A DNA stretch of 64,000 bases from Mariniflexile maritimum. GTDB lineage: Bacteria > Bacteroidota > Bacteroidia > Flavobacteriales > Flavobacteriaceae. Positions within the stretch are counted from its first letter, which is position 1. Every line of letters begins with the position of its first letter. The translations under genes and the position numbers were made by a program. The notes beneath the pieces are model-generated. The model saw only the letters and a program-made list of their open reading frames with translations, made no database searches and was not told the origin of the DNA. The stretch lies in NCBI RefSeq assembly GCF_009746565.1, contig NZ_WRPN01000004.1:186001-250000 (forward strand). The letters are read 5' to 3'. Shown in pieces: positions 1 to 64,000 of this stretch.

Positions 1-1
1 G

Positions 2-766
2 GTAGGCTCAATGGCCAATTGTGGCAACCCAATGACGGTTTTAAATACCATTGTTGCAAAACAACTAATAGATTTTAAAAAGGAAGTTGACCAATTAATA
101 GAGAAAAAGGACTTAAAAAAAGATGAGGCTGTTTTTAACGTCCTGCGCGAGTATATAAAATCTACCAAAGCCATTTTGTTTGAAGGCAATGGTTACGGAA
201 AAGCTTGGGAAGATGAAGCAAAAAAGCGCGGATTGAGCAATAATAAAACCACTCCAGAGGCATTGAAGGCAAAAATTTCAAAGAAATCCTTAGCGTTGTT
301 TGAGGAAATGAATGTGATGAGTAAAATTGAATCGCAAGCACGTTATGAAATTGAAATGGAAGCCTACATCATGCACATCCAAATTGAAGGTCGGGTGTTG
401 GGCGATATTGCACGCAACCATATTGTGCCAACAGCGGTTAAATACCAAAACGTTTTGATAGAGAACGTAAAAGGTTTAAAGGAAATTTTTGAGGAAAAGT
501 TCAGAACTGTTTCAAAGGAACAGATTAACTTGATTGAAGAAATTTCCAGCCATATTGAAAATATCAATGCCAATGTAACTAAAATGACCAACGAGCGCAA
601 AAAAGCAAACGCCATAGAAGACCTTGAGGCCAAAGCACTTGCTTATTGCCATAAAGTAAGGCCCTTGTTTGATGATATTCGCAGGCATTGCGATAAATTG
701 GAACTGCTTGTTGATGATGAGATTTGGCCACTAACCAAGTACAGGGAATTATTGTTTACAAGATAA
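2..766 (+). CDS. glnN: Glutamine synthetase type III, C-terminal part (5' end outside window)
   Basis: This is the last ~254 residues of an ATP-dependent glutamine synthetase, which makes glutamine from glutamate and ammonia in the cytosol. The frame is open to the left edge and reads V-G-S before the first Met, so the Met at base 11 is internal and the gene starts upstream. Recognisable GSIII C-terminal features are a conserved start resembling GSxANCxxPMTVLNT, the YGKAWEDEAKKRGL segment, the RYEIEMEAYIMHIQIE segment and ARNHIVPTAVKYQN. These belong to the GSIII family (about 730 residues) common in Bacteroidota, not to GSI. Mostly helical and charged, as expected for this region. The family assignment is from sequence recognition; the catalytic core is not in view. 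Confidence 0.9.
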   Translation, partial: VGSMANCGNPMTVLNTIVAKQLIDFKKEVDQLIEKKDLKKDEAVFNVLREYIKSTKAILFEGNGYGKAWEDEAKKRGLSNNKTTPEALKAKISKKSLALFEEMNVMSKIESQARYEIEMEAYIMHIQIEGRVLGDIARNHIVPTAVKYQNVLIENVKGLKEIFEEKFRTVSKEQINLIEEISSHIENINANVTKMTNERKKANAIEDLEAKALAYCHKVRPLFDDIRRHCDKLELLVDDEIWPLTKYRELLFTR

Positions 767-851
767 ATTCTTGGTACGCGTAGTTTCAGTCGCAGTTTTA
801 AAAATCGTAAATCGTAAATCAAAAAAAGCCATGTTTTTTAATTCAAAAAAC

Positions 852-859
852 TAACTTTG
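852..859 (+). promoter_or_regulatory. Putative -7 element (TAACTTTG) of purM
   Basis: TAACTTTG fits the Bacteroidota -7 consensus TAnnTTTG and lies 17 bases before the purM ATG, giving a very short leader. No convincing -33 TTG is seen, so only this half is supported. Confidence 0.5.
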
Positions 860-876
860 CACCACAACACAACATT

Positions 877-2055
877 ATGAGTCAAGAAGTTTCAAAACGC
901 TATGCGCAACGTGGTGTTTCGGCATCCAAAGAAGATGTGCACAACGCCATAAAAAATAGCGATAAAGGATTGTTCCCTAAGGCATTCTGCAAAATTGTTC
1001 CCGATTATTTAACCAATGATGATGCTTATTGCCTCGTGATGCATGCCGATGGCGCGGGAACAAAATCGTCGCTTGCCTACATGTACTGGAAAGAAACCGG
1101 CGATATTTCGGTTTGGAAGGGGATAGCCCAAGATGCGTTGATTATGAATATTGACGACTTACTTTGTGTTGGCATAACCGATAATATCATGCTCTCCTCA
1201 ACAATTGGCAGGAACAAAAATCGAATTCCCGGTGAAGTCATTGCAGCCATCATTAAAGGTACTGAAGACTTGATTTCTGAACTGAAAGATTTTGGTATTA
1301 CCATACATGCTACGGGTGGTGAAACGGCCGATGTGGGCGATTTGGTGCGAACCATTATTGTCGATTCTACCGTAATGGCGCGAATAAAGCGCAGCGAGGT
1401 TATCGATAATGCGAATATTAAAGCTGGCGATGTGATTGTTGGTTTGGAAAGTTTCGGTCAGGCAACTTATGAAAAAGACTATAACGGTGGCATGGGCAGT
1501 AACGGGCTCACCTCGGCGCGCCATGACGTGTTCAGTAGTTATTTGGCTGAAAAATATCCTGAAAGCTTCGATGCGGCATTACCCCAGGATTTAGTGTATT
1601 CTGGAAGGGTAAAACTAACCGATGCCGTGCAAGATGCTCCGGTAAATGCAGGTAAACTGGTTTTGTCGCCTACGCGAACCTATGCGCCCATCATCAAAAA
1701 AATACTTTCAAAATATAAAAGCGATCAAATTCATGGAATGGTGCACTGCTCGGGTGGAGCGCAAACAAAGGTCCTTCATTTTGTAGATCAATTCCATATC
1801 ATCAAAGATAATATGTTTCCTATTCCACCCTTGTTCAAATTAATTCAGGAACAAAGCAAAACCGACTGGAAAGAAATGTACCAAGTGTTCAACTGTGGCC
1901 ACCGCATGGAATTGTATGTTGCGCCCGAAATTGCCGACGCTATTATTGAAATATCGAAATCATTCCATGTAAACGCTAAAATTATCGGACGTGTAGAGGC
2001 GTCAAATACCAAAAGGCTAACAATAAAAAGTGAGTTTGGGGAGTTTAGTTATTAA
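877..2055 (+). CDS. purM: AIR synthase (phosphoribosylformylglycinamidine cyclo-ligase) family protein
   Basis: Closes formylglycinamidine ribonucleotide to aminoimidazole ribonucleotide with ATP, step five of purine synthesis, in the cytosol. The 392-residue protein starts MSQEVSKRYAQRGVS and carries the glycine/aspartate-rich N-terminal half (HADGAGTKSS, then NIDDLLCVGI) and a GGETADVGD motif, followed by a second PurM-like domain with HCSGGAQTK. It is about 45 residues longer than E. coli PurM, as in the Bacteroidota branch often labelled AIR synthase-related. It follows glnN on the same strand, with a 110-base spacer and its own promoter-like element. The next gene, an envelope protein, is probably unrelated in function. 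The exact reaction is inferred from the family. Confidence 0.85.
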   Translation: MSQEVSKRYAQRGVSASKEDVHNAIKNSDKGLFPKAFCKIVPDYLTNDDAYCLVMHADGAGTKSSLAYMYWKETGDISVWKGIAQDALIMNIDDLLCVGITDNIMLSSTIGRNKNRIPGEVIAAIIKGTEDLISELKDFGITIHATGGETADVGDLVRTIIVDSTVMARIKRSEVIDNANIKAGDVIVGLESFGQATYEKDYNGGMGSNGLTSARHDVFSSYLAEKYPESFDAALPQDLVYSGRVKLTDAVQDAPVNAGKLVLSPTRTYAPIIKKILSKYKSDQIHGMVHCSGGAQTKVLHFVDQFHIIKDNMFPIPPLFKLIQEQSKTDWKEMYQVFNCGHRMELYVAPEIADAIIEISKSFHVNAKIIGRVEASNTKRLTIKSEFGEFSY

Positions 2056-2126
2056 GCTATTTTTCTTTTTCAAACGGAACGGTTTTTGATAACTAGAATA
2101 GTTTATTAAATCAATCAAATATAAAA

Positions 2127-3086
2127 ATGAGGAACGTTTTTTTGATAACTGTATGTTTATCTTTACAGTTTATCCACGCACAGCCCGATTCATTATTCTT
2201 AAAATCGAAAGCTCCAAAATACGATGGCCCCGTTTGGGCTCAAAAAAACAAAGCATTGGTTAATTTAAGCCAAGTATCTTTTTCAAATTGGAATTCGGGT
2301 GGTAGTAACTCTATTTCAGGTCTTTTGGGCATGGAATCGTCAGCCAATTATACCGATAAATATTTTACATGGCGTAACAACGGACTGCTGAAGTACGGTA
2401 TTAATAAGCAGCAATCCAGGGAGTTGAGAAAAACAGACGATTTATTGGAGATTAATTCCGATATTGGTTTTAAGCCCGATAGCATCTCCAATTGGTTCTA
2501 TTCTGCAAAACTTAATTTCCGGACCCAATTAACAAACGGTTATAAATACCCCAATACCGATGAACCTATTTCCCGATTTTTGGCTCCGGGATACCTGTTT
2601 TTTGGTGGCGGCATGGAGTATGGTAAAAATATAGACAAACTGTCGTTTTACTTTTCGCCACTAACATTGAAAGCCACCTTTGTTTTGGATGAAGAGCTTG
2701 CGAACGCCGGCAAATTTGGTGTAACTCCTGCGGTTTATGATGCCGATGGCAATGTAATTGTTGCGGGCGAACGTGTTAAAAAAGAGGTTGGAATCTTAAT
2801 AAACAACGGCTACGAAATGGATGTGGCTACCAATATAAAGATGAAACAACAAGTAAGTCTATATACCGATTATATCAATAAGTTTGGTAATGTGGATGTT
2901 GATTGGAGGGTCGATTTTGATTTTAAGGTGAATCATTTCGTTAAAGCCACATTGGGCTCGCATTTACGATACGACAATGATGTTAAAACATCCAAACCCT
3001 CGGCGGTCGCTGGCGAAGTTGATGAAGCCGGTGCCAAAGTGCAATGGAAACAGTTCCTGGGCATTGGCTTTGCGGTAGATTTTTAA
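2127..3086 (+). CDS. DUF3078 outer-membrane protein
   Basis: A 319-residue secreted protein with a Sec signal peptide (about residues 1-18, cut after HAQ). The rest alternates short polar and aromatic strands ending in a hydrophobic/aromatic C-terminus (IGFAVDF), as outer-membrane beta-barrels do. The early W-x-Q-K/N-x-A-L-V-N-L-S-Q segment followed by FSNWNSGGSNSISG is typical of DUF3078, a Bacteroidota family of unknown function. No catalytic motif is seen. It stands alone between purM (71 bases upstream) and nrdJ. The beta-barrel interpretation is inference from the strand pattern; function and ligand are unknown. Confidence 0.75.
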   Translation: MRNVFLITVCLSLQFIHAQPDSLFLKSKAPKYDGPVWAQKNKALVNLSQVSFSNWNSGGSNSISGLLGMESSANYTDKYFTWRNNGLLKYGINKQQSRELRKTDDLLEINSDIGFKPDSISNWFYSAKLNFRTQLTNGYKYPNTDEPISRFLAPGYLFFGGGMEYGKNIDKLSFYFSPLTLKATFVLDEELANAGKFGVTPAVYDADGNVIVAGERVKKEVGILINNGYEMDVATNIKMKQQVSLYTDYINKFGNVDVDWRVDFDFKVNHFVKATLGSHLRYDNDVKTSKPSAVAGEVDEAGAKVQWKQFLGIGFAVDF

Positions 3087-3220
3087 ATGAGGTTTTGTTT
3101 TTGGTTTTTAAAAAATTTGTTAACTTTTTTATGTTAATAAATAATTAAAACACTAATAATCAATTATTTAAGTTAAAACCTCTGTAAACTTTATGATTTT
3201 AATCATGTATTAAGTTAAAG

Positions 3221-3228
3221 TAATTTTG
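3221..3228 (+). promoter_or_regulatory. Putative -7 element (TAATTTTG) of nrdJ
   Basis: TAATTTTG matches TAnnTTTG 44 bases before the nrdJ start. The 186-base leader was read for a cobalamin riboswitch and no B12-box or long pseudoknot-like structure is apparent. Confidence 0.45.
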
Positions 3229-3272
3229 TTATTTTAGTGCTTTATTTAACATAACCACAAATTAAAATAACA

Positions 3273-5825
3273 ATGAATTCAGAAGTTGCCAAAACGCCAC
3301 CAAAAACCTATTCGCAAGACGAAGCTTTCAAGGCTTCCTTAAACTATTTCAACCAAGACGATCTAGCGGCGCGTGTATGGTTGAACAAGTATGCCCTTAA
3401 AGACTCCCAAGGAAATCTTTATGAACTAACGCCAAACGATATGCACCGCCGTATTGCAAAAGAATTGGCTAGGGTTGAAAAAAAGTATGCGAATCCGCTA
3501 TCCGAAGATGAAATTTTCGACCTTATCAAAGATTTTAAATACATCGTTCCGCAAGGTAGCCCCATGGCCGGTATTGGCAACCCGTATCAAATAGCTTCCC
3601 TTTCAAATTGTTTCGTTATTGGAAATGCAGGCGATTCCGATTCGTATGGCGGCATCATGAAAATCGACCAAGAGCAAGTGCAACTTATGAAACGTCGTGG
3701 TGGCGTTGGTCACGATTTATCGCACATTCGCCCCAAAGGTTCGGCTGTAAAAAATTCAGCGTTAACCTCTACGGGTATCGTTCCTTTTATGGAGCGCTAT
3801 TCCAATTCAACCAGGGAAGTAGCACAAGATGGGCGCCGTGGGGCACTCATGCTTTCGGTTTCTATCAACCATCCCGACTCGGAAGATTTCATCAATGCAA
3901 AATTGGAACAAGGCAAGGTAACCGGCGCTAATGTATCGGTAAGGATTGATGATGGTTTTATGAAAGCTGTTAAAAACGGTACCGATTATACCCAAAAATA
4001 TCCCATTTTTAGCGACCATCCAAAAGTTTCAAAAACCATTGATGCCAATTCATTGTGGAAAAAAATTGTTTACAATGCGTGGAAATCGGCCGAACCCGGT
4101 ATTCTGTTCTGGGATACCATTATTAATGAATCGGTACCCGATTGTTATGCCGATTTAGGTTATAAAACCGTATCGACCAATCCGTGTGGCGAAATTCCGT
4201 TGTGCCCTTATGATTCCTGTCGTTTGTTGGCCATCAATTTGTTTTCGTATGTCGATCATCCTTTCACCAAGGAAGCTAGTTTCAATTTCAATTTATTCAA
4301 AAAGCACGTGGCAGCGGCCCAACGCATGATGGACGATATCATCGATTTGGAACTGGAAAAAATAGATAACATTCTCGTTAAAATAGACGAAGATCCCGAA
4401 TTGGATGAGGTTAAAGCCACCGAGCGCAATTTATGGATCAATATAAAACGAAAAGCACAAGAGGGCAGGCGTACCGGAATTGGCATTACTGCCGAAGGCG
4501 ATATGTTGGCCGCTTTGGGCATTAAATATGGTAGTGAAGCCGGCAACGCGTTTTCGCTGGAAGTGCACAAAACCATCGCGCTTGAAGCCTACCGGGGCTC
4601 GGTACATTTAGCGAAAGATCGTGGCGCGTTTTTGGTTTTTGATGCCGAACGTGAAAAAAACAACCCTTTCATCCAACGTTTGAAGGAAGCCGACAGCAAA
4701 TTGTATTATGAAATGTTGGAATACGGTAGAAGGAACATTGCCCTATTAACCATCGCGCCAACAGGCACTACCAGTTTGATGACGCAAACCACCTCGGGCA
4801 TCGAACCTGTATTTTTGCCTGTTTACAAGCGAAGAAGAAAAGTGAACCCCAACGATAAAGAAGCCCGCGTGGATTTTGTGGATGAAGTAGGCGATTCATG
4901 GGAAGAATATGTGGTGTTCCATCACCGTTTCAAACAATGGATGGAGGTAAACGGCATCGACACGACGGTGAATTATACACAAAAGGAAATCGATAAATTA
5001 ATAAAAAAATCGCCCTACCATAAAGCCACGTCCAATGATGTGGATTGGATGAGCAAAGTGAGCATGCAAGGCGCTATTCAGAAATGGGTGGACCACTCGA
5101 TAAGCGTTACCATAAACTTGCCCAACGATGCCACCGAAGAATTGGTTGGAGCCCTGTACTTAAAAGCTTGGGAAGTGGGCTGCAAAGGTGTTACCGTGTA
5201 TCGCGACGGTTCGCGTTCGGGCGTGTTGCTTGCCAATGATGAAAAAGAGGAAAAGCCCCAAGAAGGACTAACCCCATTTCCAACTAAGCGTCCGCAAACC
5301 TTGGAGGCCGATGTGGTACGTTTCCAAAACAGCAAAGAAAAATGGATTGCTTTTATTGGGTTGATCGATGGGAAGCCATACGAAATATTTACCGGTTTGG
5401 CCGATGATGAAGATGGGATTTTAATACCGCGTTGGGTTGAGGATGGTTTGATCATCAAAAACAGAAATGAAGATGGCACTTCGCGTTACGATTTCCAATA
5501 TCAAAACATCCGGGGCTACAAAACCACCATTGAAGGGTTGTCGCATAAATTTAACCCAGAATTCTGGAACTATGCCAAACTTATATCAAGTACCTTGCGC
5601 CATGGCATGCCCATCGATAAAATTGTCGATTTAATCAACAGTTTACAACTCGATAGTGCCTCAATAAATACGTGGAAAAACGGGGTAGTGCGCGCCCTAA
5701 AACGCTATGTGGAAGATGGCACGCAAGCCAAAGGCCATACCTGTGAAAATTGTAAATCTGAAAATTTAATATACCAAGAAGGCTGCTTAACCTGTAAAGA
5801 TTGTGGCTCTTCTAAATGTGGGTAA
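3273..5825 (+). CDS. nrdJ: Class II (adenosylcobalamin-dependent) ribonucleotide reductase
   Basis: Reduces ribonucleotides to deoxyribonucleotides using a radical generated from adenosylcobalamin, so no separate radical subunit or oxygen is needed. The 850-residue chain has the class II barrel: a redox cysteine near residue 113 (SNCFV), the NPCGEIPL finger loop (N303, C305, E307), GTGITAEGD-like and APTGTTS phosphate-binding segments. It ends in a zinc-ribbon tail with CxxC pairs (CENC, CKDC, then a C-terminal cysteine), which is typical of the long NrdJ form and is thought to reduce the active-site disulphide. It is monocistronic, with its own promoter and a strong terminator. No nrdA/nrdB genes are in this window. 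The long length and tail support NrdJ over class I. Confidence 0.92.
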   Translation: MNSEVAKTPPKTYSQDEAFKASLNYFNQDDLAARVWLNKYALKDSQGNLYELTPNDMHRRIAKELARVEKKYANPLSEDEIFDLIKDFKYIVPQGSPMAGIGNPYQIASLSNCFVIGNAGDSDSYGGIMKIDQEQVQLMKRRGGVGHDLSHIRPKGSAVKNSALTSTGIVPFMERYSNSTREVAQDGRRGALMLSVSINHPDSEDFINAKLEQGKVTGANVSVRIDDGFMKAVKNGTDYTQKYPIFSDHPKVSKTIDANSLWKKIVYNAWKSAEPGILFWDTIINESVPDCYADLGYKTVSTNPCGEIPLCPYDSCRLLAINLFSYVDHPFTKEASFNFNLFKKHVAAAQRMMDDIIDLELEKIDNILVKIDEDPELDEVKATERNLWINIKRKAQEGRRTGIGITAEGDMLAALGIKYGSEAGNAFSLEVHKTIALEAYRGSVHLAKDRGAFLVFDAEREKNNPFIQRLKEADSKLYYEMLEYGRRNIALLTIAPTGTTSLMTQTTSGIEPVFLPVYKRRRKVNPNDKEARVDFVDEVGDSWEEYVVFHHRFKQWMEVNGIDTTVNYTQKEIDKLIKKSPYHKATSNDVDWMSKVSMQGAIQKWVDHSISVTINLPNDATEELVGALYLKAWEVGCKGVTVYRDGSRSGVLLANDEKEEKPQEGLTPFPTKRPQTLEADVVRFQNSKEKWIAFIGLIDGKPYEIFTGLADDEDGILIPRWVEDGLIIKNRNEDGTSRYDFQYQNIRGYKTTIEGLSHKFNPEFWNYAKLISSTLRHGMPIDKIVDLINSLQLDSASINTWKNGVVRALKRYVEDGTQAKGHTCENCKSENLIYQEGCLTCKDCGSSKCG

Positions 5826-5848
5826 TGAGATTTTGAAATACAGTAAAG

Positions 5849-5892
5849 AAAGGAAGTTGATTTTATATTGACTTCCTTTTTTTTTTTTTTTT
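5849..5892 (+). terminator. Rho-independent terminator after nrdJ
   Basis: A perfect 9-bp stem (AAAGGAAGT with ACTTCCTTT, loop 13) runs straight into a 16-base T tract starting within the 3' arm. It begins 24 bases after the nrdJ stop. Confidence 0.9.
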
Positions 5893-5939
5893 GGTTTATT
5901 GGTTCGTTTAACGTTTATGTATAAAGAAATTTGCGTGTT

Positions 5940-6046
5940 TGTGTATGCCATTTTTCGTCTTGAGAATGAAGATAGCAGAAAAGAACCAAACTTTTGGTTA
6001 AGCTCTTAACTGCTATTTTTTATATAACGTGTTGTGGTTTGTATTT
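5940..6046 (-). repeat. Structured 3' repeat, copy A
   Basis: On the minus strand this begins at the stop codon of the next gene and reads AAATACAAACCACAACACG, then TATATAAAAAATAGCAG, an imperfect hairpin, and CTGCTATCTT. The 67-base core (5969-6035) matches copy B (43465-43531, plus strand) at about 59 or 60 of 67 positions by eye. The outer arms AATAGCAG/CTGCTAT pair and the apical stem AACCAA/TTGGTT closes an AAGT loop. Similarity to copies B and C continues weakly beyond the hairpin (a GACGAAAAATGGCATAC-like stretch). Confidence 0.8.
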
Positions 6047-6475
6047 TTAATAATCTATCCACCAAACACGTGTTCGTTTATATGAACAATCAGTTATTTT
6101 TTCAATTATGTATATGTATTCGAAAATCTGATTATACGATTCAATTATTCTTATTTTACCTGTTTTTTCTTTTCTTTCTTTTTCAATCATTTTATCAATA
6201 ATATTATTTCCTTCTTTATTTAAATTTTGGACTGTTGTGAATTTTATGTTTTTATATTTCTTTGAAGAAATAGTATCAACTTGATTGAATCTTTTGGTAT
6301 CAAACATATTACCATATATTTTGTAATATTTGATTTTGTTTTTTAAAATTAAACTATCTTTTGCACTGTTAAAAAACAAATATTTATCAGATTTATTTTG
6401 AGCATAAATAATATCATTAGTTAAAAAGATTATTAAAATAGTAATCGTTATTTTAATCACAAGTTTTGCTTCCAT
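6047..6475 (-). CDS. Small secreted protein of unknown function
   Basis: A 142-residue lysine- and isoleucine-rich protein. The start chosen is the Met at 6475, which gives a good signal peptide (MEAKLVIKITITILIIF up to YAQ); an upstream in-frame Met at 6490 would add five polar residues. The coding region overlaps the 3' end of the zincin-like lipoprotein gene by 23 bases, so the two are likely cotranscribed and translationally coupled. No motif is recognised. Composition is very AT-rich compared with purM or prfA, consistent with transferred DNA. As the small downstream partner of a putative protease it could be an inhibitor or immunity protein, but that is only inference from position. Confidence 0.6.
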   Translation of the reverse strand: MEAKLVIKITITILIIFLTNDIIYAQNKSDKYLFFNSAKDSLILKNKIKYYKIYGNMFDTKRFNQVDTISSKKYKNIKFTTVQNLNKEGNNIIDKMIEKERKEKTGKIRIIESYNQIFEYIYIIEKITDCSYKRTRVWWIDY

Positions 6476-7949
6476 TTGCTTTGTAGTCATTTATTGTTTG
6501 AATTATTCTATTTTGTTCATCAGCGGATAATTTATTCCAAGCATCAGTATATATTTGGTCATGTTCATTTGTAGAATTATGATCAGGAATGTTTGCTAAA
6601 CCTTCCCAAGCCATGTCATTGTAGAATTGATCAGAATGTCTGGCATTGTCAAATTGTTTTAATCCTTCAGCGATTGTAGCTCTATAAAATGCTGCCATTT
6701 GTTGGTGATCCCAATTCTTTTTGTACCTAAAGAAATCATAAATTCCAGGAAAGTCCTCTTTTGAAACTTTTCCTTCGTTTCTATAAACAAATTCCCATAA
6801 TCTTGCATGAATTCCTTCGTGAATAATTGTACGAGCTAAACCTAAAGCTGTCCTATCACCAATTGTGTTAGAATTAATGTTAATAATAAAGGTGTTTGGA
6901 ATACCACTATTTAGAGGTGTAGCAGTTGATGCATTTGTTGAATCACTGAGAGTTGAAGACATTTGAAATATTAGATTGAACTGTGATGGCCTGTCTCCAT
7001 CTTTAAAATTTTCAAGAATCCAATTAATATTATTTTTGCTATCCACCATTTTATTGTACACACAATCTGCCTTTCCTGTAAGTCCAGTCGCATCAATCTT
7101 ATCCTCCACTTCATTTTCGATCAAGATAACATCGGCATCATCCTCATAAACGCCGCCTGAGGTTTTTTTAGTGTAGATGCCTTCGTTATTATACCCATAA
7201 GGGTTTACCTCAGGCAGTGAACCGCCATTTGAAATGCAAACTTCCTCATAAACATAACCCGTGAACTGTGTATGTGTATATTCAATATAGGTTGTATGAT
7301 CCATTGTGTAGACTTTATACCAATCTGTATAGGTTGGAATGGCAATGGTTTCGCAGTTTGGTTCCTCCCTGCTGGCCAATGATGAGTTGGAGCTTCTCTT
7401 TGTCTTGAAAGGCATAATGTCAATAAGATTACCTTTGTTGAGTTTTTTTGAAAAAACAAGCTTTTTGTTTCTGTCCAATAAATGGACAATACCAGTAAAA
7501 TTTTCTGAATTACTAAAACTAACCTCTGAATTGATTAAGCTATCATTTGTGGTATCTACGTTTTGATAGAATTTTATAGTATAAAAATTGGACTCACCAG
7601 TATCATTAACGGTGGCCATGACTTTGTATTTGGTATAATAACCTCCTTTTTGCTGTACTTTGTTTAATTGATTTGGATTGAAAGTGGAAGTGAAATTGAC
7701 TGAAAACTCATAGTAAGAGGATTTCAATTCGTCTGAGTATAGTTTTTTTGGATTATCCAAATCGACGGTATATTCATAAGGGATTAAATTGCTAAAATCA
7801 CTTTGGTTGAATAAATGCTCTATTTGTAAAGGTTCGCTATTTTCTGGATTAACCTCGTAGTTGTCTTTTTCACAATTATAGGTAATGAGAAGTATGCAGG
7901 ATAGTATGATTACTGATTTTAAATAGCTTTTTAGTTTTTTTGTTTTCAT
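6453..7949 (-). CDS. Putative zinc metallopeptidase lipoprotein
   Basis: A 498-residue lipoprotein: basic N-terminus, hydrophobic segment and a lipobox ending at the cysteine in TYNCEKD, so it should be anchored in the envelope. Near residues 377-381 it has HEGIH, a match to the zincin signature HExxH, within a predicted helix (ARTIIHEGIHARLWE). A downstream third ligand is not certain; E/D/H candidates follow (the WDHQQM and AEGLKQF segments). The first ~370 residues are beta-rich and low-similarity, resembling an accessory or binding region. AT-rich, sits between nrdJ and prfA with the small secreted gene overlapping its end. I do not recognise a named family, and protease activity is inferred from the motif only. 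Confidence 0.65.
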   Translation of the reverse strand: MKTKKLKSYLKSVIILSCILLITYNCEKDNYEVNPENSEPLQIEHLFNQSDFSNLIPYEYTVDLDNPKKLYSDELKSSYYEFSVNFTSTFNPNQLNKVQQKGGYYTKYKVMATVNDTGESNFYTIKFYQNVDTTNDSLINSEVSFSNSENFTGIVHLLDRNKKLVFSKKLNKGNLIDIMPFKTKRSSNSSLASREEPNCETIAIPTYTDWYKVYTMDHTTYIEYTHTQFTGYVYEEVCISNGGSLPEVNPYGYNNEGIYTKKTSGGVYEDDADVILIENEVEDKIDATGLTGKADCVYNKMVDSKNNINWILENFKDGDRPSQFNLIFQMSSTLSDSTNASTATPLNSGIPNTFIININSNTIGDRTALGLARTIIHEGIHARLWEFVYRNEGKVSKEDFPGIYDFFRYKKNWDHQQMAAFYRATIAEGLKQFDNARHSDQFYNDMAWEGLANIPDHNSTNEHDQIYTDAWNKLSADEQNRIIQTINDYKANGSKTCD

Positions 7950-8253
7950 AAAGTGACCGTTGTTTAAAATTAATAAAATGTTTGTTAGTCTGCCCTATAT
8001 GAATCTCAACGTCTTGATATGAAATTTTTTATCTAATGTTAAACGAAGTTCGACTATTTTTCGCGTAAAGTCAAGTTTCAATTGCTTAAAAATTAGGTTG
8101 TTTTTTGCACTTCTATCGCCTTTTAAAATTTATGCAATTATTCACAGTAAATCTTAAAATTACTATTTTCACAACATCCTTCCCAATACTAACCAACCAA
8201 CAATAAAAAATCCATAAATTATCGTATTTTTGACCCACAATTTAAAAAAGTAA
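7950..8253. other. Divergent intergenic region with promoter-like element for prfA
   Basis: These 304 bases separate the minus-strand zincin gene from prfA. TATTTTTG at 8225-8232 fits the Bacteroidota -7 box, 21 bases before the prfA ATG. No ORF, RNA fold or repeat matching other parts of the window was seen. Confidence 0.5.
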
Positions 8254-9330
8254 ATGTTAGACAAATTACAAATAGTAAAGCAACGTTTTGACGAGGTGAG
8301 CGATTTAATCATCCAACCGGATATCATGACCGACCAGAAACGTTACATCGCATTAAATAAAGAATATAAAGACCTAAAAGTACTCATGGGAAAACGAGAC
8401 GAGTACATTGAGGCAACCAATAATTTGGCCGAAGCGGAAGCAATTATTGCCGAAGGTGGCGACCCAGAAATGGTCGATATGGCTAAAATGCAATATGAGG
8501 AGGCTAAAAGGAACATTCCTAAAATTGAGGATGAAATTAAATTTCTTTTAATTCCAAAAGACCCAGAAGACACTAAAAACGCGGTGGTTGAATTACGCGC
8601 CGGAACCGGTGGTGACGAAGCAAGTATCTTTGCGGGCGATTTATTTAAAATGTACACCAAATATTGCGAAAGTAAAGGCTGGAAAGTCGATACGGTCGAT
8701 TTTAGCGAAGGCACCAACGGCGGATTTAAGGAAATCCAGTTTGAAGTTTCTGGCGAAGATGTGTATGGTACCTTAAAGTTTGAAGCCGGTGTTCATCGTG
8801 TGCAACGGGTGCCGCAAACGGAGACCCAAGGGCGTGTACATACCAGTGCAGCAACCGTAATGGTGTTTCCTGAAGCTGAGGAATTTGACGTAGAAATTAA
8901 CCCAAAAGAAGTGCGTATCGATTTTTTCTGTTCCTCGGGTCCCGGTGGGCAATCGGTAAATACTACCTATTCCGCAGTGCGGTTAACGCATTTGCCTACG
9001 GGTTTGGTGGCGCAATGCCAAGACCAAAAATCGCAGCATAAAAATAAAGAGAAAGCCTTTCGGGTTTTGCGTTCCAGACTATACGAAATGGAGCTGGCCA
9101 AAAAAAATGCCGAAGATGCCGCAAAACGGGGCTCGATGGTATCCTCGGGCGATAGAAGTGCCAAAATTAGAACCTATAATTATCCGCAAGGGCGTGTAAC
9201 CGACCACAGAATTGGTTTAACACTGTACGATTTGTCGAATATCGTTAATGGCGACATCCAACGCATTATCGACGAACTGCAATTGGCCGAAAACACCGAA
9301 AAGTTAAAGGCGAACAGTGATGTACTTTAG
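8254..9330 (+). CDS. prfA: Peptide chain release factor 1
   Basis: Terminates translation at UAA and UAG in the ribosomal A site. The 358-residue length is normal for RF1. The codon-reading tripeptide PxT is present as P187-Q188-T189, followed by a conserved [11 protein letters not shown] segment; this separates it from RF2, which uses SPF. The catalytic GGQ loop is at residues 231-233 ([10 protein letters not shown]), the site of glutamine methylation by PrmC. The N-terminal coiled-coil half and C-terminal region ([16 protein letters not shown]) are intact. No prmC gene is adjacent. The start is fixed by the MLDKLQ opening and the nearby -7 element. It is followed, after a gene remnant, by pyrF. 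Confidence 0.97.
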
Positions 9331-9377
9331 GTTTTGGGTCATAGGTTTTGGGTTTTAGGTAATAGAAAATGTAATAA

Positions 9378-9558
9378 ATGAGGGATTTTAGGGAATTAGA
9401 TATTTGGAAGGATTACATTCGAGCTAGAAACTCATTTTGTAATCTATAAATAGCTTTCTTATGTTAGTTAAGAAGATGAAAAAATATTAAATGAAAAGTT
9501 GAACACGCTTCAGAAAAGGATAAATGCGATGATTAAATATTCTAAAAGCAAGTACTAG
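9378..9558 (+). pseudogene. Remnant of a four-helix-bundle (S23 / 23S rRNA intervening-sequence) protein
   Basis: Two pieces of one protein remain. From 9378 the frame reads MRDFRELDIWKDYIRARN and stops at 9450; this is the usual beginning of four-helix-bundle proteins linked to 23S rRNA intervening sequences. From about 9472, in another frame, EDEKILNEKLNTLQKRINAM continues to a stop at 9556-9558, matching the usual end. Intact members have about 115-125 residues, so roughly half the gene is deleted and the parts are out of frame. It cannot make a functional protein. Identification rests on family memory of both ends. Confidence 0.7.
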
Positions 9559-9591
9559 TATTTGATGCATGGAAACTAACACTAAAAACCT

Positions 9592-10410
9592 ATGACCCAA
9601 GACCAACTAATATCCCAAATCCATAAAAAACAATCCTTTCTATGTATTGGATTGGATGTTGATCTGGAAAAAGTGCCACCGCATCTTTTAAAGGAAGAAG
9701 ACCCCATTTTTGCGTTCAACAAGGCCATTATTGATGCCACCCATCATTTGTGTGTTGCCTATAAGCCCAACACCGCTTTTTACGAAGCCTATGGTTTGAA
9801 AGGGTGGAAAGCGTTGGAAAAAACGATTCGTTACCTTAATGAAACCCATCCTGAAATTTTTACCATTGCCGATGCCAAACGCGGCGATATTGGCAATACC
9901 AGTACCATGTACGCCAAAGCTTTTTTTCAGGATATGGCGTTCGATTCGGTTACCGTTGCGCCATACATGGGTAAAGATTCCGTAGAGCCTTTTTTAGCGT
10001 TTGAAAATAAGCACACCATTTTATTGGCATTAACTTCCAATGAAGGGGCATTCGATTTTCAAACAAAAACGGTCGATGGCAAAGAGTTATACAAACAGGT
10101 CTTGGAAACCTCAAAAACATGGAAACATGCCGAAAACTTAATGTATGTGGTGGGCGCCACCAAAGCGGAATATTTGGCGGAAATTAGAACGATAATACCC
10201 AATAGCTTTTTGTTGGTTCCGGGCGTTGGTGCACAAGGCGGAAATTTACAAGACGTTTGCAAATACGGAATGAACCATCAAGTGGGACTGCTTATAAACT
10301 CATCGCGAGGCATCATTTATGCTTCCAATAGTGCGGATTTTGCCATGGTAGCTGCACAAAAAGCCGAAGAACTTCAGCGGGAAATGCAAGCTATATTAGC
10401 TAAATGGTAG
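9592..10410 (+). CDS. pyrF: Orotidine 5'-phosphate decarboxylase
   Basis: Decarboxylates OMP to UMP, the last step of de novo pyrimidine synthesis, in the cytosol. The 272-residue protein is the longer type 2 form. The catalytic Lys/Asp array is visible as [10 protein letters not shown] (D94, K96, D99), with the N-terminal LCIGLDVD strand and a C-terminal phosphate-binding region ([10 protein letters not shown], then [10 protein letters not shown]). The start follows a poorly conserved spacer containing the four-helix-bundle remnant, so prfA and pyrF may once have been further apart. The last 11 bases overlap a possible small ORF on the other strand. Confidence 0.95.
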
Positions 10411-10549
10411 CGCCGTTCTTTTGGTCTTGAAAATCAACTTTTGTCATATCCTCAACAAAGTTTGAAATTCGTTTTTCTATCTCTTTAAGGCTGATTAGCT
10501 TGTTAAAATTTGGCTTTATTTTACCTACTTTACAAAAATGTGGACTCAT
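10400..10549 (-). CDS. Possible 49-residue small protein
   Basis: Minus-strand ORF starting [18 protein letters not shown] and ending [17 protein letters not shown]. Its stop lies inside the last codons of convergent pyrF. Composition is protein-like: amphipathic, charged, with a helical segment [14 protein letters not shown]. An in-frame stop lies just upstream of the chosen ATG. There is no recognised family. It may be a real small gene or the tail of a decayed one; only protein conservation in relatives would tell. Confidence 0.35.
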
Positions 10550-10635
10550 AGCTTGTTTTTATACAAAGTACGTGAATTTTCCCATTTTAGATGTAAAACA
10601 AACGTTAAAGAATTGATAAATAAGTGGGTAAACTA

Positions 10636-10824
10636 TTATTTTACGGGGTACTTTGAAAAATACCGTAGCGTATTGAGTTTGTTTAGAAGTTTCATGGCCC
10701 TAAATTCTGAAAGGTCGCTTAACTCCGCATCGGTTTGACGGAAATTGTAAGCCTGTTCCATCAATTCCTTATAACGCTGATTGAGGGTTTTTTGCCTATT
10801 TTTTATGCTATCATTTGGATTCAT
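10636..10824 (-). CDS. Small helical protein, Lacal_2735-like
   Basis: A 62-residue protein of helical, charged character (KNRQKTLNQRYKELMEQAYN, then RAMKLLNKLNTL). Length and the pattern 'LxxxYxxLMEQAYxxxxxD' resemble the short Flavobacteriaceae family named after Lacal_2735, whose function is unknown. It has no signal peptide or membrane segment. The start is the only Met giving this reading frame. A longer competing ORF on the other strand (10538-10738) looks unlike protein. Moderate confidence. Confidence 0.5.
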   Translation of the reverse strand: MNPNDSIKNRQKTLNQRYKELMEQAYNFRQTDAELSDLSEFRAMKLLNKLNTLRYFSKYPVK

Positions 10825-10935
10825 ATACTTAACTGAATAACAAGTAATTAAATATACATTTTTTATTCAGAAATATCAAAAACATTTAATTTTTTTTTAA
10901 CATTGAAAAAAAAAAGAGTGGTTTCATGGCAACAT

Positions 10936-11643
10936 TTAATCTTGAAGCGCAAACACTTTTTTCAATAAATCGGTTGTTCTGGAAGCTAAATTGTTACGAA
11001 TTTCTTTTTCTTCAACCGCAATCATGGTGTAAACGCCTTTTAAGGCTTCGGTGGTAACGTAGTCGGTTAGATCGGGGTTTACATCCGAAGTAAAAGGAAT
11101 GGCGTTATATTTGGTTATGAGGTTTTTCCAAATGGTGTCTGCACCAACTTTTCCAAAGGAGTTTTTTATAACGGGGTTAAATTTAGCGTATAATGCCGTT
11201 TGCGTTTTGTTGTTCAAATATTGGGTGGCTGCATCGTCGTTTCCCAATAAAATGGTTTTGGCATCGGCAAAGGTTATGCCTTTAACAGCGTCAATAAATA
11301 TGGGCGTTGCTTCTTTTACGGCATCTTCAGCGGCTCTGTTAAGTGCTTTAATGCCATCATCGGCCAATTTGCCCAAGCCAATATCCCTCAGGCCTTTATC
11401 CACTTTTTGTAATTCTGCGGGTAGTACTATCTTTACCAGGTTGTTTTTATAAAAACCATCGGTTTGGGTAAGCTTTGAAACTTGTTTCGCGATGCCAAAA
11501 TCGAGCGCTTGCCTTAAACCTGCCGCTATATCGGTATTGTTAAGTACGCCGCCACCTTGTGGTAATTGGTTAACAACTTGCTGCAATTCGGCACAAGCTG
11601 TAAGGCTAAAAAATAATAGAAATGCTAAAAAGGTACGTGCCAT
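10936..11643 (-). CDS. DUF4197 lipoprotein
   Basis: A 235-residue envelope lipoprotein. The Met at 11643 is chosen because it opens directly onto a signal peptide, MARTFLAFLLFFSLTACAE, whose lipobox ends at the cysteine; an upstream Met at 11664 would add seven polar residues. The body is helical and matches DUF4197: DIAAGLRQALDFGIAKQV near the start, NRAAEDAVKEATPIF centrally, and TEALKGVYTMIAVEEKEIR towards the end. Function unknown; these proteins are widespread in Bacteroidota and Proteobacteria. It lies downstream of purU on the same strand with a 40-base gap, so they may share a transcript, but no functional link is known. Confidence 0.82.
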   Translation of the reverse strand: MARTFLAFLLFFSLTACAELQQVVNQLPQGGGVLNNTDIAAGLRQALDFGIAKQVSKLTQTDGFYKNNLVKIVLPAELQKVDKGLRDIGLGKLADDGIKALNRAAEDAVKEATPIFIDAVKGITFADAKTILLGNDDAATQYLNNKTQTALYAKFNPVIKNSFGKVGADTIWKNLITKYNAIPFTSDVNPDLTDYVTTEALKGVYTMIAVEEKEIRNNLASRTTDLLKKVFALQD

Positions 11644-11683
11644 GGTGTTTGTTTTGGGGTTCAATTAAAACAAATATAGGCAA

Positions 11684-12538
11684 TTATGAAAAGATAACGG
11701 TTTTATTGTTGTAAACCATTACTTTTCTGGTGGCGTGTAGTTTTACGGCATTTGCCAACACTATTTTTTCCAGATCACGCCCTTTAGCTATTAAATCTTC
11801 AATAGAATGGGTATGCGATACGCGTGCCACTCCTTGGTCTATTATGGGGCCAGCATCCAATTCTTCCGTAACATAATGACTGGTAGCACCTATAATTTTT
11901 ACCCCGCGTTTAAAAGCGGAGTGGTAGGGTTTGGCACCCACAAAAGCGGGTAAAAAAGAATGGTGGATATTGATGATTTTATTGGGGTATTTGCTAATTA
12001 ATCTGTCTGAAACAATTTGCATATACCTGGCCAGTACAATAAAATCTATTTTATGGGCTTCTAGCAGTTCCAGTTGTTGTTGTTCTGCCTTTTCTTTTGT
12101 GTCGTTTGTAACCGGAACGTGGTAGAACGGAATTTTAAAGTTATCGGCAATGGGTTTTAAATCTAAATGATTGCTAATAATAAAAGGGATTTCCAAGTTA
12201 AGTTCACCAGAATTATAGCGCCCCAACAAATCATACAAGCAATGGTCGTATTTTGAAATGAACAATGCCATTTTCGGTTTCCTTTCCGAAGAATAAATAC
12301 GCCATTTCATATTAAAAGCATCACCTAAGGTGTTTTTGAAGGCATCTCTAAAAGTATCTGCTGAAAACGATTTTTTGGCAAATTCGCTTTCCAAACGCAT
12401 AAAAAAGATGTTTTGTTCTCTATCAACATGCTGATCGATATATACAATATTGCCATCTTTTTCGGCAATAAAATTGGTAACGGTTGCAATAATGTTTGGG
12501 CGGTCTTTACAATGAATTAAAATGGTAATTTTATGCAT
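11684..12538 (-). CDS. purU: Formyltetrahydrofolate deformylase
   Basis: Hydrolyses 10-formyltetrahydrofolate to formate and tetrahydrofolate, balancing one-carbon pools and supplying formate to purine synthesis. The start at MHKITILIHC (12538) is preferred to an upstream Met at 12562. Domains in order: an N-terminal ACT domain (about 1-85, CKDRPNIIATVTNFI) and a formyltransferase-like hydrolase domain with NIHHSFLPAFVGAKPYHSA and SHYVTEELDAGPIIDQ; the HHSFLPAF and D residues form the catalytic site. At 284 residues it has normal length. It is divergent from icmF and has a promoter-like TAATTTTG upstream. Confidence 0.93.
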   Translation of the reverse strand: MHKITILIHCKDRPNIIATVTNFIAEKDGNIVYIDQHVDREQNIFFMRLESEFAKKSFSADTFRDAFKNTLGDAFNMKWRIYSSERKPKMALFISKYDHCLYDLLGRYNSGELNLEIPFIISNHLDLKPIADNFKIPFYHVPVTNDTKEKAEQQQLELLEAHKIDFIVLARYMQIVSDRLISKYPNKIINIHHSFLPAFVGAKPYHSAFKRGVKIIGATSHYVTEELDAGPIIDQGVARVSHTHSIEDLIAKGRDLEKIVLANAVKLHATRKVMVYNNKTVIFS

Positions 12539-12559
12539 GTTATAAAAAGGATTTATATC

Positions 12560-12567
12560 CAAAATTA
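12560..12567 (-). promoter_or_regulatory. Putative -7 element (TAATTTTG) of purU
   Basis: Read on the minus strand TAATTTTG fits TAnnTTTG, 21 bases before the purU ATG. No clear -33 partner. Confidence 0.4.
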
Positions 12568-12628
12568 ACCTAAAAATTAGATACGCTGTTACTGTGGTTA
12601 TAATTTTAGATAATCGTTTATAAATACA

Positions 12629-12656
12629 TTGTTTTTTTGAATATTTCGTAAATTTG
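12629..12656 (+). promoter_or_regulatory. Promoter of icmF (TTG, 17-base spacer, TAAATTTG)
   Basis: TTG at 12629-12631 and TAAATTTG at 12649-12656 fit the Flavobacteria consensus TTG-N17-23-TAnnTTTG, 27 bases before the icmF start. It is one of the two clearest full promoters in the window. Confidence 0.65.
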
Positions 12657-12683
12657 AACCAGATATAATTAATTTATTTTAGA

Positions 12684-15600
12684 ATGATGCAGATTGCACC
12701 TTATAAACCCAAGCACAACGTTCGCATTGTAACCGCCGCAGCACTATTTGATGGGCACGATGCATCCATAAATATCATGCGCCGAATCATTCAAGCTACG
12801 GGCGTGGAAGTAATTCATTTGGGGCACGATAGAAGCGTTGAGGAGGTCGTAAATACGGCTATTCAGGAGGATGTGAATGCTATTTGTGTAACTTCCTACC
12901 AAGGTGGACACATGGAATACTTCAAGTACATGTACGATTTGTTAAATGAAAAAGGGGCAAATCATATCAAAATATTTGGCGGCGGCGGCGGTGTTATCTT
13001 GCCTTCGGAAATAAAGGAATTGATGGCGTATGGTATTGCGCGTATTTATTCGCCCGATGACGGCAGGGAAATGGGACTTCAAGGAATGATTAACGATTTG
13101 GTAGAGCAAGCATCTCCCAACTCCTCCAAAGAAGGGGAGCTAACTCTTAGTATCAATCATAATGCAGATGCTTCTTGGTTGCTAGGTTTAGGTTCAAAAA
13201 AAGTACTCGAAAACTTAAAAAACAAGGATGTTAATACCATTGCAAGATTAATTTCACTTGCAGAGAATAACCATAAAGTGTTTCAAACCATCTTTCCCCA
13301 GCAAGATGCGAGTTCCTCCCTTTCGGGAAGGCTAGGTGGGGCTGTTTTAGGCATTACAGGAACTGGTGGTGCGGGCAAATCGAGTTTGGTTGATGAGTTG
13401 GTACGCCGCTTTTTAATGGATTTTCCTGAGAAAACCGTGGGTATTATTTCCATCGATCCATCAAAACGTAAAACGGGCGGCGCACTTTTAGGCGATCGTA
13501 TCCGTATGAATGCCATTAACAACAGCCGTGTTTATATGCGTAGTTTGGCAACGCGACAGTCTAATTTGGCACTATCTAAATATGTCCATGAAGCTATTCA
13601 GGTTTTAAAGGCTGCCGAATTCGATTTGATTATTTTGGAAACCTCGGGCATTGGGCAAAGCGATACCGAAATTGTTGAGCACAGTGATGTTTCATTATAT
13701 GTTATGACTCCAGAATTTGGTGCCGCAACCCAACTTGAAAAAATTGATATGCTCGATTTTGCCGATTTGGTTGCCATTAATAAATTCGATAAACGTGGTG
13801 CGTTAGATGCCTTGCGCGATGTGAAAAAGCAGTACATGCGCAACCATAATTTATGGGACACACCTCAAGAAAATTTGCCTGTTTTTGGAACAATTGCTTC
13901 CCAGTTTAACGACCCCGGAATGAACAGGCTTTATAAGGCTGCCATGGATGCTCTGGTTGAAAAAACTTCGGCAAACCTTCAGTCCAACTACTCTGTTGCC
14001 AATGAGTCGAGCGATAAGATTTTTATCATTCCACCGTCAAGAACCCGCTATTTATCTGAAATTTCCGAAAATAATCGTCAGTATAACAAAACCGTAAAGC
14101 ATCAGGTTGAAGTTGCCCAAGAGTTGTACGGTATTTATAAAACCATACAGTCCATTCTAAACCTTATTGCAAGCAAAACAAAACCATCATTCATCGATAA
14201 GTCGGGTTTACAGCAAGAAGAGATACTGAAGCAAACCAATGCAGAAAGCAAACAACTGCTTTCGTTGCTATTTAAAGAATTCGACCGTGTAAAACGCAAC
14301 CTAAACCCCAACAATTGGGAGGTGTTGATGGATTGGCAGCATAAAGTGGCTACCTATAAAAACCCTACATACAGTTTTAAGGTTCGTGATAAAGAACTTA
14401 ACATTGAAACACATACAAAATCGCTGTCGCATTTACAGATACCCAAAGTGGCGTTGCCCAAGTATCAAGCTTGGGGCGATATTTTGCACTGGTTGTTGCA
14501 GGAAAATGTGCTGGGAGAATTTCCATACACTTCTGGCCTGTATCCTTTTAAAAGAACGGGTGAAGACCCAGCACGCATGTTTGCTGGCGAAGGAAGTCCG
14601 GAACGCACCAATAAACGCTTTCATTATGTAAGTGCGGGTTTGCCGGCAAAACGGTTATCAACTGCTTTTGATAGTGTGACTTTGTACGGAAACGACCCAG
14701 ATGTTCGACCCGATATTTACGGTAAAATAGGAAATGCAGGTGTTTCCATTTGTTGTTTGGACGATGCCAAAAAACTCTATTCCGGGTTTGATCTGGCTAG
14801 CGAAATGACCTCGGTTAGTATGACCATCAACGGGCCTGCACCTATGCTTTTGGCCTATTTTTTGAATGTGGCCATCGACCAACAGTGCGAAATTTATATA
14901 AAGGAAAATGGGTTAGAAGAAGCAATCGAAACTAAAATTGCAAAACTATACAATGGTAAGGAGCGCCCTAAATACCATGGCAAACTGCCCGCGGGAAACA
15001 ATGGTTTAGGACTGATGCTTTTGGGTGTTACGGGCGATCAAGTACTGCCCAAGGAGGTTTATGGAAAAATCAAAAAGCAGACCATAGCCCAAGTTCGCGG
15101 CACGGTGCAAGCAGATATTTTAAAGGAAGACCAAGCGCAAAATACCTGTATTTTTTCTACCGAGTTCGCTTTGCGTTTAATGGGCGATGTGCAAGCATAT
15201 TTTATTGAAAATAATGTGCGCAACTTCTATTCGGTATCTATTTCAGGTTATCATATAGCCGAAGCGGGTGCCAATCCCATTACACAATTAGCGCTTACCC
15301 TATCAAATGGGTTCACTTACGTGGAATATTATTTAAGCCGTGGCATGGACATAAACCAGTTCGGTCCCAATTTATCGTTCTTCTTTTCCAATGGTATCGA
15401 CCCCGAATATGCCGTTATAGGCCGTGTGGCACGAAAAATTTGGGCCAAGGCCATGAAATATAAATATGGAGCCAATGAACGGGCACAAATGCTAAAATAT
15501 CATATTCAAACTTCTGGCAGAAGCTTGCATGCCCAAGAAATTGATTTTAATGACATTCGTACCACACTGCAAGCCCTTTATGCCATTTACGATAATTGTA

Positions 15601-16190
15601 ATTCATTGCATACCAACGCTTACGACGAAGCAATAACTACGCCAACCGAAGAATCGGTGCGACGCGCCATGGCCATTCAACTTATTATCAACAAAGAACT
15701 AGGATTGGCAAAAAATGAAAACCCTTTGCAAGGTTCCTTTATTATAGAAGAGCTTACCGATTTGGTTGAAGAGGCGGTTCTTTTGGAATTTGATAGGATT
15801 TCAGAACGTGGGGGCGTGTTGGGCGCTATGGAAACCATGTACCAACGCAGTAAGATTCAAGAAGAAAGCCTGTATTATGAGACCTTGAAGCATAATGGAG
15901 CGTTTCCCATAATTGGCGTAAACACCTTTTTAAGCAGCAAAGGGTCGCCAACGGTGTTGCCTGCAGAAGTTATTCGGGCTACCAAGCAGGAAAAACAAGA
16001 TCAAATCAACACCTTAAAAAACCTTCATAAGGCACATGATACCTCGTCGCTTTTAAAAGAACTTCAACAAAAAGCCATAAATAACGAAAATATTTTTGAA
16101 GCTTTAATGGAAGTTTGCAAGGTGTGCTCACTAGGGCAAATTACCAAGGCGTTGTTTGAAGTGGGCGGTCAGTACCGTAGAAATATGTAA
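12684..16190 (+). CDS. icmF: Fused acyl-CoA mutase with G-protein chaperone (isobutyryl-CoA mutase fused type)
   Basis: Adenosylcobalamin-dependent rearrangement of branched and linear acyl-CoAs (isobutyryl/butyryl-CoA in characterised IcmF). The 1168 residues contain, in order, a B12-binding domain ([13 protein letters not shown], with H25 as the expected lower axial ligand, then IFGGGGGVI), a MeaB-like GTPase (P-loop GTGGAGKS at 226-233, NKFD), a linker, and the substrate TIM barrel beginning around [17 protein letters not shown]. That domain order and segment are the IcmF hallmark and distinguish it from MutA/MutB, which lack the internal GTPase. Own promoter and strong terminator indicate a single-gene unit. 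Exact substrate is not determinable by reading. Confidence 0.9.
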
Positions 16191-16266
16191 ACATCTGCTC
16201 CCTTTTGGTTTAGCAATGGCTGTATGAATGGCTTATTCTGAATGAAGGTAAAGGCAAGATTAAAAT

Positions 16267-16317
16267 AAAAAAGCGATGAAATAGCTCTGTTAAGAAGTTA
16301 TTTCATCGCTTTTTTTT
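16267..16317 (+). terminator. Strong terminator after icmF
   Basis: A 17-bp perfect stem (left arm 16267-16283, right arm 16299-16315, core AGCGATGAAATA) with a 15-base loop, A-rich on the 5' side and T-rich on the 3' side, so it can act from either strand. Confidence 0.92.
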
Positions 16318-16463
16318 GCAAAATAAAACACCTCATGGTTGTATGTAAACCCTTGAACTAATATTTTTTATAAAATTTTTCGGCAAACGTTTTCGGCAGT
16401 AATTTTACCATGTTAAAGTTCTTTATTTAACAAATTATGCCCAAATAATTAAAACATAAACCT

Positions 16464-16604
16464 ATGAACACAACACTTAACTATCAGTTTAAAAGGCAGT
16501 CGAACAATCATTTAGATTGGTTGATAAATATTATAAAATCTGAGCGATATTATGAAATTGAAGCCTCCATCGTTAATTTTAATTCCAGCGGTTATTTCGA
16601 TTAA
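16464..16604 (+). CDS. Possible 46-residue small protein
   Basis: An ORF reading MNTTLNYQFKRQSNNHLDWL and ending ASIVNFNSSGYFD. It lies between the icmF terminator and the Crp/Fnr gene in an otherwise gene-free 530-base stretch. There is no signal peptide and no known motif; composition is protein-like. The remaining bases of the stretch (16318-16463 and 16605-16721) show only AT-rich spacer. Confidence 0.35.
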   Translation: MNTTLNYQFKRQSNNHLDWLINIIKSERYYEIEASIVNFNSSGYFD

Positions 16605-16721
16605 TTTCTTTACGTTAAACAACAACAATAAAAAAATAAAGGATTTTTTATAGCCTAAATCAAATGCTGGCCATCTGTTTTTTGCTATTATTCTTTATAT
16701 TTGGTTAAAACATTTTTATTC

Positions 16722-17321
16722 ATGCCTGCCACTAAATACAATCATTTATTCAGTATCGTTTTATTAAATGCCATTCATCCCTTATCTAAATCGCTCAATA
16801 ATTTTTTATCAAATTCATTAAAAACGTCCTATTATAAAAAGGGCGATTTTATTGTAAAGAATGGCGAGGTTTGCGACCGGCTCCACATTATTAGGAAAGG
16901 TTTGGTACGAGGGTTTTTTTATTATGAAAACTCTGAAATTACAACCTGGGTAAGCGTGGATAATGAAATGGCAACCTCCATATCGGGGTTCTTCAAAAAA
17001 ACGCCCGCACTTGAAAATATTGAATGTTTGGAAGATACCTGCACAGAAAGCATCAGTTACCACGATTTGGATGTCGCTTTAGGAAACTTTAAGGAAATGG
17101 AATGTTTGTACCGAATTTTAATGCAACAATACTACCTTCATGCAGAATGTCGTGCTTATTTGGTCCGTATTCCCACAGCCAAAGGGAGGTATGGGCACTT
17201 TTTGCAAAATTATAATCCAGAAATAATCAAGCGATTGCCAAAAAAATACTTGGCATCTTTGCTTAACATGCGTCCTGAAACCTTGTCGCGGCTGGAAACA
17301 CCTATTTTTGGTGAAAATTAA
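16722..17321 (+). CDS. Crp/Fnr-family transcription regulator
   Basis: A 199-residue regulator. The ATG at 16722 is used; an upstream TTG at 16701 would add seven residues without support. Residues ~25-120 form a cyclic-nucleotide-binding-type beta barrel (KKGDFIVKNGEVCDRLHIIRKGLVRGF), and the C-terminal part carries a short helix-turn-helix (KKYLASLLNMRPETLSRL). It lacks Fe-S cysteine spacing of FNR. Effector and targets are unknown; many flavobacterial members have lost cNMP-binding residues. It is convergent with the next gene across a bidirectional terminator. Confidence 0.82.
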   Translation: MPATKYNHLFSIVLLNAIHPLSKSLNNFLSNSLKTSYYKKGDFIVKNGEVCDRLHIIRKGLVRGFFYYENSEITTWVSVDNEMATSISGFFKKTPALENIECLEDTCTESISYHDLDVALGNFKEMECLYRILMQQYYLHAECRAYLVRIPTAKGRYGHFLQNYNPEIIKRLPKKYLASLLNMRPETLSRLETPIFGEN

Positions 17322-17483
17322 TATCAAAATTGACGTATGTCAATTCTCAGGTAAGTTTTATAGTTGATTTATTTTCTTTCAGCCTATTTTAGCCTAGGTT
17401 TTATGCTTTACAGTATGAAACGTTATGTTAATTGCTTATTCTCAACAAAAAGAGTACTATTTGTGGTGGTTTACATTGCTATT

Positions 17484-17512
17484 AAAACACACATGGATTA
17501 ATGTGTGTTTTT
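17484..17512. terminator. Bidirectional terminator
   Basis: An 11-bp perfect stem (AAAACACACAT with ATGTGTGTTTT, loop GGATTA) between the ends of two convergent genes. A on one side and T on the other allow action from both strands. Confidence 0.75.
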
Positions 17513-17517
17513 GTTTT

Positions 17518-17916
17518 TTATAAAGTTAGCAACCAATTGCGCTGAAGCTGTTTAAATTTTTTTAGCTCGCTGCGTAAAATGGGCAAAAAATCTTTCCCGT
17601 TGCTATTGGAATGTTCCAAGCGGTACGAATTTTTGTAAAGCAAGTTGGTAAGGCGCTTCAATGAAGCAATGTGTTTGTACTTTCTGTCGGTACAGCTTTC
17701 TAACTGGGCATTTACAATTTCGGGTACCAACGATACCGATTGTTGCACAATATCACCCGAAAAATAAATGTTGGTATCCTCGGTGCCATCATTTCTAAGC
17801 ATGCACAAATCGTGATTAAGATACTTTGAAATGCTTTGGGATAGGGTAAAAATCTCGACAGCCTTTTTATAAATAGGTAATTCCGATAGATTTGATGGGG
17901 TATTGGGCAACATCAT
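17518..17916 (-). CDS. Four-helix-bundle-like protein of unknown function
   Basis: A 132-residue soluble protein. Its opening, LSELPIYKKAVEIFTLSQSI, and close, ILRSELKKFKQLQRNWL, resemble four-helix proteins of the S23/avd type that begin with a similar 'LPIYKKA' helix; central heptads are helical. It has several cysteines (C38, C75 region) but no metal-binding pattern. It is monocistronic, ending at the bidirectional terminator. Family assignment is tentative and no function is proposed. A second, decayed member of the same broad fold lies at 9378-9558. Confidence 0.55.
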   Translation of the reverse strand: MMLPNTPSNLSELPIYKKAVEIFTLSQSISKYLNHDLCMLRNDGTEDTNIYFSGDIVQQSVSLVPEIVNAQLESCTDRKYKHIASLKRLTNLLYKNSYRLEHSNSNGKDFLPILRSELKKFKQLQRNWLLTL

Positions 17917-18036
17917 ATTATTTTCTTAGCAATTGTATCAAAATTACTCACAACTATTTACAAACCGCTTTTTATTTTAAAGTAAAATTGTATATTTACT
18001 TTAAATATTAATGTTTTATAGTTAAATTCCTTTAAA

Positions 18037-18480
18037 ATGAATTTAGACACCCTTAACTGGAAGATTTTGAAGTGTTTGCAGGAAAACGCGCGACAATCAA
18101 ATGCTGAAATTGGCAGGCAGGTAGGCATTAGCTCACCGGCCGTTTCCGAACGCATCAAACGTATGGAGGATGCGGGCATCATATTGGGCTATAAAACGGT
18201 AGTATCGCCATTGGATATGGGCTATCAACTAAAAGCAATCATCACGTTACACGCCTTTATTGGCAAGTTAAAACCATTTTTGGAAAAAGTAAAAACCTAC
18301 GATGAGGTGTTAAATTGTTATCGGATTACAGGAAATGAAAACATTGTAATGGAAGTGCTTCTAAAAAACCAAAAACACTTGGAAACCTTTATAGACCAGC
18401 TAATTGTTTATGGCGAAACAAAAACCCAAATCGTGTTGTCGCACGTAACGCGTTACAAAGAGGTGAAGCCAGTTCGGTAA
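18037..18480 (+). CDS. Lrp/AsnC-family transcription regulator
   Basis: A 147-residue feast/famine regulator. An N-terminal helix-turn-helix (LNWKILKCLQENARQSNAEI, ISSPAVSERIKRMED) is followed by the RAM ligand-binding domain (about 65-140) with the YRITGNENIVMEV strand-turn that normally binds amino acids between dimers. Length and layout match Lrp/AsnC. The DUF1684 lipoprotein follows 34 bases downstream on the same strand and may be cotranscribed. Its ligand cannot be told from sequence. Confidence 0.92.
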   Translation: MNLDTLNWKILKCLQENARQSNAEIGRQVGISSPAVSERIKRMEDAGIILGYKTVVSPLDMGYQLKAIITLHAFIGKLKPFLEKVKTYDEVLNCYRITGNENIVMEVLLKNQKHLETFIDQLIVYGETKTQIVLSHVTRYKEVKPVR

Positions 18481-18514
18481 CTATCTAACACGACTAATTA
18501 AAATTAAAAATTAA

Positions 18515-19120
18515 ATGAAGCCACTAATTTTTTTAACCATTTTTATAATCTGTTTAGTAAGTTGTGCCCAACAAAAAAAAGAAATTAAAGGCGAAACTGA
18601 GTTTCAGCGTGAGCTAAACGCCGAATTTAAAGATGCGACCACATCGCCCTTAAAGGATAAAGACAGAAAGAACTTTGACGGACTTGATTTTTTTAAATTC
18701 GATGCGGCCTATGTGGTGAAGGCTAGCTTTAAGCGACTGCCAAACGAAGCTTCATTCAAGATGAAAACCACAACCGATAGATTGCCGGAATATATAAAAT
18801 ATGGCGAAGTTACTTTTCAATTAAAAGGAAAAACCTACACCTTAGGCATTTACCAAAACCAAGAGTTATTAACGCGTGAAGGTTATGAAGATTATTTGTT
18901 TCTGCCATTTTCTGATGAAACCAACGGTGTGGAAACGTATGGTGGCGGCCGCTACATGGATGCCAGAATTCCTAAAGATACTACTATGGAAATCGATTTC
19001 AATAAAGCCTACAACCCGTATTGTGCCTACAACGAAAAGTATTCCTGTCCCATCGTGCCAAGGGAAAATTATTTAGAAACCAGGGTGGAAGCAGGGGTGA
19101 AGGTTTTTGAAAAGCATTAG
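18515..19120 (+). CDS. DUF1684 lipoprotein
   Basis: A 201-residue lipoprotein with signal peptide and lipobox (IFIICLVSCAQQ). The C-terminal two-thirds is beta-rich and contains the DUF1684 signatures GGGRYMD, DFNKAYNPYCAYNEKY and CPIVPREN. Function is unknown, though the family is widespread and usually intact. It lies 34 bases after the Lrp gene and convergent with crcB, ending 34 bases before it. No separate terminator was noted. Confidence 0.85.
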   Translation: MKPLIFLTIFIICLVSCAQQKKEIKGETEFQRELNAEFKDATTSPLKDKDRKNFDGLDFFKFDAAYVVKASFKRLPNEASFKMKTTTDRLPEYIKYGEVTFQLKGKTYTLGIYQNQELLTREGYEDYLFLPFSDETNGVETYGGGRYMDARIPKDTTMEIDFNKAYNPYCAYNEKYSCPIVPRENYLETRVEAGVKVFEKH

Positions 19121-19154
19121 ATTTTTTAAAATAGCCATAATTTTCTGCAAGCAT

Positions 19155-19520
19155 CTACTTTGCCAAAAATAGCCCTAAAAAAACCGCTAAAAAACCCAGC
19201 ACAAAACTGGCAATGGTGTAAATGGCAAAACTTGTAAAATCGCCCGATTTCAAAAACAGGTGGTTTTCGTAGGCAAAGGTTGAAAAGGTTGTAAACCCGC
19301 CGCAAAAGCCCGTTGCCAAAAGCAATAACTGGTTTTGCGAAATGGCATTGTTTTTCATGGCAAGCCCTAAAATAAGTCCGATGAGCAAGCTCCCTAAAAC
19401 ATTGGCAGCAAAAGTGCCATAAGGTATTCCATTTTCGGCATCGTTTAGATATTTCCCAATAATATAGCGTAGGGTGCTTCCAAAACCGCCGCCAATAAAT
19501 ACGAGCAATAGGTTTTTCAT
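19155..19520 (-). CDS. crcB: Fluoride channel CrcB/Fluc
   Basis: Dual-topology fluoride-selective channel that relieves cytosolic fluoride. The 121 residues form four hydrophobic segments with the hallmark GFCGGFTTFSTF, which includes the phenylalanine box and central sodium site, and an N-terminal GGGFGSTLRY. Its ATG directly follows the stop codon of the upstream gene without spacing, so the pair is coupled. No fluoride riboswitch sits ahead of crcB itself, and none was recognised upstream of the pair. Confidence 0.95.
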   Translation of the reverse strand: MKNLLLVFIGGGFGSTLRYIIGKYLNDAENGIPYGTFAANVLGSLLIGLILGLAMKNNAISQNQLLLLATGFCGGFTTFSTFAYENHLFLKSGDFTSFAIYTIASFVLGFLAVFLGLFLAK

Positions 19521-20555
19521 TTAATGGAGGGTATCTTTAACAGCCATGTAAATTTCCGTAATTAAATCGGCTGGATTTGGGGTGTTTTCTGGTTTGTTTA
19601 AATAGGTTTCAAGCATGGGGCCATTTTCAACAACTTCAAAACCGTTTTCAGGGATGTATTTTCTGGTCTTGTTCCAAGCTTCGGTTAAATGGCTGTAATT
19701 GCCTTTAACAGTGGTTTTTATGGCCTTAAAACTTTCAAATTCGCCGGTAAGTACCTCGTCGCCCTCAACCGTAATAATGCGTTCTGTGGTAGGAATGCAG
19801 CACGAAAATATGGCGGCATTGTTTTCATCATCCCATTTTATATAATTTACAAATGGTGCACCGGCGGGGGCAATGTTATTTTTTTCGGCATAAGCCATCA
19901 ATTTGGGAAGCATTTCCTGTATTTTGTTTTGTAGCTCACTTATTTTACTTGATGCGGTAGTGTATAAATAATAGCCTCCGCTGCGGTTGGTTTCACCGTT
20001 TATGGTAATGCTGTATTTTTTCATTTCTGCAATCAGATGGCTTTCCAGTTTTTTAACGCTGCGCTCAAAATAGGCGGCTATCTGTTTTTCCATATTGCCT
20101 TTAAAAATGGTATAGGCCTTAAAACTAAAAGGAAGGTCTTTTGCTGAAATGGTCCACGAAACCTGGGTCGTTCCGTTGCTGTTTGGTTTAAAGATCCAGT
20201 TAATTTCCGATGCCGGAAAACCTGCAATTTGCATTTTTTGGCTTATTAAGGCGTTGGGAATGGTCTCTACGGTTTTTATGGTGCCAATACCATCTTGGTC
20301 TTCCCAAGCGTATGAACCGCCAACACCCTTGGTTTGGTGCGCGAAAGTTGTTTTCATGTTTGGCTTATCTGCAATCCACGACGACCATGCTTCCCAATTT
20401 TTAAAATCGATAATATTATCATAAACAACGGCAACGGGGGCTTTTACGGTTCGTGTTCGGCTAACTTCAAGCGTATTGGGTTGTACGGCGATATATATGG
20501 AAATTCCTATCAAGGCTATCAATAATAAAAAGAAAATATATTTAAAGGCTTTCAT
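19521..20555 (-). CDS. Membrane-anchored SRPBCC + GyrI-like effector-binding fusion protein
   Basis: The Met at 20555 is chosen because it opens onto a transmembrane anchor (FKYIFFLLLIALIGISIYIA); an upstream Met at 20624 would add 23 polar residues. Domains: TM anchor (5-25), SRPBCC/polyketide-cyclase-like fold (~35-180; RTVKAPVAVVYDNIIDFKNW and WEDQDGIGTIKTVE), then an AraC effector-binding/GyrI-like domain (~190-344; AIKTTVKGNYSHLTEAWNK). Both folds bind small hydrophobic ligands. The ligand is unknown. It sits directly before crcB with no gap between stop and start. About 344 residues. Confidence 0.8.
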   Translation of the reverse strand: MKAFKYIFFLLLIALIGISIYIAVQPNTLEVSRTRTVKAPVAVVYDNIIDFKNWEAWSSWIADKPNMKTTFAHQTKGVGGSYAWEDQDGIGTIKTVETIPNALISQKMQIAGFPASEINWIFKPNSNGTTQVSWTISAKDLPFSFKAYTIFKGNMEKQIAAYFERSVKKLESHLIAEMKKYSITINGETNRSGGYYLYTTASSKISELQNKIQEMLPKLMAYAEKNNIAPAGAPFVNYIKWDDENNAAIFSCCIPTTERIITVEGDEVLTGEFESFKAIKTTVKGNYSHLTEAWNKTRKYIPENGFEVVENGPMLETYLNKPENTPNPADLITEIYMAVKDTLH

Positions 20556-20703
20556 GCGTTGGTTTAATTGGTGTGTATGTTGTAAGGTTTTGATGTTCAG
20601 TTGTTTGCGTTTAAAAAAACACACTATCTGTTACTTTTTTAGGTTGCATTAAAATTAACATAAATCAAAGATAATCAAATTATAATTCTTGTTAAGAAAT
20701 TAT

Positions 20704-20711
20704 TACATTTG
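20704..20711 (+). promoter_or_regulatory. Putative -7 element (TACATTTG) of the DPP III-like gene
   Basis: TACATTTG fits TAnnTTTG, 108 bases before the start, implying a leader of about 100 bases. The nearest TTG is only 12 bases away, too close for a good -33. Confidence 0.4.
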
Positions 20712-20818
20712 TACTCTAAAAATTAAATATTCAATAATCAAAAAGGCTGAATTGCCTAAAATCAACAATTTCCTATAATTAATCTTTCTTTTTTTGTAAA
20801 GAAAATAAATATTATCAA

Positions 20819-22855
20819 ATGAATTTAAAAAAAGTACTGAGTATGATGCTGTTAGGATTTTTATTGTTTTCCTGCGGAAATGATAAATCCAATACCAAGC
20901 AAGATGATGTAAAGGTTGAAGAAGCACCTTTTAACTACAACGTTGAGCAGTTTGCCGACGTTAAAATATTGCGTTACCAAATTCCGGGATGGGACAATTT
21001 AACGCTAAAGGAAAAAAAACTGGTGTACTATTTAACCCAAGCAGGTTTGTCGGGTCGCGACATTATTTGGGACCAAAATTATAAGCACAACCTTAAAATT
21101 AGGAAAGCTTTAGAACAGGTCTATACAAATTTTAAAGGCGATAAAACCACCAGCAATTGGGCTGCCTTTGAAACCTACCTAAAGCGCGTTTGGTTTAGCA
21201 ACGGTATTCATCACCATTACTCGAACGATAAAATTAAACCCGATTTTTCAGCCGATTATTTAAAACAATTGTTGGCCGAAACCAATACCGTTTTGGAAGG
21301 CGAAGCGTTTGATGTTATTTTTAACGATGTCGATTCCAAAAAAGTGAACCAAGCAAAAGGCGTTGATAATGTGGCACTTTCAGCCGTTAACTTTTATGGT
21401 GAAGGCGTTACCAATAAGGATGTGGAAACCTTTTATGCCTCCATGAAATCGCCCGACCCGAATAAACCATTATCGTTTGGGTTGAATTCCCAATTGGTAA
21501 AAGAAAACGGCAAGTTAAAGGAACGCGTGTATAAATCGGGCGGTTTGTACGGTGCCGCTATCGATGAAGTTATTAAATGGTTGGAATTGGCCAAGGGCGT
21601 TGCCGAAAACGAAGCACAAGCCAATGCTTTAGGCTTGCTTATTTCCTATTACAAAACCGGCGATTTACAAACCTGGGACGACTATAACGTGGCATGGACA
21701 GCCGCTACCGAAGGGAATATCGATTATATAAACAGTTTTATTGAAGTGTATAACGACCCCTTGGGCTACCGTGGTTCCTACGAAACCATTGTTCAGATCA
21801 AGGATTTTGAAATGTCGAAAAAAATGGCCGTGGTTTCTGATAATGCCCAGTGGTTTGAGGACCATTCCCCATTAATGGATGCCCATAAAAAGAAAAATGT
21901 GGTAGGCGTTTCTTATAAAACGGTAAATGTGGCAGGTGAAGCAGGCGATGCATCACCCAGTACGCCCATAGGTGTAAATTTACCAAATGCCAACTGGATT
22001 CGTGCCGCTGTAGGAAGCAAATCGGTGTCTTTGGGAAACATTGTTGAGGCTTATAATAATGCGGGGAGCGCGGACAGATTGAAGGAGTTTGTTAACGACC
22101 CAGAAGAACTTGAGCTTGATGAAGCCTACGGGCAAACCGCCGATAAATTGCATACCGCCCTGCATGAAGTAATTGGGCATGCCTCTGGGCAACTGAATCC
22201 GGGTGTGGGCGAAACCAAGGAAACGCTGAAAAATTATGCTTCTACTTTGGAAGAAGGGCGTGCCGATTTGGTAGCGCTTTATTATTTATACGACCCAAAA
22301 CTTAAAGAACTTGGATTGGTTGACGATTGGGAAAAAACCGGAAAAGCGGCTTATAACGCCTATATTAGAAACGGTCTTTTAACCCAACTCATCCGTTTAA
22401 ATTTGGGCGACGAAGTGGAAGAAGCACACATGCGCAACAGGCAATGGGTTTCGGCTTGGGTTTTTGAAAAAGGCAAAGCAGACAATGTGATTGAAAAAAT
22501 AACCCGCAACGGAAAAACCTACTACAACATAAACGACTATGCTAAATTGCGCACGCTGTTTGGGGAATTATTGCGCGAAACACAGCGCATCAAATCTGAA
22601 GGCGATTACAAAGCGGTGCAAGCCTTGGTTGAAGGCTATGGGGTAAAAGTTGACCAGAAATTACATGCGGAAGTTTTGGAGCGTAACAAACAATTTACCT
22701 CGGCACCGTATTCTGGGTTTGTAAACCCTGTTTTAGAGGCCAAGACCAACGACGCTGGCGACATAATTGAAGTGAACGTAATACAGCCAGAAACCTTTGC
22801 GGGCCAAATGCTAGACTATGGCAAAAAATACAATTTCTTGCTAGAAGTTAACTAA
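20819..22855 (+). CDS. Dipeptidyl peptidase III-family (M49) lipoprotein
   Basis: A 678-residue zinc exopeptidase homologue expected to remove dipeptides from peptide N-termini. The start gives a signal peptide with lipobox (MLLGFLLFSCGND), so unlike eukaryotic cytosolic DPP III it should sit in the envelope. The M49 zinc site is clear: HEVIGH at 449-454 (form HExxGH) and EEGRAD at 478-483 (form EExxAD), 23 residues apart. Length is close to the family. It is followed by a terminator. Family members are sometimes mislabelled dihydrofolate reductase; nothing here supports that. Confidence 0.88.
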   Translation: MNLKKVLSMMLLGFLLFSCGNDKSNTKQDDVKVEEAPFNYNVEQFADVKILRYQIPGWDNLTLKEKKLVYYLTQAGLSGRDIIWDQNYKHNLKIRKALEQVYTNFKGDKTTSNWAAFETYLKRVWFSNGIHHHYSNDKIKPDFSADYLKQLLAETNTVLEGEAFDVIFNDVDSKKVNQAKGVDNVALSAVNFYGEGVTNKDVETFYASMKSPDPNKPLSFGLNSQLVKENGKLKERVYKSGGLYGAAIDEVIKWLELAKGVAENEAQANALGLLISYYKTGDLQTWDDYNVAWTAATEGNIDYINSFIEVYNDPLGYRGSYETIVQIKDFEMSKKMAVVSDNAQWFEDHSPLMDAHKKKNVVGVSYKTVNVAGEAGDASPSTPIGVNLPNANWIRAAVGSKSVSLGNIVEAYNNAGSADRLKEFVNDPEELELDEAYGQTADKLHTALHEVIGHASGQLNPGVGETKETLKNYASTLEEGRADLVALYYLYDPKLKELGLVDDWEKTGKAAYNAYIRNGLLTQLIRLNLGDEVEEAHMRNRQWVSAWVFEKGKADNVIEKITRNGKTYYNINDYAKLRTLFGELLRETQRIKSEGDYKAVQALVEGYGVKVDQKLHAEVLERNKQFTSAPYSGFVNPVLEAKTNDAGDIIEVNVIQPETFAGQMLDYGKKYNFLLEVN

Positions 22856-22884
22856 TTCAAAAAATAAAGACAAATAATTTTACC

Positions 22885-22918
22885 AAAACAGAATCTTTTA
22901 TTAAGGTTCTGTTTTTTT
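22885..22918 (+). terminator. Terminator after the DPP III-like gene
   Basis: A stem of about 11 bp (AAAACAGAATC with GGTTCTGTTTT, containing a G-T pair) and a T run, 30 bases after the stop codon. Confidence 0.8.
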
Positions 22919-22987
22919 GTTTACACTAAAAGTCAATAAAATAAGATTGATAACAATAAGAATACTAATGATGATCAGGATTTTCAT
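22901..22987 (-). CDS. Possible 28-residue single-TM peptide
   Basis: A short minus-strand ORF reading MKILIIISILIVINLILL then a basic tail NKKTEP. It would be one membrane helix. It overlaps the terminator of the DPP III-like gene. AT-rich DNA readily yields such hydrophobic ORFs, so this is weak. Confidence 0.22.
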   Translation of the reverse strand: MKILIIISILIVINLILLTFSVNKKTEP

Positions 22988-23095
22988 TTTGTTGGATTTT
23001 TAGCTAGTTGTTAATTAGATGCAATAGATTTAAAAAGGTTGCGTAAAAATTTTGTGAAATTTTAACAACATAAAAAAATCAATGTAAAATTATTG

Positions 23096-23278
23096 TTATG
23101 CCAAAAACTTAATGGCCGCAATACATAAAATAAAAGCGATAAAGGCAACTAAAACCCAAATACTGCCCGAGTAGAAGCGTTTGTGCAGTTTAAAATCCTT
23201 TCGGTAGGTGTAAGCAATAACGATGGCGAAGACAATAAAAAATAAAACCCCGAAAATGATTTGACCGTTGCTGAACAT
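23096..23278 (-). CDS. Small two-TM membrane protein
   Basis: A 60-residue protein starting MFSNGQIIFGVLFFIVFAIV (the Met at 23278 is preferred to one six codons upstream). It has two hydrophobic helices separated by a basic loop, YRKDFKLHKRFYSGS, and ends AAIKFLA. The pattern is common as an unnamed small protein in Flavobacteriaceae. No function is known. It lies in a 670-base stretch between the DPP III-like gene and the MazG-like gene; 23297-23529 shows no further gene. Confidence 0.6.
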   Translation of the reverse strand: MFSNGQIIFGVLFFIVFAIVIAYTYRKDFKLHKRFYSGSIWVLVAFIAFILCIAAIKFLA

Positions 23279-23529
23279 ATAACTATTTTTATGCAAATTT
23301 AATTAATAATGATGAGATTCCTACCTTCGCGGAAAGGACAAAATAATATTTATAAAACGCGCATGCTAAACATTTTATTAGCAAATCAAATGTTTTATAG
23401 CAAAAGCATGTAGCAGTTAAAAAGCAAATAATATAAGCACATGAAACTTCCATGACTAAATTTCGATACCCAACGGAATGATTAAATGGAAGCACCATGT
23501 GACCAATAAAAAACAACTATTATAAACAC

Positions 23530-23916
23530 ATGAAAAACAAAATAGAAGCCGTAAAAGCATTCCATACGGCGTTCAAATTAGGGCACAGCGAAACGCCCAA
23601 AGCCGATTTAGGCAAAGAAAAGAACATCCTGCGTTTTAACTTGATGAAAGAGGAAAACGAAGAATACCTAGAAGCGGCCAATAATAACGATTTAGTTGAG
23701 GTTGCCGATGCCCTGGGCGATATGCTTTACATTTTATGTGGTACCATTATTGAGCATGGCATGCAGTACAAAATTGAAGAAGTATTTGATGAAATACAGC
23801 GCAGTAACATGAGCAAATTGGGCGAAAACGGTGAGCCTATTTATCGTGAAGACGGCAAAGTATTAAAAGGCCCCAATTACTTTAAACCAAATATAGAATC
23901 CATTTTGAAGAAATAA
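23530..23916 (+). CDS. MazG-like nucleoside triphosphate pyrophosphohydrolase
   Basis: A 128-residue all-helical protein of the MazG/phosphoribosyl-ATP pyrophosphohydrolase superfamily. The metal-binding acidic helices are visible as KEENEEYLEAANNND and EVADALGDMLYI, the EExxE...ExxD pattern that binds magnesium. The tail (YREDGKVLKGPNYFKP) is typical of the small stand-alone members. These hydrolyse nucleotide triphosphates to monophosphate and pyrophosphate, usually as housecleaning. It is not next to his genes, so histidine synthesis is unlikely. Substrate unknown. Confidence 0.85.
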   Translation: MKNKIEAVKAFHTAFKLGHSETPKADLGKEKNILRFNLMKEENEEYLEAANNNDLVEVADALGDMLYILCGTIIEHGMQYKIEEVFDEIQRSNMSKLGENGEPIYREDGKVLKGPNYFKPNIESILKK

Positions 23917-23946
23917 AAATAAGGCTACCTCAAAAGTCTGTTTTAA

Positions 23947-24015
23947 GTCATTGCAATGCAGGAAGCAATCCTATAGTAATAATTTAAAACGGATTGCTTC
24001 GTACCTCGCAATGAC
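23947..24015. repeat. REP-like palindromic repeat, copy 1
   Basis: An interrupted palindrome: GTCATTGCAATGCAGGAAGC opposite GGATTGCTTCGTACC and CGCAATGAC. The words ATTGC..AGG.ACGAAGCAATC recur at 57170-57240, indicating a dispersed intergenic element. It lies between the convergent MazG-like gene and ilvE. Confidence 0.7.
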
Positions 24016-24085
24016 GGTTTTAGACAGGCTCTATTTTTTTAGATTATCAGTTATTTTTTCCTTTTATGAAAGCTTAAGGAAAAAA

Positions 24086-25150
24086 TTACAACTTAACCCG
24101 CCATCCAAAAGGATCTTCAGATTTGTTTGTTTGTATATCGGTAATTATTTTCTTCAATTTATCGGCATAGGTTTCGGTAAGTTCGGGTAAATCGTAATCC
24201 ACACCTTGATAGCCAAAGCCAGAGATGGGCGAAACAACTGCTGCGGTTCCAGCACCAAACATTTCTTTTAAACTACCGTTTTTGGCAGCTTCAACCACTT
24301 CGCTTACGGTTATTTTTCTAACTTCAACAGGAATGCCTTCTGCCTTTGCAATGTCGATAATGCTTTTTCGGGTAATACCATCTAAAATACGGTCGCTGGT
24401 GGGCCCCGTTAGCAGGGTATCGTTTATTCTAATAAAAATATTCATGGCACCCGCTTCCTCGATAAACTCGTGGTTGGTGTCATCGGTCCAAATTACTTGT
24501 TGGTAACCTTTGGCAACAGCCAATTGCGTTGGGTAAAATTGACCTGCATAATTGCCGCCCGCTTTTGCAAAACCCACGCCTCCATTGGCAGAACGCGAAT
24601 AGGTTTCTTCAATTAAAACCTTCACCTTGCCCGAAAAATAGGCACCCGATGGCGCTGTACAAATAATAAATTTATACTCATCGGCGGGCGATGCATGAAA
24701 GCCTTTCCCAGAGGCAAATATAAACGGACGAATATATAGTGAACTGCCTGCTTTTGTAGGAATCCAGTTTTTATCAACTTCCAACAACGTTTTTAAACCA
24801 TCCATAAAATAGCTTTCTGGCAATTCTGGTATTGCTAAACGTTTAGATGAAATATTTAAACGTTTGAAGTTTTCTAACGGCCTAAATAACCAAACGTCAT
24901 CATTGGCATCCTTATAGGCTTTCATGCCTTCAAACACCGACTGCCCATAATGGAAAATTTTCGCCGAAGGGTCCAAGCTAATGGGTTGGTAAGGGACTAC
25001 TTTTGGTGCCTGCCATGAGCCATCTTTGTAATCGCATACAAGCATGTGGTCCGAAAATACCTTTCCAAATGTTAAGTTGTCAAAATCAACCTCTGTTATT
25101 TTAGAGGTTTTTGCTTTTGTAATCGCGATATCAGTCGTTGCAGTGTTCAT
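24086..25150 (-). CDS. ilvE: Branched-chain amino-acid aminotransferase
   Basis: PLP enzyme interconverting Leu, Ile and Val with their 2-oxo acids. The 354 residues match the longer fold-type IV BCAT (type II) form: FHYGQSVFEGMKAY, FRPLENFKRLNISSKRL, LYIRPFIFASG, the AKAGGNYAGQFYP segment that carries the PLP-binding lysine, and FEEAGAMN-like EEAGAMNIF. Both termini look complete. It stands alone among branched-chain genes; no ilv or leu genes are nearby. A hairpin (10-bp arms TTTTTTCCTT/AAGGAAAAAA, 24054-24085) adjoins its stop. Confidence 0.93.
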   Translation of the reverse strand: MNTATTDIAITKAKTSKITEVDFDNLTFGKVFSDHMLVCDYKDGSWQAPKVVPYQPISLDPSAKIFHYGQSVFEGMKAYKDANDDVWLFRPLENFKRLNISSKRLAIPELPESYFMDGLKTLLEVDKNWIPTKAGSSLYIRPFIFASGKGFHASPADEYKFIICTAPSGAYFSGKVKVLIEETYSRSANGGVGFAKAGGNYAGQFYPTQLAVAKGYQQVIWTDDTNHEFIEEAGAMNIFIRINDTLLTGPTSDRILDGITRKSIIDIAKAEGIPVEVRKITVSEVVEAAKNGSLKEMFGAGTAAVVSPISGFGYQGVDYDLPELTETYADKLKKIITDIQTNKSEDPFGWRVKL

Positions 25151-25172
25151 AAATGCCGTTATTTTTATGTTA

Positions 25173-25180
25173 CAAATTTA
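25173..25180 (-). promoter_or_regulatory. Putative -7 element (TAAATTTG) of ilvE
   Basis: On the minus strand TAAATTTG fits TAnnTTTG 22 bases before the ilvE start. No -33 TTG at the usual spacing. Confidence 0.45.
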
Positions 25181-25245
25181 AGTAAAATCGTTCTTAAAAA
25201 AGTATTATATTTACAACAAATCTTATAAAATTTAATTTTTTTGAT

Positions 25246-25731
25246 ATGAAGAATGTATTATTCGCATGTATTTGTGTTTTTTTGCTAAATTCCTGCAAAC
25301 ATAAGGCAGAAGCGCAAACCGACGAAATTGTATATAAATCGTTTGGAAAAACCATTATTAAGGATGATGCCATTCAAGCAGCTTCCATGGCGTCGCATTA
25401 CAAAACCATGCGGTTAGGCGATAGTATCAACACCAAAATGACAGCAAAAGTAAACAGTGTATGTCAAGCAAAAGGCTGTTGGATGCGATTGGATTTGGAA
25501 GATGGCCATGAAGTGATGGTGAAACTTAAGGATTATGGTTTTTTTATGCCCAAAGACATTGCAGGTAAAACCGTTATTGTAAACGGAAAGGCTTTTATTG
25601 AGGAAGTTTCGGTTGATGAACAGCGGCACTATGCCGAGGATGCTGGAAAATCGGCCGAGGAAATTGCCAGCATAACCAAGCCCAAACGCACCCTGTCTTT
25701 TGAAGCCGATGGGGTTTTGCTAGCGCAATAA
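25246..25731 (+). CDS. DUF4920 lipoprotein
   Basis: A 161-residue envelope lipoprotein (lipobox CVFLLNSCKH). The body is beta-rich and OB-fold-like, with the DUF4920 motif CQAKGCWMRL followed by VMVKLKDYGFFMPKDIAGK. The two cysteines could bind metal or form a disulphide; function is unknown. mnmD begins two bases after its stop, so they are translated from one transcript, although no functional link is evident. Confidence 0.85.
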   Translation: MKNVLFACICVFLLNSCKHKAEAQTDEIVYKSFGKTIIKDDAIQAASMASHYKTMRLGDSINTKMTAKVNSVCQAKGCWMRLDLEDGHEVMVKLKDYGFFMPKDIAGKTVIVNGKAFIEEVSVDEQRHYAEDAGKSAEEIASITKPKRTLSFEADGVLLAQ

Positions 25732-25733
25732 GT

Positions 25734-26423
25734 TTGGAGCGTCAAATTATTACCACGGCCGATGGTTCTTCAACCATCCATTTACCTGAGTGGGATGAAC
25801 AGTACCATTCTAAACATGGCGCCATACAAGAGGCTTACCATGTGTTTATAAAGCACGGGCTGCACCATTTTTTTAATTCTAAACCTGTTCGGGGTTCCAA
25901 TGAAAAAACAACTATTTTAGAAATAGGCTTTGGCACCGGTTTAAATGCCTTTATAACCTTGTTGGAAGCCGAAAAATTACAATCGCAAATTGATTATTTT
26001 GGGGTAGAAGGCTATCCTGTTGCCATGAAGGAAGTGTTGCAACTTAATTATCCGAAGCAATTGGAAGCGAAAAAACACGCACCGCTTTTTAAAACCATGC
26101 ACGAAGTTTTATGGGAAGAACCACATGCCATCAGCAAGTATTTTTCATTAACGAAACAGAACCGTTTCTTTATTGAAATCAATGAAAAGGAAGTTTATAA
26201 CATTATTTATTTTGATGCTTTTGGTGCACGTGTGCAACCCGAATTATGGACGGAAACCATCTTTAAAAAAATGTTCGATGCCCTAAAGGAACATGGTGTT
26301 TTGGTAACCTATGCGGCCAAAGGAAGCGTTCGCAGAGCGATGCAAGCCGTTGGTTTTACCGTTGAAAAACTTCCCGGGCCACCCGGTAAACGTGAAATGC
26401 TGCGTGCTTTAAAAGAAACGTAA
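25734..26423 (+). CDS. mnmD: tRNA (mnm5s2U34) methyltransferase
   Basis: SAM-dependent methyltransferase that finishes 5-methylaminomethyl-2-thiouridine at tRNA wobble position 34; it corresponds to the N-terminal half of E. coli MnmC. The SAM site is EIGFGTGLNAFI. The conserved end AAKGSVRRAMQAVGFTVEKL then PGPPGKREM is diagnostic. A TTG start is chosen: no ATG fits, and from this codon the protein opens ERQIITTADGSSTIHLPEW as relatives do. The start lies two bases after the DUF4920 stop. 229 residues, normal for MnmD. Confidence 0.9.
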   Translation: MERQIITTADGSSTIHLPEWDEQYHSKHGAIQEAYHVFIKHGLHHFFNSKPVRGSNEKTTILEIGFGTGLNAFITLLEAEKLQSQIDYFGVEGYPVAMKEVLQLNYPKQLEAKKHAPLFKTMHEVLWEEPHAISKYFSLTKQNRFFIEINEKEVYNIIYFDAFGARVQPELWTETIFKKMFDALKEHGVLVTYAAKGSVRRAMQAVGFTVEKLPGPPGKREMLRALKET

Positions 26424-26563
26424 CCTTGGGCGTGAGCCAAATGCGCGAAAAAATGAATAGATTACTGCGTTTGGTGGTTCACCCAAATACTTTTGTTTCT
26501 TTTATGCTAAAAACAGTATAAATATTCATCGTTATCTTTCCATTGTTAATTGATTCTGTTAAA

Positions 26564-26592
26564 CCTACCATAAATTCTTGGTGCATGGTAGG
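26564..26592. other. Hairpin in mnmD-TIGR01777 spacer
   Basis: Arms CCTACCAT and ATGGTAGG are perfectly complementary with a 13-base loop. A longer imperfect inverted repeat (GGGCGTGAGCCAAATGCG against a GGTGGTTCACCC-containing arm) precedes it. No T tract follows, so a terminator is not claimed. Confidence 0.5.
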
Positions 26593-26624
26593 CTCATTTC
26601 GTAACTTTAAATAAAAATTGATTT

Positions 26625-27530
26625 ATGAAGGTTTTGATTACGGGAGCAACAGGATTAATAGGGCAGGAACTTGTAAAACGCTGTTTGCACAGCAATATTG
26701 CGGTTAATTATCTAACAACAAGCAAATCGAAAATAACCAACACAGCCAATTATCAAGGGTTTTATTGGAACCCAAAAAAACAGGAACTTGACACCGCTTG
26801 TTTTAATGAAGTTGATGCCATTATCCATTTAGCAGGTGCCAGCATATCAAATCGTTGGACGCCGGCTTATAAAAAGGAAATTTTAAACAGCCGAAAATCA
26901 ACAACACAGCTTTTGGTAAATGCATTAAAGGGCGAAACCCATAACATACAACAGATTATATCGGCCAGTGCTATTGGAGTTTACCCCGATTCGTTGGTAA
27001 ATTATTACGACGAAACTTTTAAACCCGCCAACACCTCATTTTTAAGCGAAGTAGTAAACGTTTGGGAGCACGAAGTGGACGCCTTTTCAAAATTAGGCAT
27101 AACAGTTTCCAAAATCAGGATTGGTTTGGTGCTTTCAACCAAAGGAGGGGCACTAGCAGAAATGGCAAAACCCATAAAATTTGGCTTAGGGGCAGCTTTT
27201 GGTAGTGGAAAACAATGGCAATCGTGGATACATATTAACGATTTATCAAATATCTTTTTACATGTATTGCAGCATAAATTACCCGGTGTTTACAACGGGG
27301 TAGCACCCAACCCCGTAACCAACCAAGAACTTACAAAAACCATCGCTGCGGTTTTAAAAAAACCATTGTTTTTGCCAAATATCCCCAAGTTTTTTATGAA
27401 ACTTATTTTAGGCGACATGCACACTATTTTATTTGAAAGTCAGCGCGTAAGCTCCAAAAAAATTGAAGATGCAGGTTTTTACTTTGAATACTACACATTG
27501 CAGCCTGCGCTTGAGGATTTGTTGGGGTGA
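26625..27530 (+). CDS. TIGR01777-family NAD(P)-binding protein
   Basis: A 301-residue extended short-chain dehydrogenase-like protein, the epimerase/SulA-related YfcH type. The Rossmann dinucleotide motif is MKVLITGATGLIGQ, with AIIHLAGASISNRWT, SASAIGVYPD at the place of the catalytic Ser, and the C-terminal WIHINDLSNIF plus PNPVTNQELTKTI region (DUF1731 tail). Substrate is unknown. The gene is followed, in the opposite direction, by the PLD-HA gene that separates it from grpE. Confidence 0.88.
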   Translation: MKVLITGATGLIGQELVKRCLHSNIAVNYLTTSKSKITNTANYQGFYWNPKKQELDTACFNEVDAIIHLAGASISNRWTPAYKKEILNSRKSTTQLLVNALKGETHNIQQIISASAIGVYPDSLVNYYDETFKPANTSFLSEVVNVWEHEVDAFSKLGITVSKIRIGLVLSTKGGALAEMAKPIKFGLGAAFGSGKQWQSWIHINDLSNIFLHVLQHKLPGVYNGVAPNPVTNQELTKTIAAVLKKPLFLPNIPKFFMKLILGDMHTILFESQRVSSKKIEDAGFYFEYYTLQPALEDLLG

Positions 27531-27592
27531 TGGGATTTTTGGTTGATTGAAGTAATGAAGCATGCATATGGCTCCATATTGTTCATGTTTTT

Positions 27593-29182
27593 TCATATTG
27601 GAAATCCTTCAATCCTTAATTCATTTAGTTCTGTTTCGGTGAATTTGTCAATAACTAAATCCATTTTCCTTTTATCATTTCGTTTATGATAGACCCAATT
27701 ATACAGTTTTCCCATTGTCGATTCACCAGTAATCCATTTACCTTCAGGATTTATAGTTTTATTGTATCTAAATTCTTTCCATTCTTCTGTACGGTCTTTT
27801 GCTCTGGGAATATTATCCCAACTTCTAATTTCGTTGAATTGAAGTTCCCAAGCTGCATTAATTTCTTGTTTTAATTCGTCAGAAATTTTTGCTTTACGTT
27901 TTAGCATTTGTCGGTTAAATGTTTTTTGATATTCAACTTTAATTGGATTTTTATCATTTAGTAATTGCTCAATAAATCTTTCTACAGTATGTTCTGGCTT
28001 TCTACTGGTTCTTGTAAAATCAAATCCCAATTCTTCAATTTTTAGTCTAAGGTCAATTTTTCGCTGCTTAGGCTTTTTCCCTTTTGTTGCTTGATTAACT
28101 CCTACAAGCCACGTCCCTAAACGATAACCATTAAATTTATATCTATGATTTACTTGAATTTTTTCTCTCTCACTTGAATCATTTAATGCGTCTGAAAGAA
28201 TACTTAACCATTCATCCTCAATATTTTGCTGTAATAACTCGTGAGCATCATCAAAAAAGAAGTCCTGGTCCAATAATTTTCCAATATGCTCATACTTTAA
28301 TATATATTCGGCATCAATCGAATCGTCAGCAAAAAATATCTTTTGTAGCTGATACCATCTATATAATGCTTTTATTGGATAATCTCTTGGTATTGTAACA
28401 TTCCCATTATTATTCTTTTTGAATTCTTTAAATAACTCGAACATTTCATCCCATGTATCAAGATATTTAGAAGTTATACTAAATTTAGATTTTTCACCTT
28501 TCTTCCCTTTGTTCTGCTGTTTAATTTTTTCTTTTAATTCTTCTATCTCTTGCTTAGTCCGTCCTTTTTTATCACTTCTTTTGTTTTTTGAATTTTCATT
28601 TTCAAAAGTTAGAAACTCTTCAACAACGATTCCTTTCTCAACAAAACTTACAAGTAATTCTGATGTTAATAATTCAACTTGATTAATTTTCTTGTTTAAG
28701 ATTTCATCAAAATATTCAAAGTATTGTCTTTGCAATTTTAAACCACTATTATCTGATTTTGAATAATCCAGTAGAACAGATGCTTCAATATTTCCATTTA
28801 TTGTCAGACCTGCTTTTGTAAGATTTGAAGAACCAATTATCATTCTTTTCTCAAATTCTCCGTCAAAAAAGAAAATCTTCGGATGAAATATATAGTTGCT
28901 ATCAGAACGATAAGTAAATGTTTTAATATCATTTGCTATTAAAAACTCCAATGCTTCTTTTGATGTCCCTCTATCTGCAATCCCAAGATACAGAGTGAGG
29001 CTTTTGTACCTAGCTTTTGCTTCTAATAATTCTTTAGAAATCAAATCAAGTCCAGCCTTTTTTGTATACGCAGAAAAACCAATAAAAGAATTATAATTAT
29101 CATCCAAAAAAGATTCTCTCAGATAATAATGCACTGTTTTAGATTTATTGTTTAAACCGTGTCCTATAAATTCAGTTTTCAT
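27593..29182 (-). CDS. PLD-type nuclease domain fused to helicase-associated (HA) repeats
   Basis: A 529-residue protein with the start taken at MKTEFIGHGL (29182). The N-terminal ~170 residues hold a single phospholipase-D nuclease motif: H100-x-K102-x4-D107 then GSSN at 117-120 (HPKIFFFD...GSSNLTKAGL). One HKD copy means it would dimerise to form the active site, as Nuc and BfiI do. A lysine/glutamate-rich coiled linker (~200-245) precedes three segments with the W...LGxW/WY...GF pattern of helicase-associated domains, which bind DNA. No helicase or methyltransferase partner is adjacent. It is AT-rich and interrupts conserved genes. A defence role is inference. Confidence 0.7.
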   Translation of the reverse strand: MKTEFIGHGLNNKSKTVHYYLRESFLDDNYNSFIGFSAYTKKAGLDLISKELLEAKARYKSLTLYLGIADRGTSKEALEFLIANDIKTFTYRSDSNYIFHPKIFFFDGEFEKRMIIGSSNLTKAGLTINGNIEASVLLDYSKSDNSGLKLQRQYFEYFDEILNKKINQVELLTSELLVSFVEKGIVVEEFLTFENENSKNKRSDKKGRTKQEIEELKEKIKQQNKGKKGEKSKFSITSKYLDTWDEMFELFKEFKKNNNGNVTIPRDYPIKALYRWYQLQKIFFADDSIDAEYILKYEHIGKLLDQDFFFDDAHELLQQNIEDEWLSILSDALNDSSEREKIQVNHRYKFNGYRLGTWLVGVNQATKGKKPKQRKIDLRLKIEELGFDFTRTSRKPEHTVERFIEQLLNDKNPIKVEYQKTFNRQMLKRKAKISDELKQEINAAWELQFNEIRSWDNIPRAKDRTEEWKEFRYNKTINPEGKWITGESTMGKLYNWVYHKRNDKRKMDLVIDKFTETELNELRIEGFPI

Positions 29183-29347
29183 GGTGGTTTTGAGGTATAT
29201 TTTATCCAAACAAAAATCTATAAAATCCTTATAATATCCATATCAAAAGTTAAACAAATTTCCATATTTTTTTCCGCAAAATCAATTGTTTTATAAATTC
29301 ACACCAATTTTTTTAATGACATTATGGCATTTTCACAATATTGGCAG

Positions 29348-29355
29348 TACTTTTG
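29348..29355 (+). promoter_or_regulatory. Putative -7 element (TACTTTTG) of grpE-dnaJ
   Basis: TACTTTTG fits TAnnTTTG, 42 bases before the grpE ATG. No CIRCE-type inverted repeat was recognised upstream. Confidence 0.5.
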
Positions 29356-29397
29356 CCAACCAATTTGTGTATTTGTATAAAAATTGGACATACAGCT

Positions 29398-29952
29398 ATG
29401 AGTAAAAAGGAAAAACCAAACGAAATAGAAAACGAATTTTTGGAGGCCATGCAAAATGAAGCTGCTGAAAATAATGAAGAGCAAATTGTTGAGGAACAAA
29501 CAGTTGAGGACAAACTTCAAGAAGCCTTGAAACAAGAAAAAGATAAATTTTTACGCCTATTTGCCGAATTTGAAAACTATAAACGTCGTACCGCCAAAGA
29601 GCGAATCGAACTGTTTTCAACCGCCAGTGAAGACGTGATGAAAAGTTTATTGCCCATTCTCGACGATTTTGAGCGTGCCCTAAGCCATATTGACAATGAT
29701 AAGGAAGCCGAAACCCTGCGCAAGGGCGTGTTGTTAATTTATAATAAATTGGTAAGTGCCCTAGAGCAAAAAGGCCTCAAGGTGATACTTGTTGAAAAGG
29801 GCGATACGTTTAATGCCGATAGCCACGAAGCTATTACACAAATACCGGCACCCACCGACGATTTAAAAGGAAAAATTATCGATGTAATTGAAAAAGGCTA
29901 CAAACTGGGAGATAAAATCATTCGTTTCCCAAAAGTGATTTTCGGGCAATAA
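29398..29952 (+). CDS. grpE: Nucleotide exchange factor GrpE
   Basis: Co-chaperone that releases ADP from DnaK. The ATG at 29398 gives 184 residues starting MSKKEKPNEIENEF; an upstream TTG frame exists but adds a cysteine-rich stretch unlike GrpE. An acidic N-terminus leads into the long coiled coil (KDKFLRLFAEFENYKRRTAK), then the helix bundle and a beta wing with the signature KGDTFNADSHEAITQIP and GYKLGDKIIRFPKVIF. dnaJ follows after 49 bases on the same strand; dnaK is not in the window. Confidence 0.95.
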   Translation: MSKKEKPNEIENEFLEAMQNEAAENNEEQIVEEQTVEDKLQEALKQEKDKFLRLFAEFENYKRRTAKERIELFSTASEDVMKSLLPILDDFERALSHIDNDKEAETLRKGVLLIYNKLVSALEQKGLKVILVEKGDTFNADSHEAITQIPAPTDDLKGKIIDVIEKGYKLGDKIIRFPKVIFGQ

Positions 29953-30001
29953 CACATATTAATTTAAAGGTTCTTTTTAACCAAACCAACCTTCCATACC
30001 T

Positions 30002-31114
30002 ATGGCTAAAAGAGATTATTACGACATATTGGGCATTAGCAAAGGCGCTACTTCTGCCGAAATAAAAAAGGCCTACAGAAAAAAGGCCATTGAATACCAC
30101 CCCGATAAAAACCCCAACAACAAAGAGGCCGAGGCTAAGTTTAAGGAAGCGGCCGAAGCATATGAGGTGCTAAGCAATGCCGATAAAAAAGCACGTTACG
30201 ACCAATTTGGGCATCAGGCTTTTGAAGGCGGTGGCGGTTTTGGCGGCGGCGGCATGAATATGGAAGATATATTCAGTCAATTTGGCGATATTTTTGGCGG
30301 TGGCTTTGGTGGCGGTTTCTCTGGTTTTGGCGGTGGCGGTCAGCGTCGGGTTAAGGGTAGCAACTTGCGCATTCGCGTAAAACTAACTTTAGAGGAAATT
30401 GCCAACGGCGTCGAGAAAAAAATAAAAGTAAAACGCAAAGTACAGGCACCGGGCACCAGCTATAAAACCTGTTCTACCTGCCACGGCTCTGGGCAAGTAA
30501 CGCGCATAACCAATACCATTTTGGGCAGGATGCAAACATCGGCACCTTGTAATGTGTGCGGCGGTGCAGGCCAAACTATTGATAAAAAACCTGCCGATGC
30601 CGATGCGCAAGGGTTGATAGTTTCTGATGAAACCGTATCTATAAAAATTCCACCAGGCGTTGTTGATGGCATGCAACTTAAAGTTTCGGGCAAAGGGAAT
30701 GAAGCGCCCGGAAACGGTATTGCAGGCGATATTATTGTGGTTATTGAAGAAGAACAGCACGATAAATTACAGCGCGAGGGCGATAATTTACATTACGATT
30801 TGTATATAAGTTACCCTGATGCGGTTTTAGGAACCTCAAAGGAAATTGATACCGTAACGGGCAAAGTGCGCATAAAGGTTGAAGCCGGCGTACAATCGGG
30901 TAAAATTTTGCGCTTGCGCGGAAAAGGAATACCCAGCATCAATGGTTATGGCAAAGGGGATTTGTTGGTGCATGTAAACGTTTGGACACCTAAAACCTTG
31001 AGCAAACAACAGCGCGATTTTTTTGAGACCATGCAAAACGACGAGCATTTTCAGCCTAAACCAGATAGCAGCGATAAGTCGTTTTTTGAAAAAGTAAAGG
31101 ATATGTTTTCATAA
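30002..31114 (+). CDS. dnaJ: Chaperone DnaJ with reduced zinc domain
   Basis: J-domain co-chaperone stimulating DnaK ATPase. Order: J domain with HPD (EYHPDKNP), a long glycine-phenylalanine region, a zinc region and the substrate-binding C-terminal domains. Canonical DnaJ has four CxxCxGxG motifs; here only two are present, CSTCHGSG and CNVCGGAG, separated by a [16 protein letters not shown] spacer, so the two inner motifs are absent. Flanking sequence is intact and the length (370) is normal, which argues against decay; related Flavobacteriaceae appear to share this. Such a protein would bind at most one zinc per chain. Same operon as grpE. Confidence 0.95.
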
Positions 31115-31261
31115 TATAAAGACCTAAAAGGAATTTTAAGCAATCGATTATTTTTTTAAAAGTTCCTTCAAGCTTTTACTAATTTTTAGAAAAAAAAAGC
31201 ATATATTTGAATATCACTAATTTCTTTAGTGATAATTTTTCTTTTTCATAGCAATTTTTTT

Positions 31262-31300
31262 CCCATCCTTAATCTTTTTTAAGGGTGGGTTTTGTTTTTT
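31262..31300 (+). terminator. Terminator after dnaJ
   Basis: Stem CCCATCCTT with AAGGGTGGG (one G-T pair), loop of ten bases, followed by TTTTGTTTTTT. Confidence 0.8.
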
Positions 31301-31676
31301 ATAAAGCCCCTAAAGCCTTAAAGTGCCTTTTTAAAACACTATTTTTGTATCTAATTATATTTAAGTATGATAAGCGAATATTTGTGTTTTTTGAAATTGA
31401 AAATATTATCACGTAAAACCGCTAAGGCCTAAGCCGAAAAAAAACACCGTTGGTAATATTGAAAACATTCGTGAATTCGTGGCAACTTTTAAAATGTATT
31501 TTTTTGTATTTATTTTCCATCTTTGCGTTTAGTGCCTTTGCGCGCCAACCTCACACGAAAATCGAATTTCATACCAGCTTTTCAAAAGATAAAATCTTAA
31601 ATTATGCATAAAGCACCAAACATCTCGCTCAACATTTAATATATTTACAAACTACTAGTCAATTGAAAATAACTAA
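31301..31676. other. 376-base spacer with repeat-like words
   Basis: No ORF supported. It contains short words often seen dispersed in Bacteroidota genomes: ATTCGTGAATTCGTGGCAAC (31469-31488), related to 54191-54236, and a TCTTTGCGTTTAGTGCCTTTGCG segment. The promoter for the ABC exporter is probably in its right end. Confidence 0.45.
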
Positions 31677-32603
31677 ATGAGTAACTTATTGGAAGTTAAC
31701 CAAGTTTCTAAAAGTTTTGGAAACTTTAAAGCATTAAATAACGCGTCCATTACCGTTCCAAAAGGCAGTATTTTTGGATTATTAGGGCCAAATGGCGCAG
31801 GTAAAACAACCTTAATCCGTATAATAAACCAAATTACCATGCCCGATTCGGGTACGGTACGTTTAGATGGCGACTTGCTAAACCCAGCGCATATTAAGGA
31901 TATTGGCTACTTGCCCGAAGAGCGCGGTTTGTACAAAACCATGAAAGTGGGCGAACAGGCCCTTTATTTGGCGCAGTTAAAAGGCTTAACCAAGGCCGAA
32001 GCAAAGGAACGCTTAGCGTATTGGTTCGAGCGTTTGGAAATTGGCGATTGGTGGAACAAGAAAATTCAGGAACTATCCAAAGGGATGGCACAAAAAATAC
32101 AGTTTGTGGTTACCGTTTTGCACCAACCAAAACTGCTCATATTTGATGAGCCTTTCTCGGGCTTCGACCCCATAAACGCCAATTTAATCAAGGATGAAAT
32201 TTTACGCTTGCGCGAAAACGGTGCCACGGTTATTTTTTCTACCCACCGCATGGAATCGGTCGAGGAATTGTGCGACGATATTGCGCTAATCCATAAATCG
32301 AACAAAATTCTTGATGGCAAGTTGGTCGATATCAAGCGCCAATACAAAATAAACACCTTCGAGGTGGGCATAAAAACCTTCGATAATGAGGCGTTGCAAC
32401 GCGAACTTTCACAAAAATTTGAAGTTTCGGTCGCTAACTTTAAAACCTTGGAAGATGAATTGAAACTTAACATAAAACTATCAAATGGCAGCAAACCCAA
32501 CGATTTACTCAGCTTTCTAACAACCAAAGGCGAAGTGTCGCACTTTGTGGAATTGATACCAAGCGTCAACGATATTTTTATAGAGACCGTAAAAAATAAT
32601 TAA
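31677..32603 (+). CDS. ABC exporter ATP-binding subunit (NatA type)
   Basis: Drives an ABC-2 exporter formed with the next gene. The 308 residues have Walker A (GPNGAGKTT), a Q-loop region, the signature LSKGMAQK, Walker B (LLIFDEP) and the H-loop (STHR). The last ~80 residues form the DUF4162-type tail common on NatA-like subunits. The permease gene starts 104 bases downstream on the same strand. The substrate is not evident; NatAB of Bacillus exports sodium, but that cannot be transferred here by sequence alone. Confidence 0.9.
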   Translation: MSNLLEVNQVSKSFGNFKALNNASITVPKGSIFGLLGPNGAGKTTLIRIINQITMPDSGTVRLDGDLLNPAHIKDIGYLPEERGLYKTMKVGEQALYLAQLKGLTKAEAKERLAYWFERLEIGDWWNKKIQELSKGMAQKIQFVVTVLHQPKLLIFDEPFSGFDPINANLIKDEILRLRENGATVIFSTHRMESVEELCDDIALIHKSNKILDGKLVDIKRQYKINTFEVGIKTFDNEALQRELSQKFEVSVANFKTLEDELKLNIKLSNGSKPNDLLSFLTTKGEVSHFVELIPSVNDIFIETVKNN

Positions 32604-32707
32604 AAACAAAAAAGTGAGTGGTTATAAATTATATAGTTCAAACCTAAAAAAAATCACCAATTTTCCTAAAAATCTAACAATCTAAAAATCTAGCAATCTA
32701 ACAACCA

Positions 32708-34012
32708 ATGAACCATTTACCACTTATAATTAAACGAGAGTATTTAACCAAGGTAAGAAACAAATCGTTTATTGTAATGACCATTTTGAGCCCGATTATT
32801 ATGATTGCGCTCATCTCACTAGTGGCTTATCTATCGGCATTAAACAATGATAAAGTACGCACCATTGCCGTTTTGGACCAATCAGGGTTGGTAAAAGATG
32901 TTTTTAAAAATACCGAACATACCTCATACAACCTGCTGTCCAATATGTCCTTAACCGATGCAAAACGGTTGGTAAAAGAAACCAATGCTTCGGGTTTGCT
33001 GTATGTTGAAGAATTAAAAGATGTTGATGCCGTTTCAACCCATATCAAGTTTTATTCGGAAGAATCGCCCTCACTCTCATTGATATCCGATTTGGAAACC
33101 CAAGTGGAGCACAAGCTTACCGATATAAAACTTCAGCAAAATGGGGTGAATGTTGGTATGATAAACGCCTCGAAAGTACAGGTAACCATCTCGCAGGAAA
33201 GTTTTACGGGTGAAAAAAGCTCGAAAATGGACAGCATAATGAAACTCTTTTTTGGTGGTGCAGCAGGATATTTACTGTTTATGTTCATCATTATTTATGG
33301 TAATATGATCATGCGCAGCGTGATTGAGGAAAAAACCAGCCGTATCATCGAGGTCATCATTTCATCGGTAAAACCCATTCAGTTAATGTTGGGAAAAATT
33401 ATTGGAACCTCGCTTGCGGGCATCACCCAATTCATCATCTGGATATTTATTGGCGGTCTTTTAATAACCATTTTGTCGGTTGTTTTTGGTGTAGAAACAC
33501 AAACGCCCCAACAGGAATTGGTCAATCAAGCCATGGCAAACCCCGAATTGGGCATGCAAGTTCAAGATGTGGTAACGGCCTTTTACAACTTGCCGTTAAC
33601 AAATCTGGTCATCGCCTTTATTCTGTTTTTTGTTAGCGGTTACTTGCTTTATAGTTCGTTTTATGCTGCCATAGGTGCTGCAGTTGATAACGAAACCGAT
33701 ACCCAACAGTTTATGTTGCCCATTATCATGCCCCTTATGCTGGCGGTTTACATTGGTTTTTTCACGGTTATTGAAGATCCACACGGAACGGTATCGTTGG
33801 TTTTTTCATTTTTACCTTTAACATCGCCCGTGGTCATGCTTATGCGCATACCGTTTGGTGTGCCTTTGTGGCAGCAATTGTTGTCGTTGGCCATTTTAAT
33901 TGGTACTTTTATGTTCACGGTGTGGTTTGCAGCAAAAATTTACCGCGTGGGTATTTTAATGTACGGGAAAAAACCAAGCTACAAAGAATTGATGAAATGG
34001 ATAAAATATTAA
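32708..34012 (+). CDS. ABC-2 exporter permease (NatB type)
   Basis: A 434-residue inner-membrane permease. An N-terminal TM segment (SFIVMTILSPIIMIALISLVAYL) precedes a large extracytoplasmic domain (~45-175) and then five or more TM helices (LFFGGAAGYLLFMFIIIYGN onward). The EEKTSRIIEVIISSVKP segment is characteristic of ABC-2/NatB. It pairs with the ATPase gene upstream. mscS begins two bases after its stop, so all three are probably one operon. The 104-base gap before it has short direct repeats (AATCTAACAATCTAAAAATC). Confidence 0.88.
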   Translation: MNHLPLIIKREYLTKVRNKSFIVMTILSPIIMIALISLVAYLSALNNDKVRTIAVLDQSGLVKDVFKNTEHTSYNLLSNMSLTDAKRLVKETNASGLLYVEELKDVDAVSTHIKFYSEESPSLSLISDLETQVEHKLTDIKLQQNGVNVGMINASKVQVTISQESFTGEKSSKMDSIMKLFFGGAAGYLLFMFIIIYGNMIMRSVIEEKTSRIIEVIISSVKPIQLMLGKIIGTSLAGITQFIIWIFIGGLLITILSVVFGVETQTPQQELVNQAMANPELGMQVQDVVTAFYNLPLTNLVIAFILFFVSGYLLYSSFYAAIGAAVDNETDTQQFMLPIIMPLMLAVYIGFFTVIEDPHGTVSLVFSFLPLTSPVVMLMRIPFGVPLWQQLLSLAILIGTFMFTVWFAAKIYRVGILMYGKKPSYKELMKWIKY

Positions 34013-34013
34013 A

Positions 34014-34952
34014 ATGAACCAGGAATTAGAAAAGGTTGAAAAAGTAGTTGAGCGAAGTTCGTTGTGGAAAGACATTAGTGCTTTTCTAAACAATCATGTT
34101 GATATTACCGATAATATTAGCATTTCGGTTAAGGATGTCATTATCGTAATCACCGTTATTTTTATTACCACCTTAATCTTAAGGCTCGTTTTGCGTATTC
34201 TCACAAGAAAACTTCCCGAAGATGATAAAGGCAAGTTTAACGTGGTTTACGGATACTTTAGGTGGCTGGTCTATTTGCTTATTTTACTGTTCACGCTTAA
34301 TGCGCTTGGTGTCGATGTAACCTCTGTACTTGCAGCTTCTGCAGCTTTTATGATTGGTATTGGTTTGGCACTTCAAACCTTGTTCAAGGATATTATTTCG
34401 GGGGTTTTTATACTTATGGACCAAACCGTACATGTGGGCGATATTATTGAACTGGAAGGAAAAGTGGGTAGGGTTGTTGAAATAAAATTGCGCACCACCA
34501 GGGCCGTAACCATAGATAACAAGATGTTGGTAATTCCTAACCATTTATATTTAGAGAACAGTTTATATAACTGGACCCAAAATGGCGCAGATACCCGCGA
34601 AAGTGTAGAAGTAGGTGTGGCATACGGTAGTGATGTGCAATTGGTAAAAAAGTTACTGATACAAGCGGCGGCATCCATTCCAGATGTATTGCAAAAAGAC
34701 GATATTTCGGTGCGCTTTACCAATTTTGGCGAAAGCTCCCTCGATTTCAAGGTGGTTTTTACCTTGCTGGATAGTTTTAACGCCAATGCCATAAAAAGTG
34801 ATTTGAGGTTCGAAATAGATAGGCTGTTTAGGGAACACAACATCAACATTCCGTTTCCGCAGCGCGATATTCGCATCGTCCAAACGCAGGATGATCGTAT
34901 TAATCTAAGTTTTAAACCATCAGGATTTAATGCGGAATTGGGCAAAGACTGA
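34014..34952 (+). CDS. MscS-family mechanosensitive channel
   Basis: Releases solutes when membrane tension rises on osmotic downshock. The 312 residues have a soluble N-terminus, three TM helices (from about residue 40), and the pore-lining TM3 followed by the MscS beta domain. The central motif is ASAAFMIGIGLALQTLFKDI with VHVGDIIELEGKVGRV. The C-terminal alpha/beta region is complete. It starts two bases after the permease stop. The next gene is the response regulator. Which channel subtype it is cannot be told. Confidence 0.92.
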   Translation: MNQELEKVEKVVERSSLWKDISAFLNNHVDITDNISISVKDVIIVITVIFITTLILRLVLRILTRKLPEDDKGKFNVVYGYFRWLVYLLILLFTLNALGVDVTSVLAASAAFMIGIGLALQTLFKDIISGVFILMDQTVHVGDIIELEGKVGRVVEIKLRTTRAVTIDNKMLVIPNHLYLENSLYNWTQNGADTRESVEVGVAYGSDVQLVKKLLIQAAASIPDVLQKDDISVRFTNFGESSLDFKVVFTLLDSFNANAIKSDLRFEIDRLFREHNINIPFPQRDIRIVQTQDDRINLSFKPSGFNAELGKD

Positions 34953-35019
34953 GTTTCAATTAATTAATAAAAAGTGAACGAAGGGTTGTATCCTTTCATT
35001 TATTTCTAAAATATAAAAA

Positions 35020-36183
35020 ATGCCAAAAATACTTATAATAGAAGATGAGGCCGCCATTAGGCGCGTACTTGTTAAAATCCTTTCGGAAGAAAATGATACT
35101 TACCAAGTTGAAGAAGCAGAAGATGGCCTTATTGGTTTGGAAAAAATAAAGCAAGATGATTTCGATTTGGTGCTTTGCGATATAAAAATGCCTAAAATGG
35201 ATGGCGTTGAAGTGTTGGAAGCTACAAAAAAACTGAAACACGATATACCGGTTGTGATGATTTCGGGTCATGGCGATTTAGATACCGCCGTAAATACCAT
35301 GCGTTTGGGCGCTTTCGATTACATTTCCAAGCCACCCGATTTAAACCGACTGCTCAATACCGTTCGCAATGCGCTCGATAGGAAAGAACTGGTGGTTGAA
35401 AACAAACTGCTTAAGAAGAAAGTAAGCAAGAATTTTGAAATGATAGGCAACAGCAATGCCATAACACACATAAAAGATATTATTGAAAAAGTAGCGAAAA
35501 CCGATGCCCGTGTGCTCATTACCGGTGCCAATGGTACTGGAAAAGAGCTGGTTGCCCATTGGTTGCATGAAAAAAGCGAGCGCGCCAATAACCCGTTAAT
35601 TGAGGTTAATTGCGCCGCCATACCCAGTGAACTTATTGAAAGTGAATTGTTTGGGCATGTAAAAGGTGCGTTTACAAGTGCGGTAAAAGATAGGGCAGGT
35701 AAATTTGAAGCGGCCAACGAAGGCACTATCTTTTTAGATGAAATTGGCGATATGAGCCTATCGGCGCAGGCCAAGGTGCTCAGGGCGTTGCAGGAAAGCC
35801 GTATCCAGCGCGTAGGAAGCGATAAGGACATAAAAGTAAATGTGCGCGTGGTGGCCGCCACCAATAAGGATTTAAAAAAAGAGATTGCCGAAGGAAGGTT
35901 TCGCGAAGATTTGTACCACCGTTTGGCTGTGATTTTAATTCAAGTACCTTCCTTAAACGAAAGACGCGACGATATTCCATTGTTGGTAAATCATTTTGCC
36001 GAAAAAATAGCGATGGAACAGGGCAATGCCAAAAAAGTATTTACAGATAAAGCCATAAAATTGCTTCAAGAATACGATTGGACCGGCAATATTCGAGAAC
36101 TTAGGAACGTGGTGGAACGTTTGATTATTCTGGGTGGCCAAGAGGTTAGCGAGCAGGATGTGAAACTTTTTGCCAGTAAATAG
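35020..36183 (+). CDS. Sigma54-type response regulator without a visible Fis DNA-binding domain
   Basis: NtrC-like two-component regulator. Receiver: acidic pocket and phospho-acceptor D54 (VLCDIKMPKMDG). AAA+ domain: Walker A (GANGTGKE), GAFTSA, Walker B (GTIFLDEIGDM) and sensor regions. The usual GAFTGA loop, which contacts sigma54, is GAFTSA. The protein ends at residue 387 in VVERLIILGGQEVSEQDVKL and then FASK, directly after the AAA+ helical lid, so the C-terminal Fis helix-turn-helix seen in NtrC is absent. It therefore may act without sequence-specific DNA binding. No kinase gene is adjacent. Confidence 0.9.
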   Translation: MPKILIIEDEAAIRRVLVKILSEENDTYQVEEAEDGLIGLEKIKQDDFDLVLCDIKMPKMDGVEVLEATKKLKHDIPVVMISGHGDLDTAVNTMRLGAFDYISKPPDLNRLLNTVRNALDRKELVVENKLLKKKVSKNFEMIGNSNAITHIKDIIEKVAKTDARVLITGANGTGKELVAHWLHEKSERANNPLIEVNCAAIPSELIESELFGHVKGAFTSAVKDRAGKFEAANEGTIFLDEIGDMSLSAQAKVLRALQESRIQRVGSDKDIKVNVRVVAATNKDLKKEIAEGRFREDLYHRLAVILIQVPSLNERRDDIPLLVNHFAEKIAMEQGNAKKVFTDKAIKLLQEYDWTGNIRELRNVVERLIILGGQEVSEQDVKLFASK

Positions 36184-36209
36184 CGTTAGGAGGCAAAAAA
36201 CAAGATTGA

Positions 36210-37046
36210 TTATTTTTCCTTTTTTTGAATTTTCGCCGTATTTTCAAGTCTGTTTACAATAATTTTAGGGTTATTGTACAAATAAACACTGCTGTTTCCA
36301 GATGCTTCCATGGTAAGGGTATCCACAACCTCTAAATAGGCATCGCTAGACATTTCGTTTATGGATTGGCAGGTTTTTGCGGTAAAGTTTCTGCCGTTAA
36401 ATAATGAATAATTATCGGTTCTTACATTCAATTCATTGGTTTCACCTTCAATAATGGCGATGGCACGTTGGTATAGATCGGCATGGGTTTTCAAACTGTA
36501 AATTAAGGCTTCCATTTTGCAGTTCTCGCTCAAGTTTAGTTTTGAGGTATCGCTCGTGATATTCAGTCTCACTTTCGATTTTCCGTTTCCTTGAAATTCA
36601 AATTTTCCTGTTTTCAATGTTAATCCCGCTCTTGCTGAACCTTCGGTAATTACTATGGTGTTTGCCAGTTCCATTGTTGTTAACGAGGTAATTTCGCCTT
36701 TATCGGCCACTTTTATATTGGCTAAACTGGCATCGTAGTTAACGGTAATATGCAATGCTTTTTTTGAGGTAATTCGTGCCGTTTTATGAAAGGTTAGCAC
36801 GCCCGCATTCACATTAAAACTAATAAATTCGTGCAGGTTTTCATCGGTTTCAATGGTTACGGAAGGGGTTTGGTTGTAAATAATGTCAATTTCAAAATCG
36901 TCGTTTACAACAATGGTATGGAAGGCATCAATTTGGGTTTGTTGCACGGTTACCTTTTTATTGCCCCTTACCTTTTCTGGGGTTTGTGCTTGTAAAGTAA
37001 CACAAAATAGTGTTGAGATTAATAGGGAGTTAATTAGCCTAATCAT
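36210..37046 (-). CDS. Head-GIN (DUF2807) family secreted protein
   Basis: A 278-residue secreted protein starting MIRLINSLLISTLFCVTLQAQ, a Sec signal peptide; a longer in-frame start at 37178 is not supported. The body is a run of short beta repeats with alternating polar and branched residues (ETDENLHEFISFNVNAG, TSKLNLSENCKMEAL), as in DUF2807/head-GIN proteins. It differs from the next gene upstream in being a secreted rather than lipidated form. It belongs to the envelope cluster with PspC. Function unknown. Confidence 0.8.
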   Translation of the reverse strand: MIRLINSLLISTLFCVTLQAQTPEKVRGNKKVTVQQTQIDAFHTIVVNDDFEIDIIYNQTPSVTIETDENLHEFISFNVNAGVLTFHKTARITSKKALHITVNYDASLANIKVADKGEITSLTTMELANTIVITEGSARAGLTLKTGKFEFQGNGKSKVRLNITSDTSKLNLSENCKMEALIYSLKTHADLYQRAIAIIEGETNELNVRTDNYSLFNGRNFTAKTCQSINEMSSDAYLEVVDTLTMEASGNSSVYLYNNPKIIVNRLENTAKIQKKEK

Positions 37047-37080
37047 TGATTTAATGAAAGTTGTTGAAAAACAAATATAA

Positions 37081-37122
37081 GAAAAAACCATCCTAAAACT
37101 TATTGTTCTTTTAAGATGGTTT
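37081..37122 (-). terminator. Terminator of the upstream head-GIN gene
   Basis: Read on the minus strand: AAACCATCTT-type stem (arms 37085-37098 and 37109-37122, one mismatch), followed by six T. It separates the two head-GIN genes. Confidence 0.8.
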
Positions 37123-37143
37123 GCAAATTGTTTGGTAGTAGGT

Positions 37144-37872
37144 TTATTTCTGTTTGATGGTACCCGACGCGCTATCATTCATATCTACTTTTTCGGGGTT
37201 TCCATAGTATTTTATGTCGGCACCGCTGCTTGCTTTTGCTATAAGTTCTTTGGTGGCAGTAACGGTAACGTCTGCACCACTGCTGGCTTTAACGTTTCCT
37301 GCTTCGGCTGTTAAGTCGGCCGCTTTTATATCGCTTCCGCTGGAGGCTTTGGCAATAAGTTGGTTGGTTTTTCCTGATATGTTCAAGTCGCTGCCGCTCG
37401 GCGCTTTACAGGTAAGTGTATTCGTATTTACATGTAAAGTCAAATTGCTACCACTAGAGGTTTCAAGCTCAAGGTTTTGCGCAGTGATGGTTTTGGTTGA
37501 TTGCACATGGCTACCGCTAGATGCTACAATGTTGGCGATGGCCTTAAAATGCACCATCACCTTTTTGGATTTACTATAGCCTATGTTTTCTTTGGTGTGA
37601 ATTTTTAATACGCCATCAACAACTTCGGTAACAATGATGCTTTGTAAATTTTCGTCGGCTTCCACAGTAACGTGCTCTGTTTCACTAGGTGTTAAAAAAA
37701 CATCCAAACCTTGCGAAGCTTTAATGGCCGAAAAAGGTTGGTCTAGGCTTCGGCTTTGTGTTGTTACAGTGCCATTTCCATTAACGCCAGGATTTATGTC
37801 CATGTTGAAATTACACGAAAACAAGCTTAAACTGATTAAGGTGGTTACAATAATTTTTACTAAGGTTGTCAT
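37144..37872 (-). CDS. Head-GIN (DUF2807) lipoprotein
   Basis: A 242-residue lipoprotein with lipobox LISLSLFSCNFN. Residues ~40-235 form a repetitive beta solenoid in which 'ASSGSDIKA/ASSGADVTV/ASSGADIKY' units recur about every 17-20 residues. The head-GIN name comes from the G-x-G and SSG turns. It lies 105 bases downstream of the PspC gene on the same strand and ends in its own terminator. These proteins are thought to bind other envelope parts; no activity is known. Confidence 0.88.
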   Translation of the reverse strand: MTTLVKIIVTTLISLSLFSCNFNMDINPGVNGNGTVTTQSRSLDQPFSAIKASQGLDVFLTPSETEHVTVEADENLQSIIVTEVVDGVLKIHTKENIGYSKSKKVMVHFKAIANIVASSGSHVQSTKTITAQNLELETSSGSNLTLHVNTNTLTCKAPSGSDLNISGKTNQLIAKASSGSDIKAADLTAEAGNVKASSGADVTVTATKELIAKASSGADIKYYGNPEKVDMNDSASGTIKQK

Positions 37873-37977
37873 AATTGTTCGTTTTTTGATTGATGGTTTT
37901 TATAGTTCAAATATCCTTTATTATGGTTTTGATGAGAAACATAAATACCTGAACTGTATTTTTTTAATGATGAATTG

Positions 37978-39768
37978 TTATTTTTCCGATTTTATGTTAA
38001 TGCCATTGGCATCCATATTTACTTTTACTTTTTTTGATTCGGCTTTAATGCCGTTTTCATCAATTTTTAGGTTATTGTTGCCGCTTTTAATTTCAATACC
38101 GTTTTCGTTAATGTTTACGTTTGGCGTGTCAATATCCACTTCAAATTCATCTTCGGTACAATCATCACATAACACGCTATCCTCGGCAATTTTTAGGTAG
38201 TGATTTGCGTGTCTTGAAGCTACAATGTTATCATCGTAGGTATCGAAATTTAAAAAATCCTTGGTGTTGTTGTTAAAATTAACCACACAGCCAATGGGCA
38301 AATAAAGGGTGATGTTTAGTTCCTGATCGATAAATTTGTTTTCAGGATTTGTAGTAAAATAAGAGTCCAGTACCAGCGTTTTGTTTTTAATCTCAAATTT
38401 ATAATTGATGTTTTTGGCGCGTTCCCTAGCTTTTTCATAATCCCTTCCATCGGCACTTTTTTCTATGGCAATAGTGGCAATAGAATCGGTCGTGGGCTTT
38501 ACGATTATTTCAATGTCCGATGCATAAATCACCTTTTTTCCTTGGTCATTATAGGCCAATTTAAAGTTGTTGCCTCTGTAATAGTCGTCACGGTAATTGT
38601 CGTTACCAAGCATTTTTATGTTTAACGTATCGGTTTTGGTAACGTTCAGGCCTGTTTTTTCAATGTAACTTTCGTTAAAGGCATGTTCGCTAGCTTCCCT
38701 AATACCAATAACGCTTAAACCTATAATGGCAAACAGCCATAAGCCCAATAAGGTAAATTTTGCAATGCTTCCTATTGATTTTAAGTTGTTTATAAGAATT
38801 TTCAGGCCCAAATAAAACAGAAAAAAGAACGGGATGCCAAACGCTAAAAACACCAGCAACGATGCAAACCAAATGGGGGTATTGCCTGCATTGGCAACAT
38901 TTAAAAATTCTATGCCCGGGATGTGCAAAACATTGGCGATACCCACAGAAAACCAACCAATAATTAAAGCAATAAGGGCAGAAGCACCAACTATAATCAA
39001 TATAATGCCTATAAACTTCGCAAATACTTTAAAGAAAAACATGATAATATCCGCGATGGTATCGAAAAAGTTCTTGGAGGTCGATTTTATGGAATTGCCT
39101 TGTTTTTTAAAATCGACGTTTTTTGCGGCATTTGATACCGATTCCGAAACGTTTTTTGCAACACCCGTTACGGTCTCAGAAACCGTTTCAAACCCGTCCT
39201 TTATTTTTTTTTCAATGTTGCTAATGGTAACCGGTTCGCCCGTCATCATTATCTTTTCGGCCGTTGTTTTGGCTTCGGGCACCAAAATCCAGAGTAGGAT
39301 GTACAGTAAAATGCCCGTTCCCATACCAAAAATTAATAATATCCATACCAATCGTATCCAAATGGTATCGATGCCAAAATAATGGCCCAAGCCAGAGGCT
39401 ACACCACCAATGTACGAGTTCTCGGTATCTCTAAACAGTTTTTTGGATGTGGTTGTTTTTCTTTGGAAAGTGGCGTGAGGCTCTTCATCCTCAAAAATCT
39501 CGTCATCAACCAAATAATCTTCCGGTTGCCCCATGATGGAAATCACATCGTCCACTTCCTTCAGCCTAATTACCTGTTTGTCGTTTTGTACACGCTCGTT
39601 AAAAAGTTCGGCAATACGCGCCTCAATATCGGCAAGTATTTCGGTTCTGCCCTGAGAGTCTGTAAACGAACGTTTTATGGCCTCAAGATAGCGTTGCAGT
39701 TTTAAATAGGCATCTTCGTCAATATGGAAAAAAGTGCCTGCTAAATTTATGTTGACTGTTTTATTCAT
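37978..39768 (-). CDS. PspC-domain membrane protein
   Basis: A 596-residue membrane protein. Residues ~1-90 are a soluble helical region (LQRYLEAIKRSFTD). The PspC domain follows: KLFRDTENSYIGGVASGLGHYF then two TM helices with WILLIFGMGTGILLYILLWILVP. A central part has further TM helices, and the last ~230 residues are a DUF4097/head-GIN-like beta region outside the membrane ending NENGIEIKSGNNNL. Its ATG overlaps the PadR stop (ATGA, 39765-39768). PspC in other bacteria senses membrane stress; here that is inference from the domain. Confidence 0.88.
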   Translation of the reverse strand: MNKTVNINLAGTFFHIDEDAYLKLQRYLEAIKRSFTDSQGRTEILADIEARIAELFNERVQNDKQVIRLKEVDDVISIMGQPEDYLVDDEIFEDEEPHATFQRKTTTSKKLFRDTENSYIGGVASGLGHYFGIDTIWIRLVWILLIFGMGTGILLYILLWILVPEAKTTAEKIMMTGEPVTISNIEKKIKDGFETVSETVTGVAKNVSESVSNAAKNVDFKKQGNSIKSTSKNFFDTIADIIMFFFKVFAKFIGIILIIVGASALIALIIGWFSVGIANVLHIPGIEFLNVANAGNTPIWFASLLVFLAFGIPFFFLFYLGLKILINNLKSIGSIAKFTLLGLWLFAIIGLSVIGIREASEHAFNESYIEKTGLNVTKTDTLNIKMLGNDNYRDDYYRGNNFKLAYNDQGKKVIYASDIEIIVKPTTDSIATIAIEKSADGRDYEKARERAKNINYKFEIKNKTLVLDSYFTTNPENKFIDQELNITLYLPIGCVVNFNNNTKDFLNFDTYDDNIVASRHANHYLKIAEDSVLCDDCTEDEFEVDIDTPNVNINENGIEIKSGNNNLKIDENGIKAESKKVKVNMDANGINIKSEK

Positions 39769-40106
39769 TTTGATGGATTTTTTTGTTTGGTTACTATATT
39801 TACAGCATTTTGCAATTCGGTCCAGGTGGTGTCAAGTTCTTTTAAAAAAAGCTTTCCCGTTTCTGTTAAACCGTAATATTTTCGTGGCGGCCCCGAGGTC
39901 GATTCTTCCCAGCGGTAATTTAAAAGGCCCACGTTTTTTAATCGTGTTAGTAGCGGGTAAATAGTACCTTCTACTACAAGCAGTTTGGCGTCTTTTAAGG
40001 TGTCTAAAATTTCTGCAACATAGGCATCCTCGTCTTTTAGTACCGATAGAATGCAGAATTCCAAAACCCCTTTGCGCATTTGTGCTTTTGTGTTTTCTAT
40101 CTTCAT
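39765..40106 (-). CDS. PadR-family transcription regulator
   Basis: A 113-residue winged-helix regulator. It contains the PadR pattern RKGVLEFCILSVLKDEDAYV, EILDTLKDAKLLVVEGTIY, LLTRLKNVGLL then ESTSGPPRKYYGLTETGK. It overlaps the PspC gene by four bases (ATGA), so the two are translationally coupled. PadR proteins often repress their own operon; a likely target is the PadR-PspC-head-GIN unit. The effector is unknown. A 116-base repeat lies just upstream. Confidence 0.93.
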   Translation of the reverse strand: MKIENTKAQMRKGVLEFCILSVLKDEDAYVAEILDTLKDAKLLVVEGTIYPLLTRLKNVGLLNYRWEESTSGPPRKYYGLTETGKLFLKELDTTWTELQNAVNIVTKQKNPSK

Positions 40107-40189
40107 GTTCTTAAGCGTTTTAATAATGTGAAACTGTTCATTTTTTTGATTGATTTGATGATTGTATTGATGAAATTTTTATTTTTTTT

Positions 40190-40305
40190 GGCGTTACCTT
40201 TATCCTGAAACAAGTTCAGGAACTGGTCGGGCTTTACGCTGCAAGTCCTCGCGCCCCCTAAAACGTCGGGGTCGCTGTGGGCTTTCCGCTTCAATCCCTA
40301 ACGCA
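40190..40305. repeat. Interspersed repeat with GGCGTTA/TAACGC ends
   Basis: A GC-rich element in AT-rich spacer. Short end repeats are GGCGTTA and TAACGC. Inside are a hairpin CCTGAA/TTCAGG and two imperfect copies of a word like GGGCTTTACGCTGCAAGTCC and GGGCTTTCCGCTTCAATCCC. This resembles an element widely dispersed in Flavobacteriaceae genomes; that recollection is not verified here. It lies between PadR and DUF4870 genes. Confidence 0.55.
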
Positions 40306-40343
40306 GTGGTGCCTTCCATGTAAGTTTCGTGCCGGCCATAAGT

Positions 40344-40790
40344 TTATTTTAAAAAATTTATAGTAAAAGGATATTTATAATAGTTTCCGTCTCTTGCCTT
40401 TAAACTGGCATTAACTATTAAAATAAGTTCAATAATAAAGGCAACAACCGCCAATACACCCAAACCGCCACCAATATATAATAATGTTGAAGGCTTGCCA
40501 ATGTTGATGTGCAAATCGTGAAACCCATTAAAATCGATAAAGTCCATACCGCTAAACAATTTGAAAATGAAAAACGGTACCGTAAGCATCCCAATAATGA
40601 TGCTATAGAGCAAAATGCTTATTTGGAAATTGATTATTTGCTTGCCATGGGCATCTACAAACTCCGATTTGTCCTTGTTCGCCACCCATAAAATAATGGG
40701 GCCTAAAAAATTTCCAAACGGAATGATAAACCTGCTAAAGGTTGATAGATGAATAAATGTGGCGATGTTTTTTTGGTGTGTGTCTAGCAT
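40344..40790 (-). CDS. DUF4870 membrane protein
   Basis: A 148-residue inner-membrane protein with about three TM segments. The DUF4870 pattern is visible: HLSTFSRFIIPFGNFLGP then IILWVANKDKSEFVDAHGKQ, followed by the TM pairs and an ending ASLKARDGNYYKYPFTI. Function unknown; these genes are often near PspC/PadR clusters, as here. The GC-rich repeat separates it from PadR. Confidence 0.88.
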   Translation of the reverse strand: MLDTHQKNIATFIHLSTFSRFIIPFGNFLGPIILWVANKDKSEFVDAHGKQIINFQISILLYSIIIGMLTVPFFIFKLFSGMDFIDFNGFHDLHINIGKPSTLLYIGGGLGVLAVVAFIIELILIVNASLKARDGNYYKYPFTINFLK

Positions 40791-40936
40791 GATTTTAAAA
40801 CATATAATAGTTTCTTATGCAAATATATGTCTTAAAACAGGTATTATGTTACGCATAGTACCATAATTTAACATAAAATTAACAATTACGGATGCTGATT
40901 ATTTTCTTAACTTAGTGAAAATTTTAAAAGTTTATA

Positions 40937-41392
40937 ATGACTTTAACTCCTGCAAAACTAAATACATTCACCATTTTTAAATTGCCTTCTGCATTTCTTT
41001 GTGGTGTGCGTACCAAATATATTGACGGCACTAAATGTGTAGTAACCGTAAAACACCGATGGATAAACCAAAACCCCTTTAACTCCATGTTTTGGGCGGT
41101 TCAAGGAATGGCTGCCGAGTTTTCAACAGGCGCCTTGATGATTGCAAAAATTAAGGATTCTGGCAAACGAGTGTCTATGTTGGTAACTTCCAATACGGCC
41201 ACTTTTTCAAAAAAAGCAACCGGACGCATTACGTTTACATGCAACGATGGCCATTTAATTGATAAGGCACTTAAAAAAACCAACGAAACAGGCGAGGGGC
41301 AAACCGTACAAATGAAATCAATCGGCATTAATGAAGCAGGTGTTGAGGTTTCAACCTTTGTTTTTGAATGGAGCATTAAATTTAAGGGTTAA
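40937..41392 (+). CDS. DUF4442 (hotdog-fold) protein
   Basis: A 151-residue soluble protein. It resembles DUF4442, a hotdog-fold family related to acyl-CoA thioesterases, with the FNSMFWAVQGMAAEFSTG segment corresponding to the region before the central helix and SKKATGRITFTCNDGHLI in the core strands. No obvious catalytic Asp/Glu pair can be assigned by eye, so an enzyme role is uncertain. It is followed by the AIM24-type gene after 165 bases. Confidence 0.7.
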   Translation: MTLTPAKLNTFTIFKLPSAFLCGVRTKYIDGTKCVVTVKHRWINQNPFNSMFWAVQGMAAEFSTGALMIAKIKDSGKRVSMLVTSNTATFSKKATGRITFTCNDGHLIDKALKKTNETGEGQTVQMKSIGINEAGVEVSTFVFEWSIKFKG

Positions 41393-41494
41393 GTTGTATG
41401 TTGTTAAGTCGTTTAGCTGTTTTACAACGCAACAACAAACACCTTAACAACTAACAAAAAATGTAACAAATGCATAAACAATACTACAAATAAA

Positions 41495-41526
41495 CAATTC
41501 AACGATTTAACAATTCAACGATTTAA
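41495..41526 (+). repeat. Tandem 16-bp repeat in AIM24 leader
   Basis: Two exact copies of CAATTCAACGATTTAA, followed by CAAATCAACAAATCAAC. This A/C-rich leader lies 30 bases before a start codon. A similar run precedes the permease gene at 32668-32705. Confidence 0.75.
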
Positions 41527-41557
41527 CAAATCAACAAATCAACAAAAAAATAAAAAA

Positions 41558-42358
41558 ATGACAGCACACGAAATTGATTATAGAATTTACGGCGAAGAAA
41601 TGCAATATGTAGAAATTGAACTCGACCCTCAAGAAGGCGTTGTGGCAGAAGCGGGCAGTTTTATGATGATGGACGATGGCATTAAAATGGAAACTATTTT
41701 TGGCGATGGCTCGCAAAACGATTCTGGTTTACTGGGAAAGATTTTGGGTGCTGGCAAACGCATTCTAACCGGAGAAAGTTTGTTTATGACCGCGTTTTAC
41801 AATACGCTTTCCGGTAAGCGCAACGTATCGTTCGCATCGCCCTATCCCGGAAAAATAATCCCTGTCGATTTAACCGAGTTTGGCGGTAAATTTATTTGTC
41901 AAAAAGACGCTTTTTTGTGTGCCGCTAAAGGGTTAAGCGTTGGCATTGAGTTTTCAAGAAAACTGGGTCGCGGACTTTTTGGCGGCGAAGGATTCATTAT
42001 GCAAAAGTTGGAGGGCGATGGTATGGCGTTTGTGCATGCAGGGGGCACTATGGCTAAAAAAATATTACAACGTGGTGAAACCTTGCGTGTTGATACCGGT
42101 TGTATTGTTGGCTTTACCCAAGAAATAGATTATGACATCGAGTTTGTGGGCGGTATTAAAAATACTGTTTTTGGTGGTGAAGGTCTGTTTTTTGCCAAAT
42201 TGCAAGGTCCGGGAACCGTTTATATTCAATCATTACCTTTTAGCCGATTGGCAGGTCGCGTATTGGCATCGGCACCACAAGGCGGTGGCAAGCAAAAAGG
42301 GGAAGGCAGTATTTTAGGTGGACTTGGTAATATTTTAGATGGCGATAATCGGTTTTAG
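41558..42358 (+). CDS. AIM24/TIGR00266-family protein
   Basis: A 266-residue beta-rich protein: two related beta-sandwich halves separated around residue 130. Recognisable segments are [39 protein letters not shown], then [20 protein letters not shown] and [20 protein letters not shown]. It matches TIGR00266, similar to mitochondrial AIM24, whose biochemical role is unknown. Glycine-rich C-terminus ([16 protein letters not shown]) is typical. It marks the left border of the 42.4-45.5 kb accessory island. Confidence 0.88.
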
Positions 42359-42566
42359 ATTTTGGTAAAAATGGTGCTTTTTGTTAAAAAATATTTTAAT
42401 TCACCACTATTAATCAAAGTTTATAAAATTTGAAACAGAAGATGTTCCCACCTTGGGAAATACTTTTTTTATAGATTCAAAAAAAATAATTGCAGGCTAG
42501 AGCTATTACCGTTTTTAGAGGGTAATAAATTTATTGTTGTTTTGTAGTTGTGGGCATGAGTAATAG

Positions 42567-42770
42567 ACAAACCACTTAACAGGTCATAATTCTATTGGTG
42601 GATATAGCGATACTGTACGTGATATACTTATTCAAAATGCTCCAAATATCAATAGCTATGATGATGCTTTTAATTTCTTAAATGGTCTAACAAATCATAT
42701 ACGGCAACTTATAGAAGCAAATCAAAATATGAATATAGGGCAAATTTCAAATTTAATTAGTTATCCGTAA
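42567..42770 (+). pseudogene. C-terminal fragment of an AHH-type nuclease toxin
   Basis: An open frame with no start codon nearby (a stop at 42564-42566 lies directly upstream) reads TNHLTGHNSIGGYSDTVRDI, then APNINSYDDAFNFLNGLTNH and ends ISNLISYP. The H-N-S-x-x-Y-x-x-x-V pattern followed by a helix pair resembles the tail of AHH/HNH-like endonuclease modules of polymorphic toxins, where it is followed by an immunity gene. Here an immunity-like gene starts four bases later. Only 67 residues remain, so it is a decayed toxin or an orphan module end. Identification is by pattern memory. Confidence 0.55.
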
Positions 42771-42774
42771 ATAA

Positions 42775-43451
42775 ATGAAATACTATAAGCTAACAACAAT
42801 TGGTGCTAACAGAAATGAAATTGGAATCTCTCTCCAAAGTATAAGTGGTTACTTTGGAGATATTCAAAAAGATTTTATGCCCTTTGAAGGAAAAATAGAT
42901 TTTGATTTCGAATTGCCAATACCAAAATTACAAGATAAAGCAAACTTAACAACTATGTTGGACGTAGTGATGATACCATCAAAATTTCTCGTGGTACAAA
43001 ATCATTTTATAGAATTTTTTTAAAAATTTAATATAGGACACTATCAAAAATGGCCAATTAAAATAGAATATAAAAAGCTTTTATTCAAGACTACAGTTTG
43101 TTTTATTTAACCGAAACAAAACAAACAGACTACATTGATTTTGCTAAAAGTGAATTTTATATCGGTTCTCTAAAAGATTATACTTTAATAGGAAAGAATA
43201 TAAAAATAACCGACTATGAAAATTATCTAAGTTGTTTTGAAATTTTAAAAGAAGATAATCTATGGCTTAAACACAAAAAAATTGTATTGATCCTAAATAA
43301 TTCTAAAGACGACATGTTTAGAATTATTAATACTCCAGCGGGAGGCTACTATGCTTCGGAAAGATTAAAAAATGAAATTTTGAAGAAAAGATTTTCTGGA
43401 ATGGTATTTAAAGAAATTACGACTGACAGAAAAGTAGAAGTGATTTATTAA
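42775..43451 (+). pseudogene. Broken immunity-like gene (Imm11/DUF1629-like)
   Basis: Two frames join into one protein. The first (42775-43023) begins MKYYKLTTIGANRNEIGISL and stops at a TAA after HFIEFF. After that stop the same frame continues KFNIGHYQKWPIKIEY, then a one-base shift in the A run near 43072-43076 moves to the second frame, FIQDYSLFYLTETKQTDYID, ending at 43451. So there is a nonsense change plus a single-base deletion. The reconstructed ~225-residue protein with the late YYASERLKNEILKKRFSGM segment resembles Imm11/DUF1629 immunity proteins. It directly follows the toxin tail. Confidence 0.65.
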
Positions 43452-43575
43452 TAAAATACTGCCTACAACACGGTATATAAAAAATAGCAGTTAAAGGCTA
43501 AACCAAGAGTTTGCTTCTTTTATGCTATCTTTTTCCTAAACCGAAAATTGACACGTATAAATCTGCTCCATTTTC
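43452..43575 (+). repeat. Structured 3' repeat, copy B
   Basis: Starts right after the stop of the immunity-like gene: CTACAACACGGTATATAAAA, AATAGCA, hairpin, TGCTATCTTTTT, then CCGAAAATTGACACGTATAAA. Its core (43465-43531) matches copy A in inverted orientation. Base changes in the apical stem (GC-AAAC with GTTTGC here, AACCAA/TTGGTT in A) keep pairing, so the fold is conserved. The segment after the hairpin matches copy C. Confidence 0.82.
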
Positions 43576-43919
43576 ATATTCCAACAGGTTACCTTTAATG
43601 CTGAAAAGTCCGTTCCAAAACCAATGTTTCCGGTGAATTTTTAATTTGGGAAATCTAATTTTAGCCAATCTTTACGCTGTTTCATAGACTTCCATTAGCT
43701 TCCTGAAAGCAGATTTAAAACAACTGATTTTAATATGTATTACTGACAAAAAACTGACAGAAAAAAGCACTAAAAGCCAACACCGAATTAAAAAAATTGC
43801 TACTTTAGGCTTGTGCTTAGTTTGTTGCCCTGTTTGCCTGCTTCCAATTTTCCTACTGAAAATCGTCACATTCAAAAAAAGCAACTTTTTCCTAAAAATA
43901 AACACACTAACCGAACAAA

Positions 43920-43948
43920 CATTTTTACCACACAAAAAGGTAAAAATG
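43920..43948. promoter_or_regulatory. Inverted repeat upstream of the lipoprotein gene
   Basis: Perfect 10-bp arms CATTTTTACC and GGTAAAAATG with a 9-base spacer, ending 23 bases before the next start codon. It could be an operator or a hairpin in the leader. Confidence 0.5.
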
Positions 43949-43971
43949 CGGGTTGTTAATATATTATAAAC

Positions 43972-44403
43972 ATGAAATCATTTAAACAAATTTTAATATT
44001 TTTTATCTATTTATTACTGTTAAATGGATGCTCTTCTATCAAGGAAGAATTAATTCCAACATATAATAAAGGTGGTTATAAAATGAAAATAGTAAAGTCC
44101 AATATCAAAGCTTCCTATTTAAAAATTTCAGGTAAAGTCTCTGATGTTATGAACAACAAACCTTTAGATAATGTTTACTTATCCATAGGGTGTAACAAAA
44201 TAAAAAATTCACAAAATGGAGAATATTCCATATTAATAAAAAACGATTTTAAAGATAATTATTTATTTGTTGAAGTAGTTTCTATTGGTTATAAAACAAT
44301 TCAAACAAAATTTATTAATATAACTAATGAAAGTGAAATTAAAATTGATTTTTATCTTACGGAAGATGATAGGCCCTTAATTAATTGTGAAGGAATTAAT
44401 TAG
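43972..44403 (+). CDS. Small lipoprotein with a carboxypeptidase-regulatory-like domain
   Basis: A 143-residue lipoprotein: signal peptide and lipobox LLLLNGCSS. Residues ~45-130 form a beta-sandwich of the CarboxypepD_reg type (ISGKVSDVMNNKPLDNVYLS ... VEVVSIGYKTIQTKFINI). That domain often starts outer-membrane receptors, but here it stands alone. It is strongly AT-rich and followed directly by repeat copy C. Function unknown. Confidence 0.72.
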   Translation: MKSFKQILIFFIYLLLLNGCSSIKEELIPTYNKGGYKMKIVKSNIKASYLKISGKVSDVMNNKPLDNVYLSIGCNKIKNSQNGEYSILIKNDFKDNYLFVEVVSIGYKTIQTKFINITNESEIKIDFYLTEDDRPLINCEGIN

Positions 44404-44520
44404 CAAATACAAACCATACACATTCATAATATTTTTTACGAGTTTATCCAAAAGTTTGGTTTTTTCTGCTATCTATATTTAAAACCAAAAATTGGCACGT
44501 ATAAATTTGCTGCTTTTCAT
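44404..44520 (+). repeat. Structured 3' repeat, copy C (diverged)
   Basis: Directly follows the lipoprotein stop. It opens CAAATACAAACCA as copy A does (AAATACAAACCA) and holds TCCAAAAGTTTGGT, then CTGCTATCTAT and AAAATTGGCACGTATAAATT, the last matching copy B (AAAATTGACACGTATAAAT). The left arm of the large hairpin is degraded, but the inner CCAA/TTGG pairing remains. Sequence to 44752 is AT-rich spacer. Confidence 0.7.
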
Positions 44521-44696
44521 ATACCAGAACATTGGTTGGTATTGTGTAAGTACTTAAAATCAGATAGTCTTCATTCCAAAAAAACGCCTCCCCATATTTG
44601 GTATCCTATACACGATACCAAATCTTAGATAATCAAAAATTCATAACAGATTTATTAATAATTGAAAAATATATTTTGAATTAAATTATTTTTTTA

Positions 44697-44726
44697 TTGT
44701 TTATCAATAAATTTTTTTTATTTTTG
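44697..44726 (+). promoter_or_regulatory. Promoter of the DUF2975-HTH pair (TTG, 19-base spacer, TATTTTTG)
   Basis: TTG at 44697-44699 and TATTTTTG at 44719-44726 with 19 bases between match the Bacteroidota consensus closely, 26 bases before the start. Confidence 0.65.
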
Positions 44727-44752
44727 AAACATCAATTTGTAATTTATCAATT

Positions 44753-45289
44753 ATGGCAAAAACAAACAACTTCGTATTTTGGGGCTTATATATTATTGCT
44801 TGGCTCATTTTTATTGGCTTGTCCATTGAAGCCGGTGGTTTAGTGGTAAATTTCTTTTTTAGTCTGTTCAAACCTGAATTTGTCCAAAATCTTTATCAAA
44901 AATTAGACTTATCTGAAATGTATAAATATAGCAAAATGGCTTTTTTAGGTATCTATAGCTTTATTCTGTTAATTTCAATTTTGAAAGCTGTGCTATTTTA
45001 CATAGTTATCAGGTTAATGCACAAAATGGATTTAACAAAGCCGTTCAACACTTTTGTTTCTAACCAAATTTTGCAAATTAGCTATTACACAATTTCAATC
45101 GGGCTGTTAAGTTATGTTGCCAAACAGGTGGCCAAAAGTTTAATGTATTACGGTTTTGATACCAACAACTTGAACCAATTTTGGGCAGACAGTCAAGCCT
45201 TTATTGTAATGGGTGCTGTAATTTATATTATTGCGACTATTTTCAAAAAGGGAGTGGACATTCAAAATGAAAATGATTTAACGGTATAG
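44753..45289 (+). CDS. DUF2975 membrane protein
   Basis: A 178-residue membrane protein with four predicted TM helices (residues ~8-38, 60-85, 105-125 and 145-165). The MHKMDLTKPFNTFVSNQILQ segment before TM3 is typical of DUF2975 (YoaS-like). An HTH regulator gene follows after three bases; the two families are usually paired, and the membrane protein is thought to control the regulator. Substrate or signal unknown. Own promoter suggests a two-gene unit. Confidence 0.85.
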   Translation: MAKTNNFVFWGLYIIAWLIFIGLSIEAGGLVVNFFFSLFKPEFVQNLYQKLDLSEMYKYSKMAFLGIYSFILLISILKAVLFYIVIRLMHKMDLTKPFNTFVSNQILQISYYTISIGLLSYVAKQVAKSLMYYGFDTNNLNQFWADSQAFIVMGAVIYIIATIFKKGVDIQNENDLTV

Positions 45290-45292
45290 GCT

Positions 45293-45520
45293 ATGGCAAT
45301 CATTGTAAATTTAGATGTAATGATGGCAAAGCGGAAAATGTCCCTGAACGAACTTTCTGAAAAAGTTGGATTGACCTTATCAAATCTTTCCATTTTAAAG
45401 ACGGGAAAAGCAAAGGCCATTAGATTTAGCACATTGGAGACCATTTGTAACGTATTGGAGTGCCAACCAGGTGACATTTTAGAATATGCTAGCGACGTAG
45501 AAAAACCAACGACTAGCTAA
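45293..45520 (+). CDS. Cro/C1-type HTH regulator (YozG-like)
   Basis: A 75-residue DNA-binding protein: a single HTH_3/HTH_26 domain with MSLNELSEKVGLTLSNLSIL then KTGKAKAIRFSTLETICNVL and the ending CQPGDILEY. It starts three bases after the DUF2975 stop. Small members paired with DUF2975 often act as repressors, but the target is not known. Confidence 0.9.
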   Translation: MAIIVNLDVMMAKRKMSLNELSEKVGLTLSNLSILKTGKAKAIRFSTLETICNVLECQPGDILEYASDVEKPTTS

Positions 45521-45571
45521 CAGGCATAACGTGTCTCGTAATACAGAAAAGAGTCAAGTTTTTCACACCCA

Positions 45572-46369
45572 TCACCACTCCCGTAATTTGTTCAAGGCTT
45601 CCTGTGCCTCCAGTTCTTTTTGTGTAATAACTTTTAAAAACGATGGGTGCTGCTCAATGGCATATTCAATGCGTGTAACAATCTCATCGGTGGTTTCGTT
45701 ATCGTAATCTATAACCAGCGGTTCTTTTATTTCAATGCTTTGAAGAATGTTTTTCTTTTTAATGCGCAGGCCTTTTTTGTCGAACGAACGCCTAAAACCA
45801 TCAATAACAATAGGCACTACCACGGGTTTGTAGCGTTTTATAATGTGCGCCGTTCCTTTCCTGATAGGTTTAAAGGGCGTTGTGGTACCCTGCGGAAAGG
45901 TAATTACCCAACCATCATCCAACGCTTTTCCAATATTTGAAATATCGCTCATTTTCACCTGCCGGTTTACATCTTGTCCTTCGGCGCGCCACGTTCTTTC
46001 AATACTAATAGAACCCACGTAGGCCAATATTTTTGGCAATAGGCCCGCTTTCATGGTTTCCTTGGCTGCCACGTAATAGATGTTCAATTTGGGGTTCCAA
46101 AGGTAGCCCACATTTTTTATAGAATCGGTTCGCCCACTTAAACTGGCATTAAATACATGGAACATGGCCACCACATCGGCAAAATACGTTTGGTGGTTGG
46201 AAATAAAGAGCACATTCTTATCGGGAAGGTTTTTAATAAATTCCGAACCTTCAATATGTAGCTCGTTAAAACCACGAAAACGCCTGTGCGTAAGCACGCC
46301 CAAAATTCTGATGAGCCACTTTTTTATAAATAATATATGCCCGAATGGATTTCGTTTAAACAATCCCAT
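45572..46369 (-). CDS. plsC: 1-acyl-sn-glycerol-3-phosphate acyltransferase family
   Basis: Acylates a lysophospholipid in membrane lipid synthesis. The catalytic NHxxxxD motif is NHQTYFAD. The second motif, usually FPEGTRS, is FPQGTTT, and a third block VVPIVIDGFRRSF follows. The protein has 265 residues with an N-terminal hydrophobic stretch (IKKWLIRILGVL). It lies after the HTH gene on the opposite strand and is not in an operon with the Nudix gene's upstream region, although both are on the minus strand with a 50-base gap. Substrate preference is unknown. Confidence 0.85.
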   Translation of the reverse strand: MGLFKRNPFGHILFIKKWLIRILGVLTHRRFRGFNELHIEGSEFIKNLPDKNVLFISNHQTYFADVVAMFHVFNASLSGRTDSIKNVGYLWNPKLNIYYVAAKETMKAGLLPKILAYVGSISIERTWRAEGQDVNRQVKMSDISNIGKALDDGWVITFPQGTTTPFKPIRKGTAHIIKRYKPVVVPIVIDGFRRSFDKKGLRIKKKNILQSIEIKEPLVIDYDNETTDEIVTRIEYAIEQHPSFLKVITQKELEAQEALNKLREW

Positions 46370-46419
46370 AAATCAATCTTCAAATTAGTTGGTAGCTACA
46401 AATGTAATAAAACAAATAA

Positions 46420-47061
46420 CTAGATAGCTTGTTTTAACAAGTCTTTAATCTCGCTTAGCATCATGGCCGTAGCGCCCCAAACCACAAAATTGTTTAAATG
46501 GAACGCAGGCACTTCAACTTCAACACTATACGAAGTGCGCACTTTTTGTGAGATAACGTTGGTATCGTCAAAAAAATGCGTTAGGGGCACTTCAATAATG
46601 GCTTCAACTTCATGGTCCTGTTTAATGAAATGGGGTGTTTGGGTTGTAATGGCCATGAAGGGCTGCACATAAAAATTGCTGGGTGGTATGTAAACTTCAC
46701 TTAATTTCCGCACTACTTCCATGGCGTTTTTAGGTACACCAATCTCTTCAAAGGTTTCCCGAAGGGCAGTAGCTTCCAACGAGGCATCTTGTTCTTCAAC
46801 TTTGCCACCTGGAAACCCAATTTGTGCCGAATGAACGCCATTGTAAGTATTCCGCAATATCAAAATAAAATGCGTTTTCCAATTTTTATCGGGGTAGAAC
46901 AATGCCAGAACCCCTGCTTTTTTTGCCCGTTTTATGGCTTCTTCCTGTTTTTTTAACAATTCTTGCCGAAATGGGGGCACCATTTTAAATTGAGATGCTT
47001 GGGCTGGTAGCGGTATATTCTTTATTTTTGAAATTGAAATTAAAAATTCATCGAAATCCAT
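46420..47061 (-). CDS. Nudix hydrolase, CoA pyrophosphatase type
   Basis: A 213-residue Nudix protein likely to cleave CoA to 4'-phosphopantetheine and 3',5'-ADP. Before the Nudix box is the CoA-specific region: RNTYNGVHSAQIGFPGGKVE. The box itself runs GGKVEEQD ... ALRETFEEIG, with the REx2EExG core. Length and N-terminal MDFDEFLISI match flavobacterial members. Its start lies only five bases from the oppositely directed cyclophilin start, so their promoters overlap each other's coding ends. plsC is just downstream on the same strand. Confidence 0.88.
   Translation of the reverse strand: MDFDEFLISISKIKNIPLPAQASQFKMVPPFRQELLKKQEEAIKRAKKAGVLALFYPDKNWKTHFILILRNTYNGVHSAQIGFPGGKVEEQDASLEATALRETFEEIGVPKNAMEVVRKLSEVYIPPSNFYVQPFMAITTQTPHFIKQDHEVEAIIEVPLTHFFDDTNVISQKVRTSYSVEVEVPAFHLNNFVVWGATAMMLSEIKDLLKQAI
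46999..47030 (+). promoter_or_regulatory. Putative promoter of the cyclophilin gene inside the Nudix gene
   Basis: TTG at 46999-47001, 21-base spacer, TATTTTTG at 47023-47030. It lies within the start of the divergent Nudix coding region, 36 bases before the cyclophilin ATG. Confidence 0.45.
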
Positions 47062-47066
47062 TAGTT

Positions 47067-47783
47067 ATGCGCGTAATGCTTCTTTTAATTGTTTGTTGTT
47101 TGTTTCTGAATTGTGAAGATAAGAAATCCAATACTAAAAATAAGGTTGAAACGTCTAAAGTGATTGTTGATTCTGTTGTGGATACGAATAAATTGACTGA
47201 TGCCGATTCGGACAGTTTAACAAGGCCGTTTCCCAGGCTAAATTCAAAAAACGTCATGGAATTTTTTCTGGAATACGACAAGAAGCATAAAGAAAACAAG
47301 GTACGCATTACTACCGATTTTGGAACCATCGATATTTTACTTTTTAACGAAACCAAGTTCCACCGTTCAAACTTTATATTTTTAACCAAGCAAAAGTATT
47401 TTAATGGTACCCAGTTTTACCGCGTTATCAATAATTTTATGGTTCAGGCCGGAAGCGGCGACGATAAGGTAACGGCCAAAAAGCGAGGTTATATTGGTAA
47501 ATATTTATTGCCACCAGACACAAAACGGGGCTTTAAACACGATAGGGGCGTTGTATCAATGCCCAGTAGCGATATTGATAACCCCCATAAACTAGCGTCG
47601 CCCTACGAGTTTTTTATAGTACAACAACGTGGTGGAGCGCATTTTTTAGATGGAGACTACACTATTTTTGGAAGGGTTACCAGCGGAATGGACGTGGTTG
47701 ACAAGATTGCCGCCGTTAAAACCGATGATGCCGATTGGCCTTTGCAAAACATCTATATAAGAAACGTGGAGATTTTGGAATAG
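47067..47783 (+). CDS. Cyclophilin-type peptidyl-prolyl isomerase lipoprotein
   Basis: Catalyses proline cis/trans isomerisation in the envelope. The start at 47067 gives MRVMLLLIVCCLFLNC, a lipoprotein signal; earlier in-frame starts would lie inside the Nudix gene. Residues ~75-235 form the cyclophilin fold: FHRSNFIFLTKQKYFNGTQF then YRVINNFMVQAGSGDD, GVVSMPSS and GRVTSGMDVVDKI. Length 238. No operon partner; the next gene is convergent. Confidence 0.88.
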   Translation: MRVMLLLIVCCLFLNCEDKKSNTKNKVETSKVIVDSVVDTNKLTDADSDSLTRPFPRLNSKNVMEFFLEYDKKHKENKVRITTDFGTIDILLFNETKFHRSNFIFLTKQKYFNGTQFYRVINNFMVQAGSGDDKVTAKKRGYIGKYLLPPDTKRGFKHDRGVVSMPSSDIDNPHKLASPYEFFIVQQRGGAHFLDGDYTIFGRVTSGMDVVDKIAAVKTDDADWPLQNIYIRNVEILE

Positions 47784-47931
47784 TTTAATGTCCCTAATTC
47801 GTATGGATTGTTTCTTCACTTCCGTAGATTTTGCAGGGTTTCGCATACAGGACGGTACACTTTTAAATCAAAATTAAAGTTCCAAAGTTTTATTTGTCCA
47901 TAATTCAAAAAGCGTAAATCAAAAACTTTCT

Positions 47932-48537
47932 TCAATCTTTATACAAACTGGGTAGGCTAATTTTAAATTTAACAGCAATAAGGCGTATTATAATTACCAC
48001 CGATCCTGAAATTATAAACACAACATTGTTGTCGATAGGCAGTTTCCGAAGTAAAAAATAGGTAATTCCTCCCACAATGCAGGCAGTTGCATACACTTCC
48101 TTTCTAAAAATAACAGGAATTTCATTGCAAAGAATATCGCGTATCACGCCCCCAAAACAGGCCGTTATGGTGCCTAAAGATATGCAAATAATGGGGTGCA
48201 AGCCTATGGCAACCCCCTTTTCAACCCCAACAACCGTATATAAACCGATGCCTATGGTGTCAAATAAAAATAAGGAGGTTCGCAAATAATCAATGCGCTT
48301 TCTAAATACAATGGCAAAAACGGTAGCTGCTAAAATAGCGTAAACGTATATCATATTTACCATCCACGTTACGGGGGTAAAACCGATAAGGATGTCTCTA
48401 ACCGTTCCGCCACCAACCGAGGTAACAAAAGCAATAATGAGCACCCCAAAAACATCCATTCGTTTTTCTAGTGCTACCAACACGCCCGAAATGGCAAAGG
48501 CAAAGGTTCCTAATATCTCTACAATTTGAAAAAACAT
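47932..48537 (-). CDS. TRIC-type cation channel (UPF0126/YicG)
   Basis: A 201-residue membrane protein of seven predicted helices. The internal duplication typical of this family is clear: SVGGGTVRDILIG in the first half and FGGVIRDILCN in the second, both with GGxxRD. Prokaryotic TRIC homologues are trimeric potassium/sodium channels. It is followed by nothing on its strand. An adjacent divergent-side gene on the same strand is RDD. Ion selectivity is not testable by reading. Confidence 0.9.
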   Translation of the reverse strand: MFFQIVEILGTFAFAISGVLVALEKRMDVFGVLIIAFVTSVGGGTVRDILIGFTPVTWMVNMIYVYAILAATVFAIVFRKRIDYLRTSLFLFDTIGIGLYTVVGVEKGVAIGLHPIICISLGTITACFGGVIRDILCNEIPVIFRKEVYATACIVGGITYFLLRKLPIDNNVVFIISGSVVIIIRLIAVKFKISLPSLYKD

Positions 48538-48586
48538 ATTTTATTGTTCATTTAAAAAACCTAATGCCTTGCTTAGGATAAGCCAT

Positions 48587-49312
48587 TTACATGCTTTGTG
48601 TATAATAATTGTAATCTTTTAATACGGCGTTGATAAACTCAACGTCATATAAGTTGGATTCTACGTTTAAAACACCGGCTACTTTGTTCCGTAGAAGCTT
48701 CAGCGTTTTGTAATCATTGTTTTTTTTTGAAATGGTATAGGTTTCTTTAATGATGCGCACATCTTTATCGGTAAGCAACGTTACGTTATTGAAAACAGGT
48801 TGGTAATCGGTTTCCACTTCCTCTAAAATGGTACTGGTTATTTTATTGGTGTTTTTAACACTAATAACCACCGTACCCGCCGCCGCATCGCCCACACGTT
48901 GCTTTTTATCGGACAACAAAATGCTTAAAACGCCAATTGAAGCAAAGAACAGCCAAATATCAACTATGCGCAACATCCATCGAACCAATAAATTATACCA
49001 TTGCGTGGGTGCGCCATCCAAACGGACTACCTTTATATTAAAAAGCATTTTTCCTACAGTTTGTCCTCCAAAAATAATGTGGCATAGCAGCGAATAAAAA
49101 AATGCAGGAAGCAAGAACAACCCCAGAAAGCCTTGTCGTGTCCAATCGTCGGTGTCGAAAATGGTCGAGATATTCACCAAGTTTTCCATAATGGTCATAT
49201 AGGTCAATAAAATAAGCCCATCAATTAAAAACGCCGCAAAACGCTCGCCTACGCCAATTAGTTTGTAATCTAAATTAACATTTTGTGCTGTGTTTATTGC
49301 TAAATTGCTCAT
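48587..49312 (-). CDS. RDD-family membrane protein
   Basis: A 241-residue protein with an RDD domain: GVGERFAAFLIDGLILL near residue 22 (the R and D after which the family is named) and GGQTVGKMLFNIKVVRLDG then DAAAGTVVIS. It has about four TM helices and a soluble C-terminal helical tail. It stands divergent from the SpoIIM gene with 35 bases between starts, and RDD genes are a usual member of this MoxR/DUF58 cluster. Function is unknown; some RDD proteins are sodium/proton antiporters. Confidence 0.88.
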   Translation of the reverse strand: MSNLAINTAQNVNLDYKLIGVGERFAAFLIDGLILLTYMTIMENLVNISTIFDTDDWTRQGFLGLFLLPAFFYSLLCHIIFGGQTVGKMLFNIKVVRLDGAPTQWYNLLVRWMLRIVDIWLFFASIGVLSILLSDKKQRVGDAAAGTVVISVKNTNKITSTILEEVETDYQPVFNNVTLLTDKDVRIIKETYTISKKNNDYKTLKLLRNKVAGVLNVESNLYDVEFINAVLKDYNYYTQSM

Positions 49313-49347
49313 TGAAATGTATATTCGTTGCTCATTAAAAAAGTTTT

Positions 49348-50334
49348 ATGCGCGAAGCATCTTTCGTCAAGCAAAATAAGGAAAAATGGATGGTTTTTGA
49401 AAGTGCATTACACAATAATGCTAAAATAAATCCGGATGCCTTGGCTTCATACTACATCCATCTTACAAACGACTTGGCGTATGCGCAGACTTACTATCCA
49501 GAAAGTAAAACGTTGCTGTACTTAAACGCATTAGCATCCGAAGCGCATCAAAAAATTTATATAACCAAACGCGAATCGAAAAATAAAATCGTCTCTTTTT
49601 GGAAGTATGAGTTTCCGTTGTTTTTCCGAAGCTATCATAAAACATTGCTCTATACGTTTTTAATATTCATGGTGGCCGTTTTAATTGGGGTTATTTCAAC
49701 CTTGAACGACGACTCTTTTGTTCGCCTCATCTTGGGCGATGGCTATGTAAACATGACCATTGAAAACATTGAAAAAGGTGAACCCATGGCGGTTTACAAA
49801 AGCGGCAGCAATATTGGCTCGTTTTTGGGCATCACTATCAATAACATTCGGGTTGCCATTATGGCTTTTGCGTTTGGGGTGTTTTTTAGCGTGGGCACTA
49901 TTTATATTTTGTTCAGCAATGGCATTATGTTGGGAGCGTTCATTACCTTTTTTTATACTTATGGTATTTTAGAAAAAACAACTACCGTGTGGTTGCATGG
50001 TACCATTGAAATTTCGGTGATCGTTATTGCAGGATGTGCCGGTTTGGTTATGGGAAACAGCTTTTTGTTCCCAAAAACCTATTCGCGGCGCGTTGCATTT
50101 ACAAAAGGTGCCAAAGACGGGCTTAAAATTGTGGTGAGCACCATCCCGTTTTTTATTATTGCCGGTTTTATTGAAGGGTTTATTACCCGTTATGGCGAAC
50201 AAATGCCTTCATTCCTGACTTATGGTATCATTGCGTGCTCGCTATTTTTAATCGTATTTTATTATATTATTTACCCCATTCATTTGAATAAATTATACCA
50301 ACCCGAACTTAAAAACACCCATAACAGTGGATAA
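49348..50334 (+). CDS. SpoIIM-family membrane protein
   Basis: A 328-residue protein of the stage II sporulation protein M family, though this lineage does not sporulate. A soluble N-terminal helical part (~1-95, FVKQNKEKWMVFESAL) leads into six or so TM helices with FLGITINNIRVAIMAFAFGV and HGTIEISVIVIAGCAGLVMG, the family's conserved regions. It begins the plus-strand arm of the MoxR/DUF58 cluster; the next ORF overlaps its end by eight bases. Function unknown. Confidence 0.88.
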   Translation: MREASFVKQNKEKWMVFESALHNNAKINPDALASYYIHLTNDLAYAQTYYPESKTLLYLNALASEAHQKIYITKRESKNKIVSFWKYEFPLFFRSYHKTLLYTFLIFMVAVLIGVISTLNDDSFVRLILGDGYVNMTIENIEKGEPMAVYKSGSNIGSFLGITINNIRVAIMAFAFGVFFSVGTIYILFSNGIMLGAFITFFYTYGILEKTTTVWLHGTIEISVIVIAGCAGLVMGNSFLFPKTYSRRVAFTKGAKDGLKIVVSTIPFFIIAGFIEGFITRYGEQMPSFLTYGIIACSLFLIVFYYIIYPIHLNKLYQPELKNTHNSG

Positions 50335-51247
50335 CAACTATATAGAACTACGCAACCGAAATTCGTTTGGCGACCTTATAAATACTTATTTCCTGTTTTT
50401 GAAATTCAACTTTAAAAACTACACGAGCCTGTATTTGCGATACAATACGGTAAGCATCATTTTACTTATCGTGTCGTCGTATTTATTGGTAACCGGTTTT
50501 ATGGGGTTGGCCAGTAGGGATTTTAGGTTTGGTATGAATAACGATGGCGACGATACCCTGTATTTAATTATAGGTGCCATTGTTTTGGTGCTTATACTGT
50601 TTATTACAGCGCTTATAAATTACAGTTTTTCTAGTGCCTATATGAGTGAATATGTTCGTGCAAACGGTCAAGTTGCATCAAAAAATATTTGGCAGCAAAT
50701 AATACAAAAACTTGGTGCCATAATTCTATTCATACTTTTGGGGATTGGTATTTATATAGGGTATTTAATTATGTCCATAATATTAGCCTTCATCCCGTTA
50801 TTGGGTATGATGGTGCAATACGGGATGAGCTTTCTGTTCACTTCCTTTTTTGGCTTGTCGTTTATGGCCATTTTTGCCGCTAACAAAAGTGTTGGCGATG
50901 CACTTATGGAGGGTTGGTCGTTTACATTTTCTAACTTTGGAAAGGTGATTTTATTCGGGTTGGTAATAGGAATTTTAAACTTGATGCTAATAGGGCTTAT
51001 CTTGTCCGTTCCCGGGTTTATTATTGGTATTTACGTTTATTTTTCATTGGAAAGCAATATCGATTTGGCAACAAGTGTGTTCGCCAATGTGGTTTTTACC
51101 TTGGGATTTGCCATGTTTTTGTTGGCGTTTATCTATTCGCAAGCATTAACGCAAGTCGCTTATTGTGTACTGTATTACAATATTTACGAAGATAAGTACA
51201 ATGTGTTTTTAAGAAATAAAATCGATCAAATTGGGGTTAATGATTAA
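50327..51247 (+). CDS. Polytopic membrane protein of the SpoIIM/MoxR cluster
   Basis: A 306-residue membrane protein with five to seven helices (LLIVSSYLLVTGFMGLA, LYLIIGAIVLVLILFITALI, AFIPLLGMMVQYGMS and others). The start is a GTG at 50327, overlapping the SpoIIM gene by eight bases. It has no named domain that I recognise, but its position between SpoIIM and DUF4129 is the usual one for this cluster. The loss of an ATG and the overlap suggest translational coupling. Confidence 0.75.
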   Translation: MDNNYIELRNRNSFGDLINTYFLFLKFNFKNYTSLYLRYNTVSIILLIVSSYLLVTGFMGLASRDFRFGMNNDGDDTLYLIIGAIVLVLILFITALINYSFSSAYMSEYVRANGQVASKNIWQQIIQKLGAIILFILLGIGIYIGYLIMSIILAFIPLLGMMVQYGMSFLFTSFFGLSFMAIFAANKSVGDALMEGWSFTFSNFGKVILFGLVIGILNLMLIGLILSVPGFIIGIYVYFSLESNIDLATSVFANVVFTLGFAMFLLAFIYSQALTQVAYCVLYYNIYEDKYNVFLRNKIDQIGVND

Positions 51248-51962
51248 TACTAGGCTTCAAGAAACGTTCTGTGCTTTCGGTTTGTTTCTGGGCCATGGCT
51301 ACTGCTTTTCACAGGATCATGTTCAAAAAGATACATCAAACATACAGGTAACCTATTTTAAGGATGCCATTGGTGAACGTTACAAAGGTGCCGATTTCAA
51401 TTATAACATAAACGATACGGGGGGCATCAACTTGTTACAACGCATCTTACAGAAATTTTTTGGATGGCTTAGCGATGTTTTTGGTTTCGACATCGATTTC
51501 ATCAATTTTCAAACCCTGGAATATATCGTTTATGGCTTTTTAGGCATCGCCACCCTGTATTTGCTTATCAAGTTTTTAATGCATGCGCCCATAAATTCAG
51601 TATTCAAAACCGAGGTAAAGGATATCGATGGGTTTCAATATGTAGAGGCGCATTTAAACCAAGTTAATTTCGATACCTTAATTTCCGATGCGTTAAATAA
51701 TAAAAATTACCGTTTGGCAACCCGTTATCTGTACTTGAAATCGCTAAAGCTGCTCACCAATAAAAATATTATCGAGTGGCATTACGATAAAACCAATAGC
51801 GATTATATTAATGAAATTAAGGATGAAAACACCAAATTGGTTTTCAAGCGCATTTCTTACATTTACGATTATGTTTGGTATGGTGAATTTCCCATTGATG
51901 AAGCCGATTTCAATAAAAACACCGTCCATTTCGAAACCATAAATACGCTTCCGCATGGATAA
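51240..51962 (+). CDS. DUF4129-like membrane protein
   Basis: A 240-residue protein. The ATG at 51240 is used; a TTG nine bases earlier would add three residues. A signal-like start (to HGYCFSQ) precedes an extracytoplasmic part, a TM helix near 100-120 (YIVYGFLGIATLYLLIKF) and a C-terminal cytoplasmic helical domain (ATRYLYLKSLKLLTNKNIIE, YIYDYVWYGEFPI), which is the DUF4129 arrangement. It overlaps both neighbours by eight bases. Function unknown. Confidence 0.75.
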   Translation: MINTRLQETFCAFGLFLGHGYCFSQDHVQKDTSNIQVTYFKDAIGERYKGADFNYNINDTGGINLLQRILQKFFGWLSDVFGFDIDFINFQTLEYIVYGFLGIATLYLLIKFLMHAPINSVFKTEVKDIDGFQYVEAHLNQVNFDTLISDALNNKNYRLATRYLYLKSLKLLTNKNIIEWHYDKTNSDYINEIKDENTKLVFKRISYIYDYVWYGEFPIDEADFNKNTVHFETINTLPHG

Positions 51963-53175
51963 ACGATCTAAAATAGCACTTTATGCCATAGGTGCGGTTA
52001 TCGTATTGATGATGATTGCCGAAATTTCCAAGCCCAAAGCAATAAACTGGCGCGATTCTTATGCGGCTTCCGATAAAATTCCGTTGGGGGGTTACGTGCT
52101 TTTTAACGAACTAAAAACGTTTTCAAAAATGCCCGTTTCAGTTTCAACCAAAACAGCATTTGAAGCTTTAAAGGATTATAGAAACCGTTCTAAAACCGTT
52201 ACCCTTTATATCAATAACGTATTATCGTTTAATAAACAGGATACTGATGCGCTGCTCCATTACGTTGAAAACGGCAATACGGTGTTTATGAGCGCCAACT
52301 ATATGTACGGTGTTTTAATGGATACCTTAAACATAAGGACGGGAACGGACATGAACGGCCTTTTTAAAAAACCTGCCCATAATTATTTTACAAGCCCGGG
52401 CTTGAAAACCAACGCCCGCACGTTTAACGATGTGATTGAAACCAGTTTTTTCACCAAAATAGATACCCTAAACGCCATTGCTTTAGGAATGGTTAAGGTG
52501 AAAAAAGAAAAATTGGTGGTACATGATACCATTCCCGATACCAATATTAATTTTATTAAAGTGCCTTTTGGAAACAAACAAGGTGCGTTTTATGTGCATA
52601 CCAATCCGTTTGCTTTTAGTAATTATCACATATTAAATGGCAACGATGCGTATGCGGCAACCGTACTTTCTTTTCTGCCCAAACACCCTATTATTTGGGA
52701 TGCCTATTATAAAAGCGGCAGAAAGGTGGTTAGCAGTCCGTTGCGTTTTGTGCTTCAAAACCAAGCTTTAAAATGGGCGTTTTATACCGTATTGGTTGCA
52801 CTTGCATTGTTTGTTATTTTTAAGGGAAAACGCACCCAACGCATCATTCCGGTAGTGGGGCCCTTAAAAAATGCCACGTTGGATTTTACAAAAACCATTG
52901 CCGACCTGTACTATCAACATGGCGATTTTACCAACATCATCCACCATAAAATCAACTATTTTTTTGAACAGATACGCTCTAAATATTATTTGGATACCAA
53001 TGAATTGGGCGAAACCTTCATTTCTAAATTGGCCGTTAAATCATCAAACAAAAAGGAAGATACCAAGGCGTTAATAGATTATATGGTATATTTAAAATCG
53101 AAAACAGCGCATACTGAAACCGATTTAATACAACTTAACAAACTTATAGAAACATTCACGAAAAATAATATCTAA
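51955..53175 (+). CDS. DUF4350 protein
   Basis: A 406-residue membrane-anchored protein: N-terminal TM (LYAIGAVIVLMMIAEI), a DUF4350 domain (~30-150; VLFNELKTFSKMPVSV and ALLHYVENGNTVFMSANYM, like a GATase-type fold), a second TM near 265-285 (FYTVLVALALFVIFKGKR) and a cytoplasmic helical tail (DLYYQHGDFTNIIHHK). It overlaps the DUF4129-like gene by eight bases and shares one base with the MoxR start. Function unknown. Confidence 0.85.
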   Translation: MDKRSKIALYAIGAVIVLMMIAEISKPKAINWRDSYAASDKIPLGGYVLFNELKTFSKMPVSVSTKTAFEALKDYRNRSKTVTLYINNVLSFNKQDTDALLHYVENGNTVFMSANYMYGVLMDTLNIRTGTDMNGLFKKPAHNYFTSPGLKTNARTFNDVIETSFFTKIDTLNAIALGMVKVKKEKLVVHDTIPDTNINFIKVPFGNKQGAFYVHTNPFAFSNYHILNGNDAYAATVLSFLPKHPIIWDAYYKSGRKVVSSPLRFVLQNQALKWAFYTVLVALALFVIFKGKRTQRIIPVVGPLKNATLDFTKTIADLYYQHGDFTNIIHHKINYFFEQIRSKYYLDTNELGETFISKLAVKSSNKKEDTKALIDYMVYLKSKTAHTETDLIQLNKLIETFTKNNI

Positions 53176-54173
53176 TGGAAGAACAACCAATTGAAAACCA
53201 AGCTGTTAATTTTGAGAGCCGACTCAATTTAAAACCACTTCAAGACCACGTGGAAGCTATAAAAAAAGAGATAGGCAAAATTATTGTCGGCCAAAATGAT
53301 ATGATCGAACTGCTTATTATGTCGCTGCTTTCAAACGGGCACGCATTAATTGAAGGGGTTCCGGGAGTTGCAAAAACCATTACCGCAAAACTGTTGGCAA
53401 AAACACTGGATGTCGATTTTAGTAGAATTCAATTCACGCCCGATTTGATGCCAAGCGATATTTTGGGGACCTCTGTTTTTAACGTAAAGACCAATGAGTT
53501 TGAATATAAAAAAGGGCCCATTTTTTCAAATATCATCTTAATTGATGAAATAAACCGTGCGCCAGCAAAAACCCAAGCCGCTTTGTTTGAAGTTATGGCC
53601 GAACGCCAAATTACCATGGATGGTACTAAATACATCATGGACGCGCCATTTTTGGTATTTGCAACACAAAACCCCATCGAGCAAGAGGGCACTTACCGTT
53701 TGCCCGAAGCACAATTGGACCGTTTTCTGTTTAAAATTGATGTGGATTACCCAACGCTTGAAAACGAGATTCAAATTTTGCTCGACAACCACCAACGGCA
53801 GGATGCCATGGATTTTGATGCGGTTATTCCGGTGTTGAACGCCCAACAAATTGCGGGTTATCAAAATTTAATAAAGCAAATTATTGTCGAAAACCACCTC
53901 ATTACCTACATCGCTTCCATTGTTAATAACACGCGTACCAATGCCAATCTGTATTTGGGTGCATCACCCAGGGCTTCAATAGCGATATTGAACGCTGCCA
54001 AATCGCACGCTGCCATTAACGGACGCGATTTTGTAACCCCCGATGATATAAAACGCTGCACCAAAGCCATTTTAAAACACCGCTTGGTGCTCACCCCCGA
54101 ACGTGAAATGGAAGGTTTTACCGTTGAAAAAGTAATCGACCAGATTTTAGAAACGATTGAAATTCCTAGGTAA
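53175..54173 (+). CDS. MoxR-family AAA+ ATPase
   Basis: A 332-residue AAA+ ATPase: Walker A (EGVPGVAKT), Walker B (ILIDEINRAPAKTQ), sensor 1 (FATQNPIEQEGT) and the lid with SPRASIAIL. MoxR ATPases are thought to act as chaperones that mature partner protein complexes, often with VWA or DUF58 proteins. The start codon overlaps the DUF4350 stop (TAATG), and DUF58 follows 71 bases downstream. Its partner here is probably DUF58. Confidence 0.95.
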   Translation: MEEQPIENQAVNFESRLNLKPLQDHVEAIKKEIGKIIVGQNDMIELLIMSLLSNGHALIEGVPGVAKTITAKLLAKTLDVDFSRIQFTPDLMPSDILGTSVFNVKTNEFEYKKGPIFSNIILIDEINRAPAKTQAALFEVMAERQITMDGTKYIMDAPFLVFATQNPIEQEGTYRLPEAQLDRFLFKIDVDYPTLENEIQILLDNHQRQDAMDFDAVIPVLNAQQIAGYQNLIKQIIVENHLITYIASIVNNTRTNANLYLGASPRASIAILNAAKSHAAINGRDFVTPDDIKRCTKAILKHRLVLTPEREMEGFTVEKVIDQILETIEIPR

Positions 54174-54190
54174 TTAAAAAATATTAGCCA

Positions 54191-54236
54191 CAAATACACG
54201 AATTATAAATTGAAAATCAATCGTGAATAAGTGGCA
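54191..54236. repeat. Inverted repeat between moxR and DUF58 genes
   Basis: GCCACAAATACACGAATT faces AATCGTGAATAAGTGGC. The outer GCCAC/GTGGC and inner CACGA/TCGTG pair. Its words resemble 31469-31488 (ATTCGTGAATTCGTGGC), suggesting a dispersed short repeat. Confidence 0.55.
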
Positions 54237-54244
54237 AACAAAAC

Positions 54245-55576
54245 ATGAAACGTTTTTTTAAACATATTTATTTAACGGGGCGCTTTTTTACAAGCGTAAG
54301 CATTCTTGTGCTTTTATTTATTGTCGCCTATATGTTTCCGGGGTTGTTGGTAATGGTGCAAATGCTGTTTTTTGTTTTTCTGGGTTTGGTCATGCTCGAT
54401 TTTTTGCTATTATTTAAGCAAAAAGGCATTAGGGCATCCAGAGTTTTGCCAGAAAAATTAAGCAATGGCGATGATAATCCTATTGAAATATCCCTTCAAA
54501 ACAACTATAATTTTACAAGCCACCTTCAAATTATCGACGAGTTGCCGTTTCAATACCAAAAGCGCGATTTTGGGATAAACACAGAACTGAAAAGACAAGC
54601 CTCAAAAAAAATAACCTACACCTTGCGCCCTCTGCAGCGCGGGGAATACCATTTTGGAAATTTAAACCTCTATGTTAAAAGCCCAATAAGTCTTGTTTCT
54701 AGGCGTTTTCAATTTGGAAAGGATGCCATGGTGCCTAATTATCCGTCGTTTTTGCAATTAAAAAAGTACATGCTTTTGGCTTTTTCAAACAAAATTTTTG
54801 AATATGGTCTTAAAAAAATACGTCGCATTGGGTATACCATGGAGTTTGAGCAAATAAAACACTATGTGCAAGGCGATGATTTACGGAATATTAACTGGAA
54901 AGCCACCGCCAAAAGCAACCAATTAATGGTGAACCAATACCAAGACGAACGTTCGCAACCTGTTTACAGCGTGATTGATAAGGGCAGGGTTATGAAAATG
55001 CCTTTTGAAGGGTTGAGCCTGTTGGATTATGCCATTAATGCATCGTTGGTAATTAGTAATGTGGCCCTAAAAAAACAGGATAAGGCGGGTATTTTTTCGT
55101 TTTCCAGAAAAGTTGAAAATAGGGTAGTGGCAGAACGCCGACCTTCGCAAATGAATATCATTTTGGAAACACTCTATAATTTGGACACCGACTTTGTGGA
55201 ATCGGATTTTTCGCGTTTGTACGTTGATGTAAAACGTCATTTAAACCAACGTAGTTTGCTGTTATTGTACACCAATTTTGAAACCTTGGATGCTTTACAC
55301 CGGCAATTGCCTTACTTAAAGGCCATCGCAAAAAACCATTTATTGGTGGTTATCTTTTTTGAAAACACCGAATTGCAAAAACTCACCAACAAAATGGCAA
55401 AAAACACCTATGCAATTTTCGAGAAAACCATAGCGGAAAAGTTTATTTACGAAAAAAAGTTAATTGTAAACGAACTACAAAAACACGGTATCCAAAGTAT
55501 TTTAACGCCCCCCGAACATTTAACCATTAACACCATAAATAAATATTTGGAGATTAAGGCCCGCGGATTGTTGTAA
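54245..55576 (+). CDS. DUF58 protein (MoxR partner)
   Basis: A 443-residue protein with two N-terminal TM helices (SVSILVLLFIVAYMFPGLL, MLFFVFLGLVMLDFLLLF), a beta-rich middle (LQIIDELPFQYQKRDFGINT), then the DUF58 core FEQIKHYVQGDDLRNINWKA followed by VNQYQDERSQPVYSVID and a von Willebrand-A-like fold with AKDAGIFSFS-like region. It lies 71 bases after the MoxR gene and is followed by a terminator shared with convergent dps. Function unknown. Confidence 0.9.
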   Translation: MKRFFKHIYLTGRFFTSVSILVLLFIVAYMFPGLLVMVQMLFFVFLGLVMLDFLLLFKQKGIRASRVLPEKLSNGDDNPIEISLQNNYNFTSHLQIIDELPFQYQKRDFGINTELKRQASKKITYTLRPLQRGEYHFGNLNLYVKSPISLVSRRFQFGKDAMVPNYPSFLQLKKYMLLAFSNKIFEYGLKKIRRIGYTMEFEQIKHYVQGDDLRNINWKATAKSNQLMVNQYQDERSQPVYSVIDKGRVMKMPFEGLSLLDYAINASLVISNVALKKQDKAGIFSFSRKVENRVVAERRPSQMNIILETLYNLDTDFVESDFSRLYVDVKRHLNQRSLLLLYTNFETLDALHRQLPYLKAIAKNHLLVVIFFENTELQKLTNKMAKNTYAIFEKTIAEKFIYEKKLIVNELQKHGIQSILTPPEHLTINTINKYLEIKARGLL

Positions 55577-55583
55577 TAAAAAA

Positions 55584-55609
55584 AAAGACCCTCAAAAATG
55601 AAGGTCTTT
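55584..55609. terminator. Shared terminator of the DUF58 and dps genes
   Basis: Stem AAAGACC with GGTCTTT (plus two more pairs around one mismatch) and an A-rich left flank, which gives a T tract for the minus-strand dps transcript. Less clear for the plus strand. Confidence 0.75.
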
Positions 55610-55633
55610 CTCGCTATTAATCAATCCAGCTTA

Positions 55634-56113
55634 TTAAACGGTTTCGCTCAACCAAGCTTTCATCATCCAAACTGTTTTTTCTTGTTCGGTAATAAAATCA
55701 CTCATCATCGAATTGGTGCCTTCATCATTCGCATCGCCCGCTTTTTCTAAAATAGAACGTTCAATTTTCAATAGTTCAGCTAATGAATCTACAATCAATG
55801 CTACCGCTTTTTCATCTTGCGAAATGTTTTTACCAACAGGAACTTGCGCCGTTTCGGTGTAATCCTTAAAGGTATGCAGCGGTGTTTCACCCAATGTTAG
55901 CACGCGTTCGGCTATTAAATCTACTTTCATGTTGGCATCGGTGTATAACTCTTCAAACTTCACATGTAAGTCGAAAAATCGTTTGCCCTTTATATTCCAA
56001 TGAATCCCGCGAAGGTTTTGGTAATAAATTTGAAAATTTGCTAAAAGATTATTCAAATCCTTAGCGATCTCTTTTGCTTTTACGGTGTTTAAACCAATAC
56101 TGTTAACTGCCAT
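55634..56113 (-). CDS. dps: Dps-family ferritin-like protein
   Basis: A 159-residue iron-storing and DNA-protecting protein. It forms a dodecamer that oxidises Fe(II) with hydrogen peroxide. The ferroxidase ligands are in the HWNIKGKRFFDLHVKFEELY segment, with D..KVDLIAERVLTLGE following, and TEQEKTVWMMKAWL near the C-terminus. It is transcribed divergently from oxyR with 101 bases between starts, so it is probably under peroxide control. Confidence 0.95.
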   Translation of the reverse strand: MAVNSIGLNTVKAKEIAKDLNNLLANFQIYYQNLRGIHWNIKGKRFFDLHVKFEELYTDANMKVDLIAERVLTLGETPLHTFKDYTETAQVPVGKNISQDEKAVALIVDSLAELLKIERSILEKAGDANDEGTNSMMSDFITEQEKTVWMMKAWLSETV

Positions 56114-56134
56114 AATATATATTTTTTCTTACTA

Positions 56135-56142
56135 CAAATATA
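56135..56142 (-). promoter_or_regulatory. Putative -7 element (TATATTTG) of dps
   Basis: On the minus strand TATATTTG fits TAnnTTTG, 22 bases before the dps start. An OxyR site is expected around here but no convincing one was found; two ATAG words 17 bases apart (56179, 56196) do not fit the spacing. Confidence 0.45.
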
Positions 56143-56214
56143 CGCTATAATAAGGCATTATTTCCATAATTTTTATCGATAGTTTTTATATTTTTATAGT
56201 CTAAATTGATACGC

Positions 56215-57159
56215 ATGACGATTACACAATTATACTACGTGTTGGCGGTTGCCGAAAACCAAAATTTTACAAAAGCAGCCGAAAAGTGCTTTGTAACGCA
56301 ACCCACTTTAAGTATGCAAATACAAAAGCTGGAAGAAGAACTTGATATCTTGATTTTTGATAGAAGCAAAAAACCCATTGAACTTACCGAAGTGGGCAGG
56401 AAAATAGTAACCCAGGCCCGCAATATTGTAAACGAATCGTACCGTATTCAGGATATTGTGGACCAACAAAAAGGCTTTATTGGCGGCGAATTTAAACTGG
56501 GCATCATCCCAACCGTTATGCCAACCTTATTGCCCATGTTCTTGAAAAGTTTTATAAAGAAATATCCAAAAATTAAACTAAAAATTGAGGAAATGACCAC
56601 CGATGATATTATTTCCAGTATTAAAGACGGTCATTTGGATGCTGCCATTGCCGCAACGCCCCTTGAGGATGAAGCCATTAAAGAGCGCGTGCTTTATTTT
56701 GAGCCTTTTGTAAGTTACATTCCAAAGAACCACCGGTTGCACAGCAACAAAAAAATAGATGTATCCGATTTAGATATTAGCGATATGTTGCTACTTGAAG
56801 ATGGCCATTGTTTTAGGGATGGCGTTATCAATTTATGCAAAGCATTTAAGAACAACCCCGACGATGCCTTTCAATTGGAGAGCGGCAGCATTGAAACCTT
56901 GATAAAACTATCAAACGAAGGTTTGGGCATGACGCTTTTGCCCTATCTTCATACCTTAGATATTAAAGAACAGGAAAAAGAAAACCTGCATTATTTCAAT
57001 GAGCCTTCACCAGCTCGGGAAGTGAGCCTTATTTACCATAAAAGCGAACTTAAAATGCAAATTATTGAAGCCCTACAGGACGTTATATCGGGGCTGGTGC
57101 GGGGAGCCATTGCATTTCAGGATGTAAAAATTATTAGTCCGTTGCCTTCTAAAAAGTAA
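56215..57159 (+). CDS. oxyR: Peroxide-sensing LysR-type regulator OxyR
   Basis: A 314-residue LysR-family regulator; the ATG at 56215 is used, since a TTG nine bases earlier adds three residues. The N-terminal helix-turn-helix is FTKAAEKCFVTQPTLSMQIQ. In the effector domain the segment EDGHCFRDGVINLC gives cysteines at residues 199 and 208, the same positions and nine-residue spacing as the sensing pair of E. coli OxyR. This supports peroxide sensing by disulphide formation. Divergent from dps, a classic target. Confidence 0.9.
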   Translation: MTITQLYYVLAVAENQNFTKAAEKCFVTQPTLSMQIQKLEEELDILIFDRSKKPIELTEVGRKIVTQARNIVNESYRIQDIVDQQKGFIGGEFKLGIIPTVMPTLLPMFLKSFIKKYPKIKLKIEEMTTDDIISSIKDGHLDAAIAATPLEDEAIKERVLYFEPFVSYIPKNHRLHSNKKIDVSDLDISDMLLLEDGHCFRDGVINLCKAFKNNPDDAFQLESGSIETLIKLSNEGLGMTLLPYLHTLDIKEQEKENLHYFNEPSPAREVSLIYHKSELKMQIIEALQDVISGLVRGAIAFQDVKIISPLPSKK

Positions 57160-57169
57160 ATGTTTAAGG

Positions 57170-57240
57170 CATTACGAGGCACGAAGTAATCGGTTTATCC
57201 ATAACCCTTTACAAACAGATTGCTTTGTCGTGCTTCATTA
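57170..57240. repeat. REP-like palindromic repeat, copy 2
   Basis: CATTACGAGGCACGAAGTAATC faces AGATTGCTTTGTCGTGCTTC then ATTACA. It matches the words of 23947-24015. It lies between the convergent ends of oxyR and topB. Confidence 0.7.
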
Positions 57241-57254
57241 CAATATATGAGATT

Positions 57255-59546
57255 TTAAACACTGTCCCTTAAAATGCGATATACCAGTTCCTTGGTGGGT
57301 TTTTGGCCGTTTATTTTGGCTCTAACAGTTTCAAACATTACTTTAAAATCGCACCCTTGTTTGTAGTGGCTGCATCCATAAGCGGTGTTTCCTTTAATTA
57401 CGGTGCCTTTTTTACATTTTGGGCAAACCAATACATCTGCTATGGGTTTAACCACTGTTTTTTTTGGCTCTAAAACAATCTTAAAATCGGCATCAAAACG
57501 CAACAAGCCTTCCACAGTGCCGGTATCGGTTTTAAAGTCCTTTAAATTTACCGTCGAACCTTTTTGTAACAATCGAAGGTACTGGTTTTCTGATATTTTT
57601 TTATCGGCATAACTAAATGGCAATACAAAGTCGCAGCCCGCTTTGTAATTGCCACAACCAAACGCCGATTTTCCTTTTATGAGCCTTGCCTTTTTGCATT
57701 TGGGGCAAACCTGGGCCAAAATTCCGGCGGCTTTTTTTTGTTCTGCCTTAACTGCACGGTTTTTAACCTGTGATGCATGCGATATGTTGGCGCGCGTGGT
57801 TTCGCTGCGCACTTCATAAACCAAGGCATCAACCATACGCTTCATATTGTTTATAAATTCCGAAGCGGTAAACGTTCCTTTTTCTATGTCTTTTAATTGC
57901 TTTTCCCAACTGCCCGTAAGTTCGGCCGATTTCAGTAGTTCATTCTGGATTATCTCAATCAATTGTATGCCTGTTTGTGTTGGCAATACTTGCTTTTTAT
58001 TTCGTACAATGTACCTGCGCTTAAACAAGGTTTCGATAATGTTTGCGCGGGTTGACGGGCGACCAATGCCGTTTTCCTTCATCAAGTCGCGCAATTCCTC
58101 ATCATCTACCTGTTTTCCAGCGGTTTCCATGGCACGCAACAAGGTGGCTTCGGTAAATTGGTTGGGCGGTTTGGTTTCCTTTTCTAAAAATGAGGGTTGG
58201 TGTGGCCCTTTTTCACCTGTTATAAACGTTGGCAAAATATCAGGTTCTTTTTCTTTGGAATTAGGCGACTCAAAAACAACACGCCAACCTTTTTTAAGTA
58301 TTTCTTTCCCCGTGGTTTTAAACAACACTTCGGCGGCTTTCCCGATTACGGTGGTGTTTGATACCAAACAATCGTCGTAAAAAACAGCGATAAAACGCTT
58401 AACAATAATATCGTAAACCTGCTGTTGGTTGTACTGTAAATTAATTTCAACCCCCGTTGGGATGATGGCGTGGTGGTCGGTAACTTTTTTGTCGTTGAAA
58501 ACTTTTGGCGATTTTTTTATCTTTTTTCCTAGAACAACTTGTGTTAACGCTGCGTAATTGGTTAATTTTTGAAGGATACCGGACACTTTGGGATAAATAT
58601 CATTAGGTAAAAACGTGGTATCCACCCTGGGGTAGGTTATTACTTTTTGTTCGTAAAGCGATTGGGCAATTTTTAGGGTATCTTCTGCCGAAAACCCAAA
58701 TTTGGTATTGCAATATACCTGTAAGCCTGTTAAATCGAATAGTTTGGGCGCAAATTCATTGCCTTCCTTTTTTTCAATGGAAACTATTTCAAATTCACTT
58801 TCTTTTACTTTATTGGCTAAAACTTCGCCGTCTTCTTTCTTCAAAAAACGTCCTTCCTCGTAGCTAAAAAGCGTATCGCGGTATAGGGTTTGCAATTCCC
58901 AATAAGGTTGTGGCTTAAAATTTTCAATCTCTTTAAAACGGTTAACAACCATTGCCAATGTAGGGGTTTGCACGCGACCAATGGACAATACTTGTTTGTA
59001 ACCACCATGTTTTACGGTGTACAACCTAGTGGCGTTCATGCCCAACAACCAGTCGCCAATGGCCCTGGAAAAGCCTGCGTAGTATAAATTATCGTAGTTG
59101 CCCGATGGTTTTAAATTATCGAAACCTTCCTTAATGGCTTCGGTGGTCAATGAGGAAATCCAGAGCCGTTTTACCTCGCCCTTGTAGTTTGCTTCATTCA
59201 TAACCCATCGTTGAATGAGTTCTCCTTCCTGTCCTGCATCCCCGCAGTTAATGACTACCTCGGCCTTGTCAAATAAGTTTTTCACTATTTTGAACTGCTT
59301 TTGAATACCCGAATTTGCCACCACTTTGGTTTCAAACTTATCGGGCAACATGGGCAGGTTGTTTAAGTCCCAGCTTTTCCAATAGGCTTTATAATCATGG
59401 GGTTCTTTTAAGGTGCACAAATGCCCAAAGGTGTAGGTTACCGCATAGCCATTGCCCTCAAAATAGCCATCGTGCTTGTTGGTAGCACCTAAAACTGCGG
59501 CTATTTCGCGGGCAACACTTGGTTTTTCGGCAATACAAACTTTCAT
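57255..59546 (-). CDS. topB: DNA topoisomerase III
   Basis: Type IA topoisomerase that decatenates and relaxes DNA by single-strand passage. The 763 residues include the Toprim domain (MKVCIAEKPSVAREIAAVLG; INCGDAGQEGELI), the catalytic tyrosine Y305 in ITYPRVDT, and the gate domains with ENGIGRPSTRANI. The C-terminal ~150 residues have two zinc-ribbon-like modules (CPKCKKARL ... CGNYKAGC and CPKCKKGTV ... CSHYKQGC). Length is typical of TopB rather than TopA. Stands alone. Confidence 0.93.
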   Translation of the reverse strand: MKVCIAEKPSVAREIAAVLGATNKHDGYFEGNGYAVTYTFGHLCTLKEPHDYKAYWKSWDLNNLPMLPDKFETKVVANSGIQKQFKIVKNLFDKAEVVINCGDAGQEGELIQRWVMNEANYKGEVKRLWISSLTTEAIKEGFDNLKPSGNYDNLYYAGFSRAIGDWLLGMNATRLYTVKHGGYKQVLSIGRVQTPTLAMVVNRFKEIENFKPQPYWELQTLYRDTLFSYEEGRFLKKEDGEVLANKVKESEFEIVSIEKKEGNEFAPKLFDLTGLQVYCNTKFGFSAEDTLKIAQSLYEQKVITYPRVDTTFLPNDIYPKVSGILQKLTNYAALTQVVLGKKIKKSPKVFNDKKVTDHHAIIPTGVEINLQYNQQQVYDIIVKRFIAVFYDDCLVSNTTVIGKAAEVLFKTTGKEILKKGWRVVFESPNSKEKEPDILPTFITGEKGPHQPSFLEKETKPPNQFTEATLLRAMETAGKQVDDEELRDLMKENGIGRPSTRANIIETLFKRRYIVRNKKQVLPTQTGIQLIEIIQNELLKSAELTGSWEKQLKDIEKGTFTASEFINNMKRMVDALVYEVRSETTRANISHASQVKNRAVKAEQKKAAGILAQVCPKCKKARLIKGKSAFGCGNYKAGCDFVLPFSYADKKISENQYLRLLQKGSTVNLKDFKTDTGTVEGLLRFDADFKIVLEPKKTVVKPIADVLVCPKCKKGTVIKGNTAYGCSHYKQGCDFKVMFETVRAKINGQKPTKELVYRILRDSV

Positions 59547-59618
59547 ATTTTAGTATCAATAAGAGGCCGCAAAATAAGGATTTAAGTGTGGGTTTAAAAA
59601 AGGAATTGTTAGGAGTTA

Positions 59619-59846
59619 TTAACGGGTTTTCATGGGAGGCAAATCGAATGCCTTGGCATCGTGCTCAAAATGGTTGCGGTGCGAGCCGTCGCAAAAAGGC
59701 TTGTTGGCCGAAAGTCCGCATCGGCAAATAGCCAACACATTTCTACCCTGAAGCCCGTAAACGTTGCCTTGGCTGTCAACTATTTCAAAATCGCCTTCTA
59801 CTTTTACCGACCCGTTGCTGTTGATGGTAAGTTTTGTTTTGCCCAT
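59619..59846 (-). CDS. CDGSH iron-sulphur protein
   Basis: A 75-residue [2Fe-2S] protein of the mitoNEET type. The cluster motif is CRCGLSANKPFCDGSH, a match to CxCx2(S/T)x3PxCDG(S/A/T)H with the unusual three-Cys one-His ligation. It may work in iron or electron handling; no partner is fused or adjacent. It has no signal peptide. Lies upstream of topB in the same direction with a 72-base gap, and may be cotranscribed. Confidence 0.93.
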   Translation of the reverse strand: MGKTKLTINSNGSVKVEGDFEIVDSQGNVYGLQGRNVLAICRCGLSANKPFCDGSHRNHFEHDAKAFDLPPMKTR

Positions 59847-59988
59847 AATATTAAAGTTTTTTTAAGTGAACGTTGAGATATTTAATTTGATATTTTAGGG
59901 GAGGGTTGATTTATTTATGTTTGACAGCAAAAGTGGGTTGATGCGCCTGTTTTTTAAATTTCAATACCTCAAAAAAATAGCGTTTTAA

Positions 59989-60405
59989 TCATTCATGGTA
60001 GCCTTTATTTACTTGTCGTTTAGAAATCCACCAATAATTTCCACAAGGGTCTATAATGCCAGATTGTTTGTCTTCATAGGGCATATCTGTAGGTTCAAAT
60101 TCTACTTTTGCACCATGTTCTATGGCTCTTTTATGAATAATTTCCACATCATCAACATACAGATACATGGACGTTTTCATTCCTTCAAATTGTTCCCTTG
60201 CTTGACTTACCATAAAGCAAGTGTCGCCTATTTGCAAGATACAATTAGCAATATCGCCATTTGTTGGGTTTATTGTGCGACTGAGTTCAATTGCAAGAAA
60301 AGCATTTTTTAAAAAGTCGATGAAGCGTTGGGGGTTATTGACAAATAAATAAGGCGTAACGGTATGAAAGTTGTCGGGTTTGTATGTGTTGAATATGTTG
60401 TCCAT
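59989..60405 (-). CDS. VOC-family (glyoxalase/PhnB-like) protein
   Basis: A 138-residue protein with two beta-alpha-beta-beta-beta units: residues ~12-65 (HTVTPYLFVNNPQRFIDFLK) and ~75-132 (YLYVDDVEIIHKRAIEHGAK and then PYEDKQSGIIDPCGNYWWIS). The ending resembles PhnB-like VOC proteins, including YEDKQSGIIDPCGN. Metal ligands H/E are plausible but not certain. Substrate unknown. Small helical N-terminus and no signal peptide. Confidence 0.82.
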   Translation of the reverse strand: MDNIFNTYKPDNFHTVTPYLFVNNPQRFIDFLKNAFLAIELSRTINPTNGDIANCILQIGDTCFMVSQAREQFEGMKTSMYLYVDDVEIIHKRAIEHGAKVEFEPTDMPYEDKQSGIIDPCGNYWWISKRQVNKGYHE

Positions 60406-60486
60406 TGTGTAGCTGCTTTTAAGTCATTTTACTTCAATTTTTATATGCGTTTATGGGTCATTGTATTATAACTTGAGGTTGGTTGC

Positions 60487-61038
60487 TTATTGTGGCAACG
60501 GCTGGTAATAGAGCATGATTGCGCCTGAACTAAATATTTTTGTCCTTAAAAGTTTAAAAAATGTCCTGCTTTTTATTTTGTCGAACAAATACAAACCTTT
60601 TCCTTCAACCAATGGGTGAATACAAATTTGAAACTCATCAATCAAATTAAGGTTTATTAGCTGAATTATTAAACTTCTACTGCCAATTAAAATATCGCTG
60701 CCCGATTGTTGCTTAAGTTCTAAAACTTCCTGTTCAATGTTTTTTGTTGCAAGTTTCGCAGAGTCCCATTCGGTGTTTTCCATGGTGTTTGAAAAAACAA
60801 TTTTTGGTATCTTATCTATTGCCAAAGCAAAGTTATCCATTGATTTTTGGCCTGAAGGATTTTTAAGCAGCGTTTGCCAAAATTGCATGAGTTGGTAAGT
60901 TGTTCGGCCATATAACAGCACTCCAGCATTGGTTAAAAGTTCGGTGTAGTGTTGGTGTAAATCTTCATCGGGGATGCCTGCTGTGTGGTCGCAAATCGCG
61001 TCGAGCGTCATGTTTATTGCAGCGATTACTTTTCCCAT
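60487..61038 (-). CDS. RibD C-terminal/dihydrofolate-reductase-fold protein
   Basis: A 183-residue protein of the RibD C-terminal domain family. It has the N-terminal strand-turn GKVIAAINMTLDAICDHTAG then GVLLYGRTTYQLM, with GSDILIGSRSLIIQLINLNL and QICIHPLVEGKG. Such proteins use NADPH; riboflavin synthesis cannot be assumed as there is no deaminase domain and no rib genes are nearby. Unknown substrate. No signal peptide. Confidence 0.85.
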   Translation of the reverse strand: MGKVIAAINMTLDAICDHTAGIPDEDLHQHYTELLTNAGVLLYGRTTYQLMQFWQTLLKNPSGQKSMDNFALAIDKIPKIVFSNTMENTEWDSAKLATKNIEQEVLELKQQSGSDILIGSRSLIIQLINLNLIDEFQICIHPLVEGKGLYLFDKIKSRTFFKLLRTKIFSSGAIMLYYQPLPQ

Positions 61039-61247
61039 TTTATAAAGTTTGTGTTATTCCTTAAAGTATGTGGACAGTTAGGAAGATGATGACGTATTTT
61101 ACTTCTAACCACTAAAATAATTAAAAAAATACGCTATTTAATATTTAAGGCCAAATAAAATTTATCTATGCAACTAGATTGGTCCCAATAATTTCGGAAT
61201 GATATTTTAAATTTCAAAAAAAACCTGATGTTTGTTCCATTTTCATT

Positions 61248-62210
61248 TTATTTCACATCCATCTCCACTACCCAAATACCTCTTAAATCGCCGGTACTAT
61301 ACTCCAGTGCCTGGTCGTGTGGATAAAGGCTTTTTATTTTGGTCAAGGTTTTAGGCAAAACCTCTGTTTGTGGTTTTCCATGGCACTGCAAACACATGTT
61401 GTCGGTTGTTATGGGGTAATACCCTATTTGTTTGTTGCCCAGGGTTGTTAATTGGGGTTTCGGGTTCTCATTTCGTGCAATGGCCAATTTTGCAGTTTCT
61501 ATGTACGCCAGTTCTTCTGCGTTTGCTTTGTTATTGGGGTTTCTGTTTTTATCGGATACTCTTTTTATCTTTGCATTTAATGCTACCGACATGCTATCGG
61601 TTAAAGGAATGGCGCGGGTAGCACAAAATGACAGCGCATGTTCGGTGCCTTTTGAGTTTATGGCCCCAAGCAGGTTTTTGCCTAAAACACCCTTGGTTTT
61701 TAGGGCCAATTGCTGACCTGCCTCTATGGGCGATAAGGCTGTGGCTGCACTAAAACGTTTTCTTTCGGCTTCATAATGGTTGGCATACCATGTTGGTTTT
61801 TCCAATTCGGAATGGTAGATATACAATGCTATTTTAGAAATTTGCGCTTCAGTAAGGTTCATTTTTGGCATGATGTTATACAACTTTACCGCATCGGGAA
61901 TTTTAGATTTTTCTTCAGTTGGGTTGTTTAAAAATGAAAATAAATCGGCCGTGAAACGTTCCTGCGTTGTTTTACTCGTTATGTAATGCGTTTTAATAGC
62001 CTGCATGGGCGGTGCTACCTTGTTTTCCAATAAAGGGTTTGGGCTATGGCATGTAAAACAGTTGTTTTCCATTAATTGAAACCCTTCGGCGAAGTCTTGT
62101 TCTGTGTGTTTCGGTGTTGCTTTCACTGTCGATGGGTTATCTTTTTGTGGGTTTTTACAAGCCACAAACAATAAAATAAAAAAGAAAAAGAATAGGGGGT
62201 TATTTTTCAT
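61248..62210 (-). CDS. Di-haem cytochrome c lipoprotein with DUF3365-like domain
   Basis: A 320-residue envelope protein. The start at MKNNPLFFFFFILLFVACKN gives a lipobox; a longer upstream start is not supported. There are two CxxCH haem motifs, CFTCH near residue 50 (N-terminal cytochrome c domain) and CLQCH near 275 within a DUF3365-like C-terminal part (LAIARNENPKPQL ... YYPITTDNMCLQC ... GDLRGIWVVEMDV). The DUF3365 fold often carries one haem. It probably transfers electrons in the periplasm. Monocistronic; 61039-61247 shows no gene. Confidence 0.8.
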   Translation of the reverse strand: MKNNPLFFFFFILLFVACKNPQKDNPSTVKATPKHTEQDFAEGFQLMENNCFTCHSPNPLLENKVAPPMQAIKTHYITSKTTQERFTADLFSFLNNPTEEKSKIPDAVKLYNIMPKMNLTEAQISKIALYIYHSELEKPTWYANHYEAERKRFSAATALSPIEAGQQLALKTKGVLGKNLLGAINSKGTEHALSFCATRAIPLTDSMSVALNAKIKRVSDKNRNPNNKANAEELAYIETAKLAIARNENPKPQLTTLGNKQIGYYPITTDNMCLQCHGKPQTEVLPKTLTKIKSLYPHDQALEYSTGDLRGIWVVEMDVK

Positions 62211-62383
62211 GATGATGATTTTAATTAGGGTCAAAGTATCAGTATAGACCTCATAAAAAGCCGTGTAAAGGTTTTTTGGCCGTTTAAACATTAAATTTAA
62301 TAAATATAAATTGAAATTACCCAGTAGAAATCGTACAAAAACTCACAACATTATAAACGGTTTCGCATCAATCCATATAAAAG

Positions 62384-62404
62384 TTGATGGTTTTAACCCA
62401 TCAA
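62384..62404. other. Hairpin in spacer between the T9SS and cytochrome genes
   Basis: Arms TTGATGG and CCATCAA with a seven-base loop, 30 bases beyond the stop of the T9SS gene on its strand. No T tract, so a weak terminator at best. Confidence 0.4.
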
Positions 62405-62433
62405 ACATTATATTATGAAACAGTTTTCATCAC

Positions 62434-64000
62434 TTAATATTTAACGAACTTGATGCTTTTTACGTTTTTAATGGCTTTTGAATCGATTTTTAAGATGTAA
62501 ACCCCATTTGCTATATTGGATAAATTGACACTAGTAGTTTTTGGCGCATTTACGGTTAATACCAACTGCCCCATTGTATTGTAAATATGAAACGCATCCA
62601 TAGTGTTTACAGGTTGGGTAGCGAGCACTTTTAAGGTTTTTGTGCTAGGGTTATATCTGGCCCCTAAGTTATGAAGGTTTGATTGCGTAGTGGCAAGTGT
62701 GCCCTGTTCCTTAAATACAATAGAGAATTGATTACCGTTGGCTTGTTTGTTTAAAACCAATTGCGCATCACCGTTTCTTAAATTATAGTACGTGTTTGTG
62801 TCGTTATCGTGCAGATAAATGGGCAAATCGTCTGGAACGTTTTCCATGTTGCTAATGGCAAATTGATAAATACCTGCTTCGTCTATTGTAATGCCTAAGG
62901 GCAATTGGTCGTTGGTATTTATTTCCGGTAATGCTTGAATAACCAAAGGTTCTTCATCCATTAACCAAAATATGTCGTTTTTAAAGCTGTCGTATAATTT
63001 GGCATCATAGCCTTTATCATAGCCGTAGGTTGTGTTGGTATCGTAACCCAATCCTAAAAATTTAGTGTAGCCTTTTGGTTGGGTAAAGGAAAACCATATT
63101 TTGGGTCGGTTATCTTCATTTTCGGCATTCTTACCTTTGGAAGCGGTTTTGTAATAAACCGTTTGATTTAAGGATTCTCTAGCAAAAGCACGTTGCGAAT
63201 TATCAAACGTTAAGGTGCCGGGGTTTGTAATGGTAGTGAAAAATCCTTGACCAACAGGCACGTATTGCGTAGGGATGGGACGCGATGTTGTACCATTACC
63301 ACTTGTTAAATTAGAAGCATCGGCAATGGCGGGCATGGGCATCATTAAGTTGTAAATGGCATAACCGCCTTCATAAGCTGCTAAATAGTGGCTATTGTTG
63401 CTTGAGAAAGATTCCCAGAAATATAACGAACCGTCGATAACCGATAAATTATCGGTAATAAACTTGTTCGCATTTAATGCAGATGGATACGGATTTCCTA
63501 CTAAAAACTCGGTGTTAGCGGCAACTGGAAACGTATAAGTACCATCATTGGGCCGGCCCCTAAAAATAAATTCTTGATCGGGCGTAGCTGCCCCCGAACC
63601 TTTTAGGGTATAGCCTACCCCTGGGGCAATATTGCTTGTTGGGGTTAAAGCGGCCCAAGCGTTGTAGTTGTTTTGTGCACCTTTAAAACCATAGAGCCAT
63701 CGGGTACTTAGGGTAATGGTAGTTGGGGAAACGCTTCCGTTTAGCGCGCTGGTAAAGTTTACGGTTTTAGTGGCGTTCTCCAGATAGCCAATTTGCCAAT
63801 TGCCACTTCTATTTACAGGAGCACTCCAATAATTATAATTATAGACGTTGGCAGTGCCCTGTTGCCTAATCTTTAAACTTCCGGCACCGGAGTTCAGTGA
63901 TGTGCCGGTATGATTTTGGATGAGTTGCGCTTCGCCCAATAAATCAATTTCCCCATTGTTAAGGATGCCGTTTTCGGTTTGCAATAAAATGCCATTAGCA
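62434..64000 (-). CDS. Secreted protein with T9SS sorting domain (5' end outside window)
   Basis: At least 521 residues of a large exported protein; the frame is open to the right edge, and a TTG at 63984 is not a supported start. The C-terminal ~80 residues form a type IX secretion system sorting domain of type A: the region from YNPSTKTLKVLATQP through IYNTMGQLVL and LSNIANGVYILKI to a basic end (IKFVKY). The rest is a repeat-poor beta-rich region with aromatic and glycine patches (GVGYTLKGSGAATPDQEF; GNPYPSALNANKF), resembling surface adhesins. It should be exported to the cell surface by gliding-associated T9SS machinery. Confidence 0.85.
   Translation of the reverse strand, partial: ANGILLQTENGILNNGEIDLLGEAQLIQNHTGTSLNSGAGSLKIRQQGTANVYNYNYWSAPVNRSGNWQIGYLENATKTVNFTSALNGSVSPTTITLSTRWLYGFKGAQNNYNAWAALTPTSNIAPGVGYTLKGSGAATPDQEFIFRGRPNDGTYTFPVAANTEFLVGNPYPSALNANKFITDNLSVIDGSLYFWESFSSNNSHYLAAYEGGYAIYNLMMPMPAIADASNLTSGNGTTSRPIPTQYVPVGQGFFTTITNPGTLTFDNSQRAFARESLNQTVYYKTASKGKNAENEDNRPKIWFSFTQPKGYTKFLGLGYDTNTTYGYDKGYDAKLYDSFKNDIFWLMDEEPLVIQALPEINTNDQLPLGITIDEAGIYQFAISNMENVPDDLPIYLHDNDTNTYYNLRNGDAQLVLNKQANGNQFSIVFKEQGTLATTQSNLHNLGARYNPSTKTLKVLATQPVNTMDAFHIYNTMGQLVLTVNAPKTTSVNLSNIANGVYILKIDSKAIKNVKSIKFVKY

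Follow-up and report, generated by a model that had tools for sequence, protein, structure and literature searches.

Introduction

Integrons have been reported to be rare in Bacteroidetes, where the IntegronFinder 2.0 survey names elements with an integrase only and a single complete integron, that of Salinibacter (PMC9024848). Classical integrons as a rule recognise the bottom strand of the recombination site (PMC8191803, PMC4792948), and the additional domain specific to the integron integrase IntI is described as necessary (PMC8138268), as is also stated in the part of PMC4792948 that cites Messier & Roy (2001). In the open-access literature, we found no description of flavobacterial integrons or of a cassette system such as the one reported here.

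We analysed a stretch of 64,000 nucleotides of Mariniflexile maritimum DNA (hereafter the window), in which an earlier note had reported three copies (A, B and C) of a structured repeat located after accessory genes. Two readings had been offered: a cassette-end recombination site with the logic of attC but another core, or a 3′ RNA stabiliser that had spread with its genes. The complementarity of cassette ends, exact breakpoints, an empty site and linked integrases with attI-like sites strongly support the former, and the repeat very probably serves as an attC-like recombination site in an integron-type cassette system of Bacteroidota whose integrase is of a non-IntI type.

Copies and structure of the element

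All three reported copies were recovered, both by BLAST and by R1, a covariance model built from 57 copies. Copy A (5904–6041, minus strand), in which the alignment places AAC at 6033 and the end of GTT at 5910, plus arms, scores 87.1 bits, copy B (43459–43596, plus strand) 77.7 bits and copy C (44404–44539, plus strand) 45.9 bits; these scores are partly by construction, since all three copies are in the seed set. Copy D (43771–43906, plus strand), which had been missed and is not a seed, scores 58.5 bits, and the next-best R1 match in the window has an E-value of only 0.28. A and B are 81% identical over about 108 bp. With B as the BLAST query against the whole 3.66-Mb genome, A and C were found at E-values of 1.2e-21 and 9.1e-14, respectively, and chance is therefore excluded. 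The core of ~67 bases described originally turned out to be the 5′ part of a longer unit, about 126 bp from AAC to GTT with an arm of ~11 nt on each side; the sequence AAATACAAACCA is the 5′ arm of this unit.

Elsewhere in the same genome, on the small contigs C14 and C15 and on others, same-strand copies lie mostly about 0.5–1.5 kb apart, and contigs often end within a copy. The median length of array cassettes is near 785 bp. The placement noted for the window copies, in the gene's sense and just after its stop codon, is general among array cassettes: in a set of 104, the longest ORF (at least 60 aa) was in the sense orientation in 85 of 89 cases, with the stop codon at a median of 12 nt before AAC. 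The observation that pairing is kept while the arm bases differ was likewise borne out, with 94.4% of cells paired across the 57 copies. Changes on both sides were seen in 18 of the 32 pairs, and cells with such changes numbered 96, compared to 30.7 after shuffling and no more than 18 when the controls were slid. RNAalifold recovered only the outer stem with default settings and the full structure with RIBOSUM scoring.

When circularised sites were folded with DNA parameters, the bottom strand was the more stable in 77 of 78 (mean −28.4 versus −23.4 kcal/mol). A mismatch at position 8 is mostly A/C on the top strand and G/T on the bottom strand. These folding energies suggest that flavobacterial sites would be recognised on the bottom strand. 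They also bear on the possibility that the element acts as RNA, in the form of a conserved hairpin at the 3′ ends of genes that would be either a terminator or an mRNA stabiliser and would have spread along with accessory genes through homologous recombination. Such a hairpin would account for the sense orientation, the location just past stop codons and the ability to fold, and yet the better folding is on the non-coding strand, and an Rfam search of the window at gathering scores gave no match. Nor does it predict or explain the complementarity between a cassette start and the next element, the A at position 8, the breakpoints, the gap-free empty sites and the linked recombinases described below. 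We regard this second reading of the earlier note as highly improbable.

Cassette ends, breakpoints and empty sites

We compared the 6 nt that follow GTT at the start of each cassette with the reverse complement of the 6 nt that precede AAC at the cassette's own downstream site. The match was perfect in 87 of 109 cassettes, with a mean of 5.39 out of 6; the two arms of the same site gave 2.47 and shuffled pairings 2.15, with a maximum of 2.61 in 1000 shuffles. Past the fixed mismatch at position 8, where the cassette start has A in 109/109, pairing restarts at positions 9–11. Together, the end complementarity and the position-8 pattern are what is predicted for a site that is completed only in the excised circle. 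The same held in independent named genomes, with a partner that matched perfectly over six bases for 28 of 30 sites and A at position 8 in every one of the 30. These sites come from eight loci that were retrieved later, with integrase sequence as the sole criterion. The partner was taken as the best GTT no more than 4 kb away, and we estimate that a perfect match would then arise by chance at a rate of the order of 1–2% per site.

The earlier note had asked where breakpoints fall relative to the repeat, and cassette edges lie precisely at the GTT junction. In the closed genome G014, a cassette of 557–558 bp is present at no fewer than seven places, and identity begins and ends at CGTT while the neighbouring sequences differ; two of the copies compared are one locus read twice, and their flanks naturally agree. 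The copies of this cassette, at loci L068–L071 and L102, are on a single chromosome. Cassettes of 741, 1364 and 704 bp likewise have exact breakpoints.

Lone cassettes with perfect ends are found at ordinary chromosomal positions in the window's genome. For one of 647 nt on contig C2 (G000:C2:131034–131683, corresponding to L279:5035–5684), five congeners have a gap-free empty site. The stretch that this cassette interrupts is conserved in the genus. A second lone cassette, at C2:41101, is absent from five congeners, with an alignment that is only approximate, in low-complexity intergenic DNA; it is therefore the 647-nt cassette (C2:131551) that we take as the clean empty-site case. As a main function, an RNA hairpin is refuted by the breakpoint and empty-site data, although a secondary RNA role is possible.

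Dispersed, hairpin-forming copies present many times per genome could also indicate a MITE or REP-like repeat that an HUH or DDE transposase carries to positions behind genes. However, the unit that moves is the gene together with the element rather than the element alone, the empty site is gap-free, with no target-site duplication beyond the shared GTT, and the linked protein is a tyrosine recombinase; no element-only insertions with empty sites were seen. It is very unlikely that the element is of this kind.

Linked recombinases and attI-like sites

The statement that no integrase is nearby is correct for the window itself, but there is an integrase gene on a different contig of this genome, accompanied by an attI-like site and the first cassette. 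The integrase gene is at G000:C37:1305–2426 (minus strand), the attI-like sequence ...GGGGATATAAACAA|GTT is at C37:1169, and the first cassette, which carries a nucleotidyltransferase-like gene (named by eye), has its site at C37:112–248. The search for a linked tyrosine recombinase, which had been suggested as a check, usually found one at the array end, beside an attI-like site.

Because the loci that first revealed this linkage had been selected partly for their arrays, we repeated the comparison on 40 loci picked by integrase score rank. By our count, in which one locus re-reads an earlier one, 22 had an array downstream on the same strand, 3 had a divergent array, 9 had none and 6 had too little contig. 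The nine had enough downstream sequence and no R1 site; R1 derives from a single lineage and misses distant sites, and for the divergent clade this tally covered little of the upstream sequence. A scan of GTDB gave nine loci with sites, all from Bacteroidota, with the sites downstream of the integrase gene in eight and divergent in one (L223); the loci from other phyla had no sites. Independent linked cases include Algibacter onchidii, Winogradskyella ursingii, Seonamhaeicola aphaedonensis and others.

The position of the attI-like site was found by predicting the start of the first cassette from complementarity. It is 30–136 bp past the integrase stop codon in most co-directional cases and 69–150 bp before the start codon in divergent ones; in L102 and L116 the first recognised cassette start is far from the integrase. 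A divergent arrangement of array and integrase gene, which classical integrons also have, is seen in L110, L112, L113, L165, L170, L180 and L223. Some of the integrases with this layout are short (~280 aa) and have no N-terminal extension.

The integrases retain the catalytic residues, and most have an N-terminal alpha/beta extension. The array-end tyrosine recombinases resemble the integron-integrase model (TIGR02249) but score below its cut-off, which was reached in none of the 100 genomes. None of the 56 proteins measured has the IntI-specific insertion; in these proteins the distance from KGxKDR to HxLRH has a median of 58 residues and a maximum of 59, versus 100 in IntI1. The closest solved folds are those of archaeal Xer (4a8e, 5hxy) and IntI (2a3v), and for the catalytic part the best-scoring NCBI model is NF040815, which one of three proteins passes. 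In the integrase tree, which comprises several clades, layout follows clade, and IntI1 is placed outside, a placement that is unsure since IntI1 is joined by a long branch; IntI1 and E. coli XerD served as reference sequences.

These data bear on whether we are dealing with an ordinary integron, with classical attC sites and a divergent IntI, in which case only the distribution would be new. The cassettes, the G/TT junction, the arms completed on circularisation, the bottom-strand bias in folding and attI are all alike; 2a3v is among the closest folds and the name of NF040815 contains 'integron integrase'. Against this reading stand the IntI cut-off that no genome reached, the insertion missing throughout, the position of IntI1 outside on its long branch, and the GTTRRRY consensus, found in only 5 of 109 cassettes. 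We consider it unlikely. Set beside the defining features of integrons, the sites have attC-like structures at cassette ends with complementary arms and an AAC/GTT crossover, and attI is located beside the integrase gene, at the insertion point of the first cassette. The folding bias and the covariation would fit recombination that depends on the structure of the site and on its bottom strand. The IntI-specific domain was found in none of the integrases measured, and the classical RYYYAAC/GTTRRRY core is mostly lacking, the second position of the arm never being A. Since the domain and the consensus both fail, we describe the system as one that works like an integron, and not as a member of the IntI family.

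The loci in the window

The window copies are decayed dispersed cassettes of this integron-type system: B, D and C form a small decayed array, and A stands alone. Partner cassette starts were sought in the window for A, B and C; a plausible one, decayed and partial, was found for A only, and none was recognisable for B or C.

Copy A is the 3′ end of a dispersed cassette. Directly upstream of it, an ORF of 147 aa (6047–6490, minus strand; from the ORF list), for which a Pfam search gave no match, would be the second gene of the proposed cassette. The other cassette gene (6453–7949, minus strand) encodes a secreted lipoprotein-like protein of 498 aa with a HEGIH zincin-like motif; it is 22% identical (E=7e-5) to the ORF of the intact cassette L072, and the two cassettes share a site subtype. 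The probable start of the cassette, ...ATCAAGAC|GTTGAGATTCATAT (7996–8012, minus strand), is decayed, with 4/6 arm matches, A at position 8 and 3/3 matches at positions 9–11. Homology with the congener L189 ends at about 5882–5891 and restarts at 8036, compared to predicted cassette ends of 5910 and 8010; because relatives hold other DNA there, we treat these edges as supporting evidence. The congeners compared have different accessory DNA in the interval corresponding to 5889–8036, between the ribonucleotide reductase and peptide-chain-release-factor genes, and one of them, L190, has its own weak site match there.

The attC-like copy B directly follows an ORF of 117 aa (43098–43451, plus strand; from the ORF list), which had been called a broken gene and for which a Pfam search gave no match. 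We found no relation between this protein and the ORF of the cassette that matches copy B at its end. The segment from B to the decayed copy D is a cassette remnant devoid of an ORF, and its start (GTTACCTTTAATGCT) is identical to that of a cassette on contig C17 of the same genome. Between D and the degenerate copy C, an ORF (43972–44403, plus strand) encodes a lipoprotein of 143 aa with a weak match to CarbopepD_reg_2, below Pfam's cut-off.

Distribution, cargo and mobility

R1 matches, often in same-strand arrays with a site every 0.5–1.5 kb, were present in 82 of 100 sampled Flavobacteriaceae genera, and matches were present in 32 of 148 Bacteroidota genomes, with the hits per genome counted up to a cap. 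Most sampled Flavobacteriaceae genera and some other Bacteroidota seem to have an integron-like means of gathering accessory genes. Its diverse cargo includes WapI/Imm33-like immunity, EcoO109I-like restriction, retron PRTase, PD-T7-4, Qat/KAP and NucC-like genes as well as DUFs. In a closed congener (G248:C1, about 3632139–3683682), some 50 kb of same-strand site matches are probably a very large array.

The Winogradskyella phage Peternella_1 has one site (NC_062754.1, 11079–11205, minus strand; L272:4001–4127) that is 82% identical to an array site and is not on the strand of the adjoining annotated genes. Phages may therefore transport cassettes, as this site suggests. A plasmid search with one array site returned no match.

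A model for cassette movement

The computed site structure, cassette ends, exact breakpoints, empty sites, recombinase linkage and strand-biased folding are consistent with the following scheme. A cassette begins at GTT, usually contains one sense ORF and has the hairpin element at its end. The last arm of the element complements the first bases of its own cassette, so that the full site exists only in the excised circle. The tyrosine recombinase encoded beside the attI-like site, which ends in |GTT, would bind the folded bottom strand and exchange strands at GTT, and the cassette would then be placed at attI, between two existing cassettes or at a secondary GTT site in the chromosome. Linkage and homology point to the linked recombinase as the probable actor in the exchange; the use of the bottom strand as single-stranded DNA and the exact position of the cut inside GTT are likewise predictions of the model.

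We consider the evidence evenly balanced as to whether this is a separate, widespread and unrecognised integron lineage of Bacteroidota, in which folded single-stranded sites are recombined without the IntI domain, through either an independent origin from an enzyme like Xer or a branching that preceded the gain of the domain. Such a system, in most of the sampled Flavobacteriaceae genera, would mean that important bacteria of the sea and the soil hold a large and hidden store of mobile accessory genes, defence genes among them, and would explain why many of their small genes of unknown function lie beside a hairpin. It also makes testable the need for the IntI-specific domain in the recombination of folded single-stranded DNA.

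Comparison with known systems

Xer-dif or pdif modules, with dif-like sites of ~28 bp and XerCD, were considered and rejected, as the sites described here are hairpins of ~126 bp with dedicated linked recombinases. Archaeal XerA and related Xer recombinases (4a8e, 5hxy; NF040815) provide the closest folds and the best NCBI model for the catalytic part, but the flavobacterial enzymes, unlike Xer, are linked to arrays and mostly have an extra N-terminal alpha/beta domain. We know of no cassette arrays associated with XerA or Xer recombinases. The description of CALIN, which are attC clusters that lack an integrase, or of lone attC elements fits B-D-C, A and the lone cassettes of the same genome, except that the sites depart from the classical R′/R″ consensus.

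The closest parallel is with chromosomal integrons, such as the Vibrio superintegron. Unlike these, the flavobacterial integrase lacks the IntI insertion and mostly has an N-terminal extension of ~100 residues. Unlike in classical integrons, its gene is usually upstream of the array and co-directional with it, with attI at its 3′ end, and only a minority shares the divergent classical layout; the arm consensus is GTT-R-[TCG]-N4-[AC]-A rather than GTTRRRY, with a conserved A/C mismatch at arm position 8 and a long (~126-nt), partly sequence-conserved core. In common with chromosomal integrons, the system has cassettes of one gene in a single orientation, a GTT/AAC core and arms completed on circularisation, a folded structure that is kept over sequence, a bottom strand that folding energies suggest is favoured, an attI beside the integrase gene and dispersed cassettes at secondary sites.

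Follow-up and report, generated by a model that had tools for sequence, protein, structure and literature searches.

A PLD nuclease carrying a helicase-associated domain in Mariniflexile maritimum: a candidate restriction-like enzyme with no linked methyltransferase

A gene inserted between the TIGR01777 oxidoreductase gene and grpE of Mariniflexile maritimum encodes a 529-aa protein in which a PLD nuclease domain is joined to a helicase-associated (HA) domain and a separate C-terminal module. We lean towards the view that the product is a homodimeric, metal-independent PLD nuclease that restricts foreign DNA without a linked cognate methylase and that is either Type IV-like or conditionally activated. 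A single-gene restriction or anti-phage nuclease had been proposed from the sequence alone. The restriction-like part of this proposal is now well supported by the residues and predicted fold of the protein, by an Mrr nuclease in the corresponding interval of a sister genome and by relatives in restriction-modification operons, while a role in defence is supported rather than proven.

Gene and domain organization

The window is the 64,000-nucleotide stretch of contig NZ_WRPN01000004.1 that was analyzed, and all coordinates refer to it. The gene occupies 27593..29182 on the minus strand, stop codon included, and starts at an ATG at 29182; the alignment of its relatives begins at the same M1. 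The gene had been described as AT-rich, and its GC content of 29.4% is indeed the lowest among the 48 window ORFs longer than 150 aa. A promoter scan returned fewer sites than were found in shuffled sequences.

The protein consists of an N-terminal PLD nuclease domain (residues 1-190, 28613..29182), a charged linker with a net charge of +7 (residues 191-235, 28478..28612), an HA domain (residues 243-300, 28283..28456) and a C-terminal module (residues 318-529, 27596..28231), all encoded on the minus strand. Pfam recognizes PLDc_2 (E 4.4e-7) and HA (PF03457, E 1e-6), both of which barely exceed their curated cut-offs; the HA match covers residues 243-300 only and scores 29.4 bits against a cut-off of 28.4. 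No NCBIfam family scored above its cut-off for the protein, PHROGs gave zero matches, and PF09565 (the NgoFVII family) gave no match at E <= 1. A search of open papers found no characterized protein with the PLD-HA architecture.

The PLD nuclease head

The protein contains a single HxK motif, H100-P101-K102 (28877..28885, minus strand), which is followed after four residues by D107, and a G117-S-S-N120-L-T motif (28817..28834, minus strand). Composition-preserving shuffling reproduced the combined HxKx4D and GSSN pattern in 6 of 20000 cases. The catalytic residues of BfiI are H105, K107, N125 and E136 (PMC4081073). A phmmer alignment that is weak as a search match (E 0.13) places H100, K102, N120 and E133 onto these four residues; E133 (28784..28786, minus strand) lies inside a shared NIEAS motif. 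All four residues are invariant across ten PLD-HA proteins. The nuclease motif reported beforehand is thus present with its catalytic set intact, but its aspartate is not conserved, since D107 is replaced by E or N in PLD-HA relatives.

In an AF2 model of the full protein built from a seven-sequence alignment, the PLD domain (residues 1-190) is mostly of high confidence and is the sole confident part. The model points to a restriction-enzyme fold. Its top solved structure is SauUSI (Z 20.3, rmsd 2.1, 165 residues) followed by BfiI (Z 17.5, rmsd 2.9, 180 residues), and the lower matches include phospholipase D (Z 14.8), NucT (14.7), Nuc (14.5) and the NgoAVII R-protein (11.8). Tdp1 is also present among the structural neighbours. 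The likeness to BfiI suggested by the sequence-only reading therefore holds both for the four catalytic residues and for the fold, in which BfiI ranks second. In BfiI, R.NgoAVII and SauUSI the PLD domains of two subunits pair to form one active site (PMC4267653, PMC7913695). As the window protein has one HxK per chain, it would likewise need to dimerize, as BfiI and SauUSI do.

BfiI (PDB 2c1l) is a Type IIS enzyme that resembles the window protein in its single-HKD PLD domain, in its matching H/K/N/E set and in its order of N-terminal nuclease, linker and C-terminal DNA-reading part. BfiI differs in using a B3-like DNA-reading domain and in having two methylases (PMC4081073, PMC4267653), whereas in the window protein an HA domain and a separate module stand in that position, and no methylase gene is linked. 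SauUSI (PDB 7clg), a Type IV enzyme, shares the nearest PLD fold and an HxKx4E/D motif, and its lack of a cognate methylase recalls the absence of a linked one here, but its PLD domain is accompanied by an SF2 ATPase, a coupler and an SRA target domain (PMC7913695), none of which were found in the window protein. R.CglI and R.NgoAVII of the NgoFVII family similarly combine a PLD domain with a DNA-binding C-terminus, and some PLD-HA relatives match PF09565. These enzymes differ in having a linked C5 methylase, a B3 tail and a requirement for an ATPase partner; in its absence they do not cut DNA (PMC4267653), so that a PLD protein without such a partner may be inactive. The tail of the window protein instead aligns with HA profiles, although its fold prediction is without confidence. 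PADLOC returned weak matches to DrmC of DISARM and ZacB of Azaca that involve the PLD domain only, and membership in either system was rejected because no partner components are adjacent.

The HA domain and the C-terminal module

Three HA repeats had been proposed from the sequence. Residues 243-300 are a true HA domain, but the two following segments are instead the halves of a separate mobile module of 212 aa and are HA-like by profile. Pfam recognizes nothing in residues 318-529 and misses both halves. When the C-terminal family was aligned profile-to-profile (hhalign) with an HA profile made from classical repeats, residues 318-395 (VNHR..LGTW..LGFDF; 27998..28231, minus strand) scored 31.5 and residues 455-529 (WKEFRY..LYNWV..EGF; 27596..27820, minus strand) scored 24.4, while shuffled profiles peaked at 15.2 and 15.9, respectively. 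Both scores exceed those of all shuffles, which makes an HA-like character well supported for the first half and plausible for the second. The tail is a family of its own, which by these alignments appears to have two HA-like halves, the second of them weak. AF2 modelled the HA and tail regions with pLDDT mostly below 50-60; the tail alone, modelled from two sequences, reached a pLDDT of 48, and structure comparison gave no fold match.

The tail family occurs in three forms: as a stand-alone protein of about 205 aa in several Flavobacteriaceae-type genomes, in the PLD-HA fusion and fused to a PIN_8 nuclease. In one locus (L033), a PIN_8 nuclease (PIN_8 E 2.5e-51) carries the tail module of the window protein, and a further locus (L076) probably encodes a second such fusion. 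The lone modules (L036-L044) are found in several genera beside housekeeping genes and match no Pfam family. Other PLD proteins carry six HA domains (L032, L034 and, by alignment, L035), three HA domains (L052) or an HA domain with a different tail (L045 and its relatives L046-L049).

HA domains are classically appendages of helicases. Descent of the window protein from a local HA helicase was rejected, as no other HA protein was found in its own genome. That HA domains bind DNA is a supposition based on the company that they keep. At E <= 1e-6, only six carriers of HA domains were found in 249 genomes of the family, a sample drawn without regard to PLD, and all six are in a DNA-attack or Dnd-type setting. 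Two are PLD-HA proteins (G220, G229), and one is an Mrr-ResIII helicase with seven HA domains (L122). The latter resembles the window protein in fusing an HA array to a nuclease, but its nuclease is of the PD-(D/E)XK type and is coupled to an SF2 helicase. In two genera, the gene in front of DndD and DndE/HerA-type genes encodes an HA protein that also matches sigma-70 region 4 (L123:5391-11433, L124:5586-11634); the arrangement resembles a Dnd-like operon, as yet undescribed, in which HA would be the reader. The remaining carrier, a three-HA protein, adjoins a gene for an Mrr-nuclease/nSTAND ATPase protein (L121:5566-9010), and the two probably form one operon. The presence of HA on a helicase-free nuclease, together with the DNA-attack setting of every HA protein sampled in the family, makes HA a candidate target reader. 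Outside this sample, a contig from a viral collection carries first a gene for an NgoFVII-type PLD protein and then another for a protein with four HA domains (L082:7069-9279), a two-gene form of the PLD and HA combination.

A variable slot between TIGR01777 and grpE

The gene is flanked by the TIGR01777 oxidoreductase gene on one side and by grpE and dnaJ on the other. The homology of the congener backbone ends at about 27531 and returns at 29229-29311, and the segment from the TIGR01777 stop to the grpE promoter (27532..29239, no strand) differs in each congener examined. The same interval holds different cargo in every one of five congeners: an Mrr restriction nuclease and an HNH-like ORF (L069), an HNH_5 protein (L067), small ORFs (L068), a predicted 547-aa protein without a Pfam match (L071) and almost nothing (L070). 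In a further genome (G229) the two backbone genes are nearly adjacent, with no insert. The interval is therefore a replaceable cargo slot, or small hotspot, and two of its other occupants are nucleases. The break in backbone homology and the differing congener cargo bear out the insertion that had been proposed at this point. There is no integrase between the neighbours and there are no long or clear flanking repeats. The genes that adjoin the window gene are housekeeping genes, with no defence genes among them.

Absence of a linked methyltransferase

The PLD relatives without HA domains differ from the PLD-HA proteins in their gene neighbourhoods. A DNA methyltransferase gene is adjacent in 7/7 loci of non-HA relatives (L050, L051, L053-L056, L077), most of which also have a small HTH gene, and the layout is that of a restriction-modification operon. 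At the PLD-HA loci, the window included, a linked methyltransferase was found in 0/13, with the proviso that some of these contigs are too short to show both flanks. Fisher's test gives p = 5e-5 on a slightly smaller count and 6e-4 once the loci are collapsed to lineages. HA arms thus go with the absence of a linked methylase, which makes self-recognition through a partner methylase unlikely. The linked methyltransferase gene that marks the Type II PLD restriction-modification systems (BfiI, NgoAVII) is thus missing beside the window gene and 12 PLD-HA homologues, by a method that detected one at all seven non-HA loci.

Five of the non-HA loci (L050, L051, L054, L056, L077) contain a repeated operon of a PLD nuclease of about 400 aa and an M.Eco57I-like methyltransferase, which is likely a PLD-based restriction-modification system; one copy (L077) comes from a contig in the viral collection. 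The host genome itself (C1, C2, C3, C8, C11-C14, C34, C38) has about ten N6-methyltransferase matches and several C5/N4 matches, and so carries a rich restriction-modification load. An enzyme that depends on modification would need to spare DNA bearing any of these marks of its own host.

Distribution and neighbouring defence genes

The PLD-HA gene is present in a single copy in its own genome, and its spread is patchy. Relatives occur in 3/6 genomes of the genus, one of them a tail-only protein, and in 21/299 genomes of the family sample, many of them tail-only or PLD-only. The nearest relative (L022, DOTG01000044.1) is 75% identical over its full length and comes from a Marinilabiliales MAG in which its neighbours are unrelated; either it was transferred between orders or the contig was mis-binned. 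The copy in G229 (L030 / L002) has an in-frame TAG inside the PLD part and is a pseudogene or an assembly error. Phage records contained zero relatives, viral contigs contained zero relatives of the tail, and plasmids gave five matches to the PLD part only.

Some homologues lie close to known defence genes. One PLD-HA gene (L031) is near a CBASS cyclase (9e-157) and a TIR effector (1e-118), and CBASS adjoins 1/12 of the PLD-HA homologue loci. A PIN_8-tail gene (L033:8748-10349) is followed by PD-T4-2 A/B (2e-162, 3e-66). The PLD protein with six HA domains in L032 is encoded in an integrative element with a tyrosine recombinase and an MkoA-like (Mokosh-like) helicase, the latter a partial match. 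Another PLD-HA gene (L045) is within a mobilizable element, relaxase or transposase genes are near some relatives, and transposase-like fragments near two others (L035, L047) were judged by eye only. The neighbours of the stand-alone tail proteins are mostly generic ATPase- and helicase-type matches.

A family-wide survey of neighbours had been put forward as a check on the defence reading, and its outcome was mixed. No metabolic neighbour is conserved across the homologue loci, and the CBASS, PD-T4-2 and Mokosh-like cases are in keeping with defence, but strong defence matches in about 3/13 homologue neighbourhoods (one a PIN_8 fusion, one a partial helicase) against 0/7 controls are not a significant enrichment. 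The test falls short of significance because most copies are solitary, and enrichment of PLD-HA homologues with defence genes is best regarded as suggestive.

Proposed mechanism and alternatives

In the mechanism that we propose, two copies of the protein would pair through their PLD domains to form one active site like that of BfiI and SauUSI. This site would cut DNA by a phospho-histidine route that needs no metal ion, as in BfiI, and the HA domain and C-terminal module would bind DNA and select the target of the nuclease. The gene, which is the cargo of a variable slot, most likely serves to destroy incoming phage or plasmid DNA. Since no cognate methyltransferase travels along with it, foreign and self DNA are probably told apart otherwise than by a partner methylase. 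The enzyme might recognize foreign DNA by a modification or a structure that it bears, in the manner of Type IV enzymes, or it might be activated during infection.

Activation during infection is taken further if the protein is a toxin of abortive infection, whose tail would detect a phage product or a state of the DNA and thereby permit non-specific cleavage that stops the cell. We consider this unlikely. A solitary gene without a methylase would suit such a toxin, as would the relative that adjoins a CBASS cyclase-TIR pair and the tail on a PIN_8 nuclease beside PD-T4-2, and the linker of BfiI has been proposed to repress its PLD nuclease (PMC7913695). However, the gene has no conserved neighbour that could act as a partner sensor or antitoxin, and the HA-rich tail resembles a DNA reader more than a ligand sensor. 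It is improbable that the protein is instead a Type II-like enzyme whose HA and tail arms read a fixed sequence while an unlinked host methyltransferase protects the sites. The BfiI-like catalytic domain and the many N6 and C5 methyltransferase matches of the host would allow this, but the contrast between the PLD-HA and the non-HA loci in linked methyltransferases speaks against it, and a restriction gene that moved without its methylase would be lethal to new hosts.

The two readings that leave out restriction are each very improbable. A nuclease for the repair or recombination of branched or damaged DNA, with no role in defence, would agree with the use of PLD folds in repair, with Tdp1 among the structural neighbours and with the classical place of HA domains on helicases. 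The nearest folds, however, are restriction enzymes and not Tdp1, and the gene is low-GC cargo of a variable slot that has been transferred and is patchily distributed. The low GC content and solitary position, together with the tyrosine recombinase, relaxase or transposases near relatives and the stop codon that breaks the G229 copy, could also mean that the gene belongs to a mobile element or is a selfish gene in decay, with no current function, a reading that we rate as the least probable of these alternatives. Against this, the frame of 529 aa is intact, all catalytic residues are kept and full-length identity to a copy from another order is 75%, which implies selection.

A more far-reaching form of the restriction reading is a tentative possibility. 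The protein could represent a new one-gene, methylase-free class of restriction in which PLD and PIN_8 heads are swapped on a shared HA-type reader that follows an undescribed code for a foreign mark or structure.

Implications

The window protein joins HA to a nuclease without any helicase. The literature searched contained no tested role for HA domains, and the idea that they read the target for defence nucleases can now be put to the test. PLD enzymes with other tails are accompanied by a methylase and PLD-HA enzymes are not, a contrast through which self-protection can be tested directly with a single gene. There would also be practical use for a nuclease that works as one protein, needs no metal and has a new reader.
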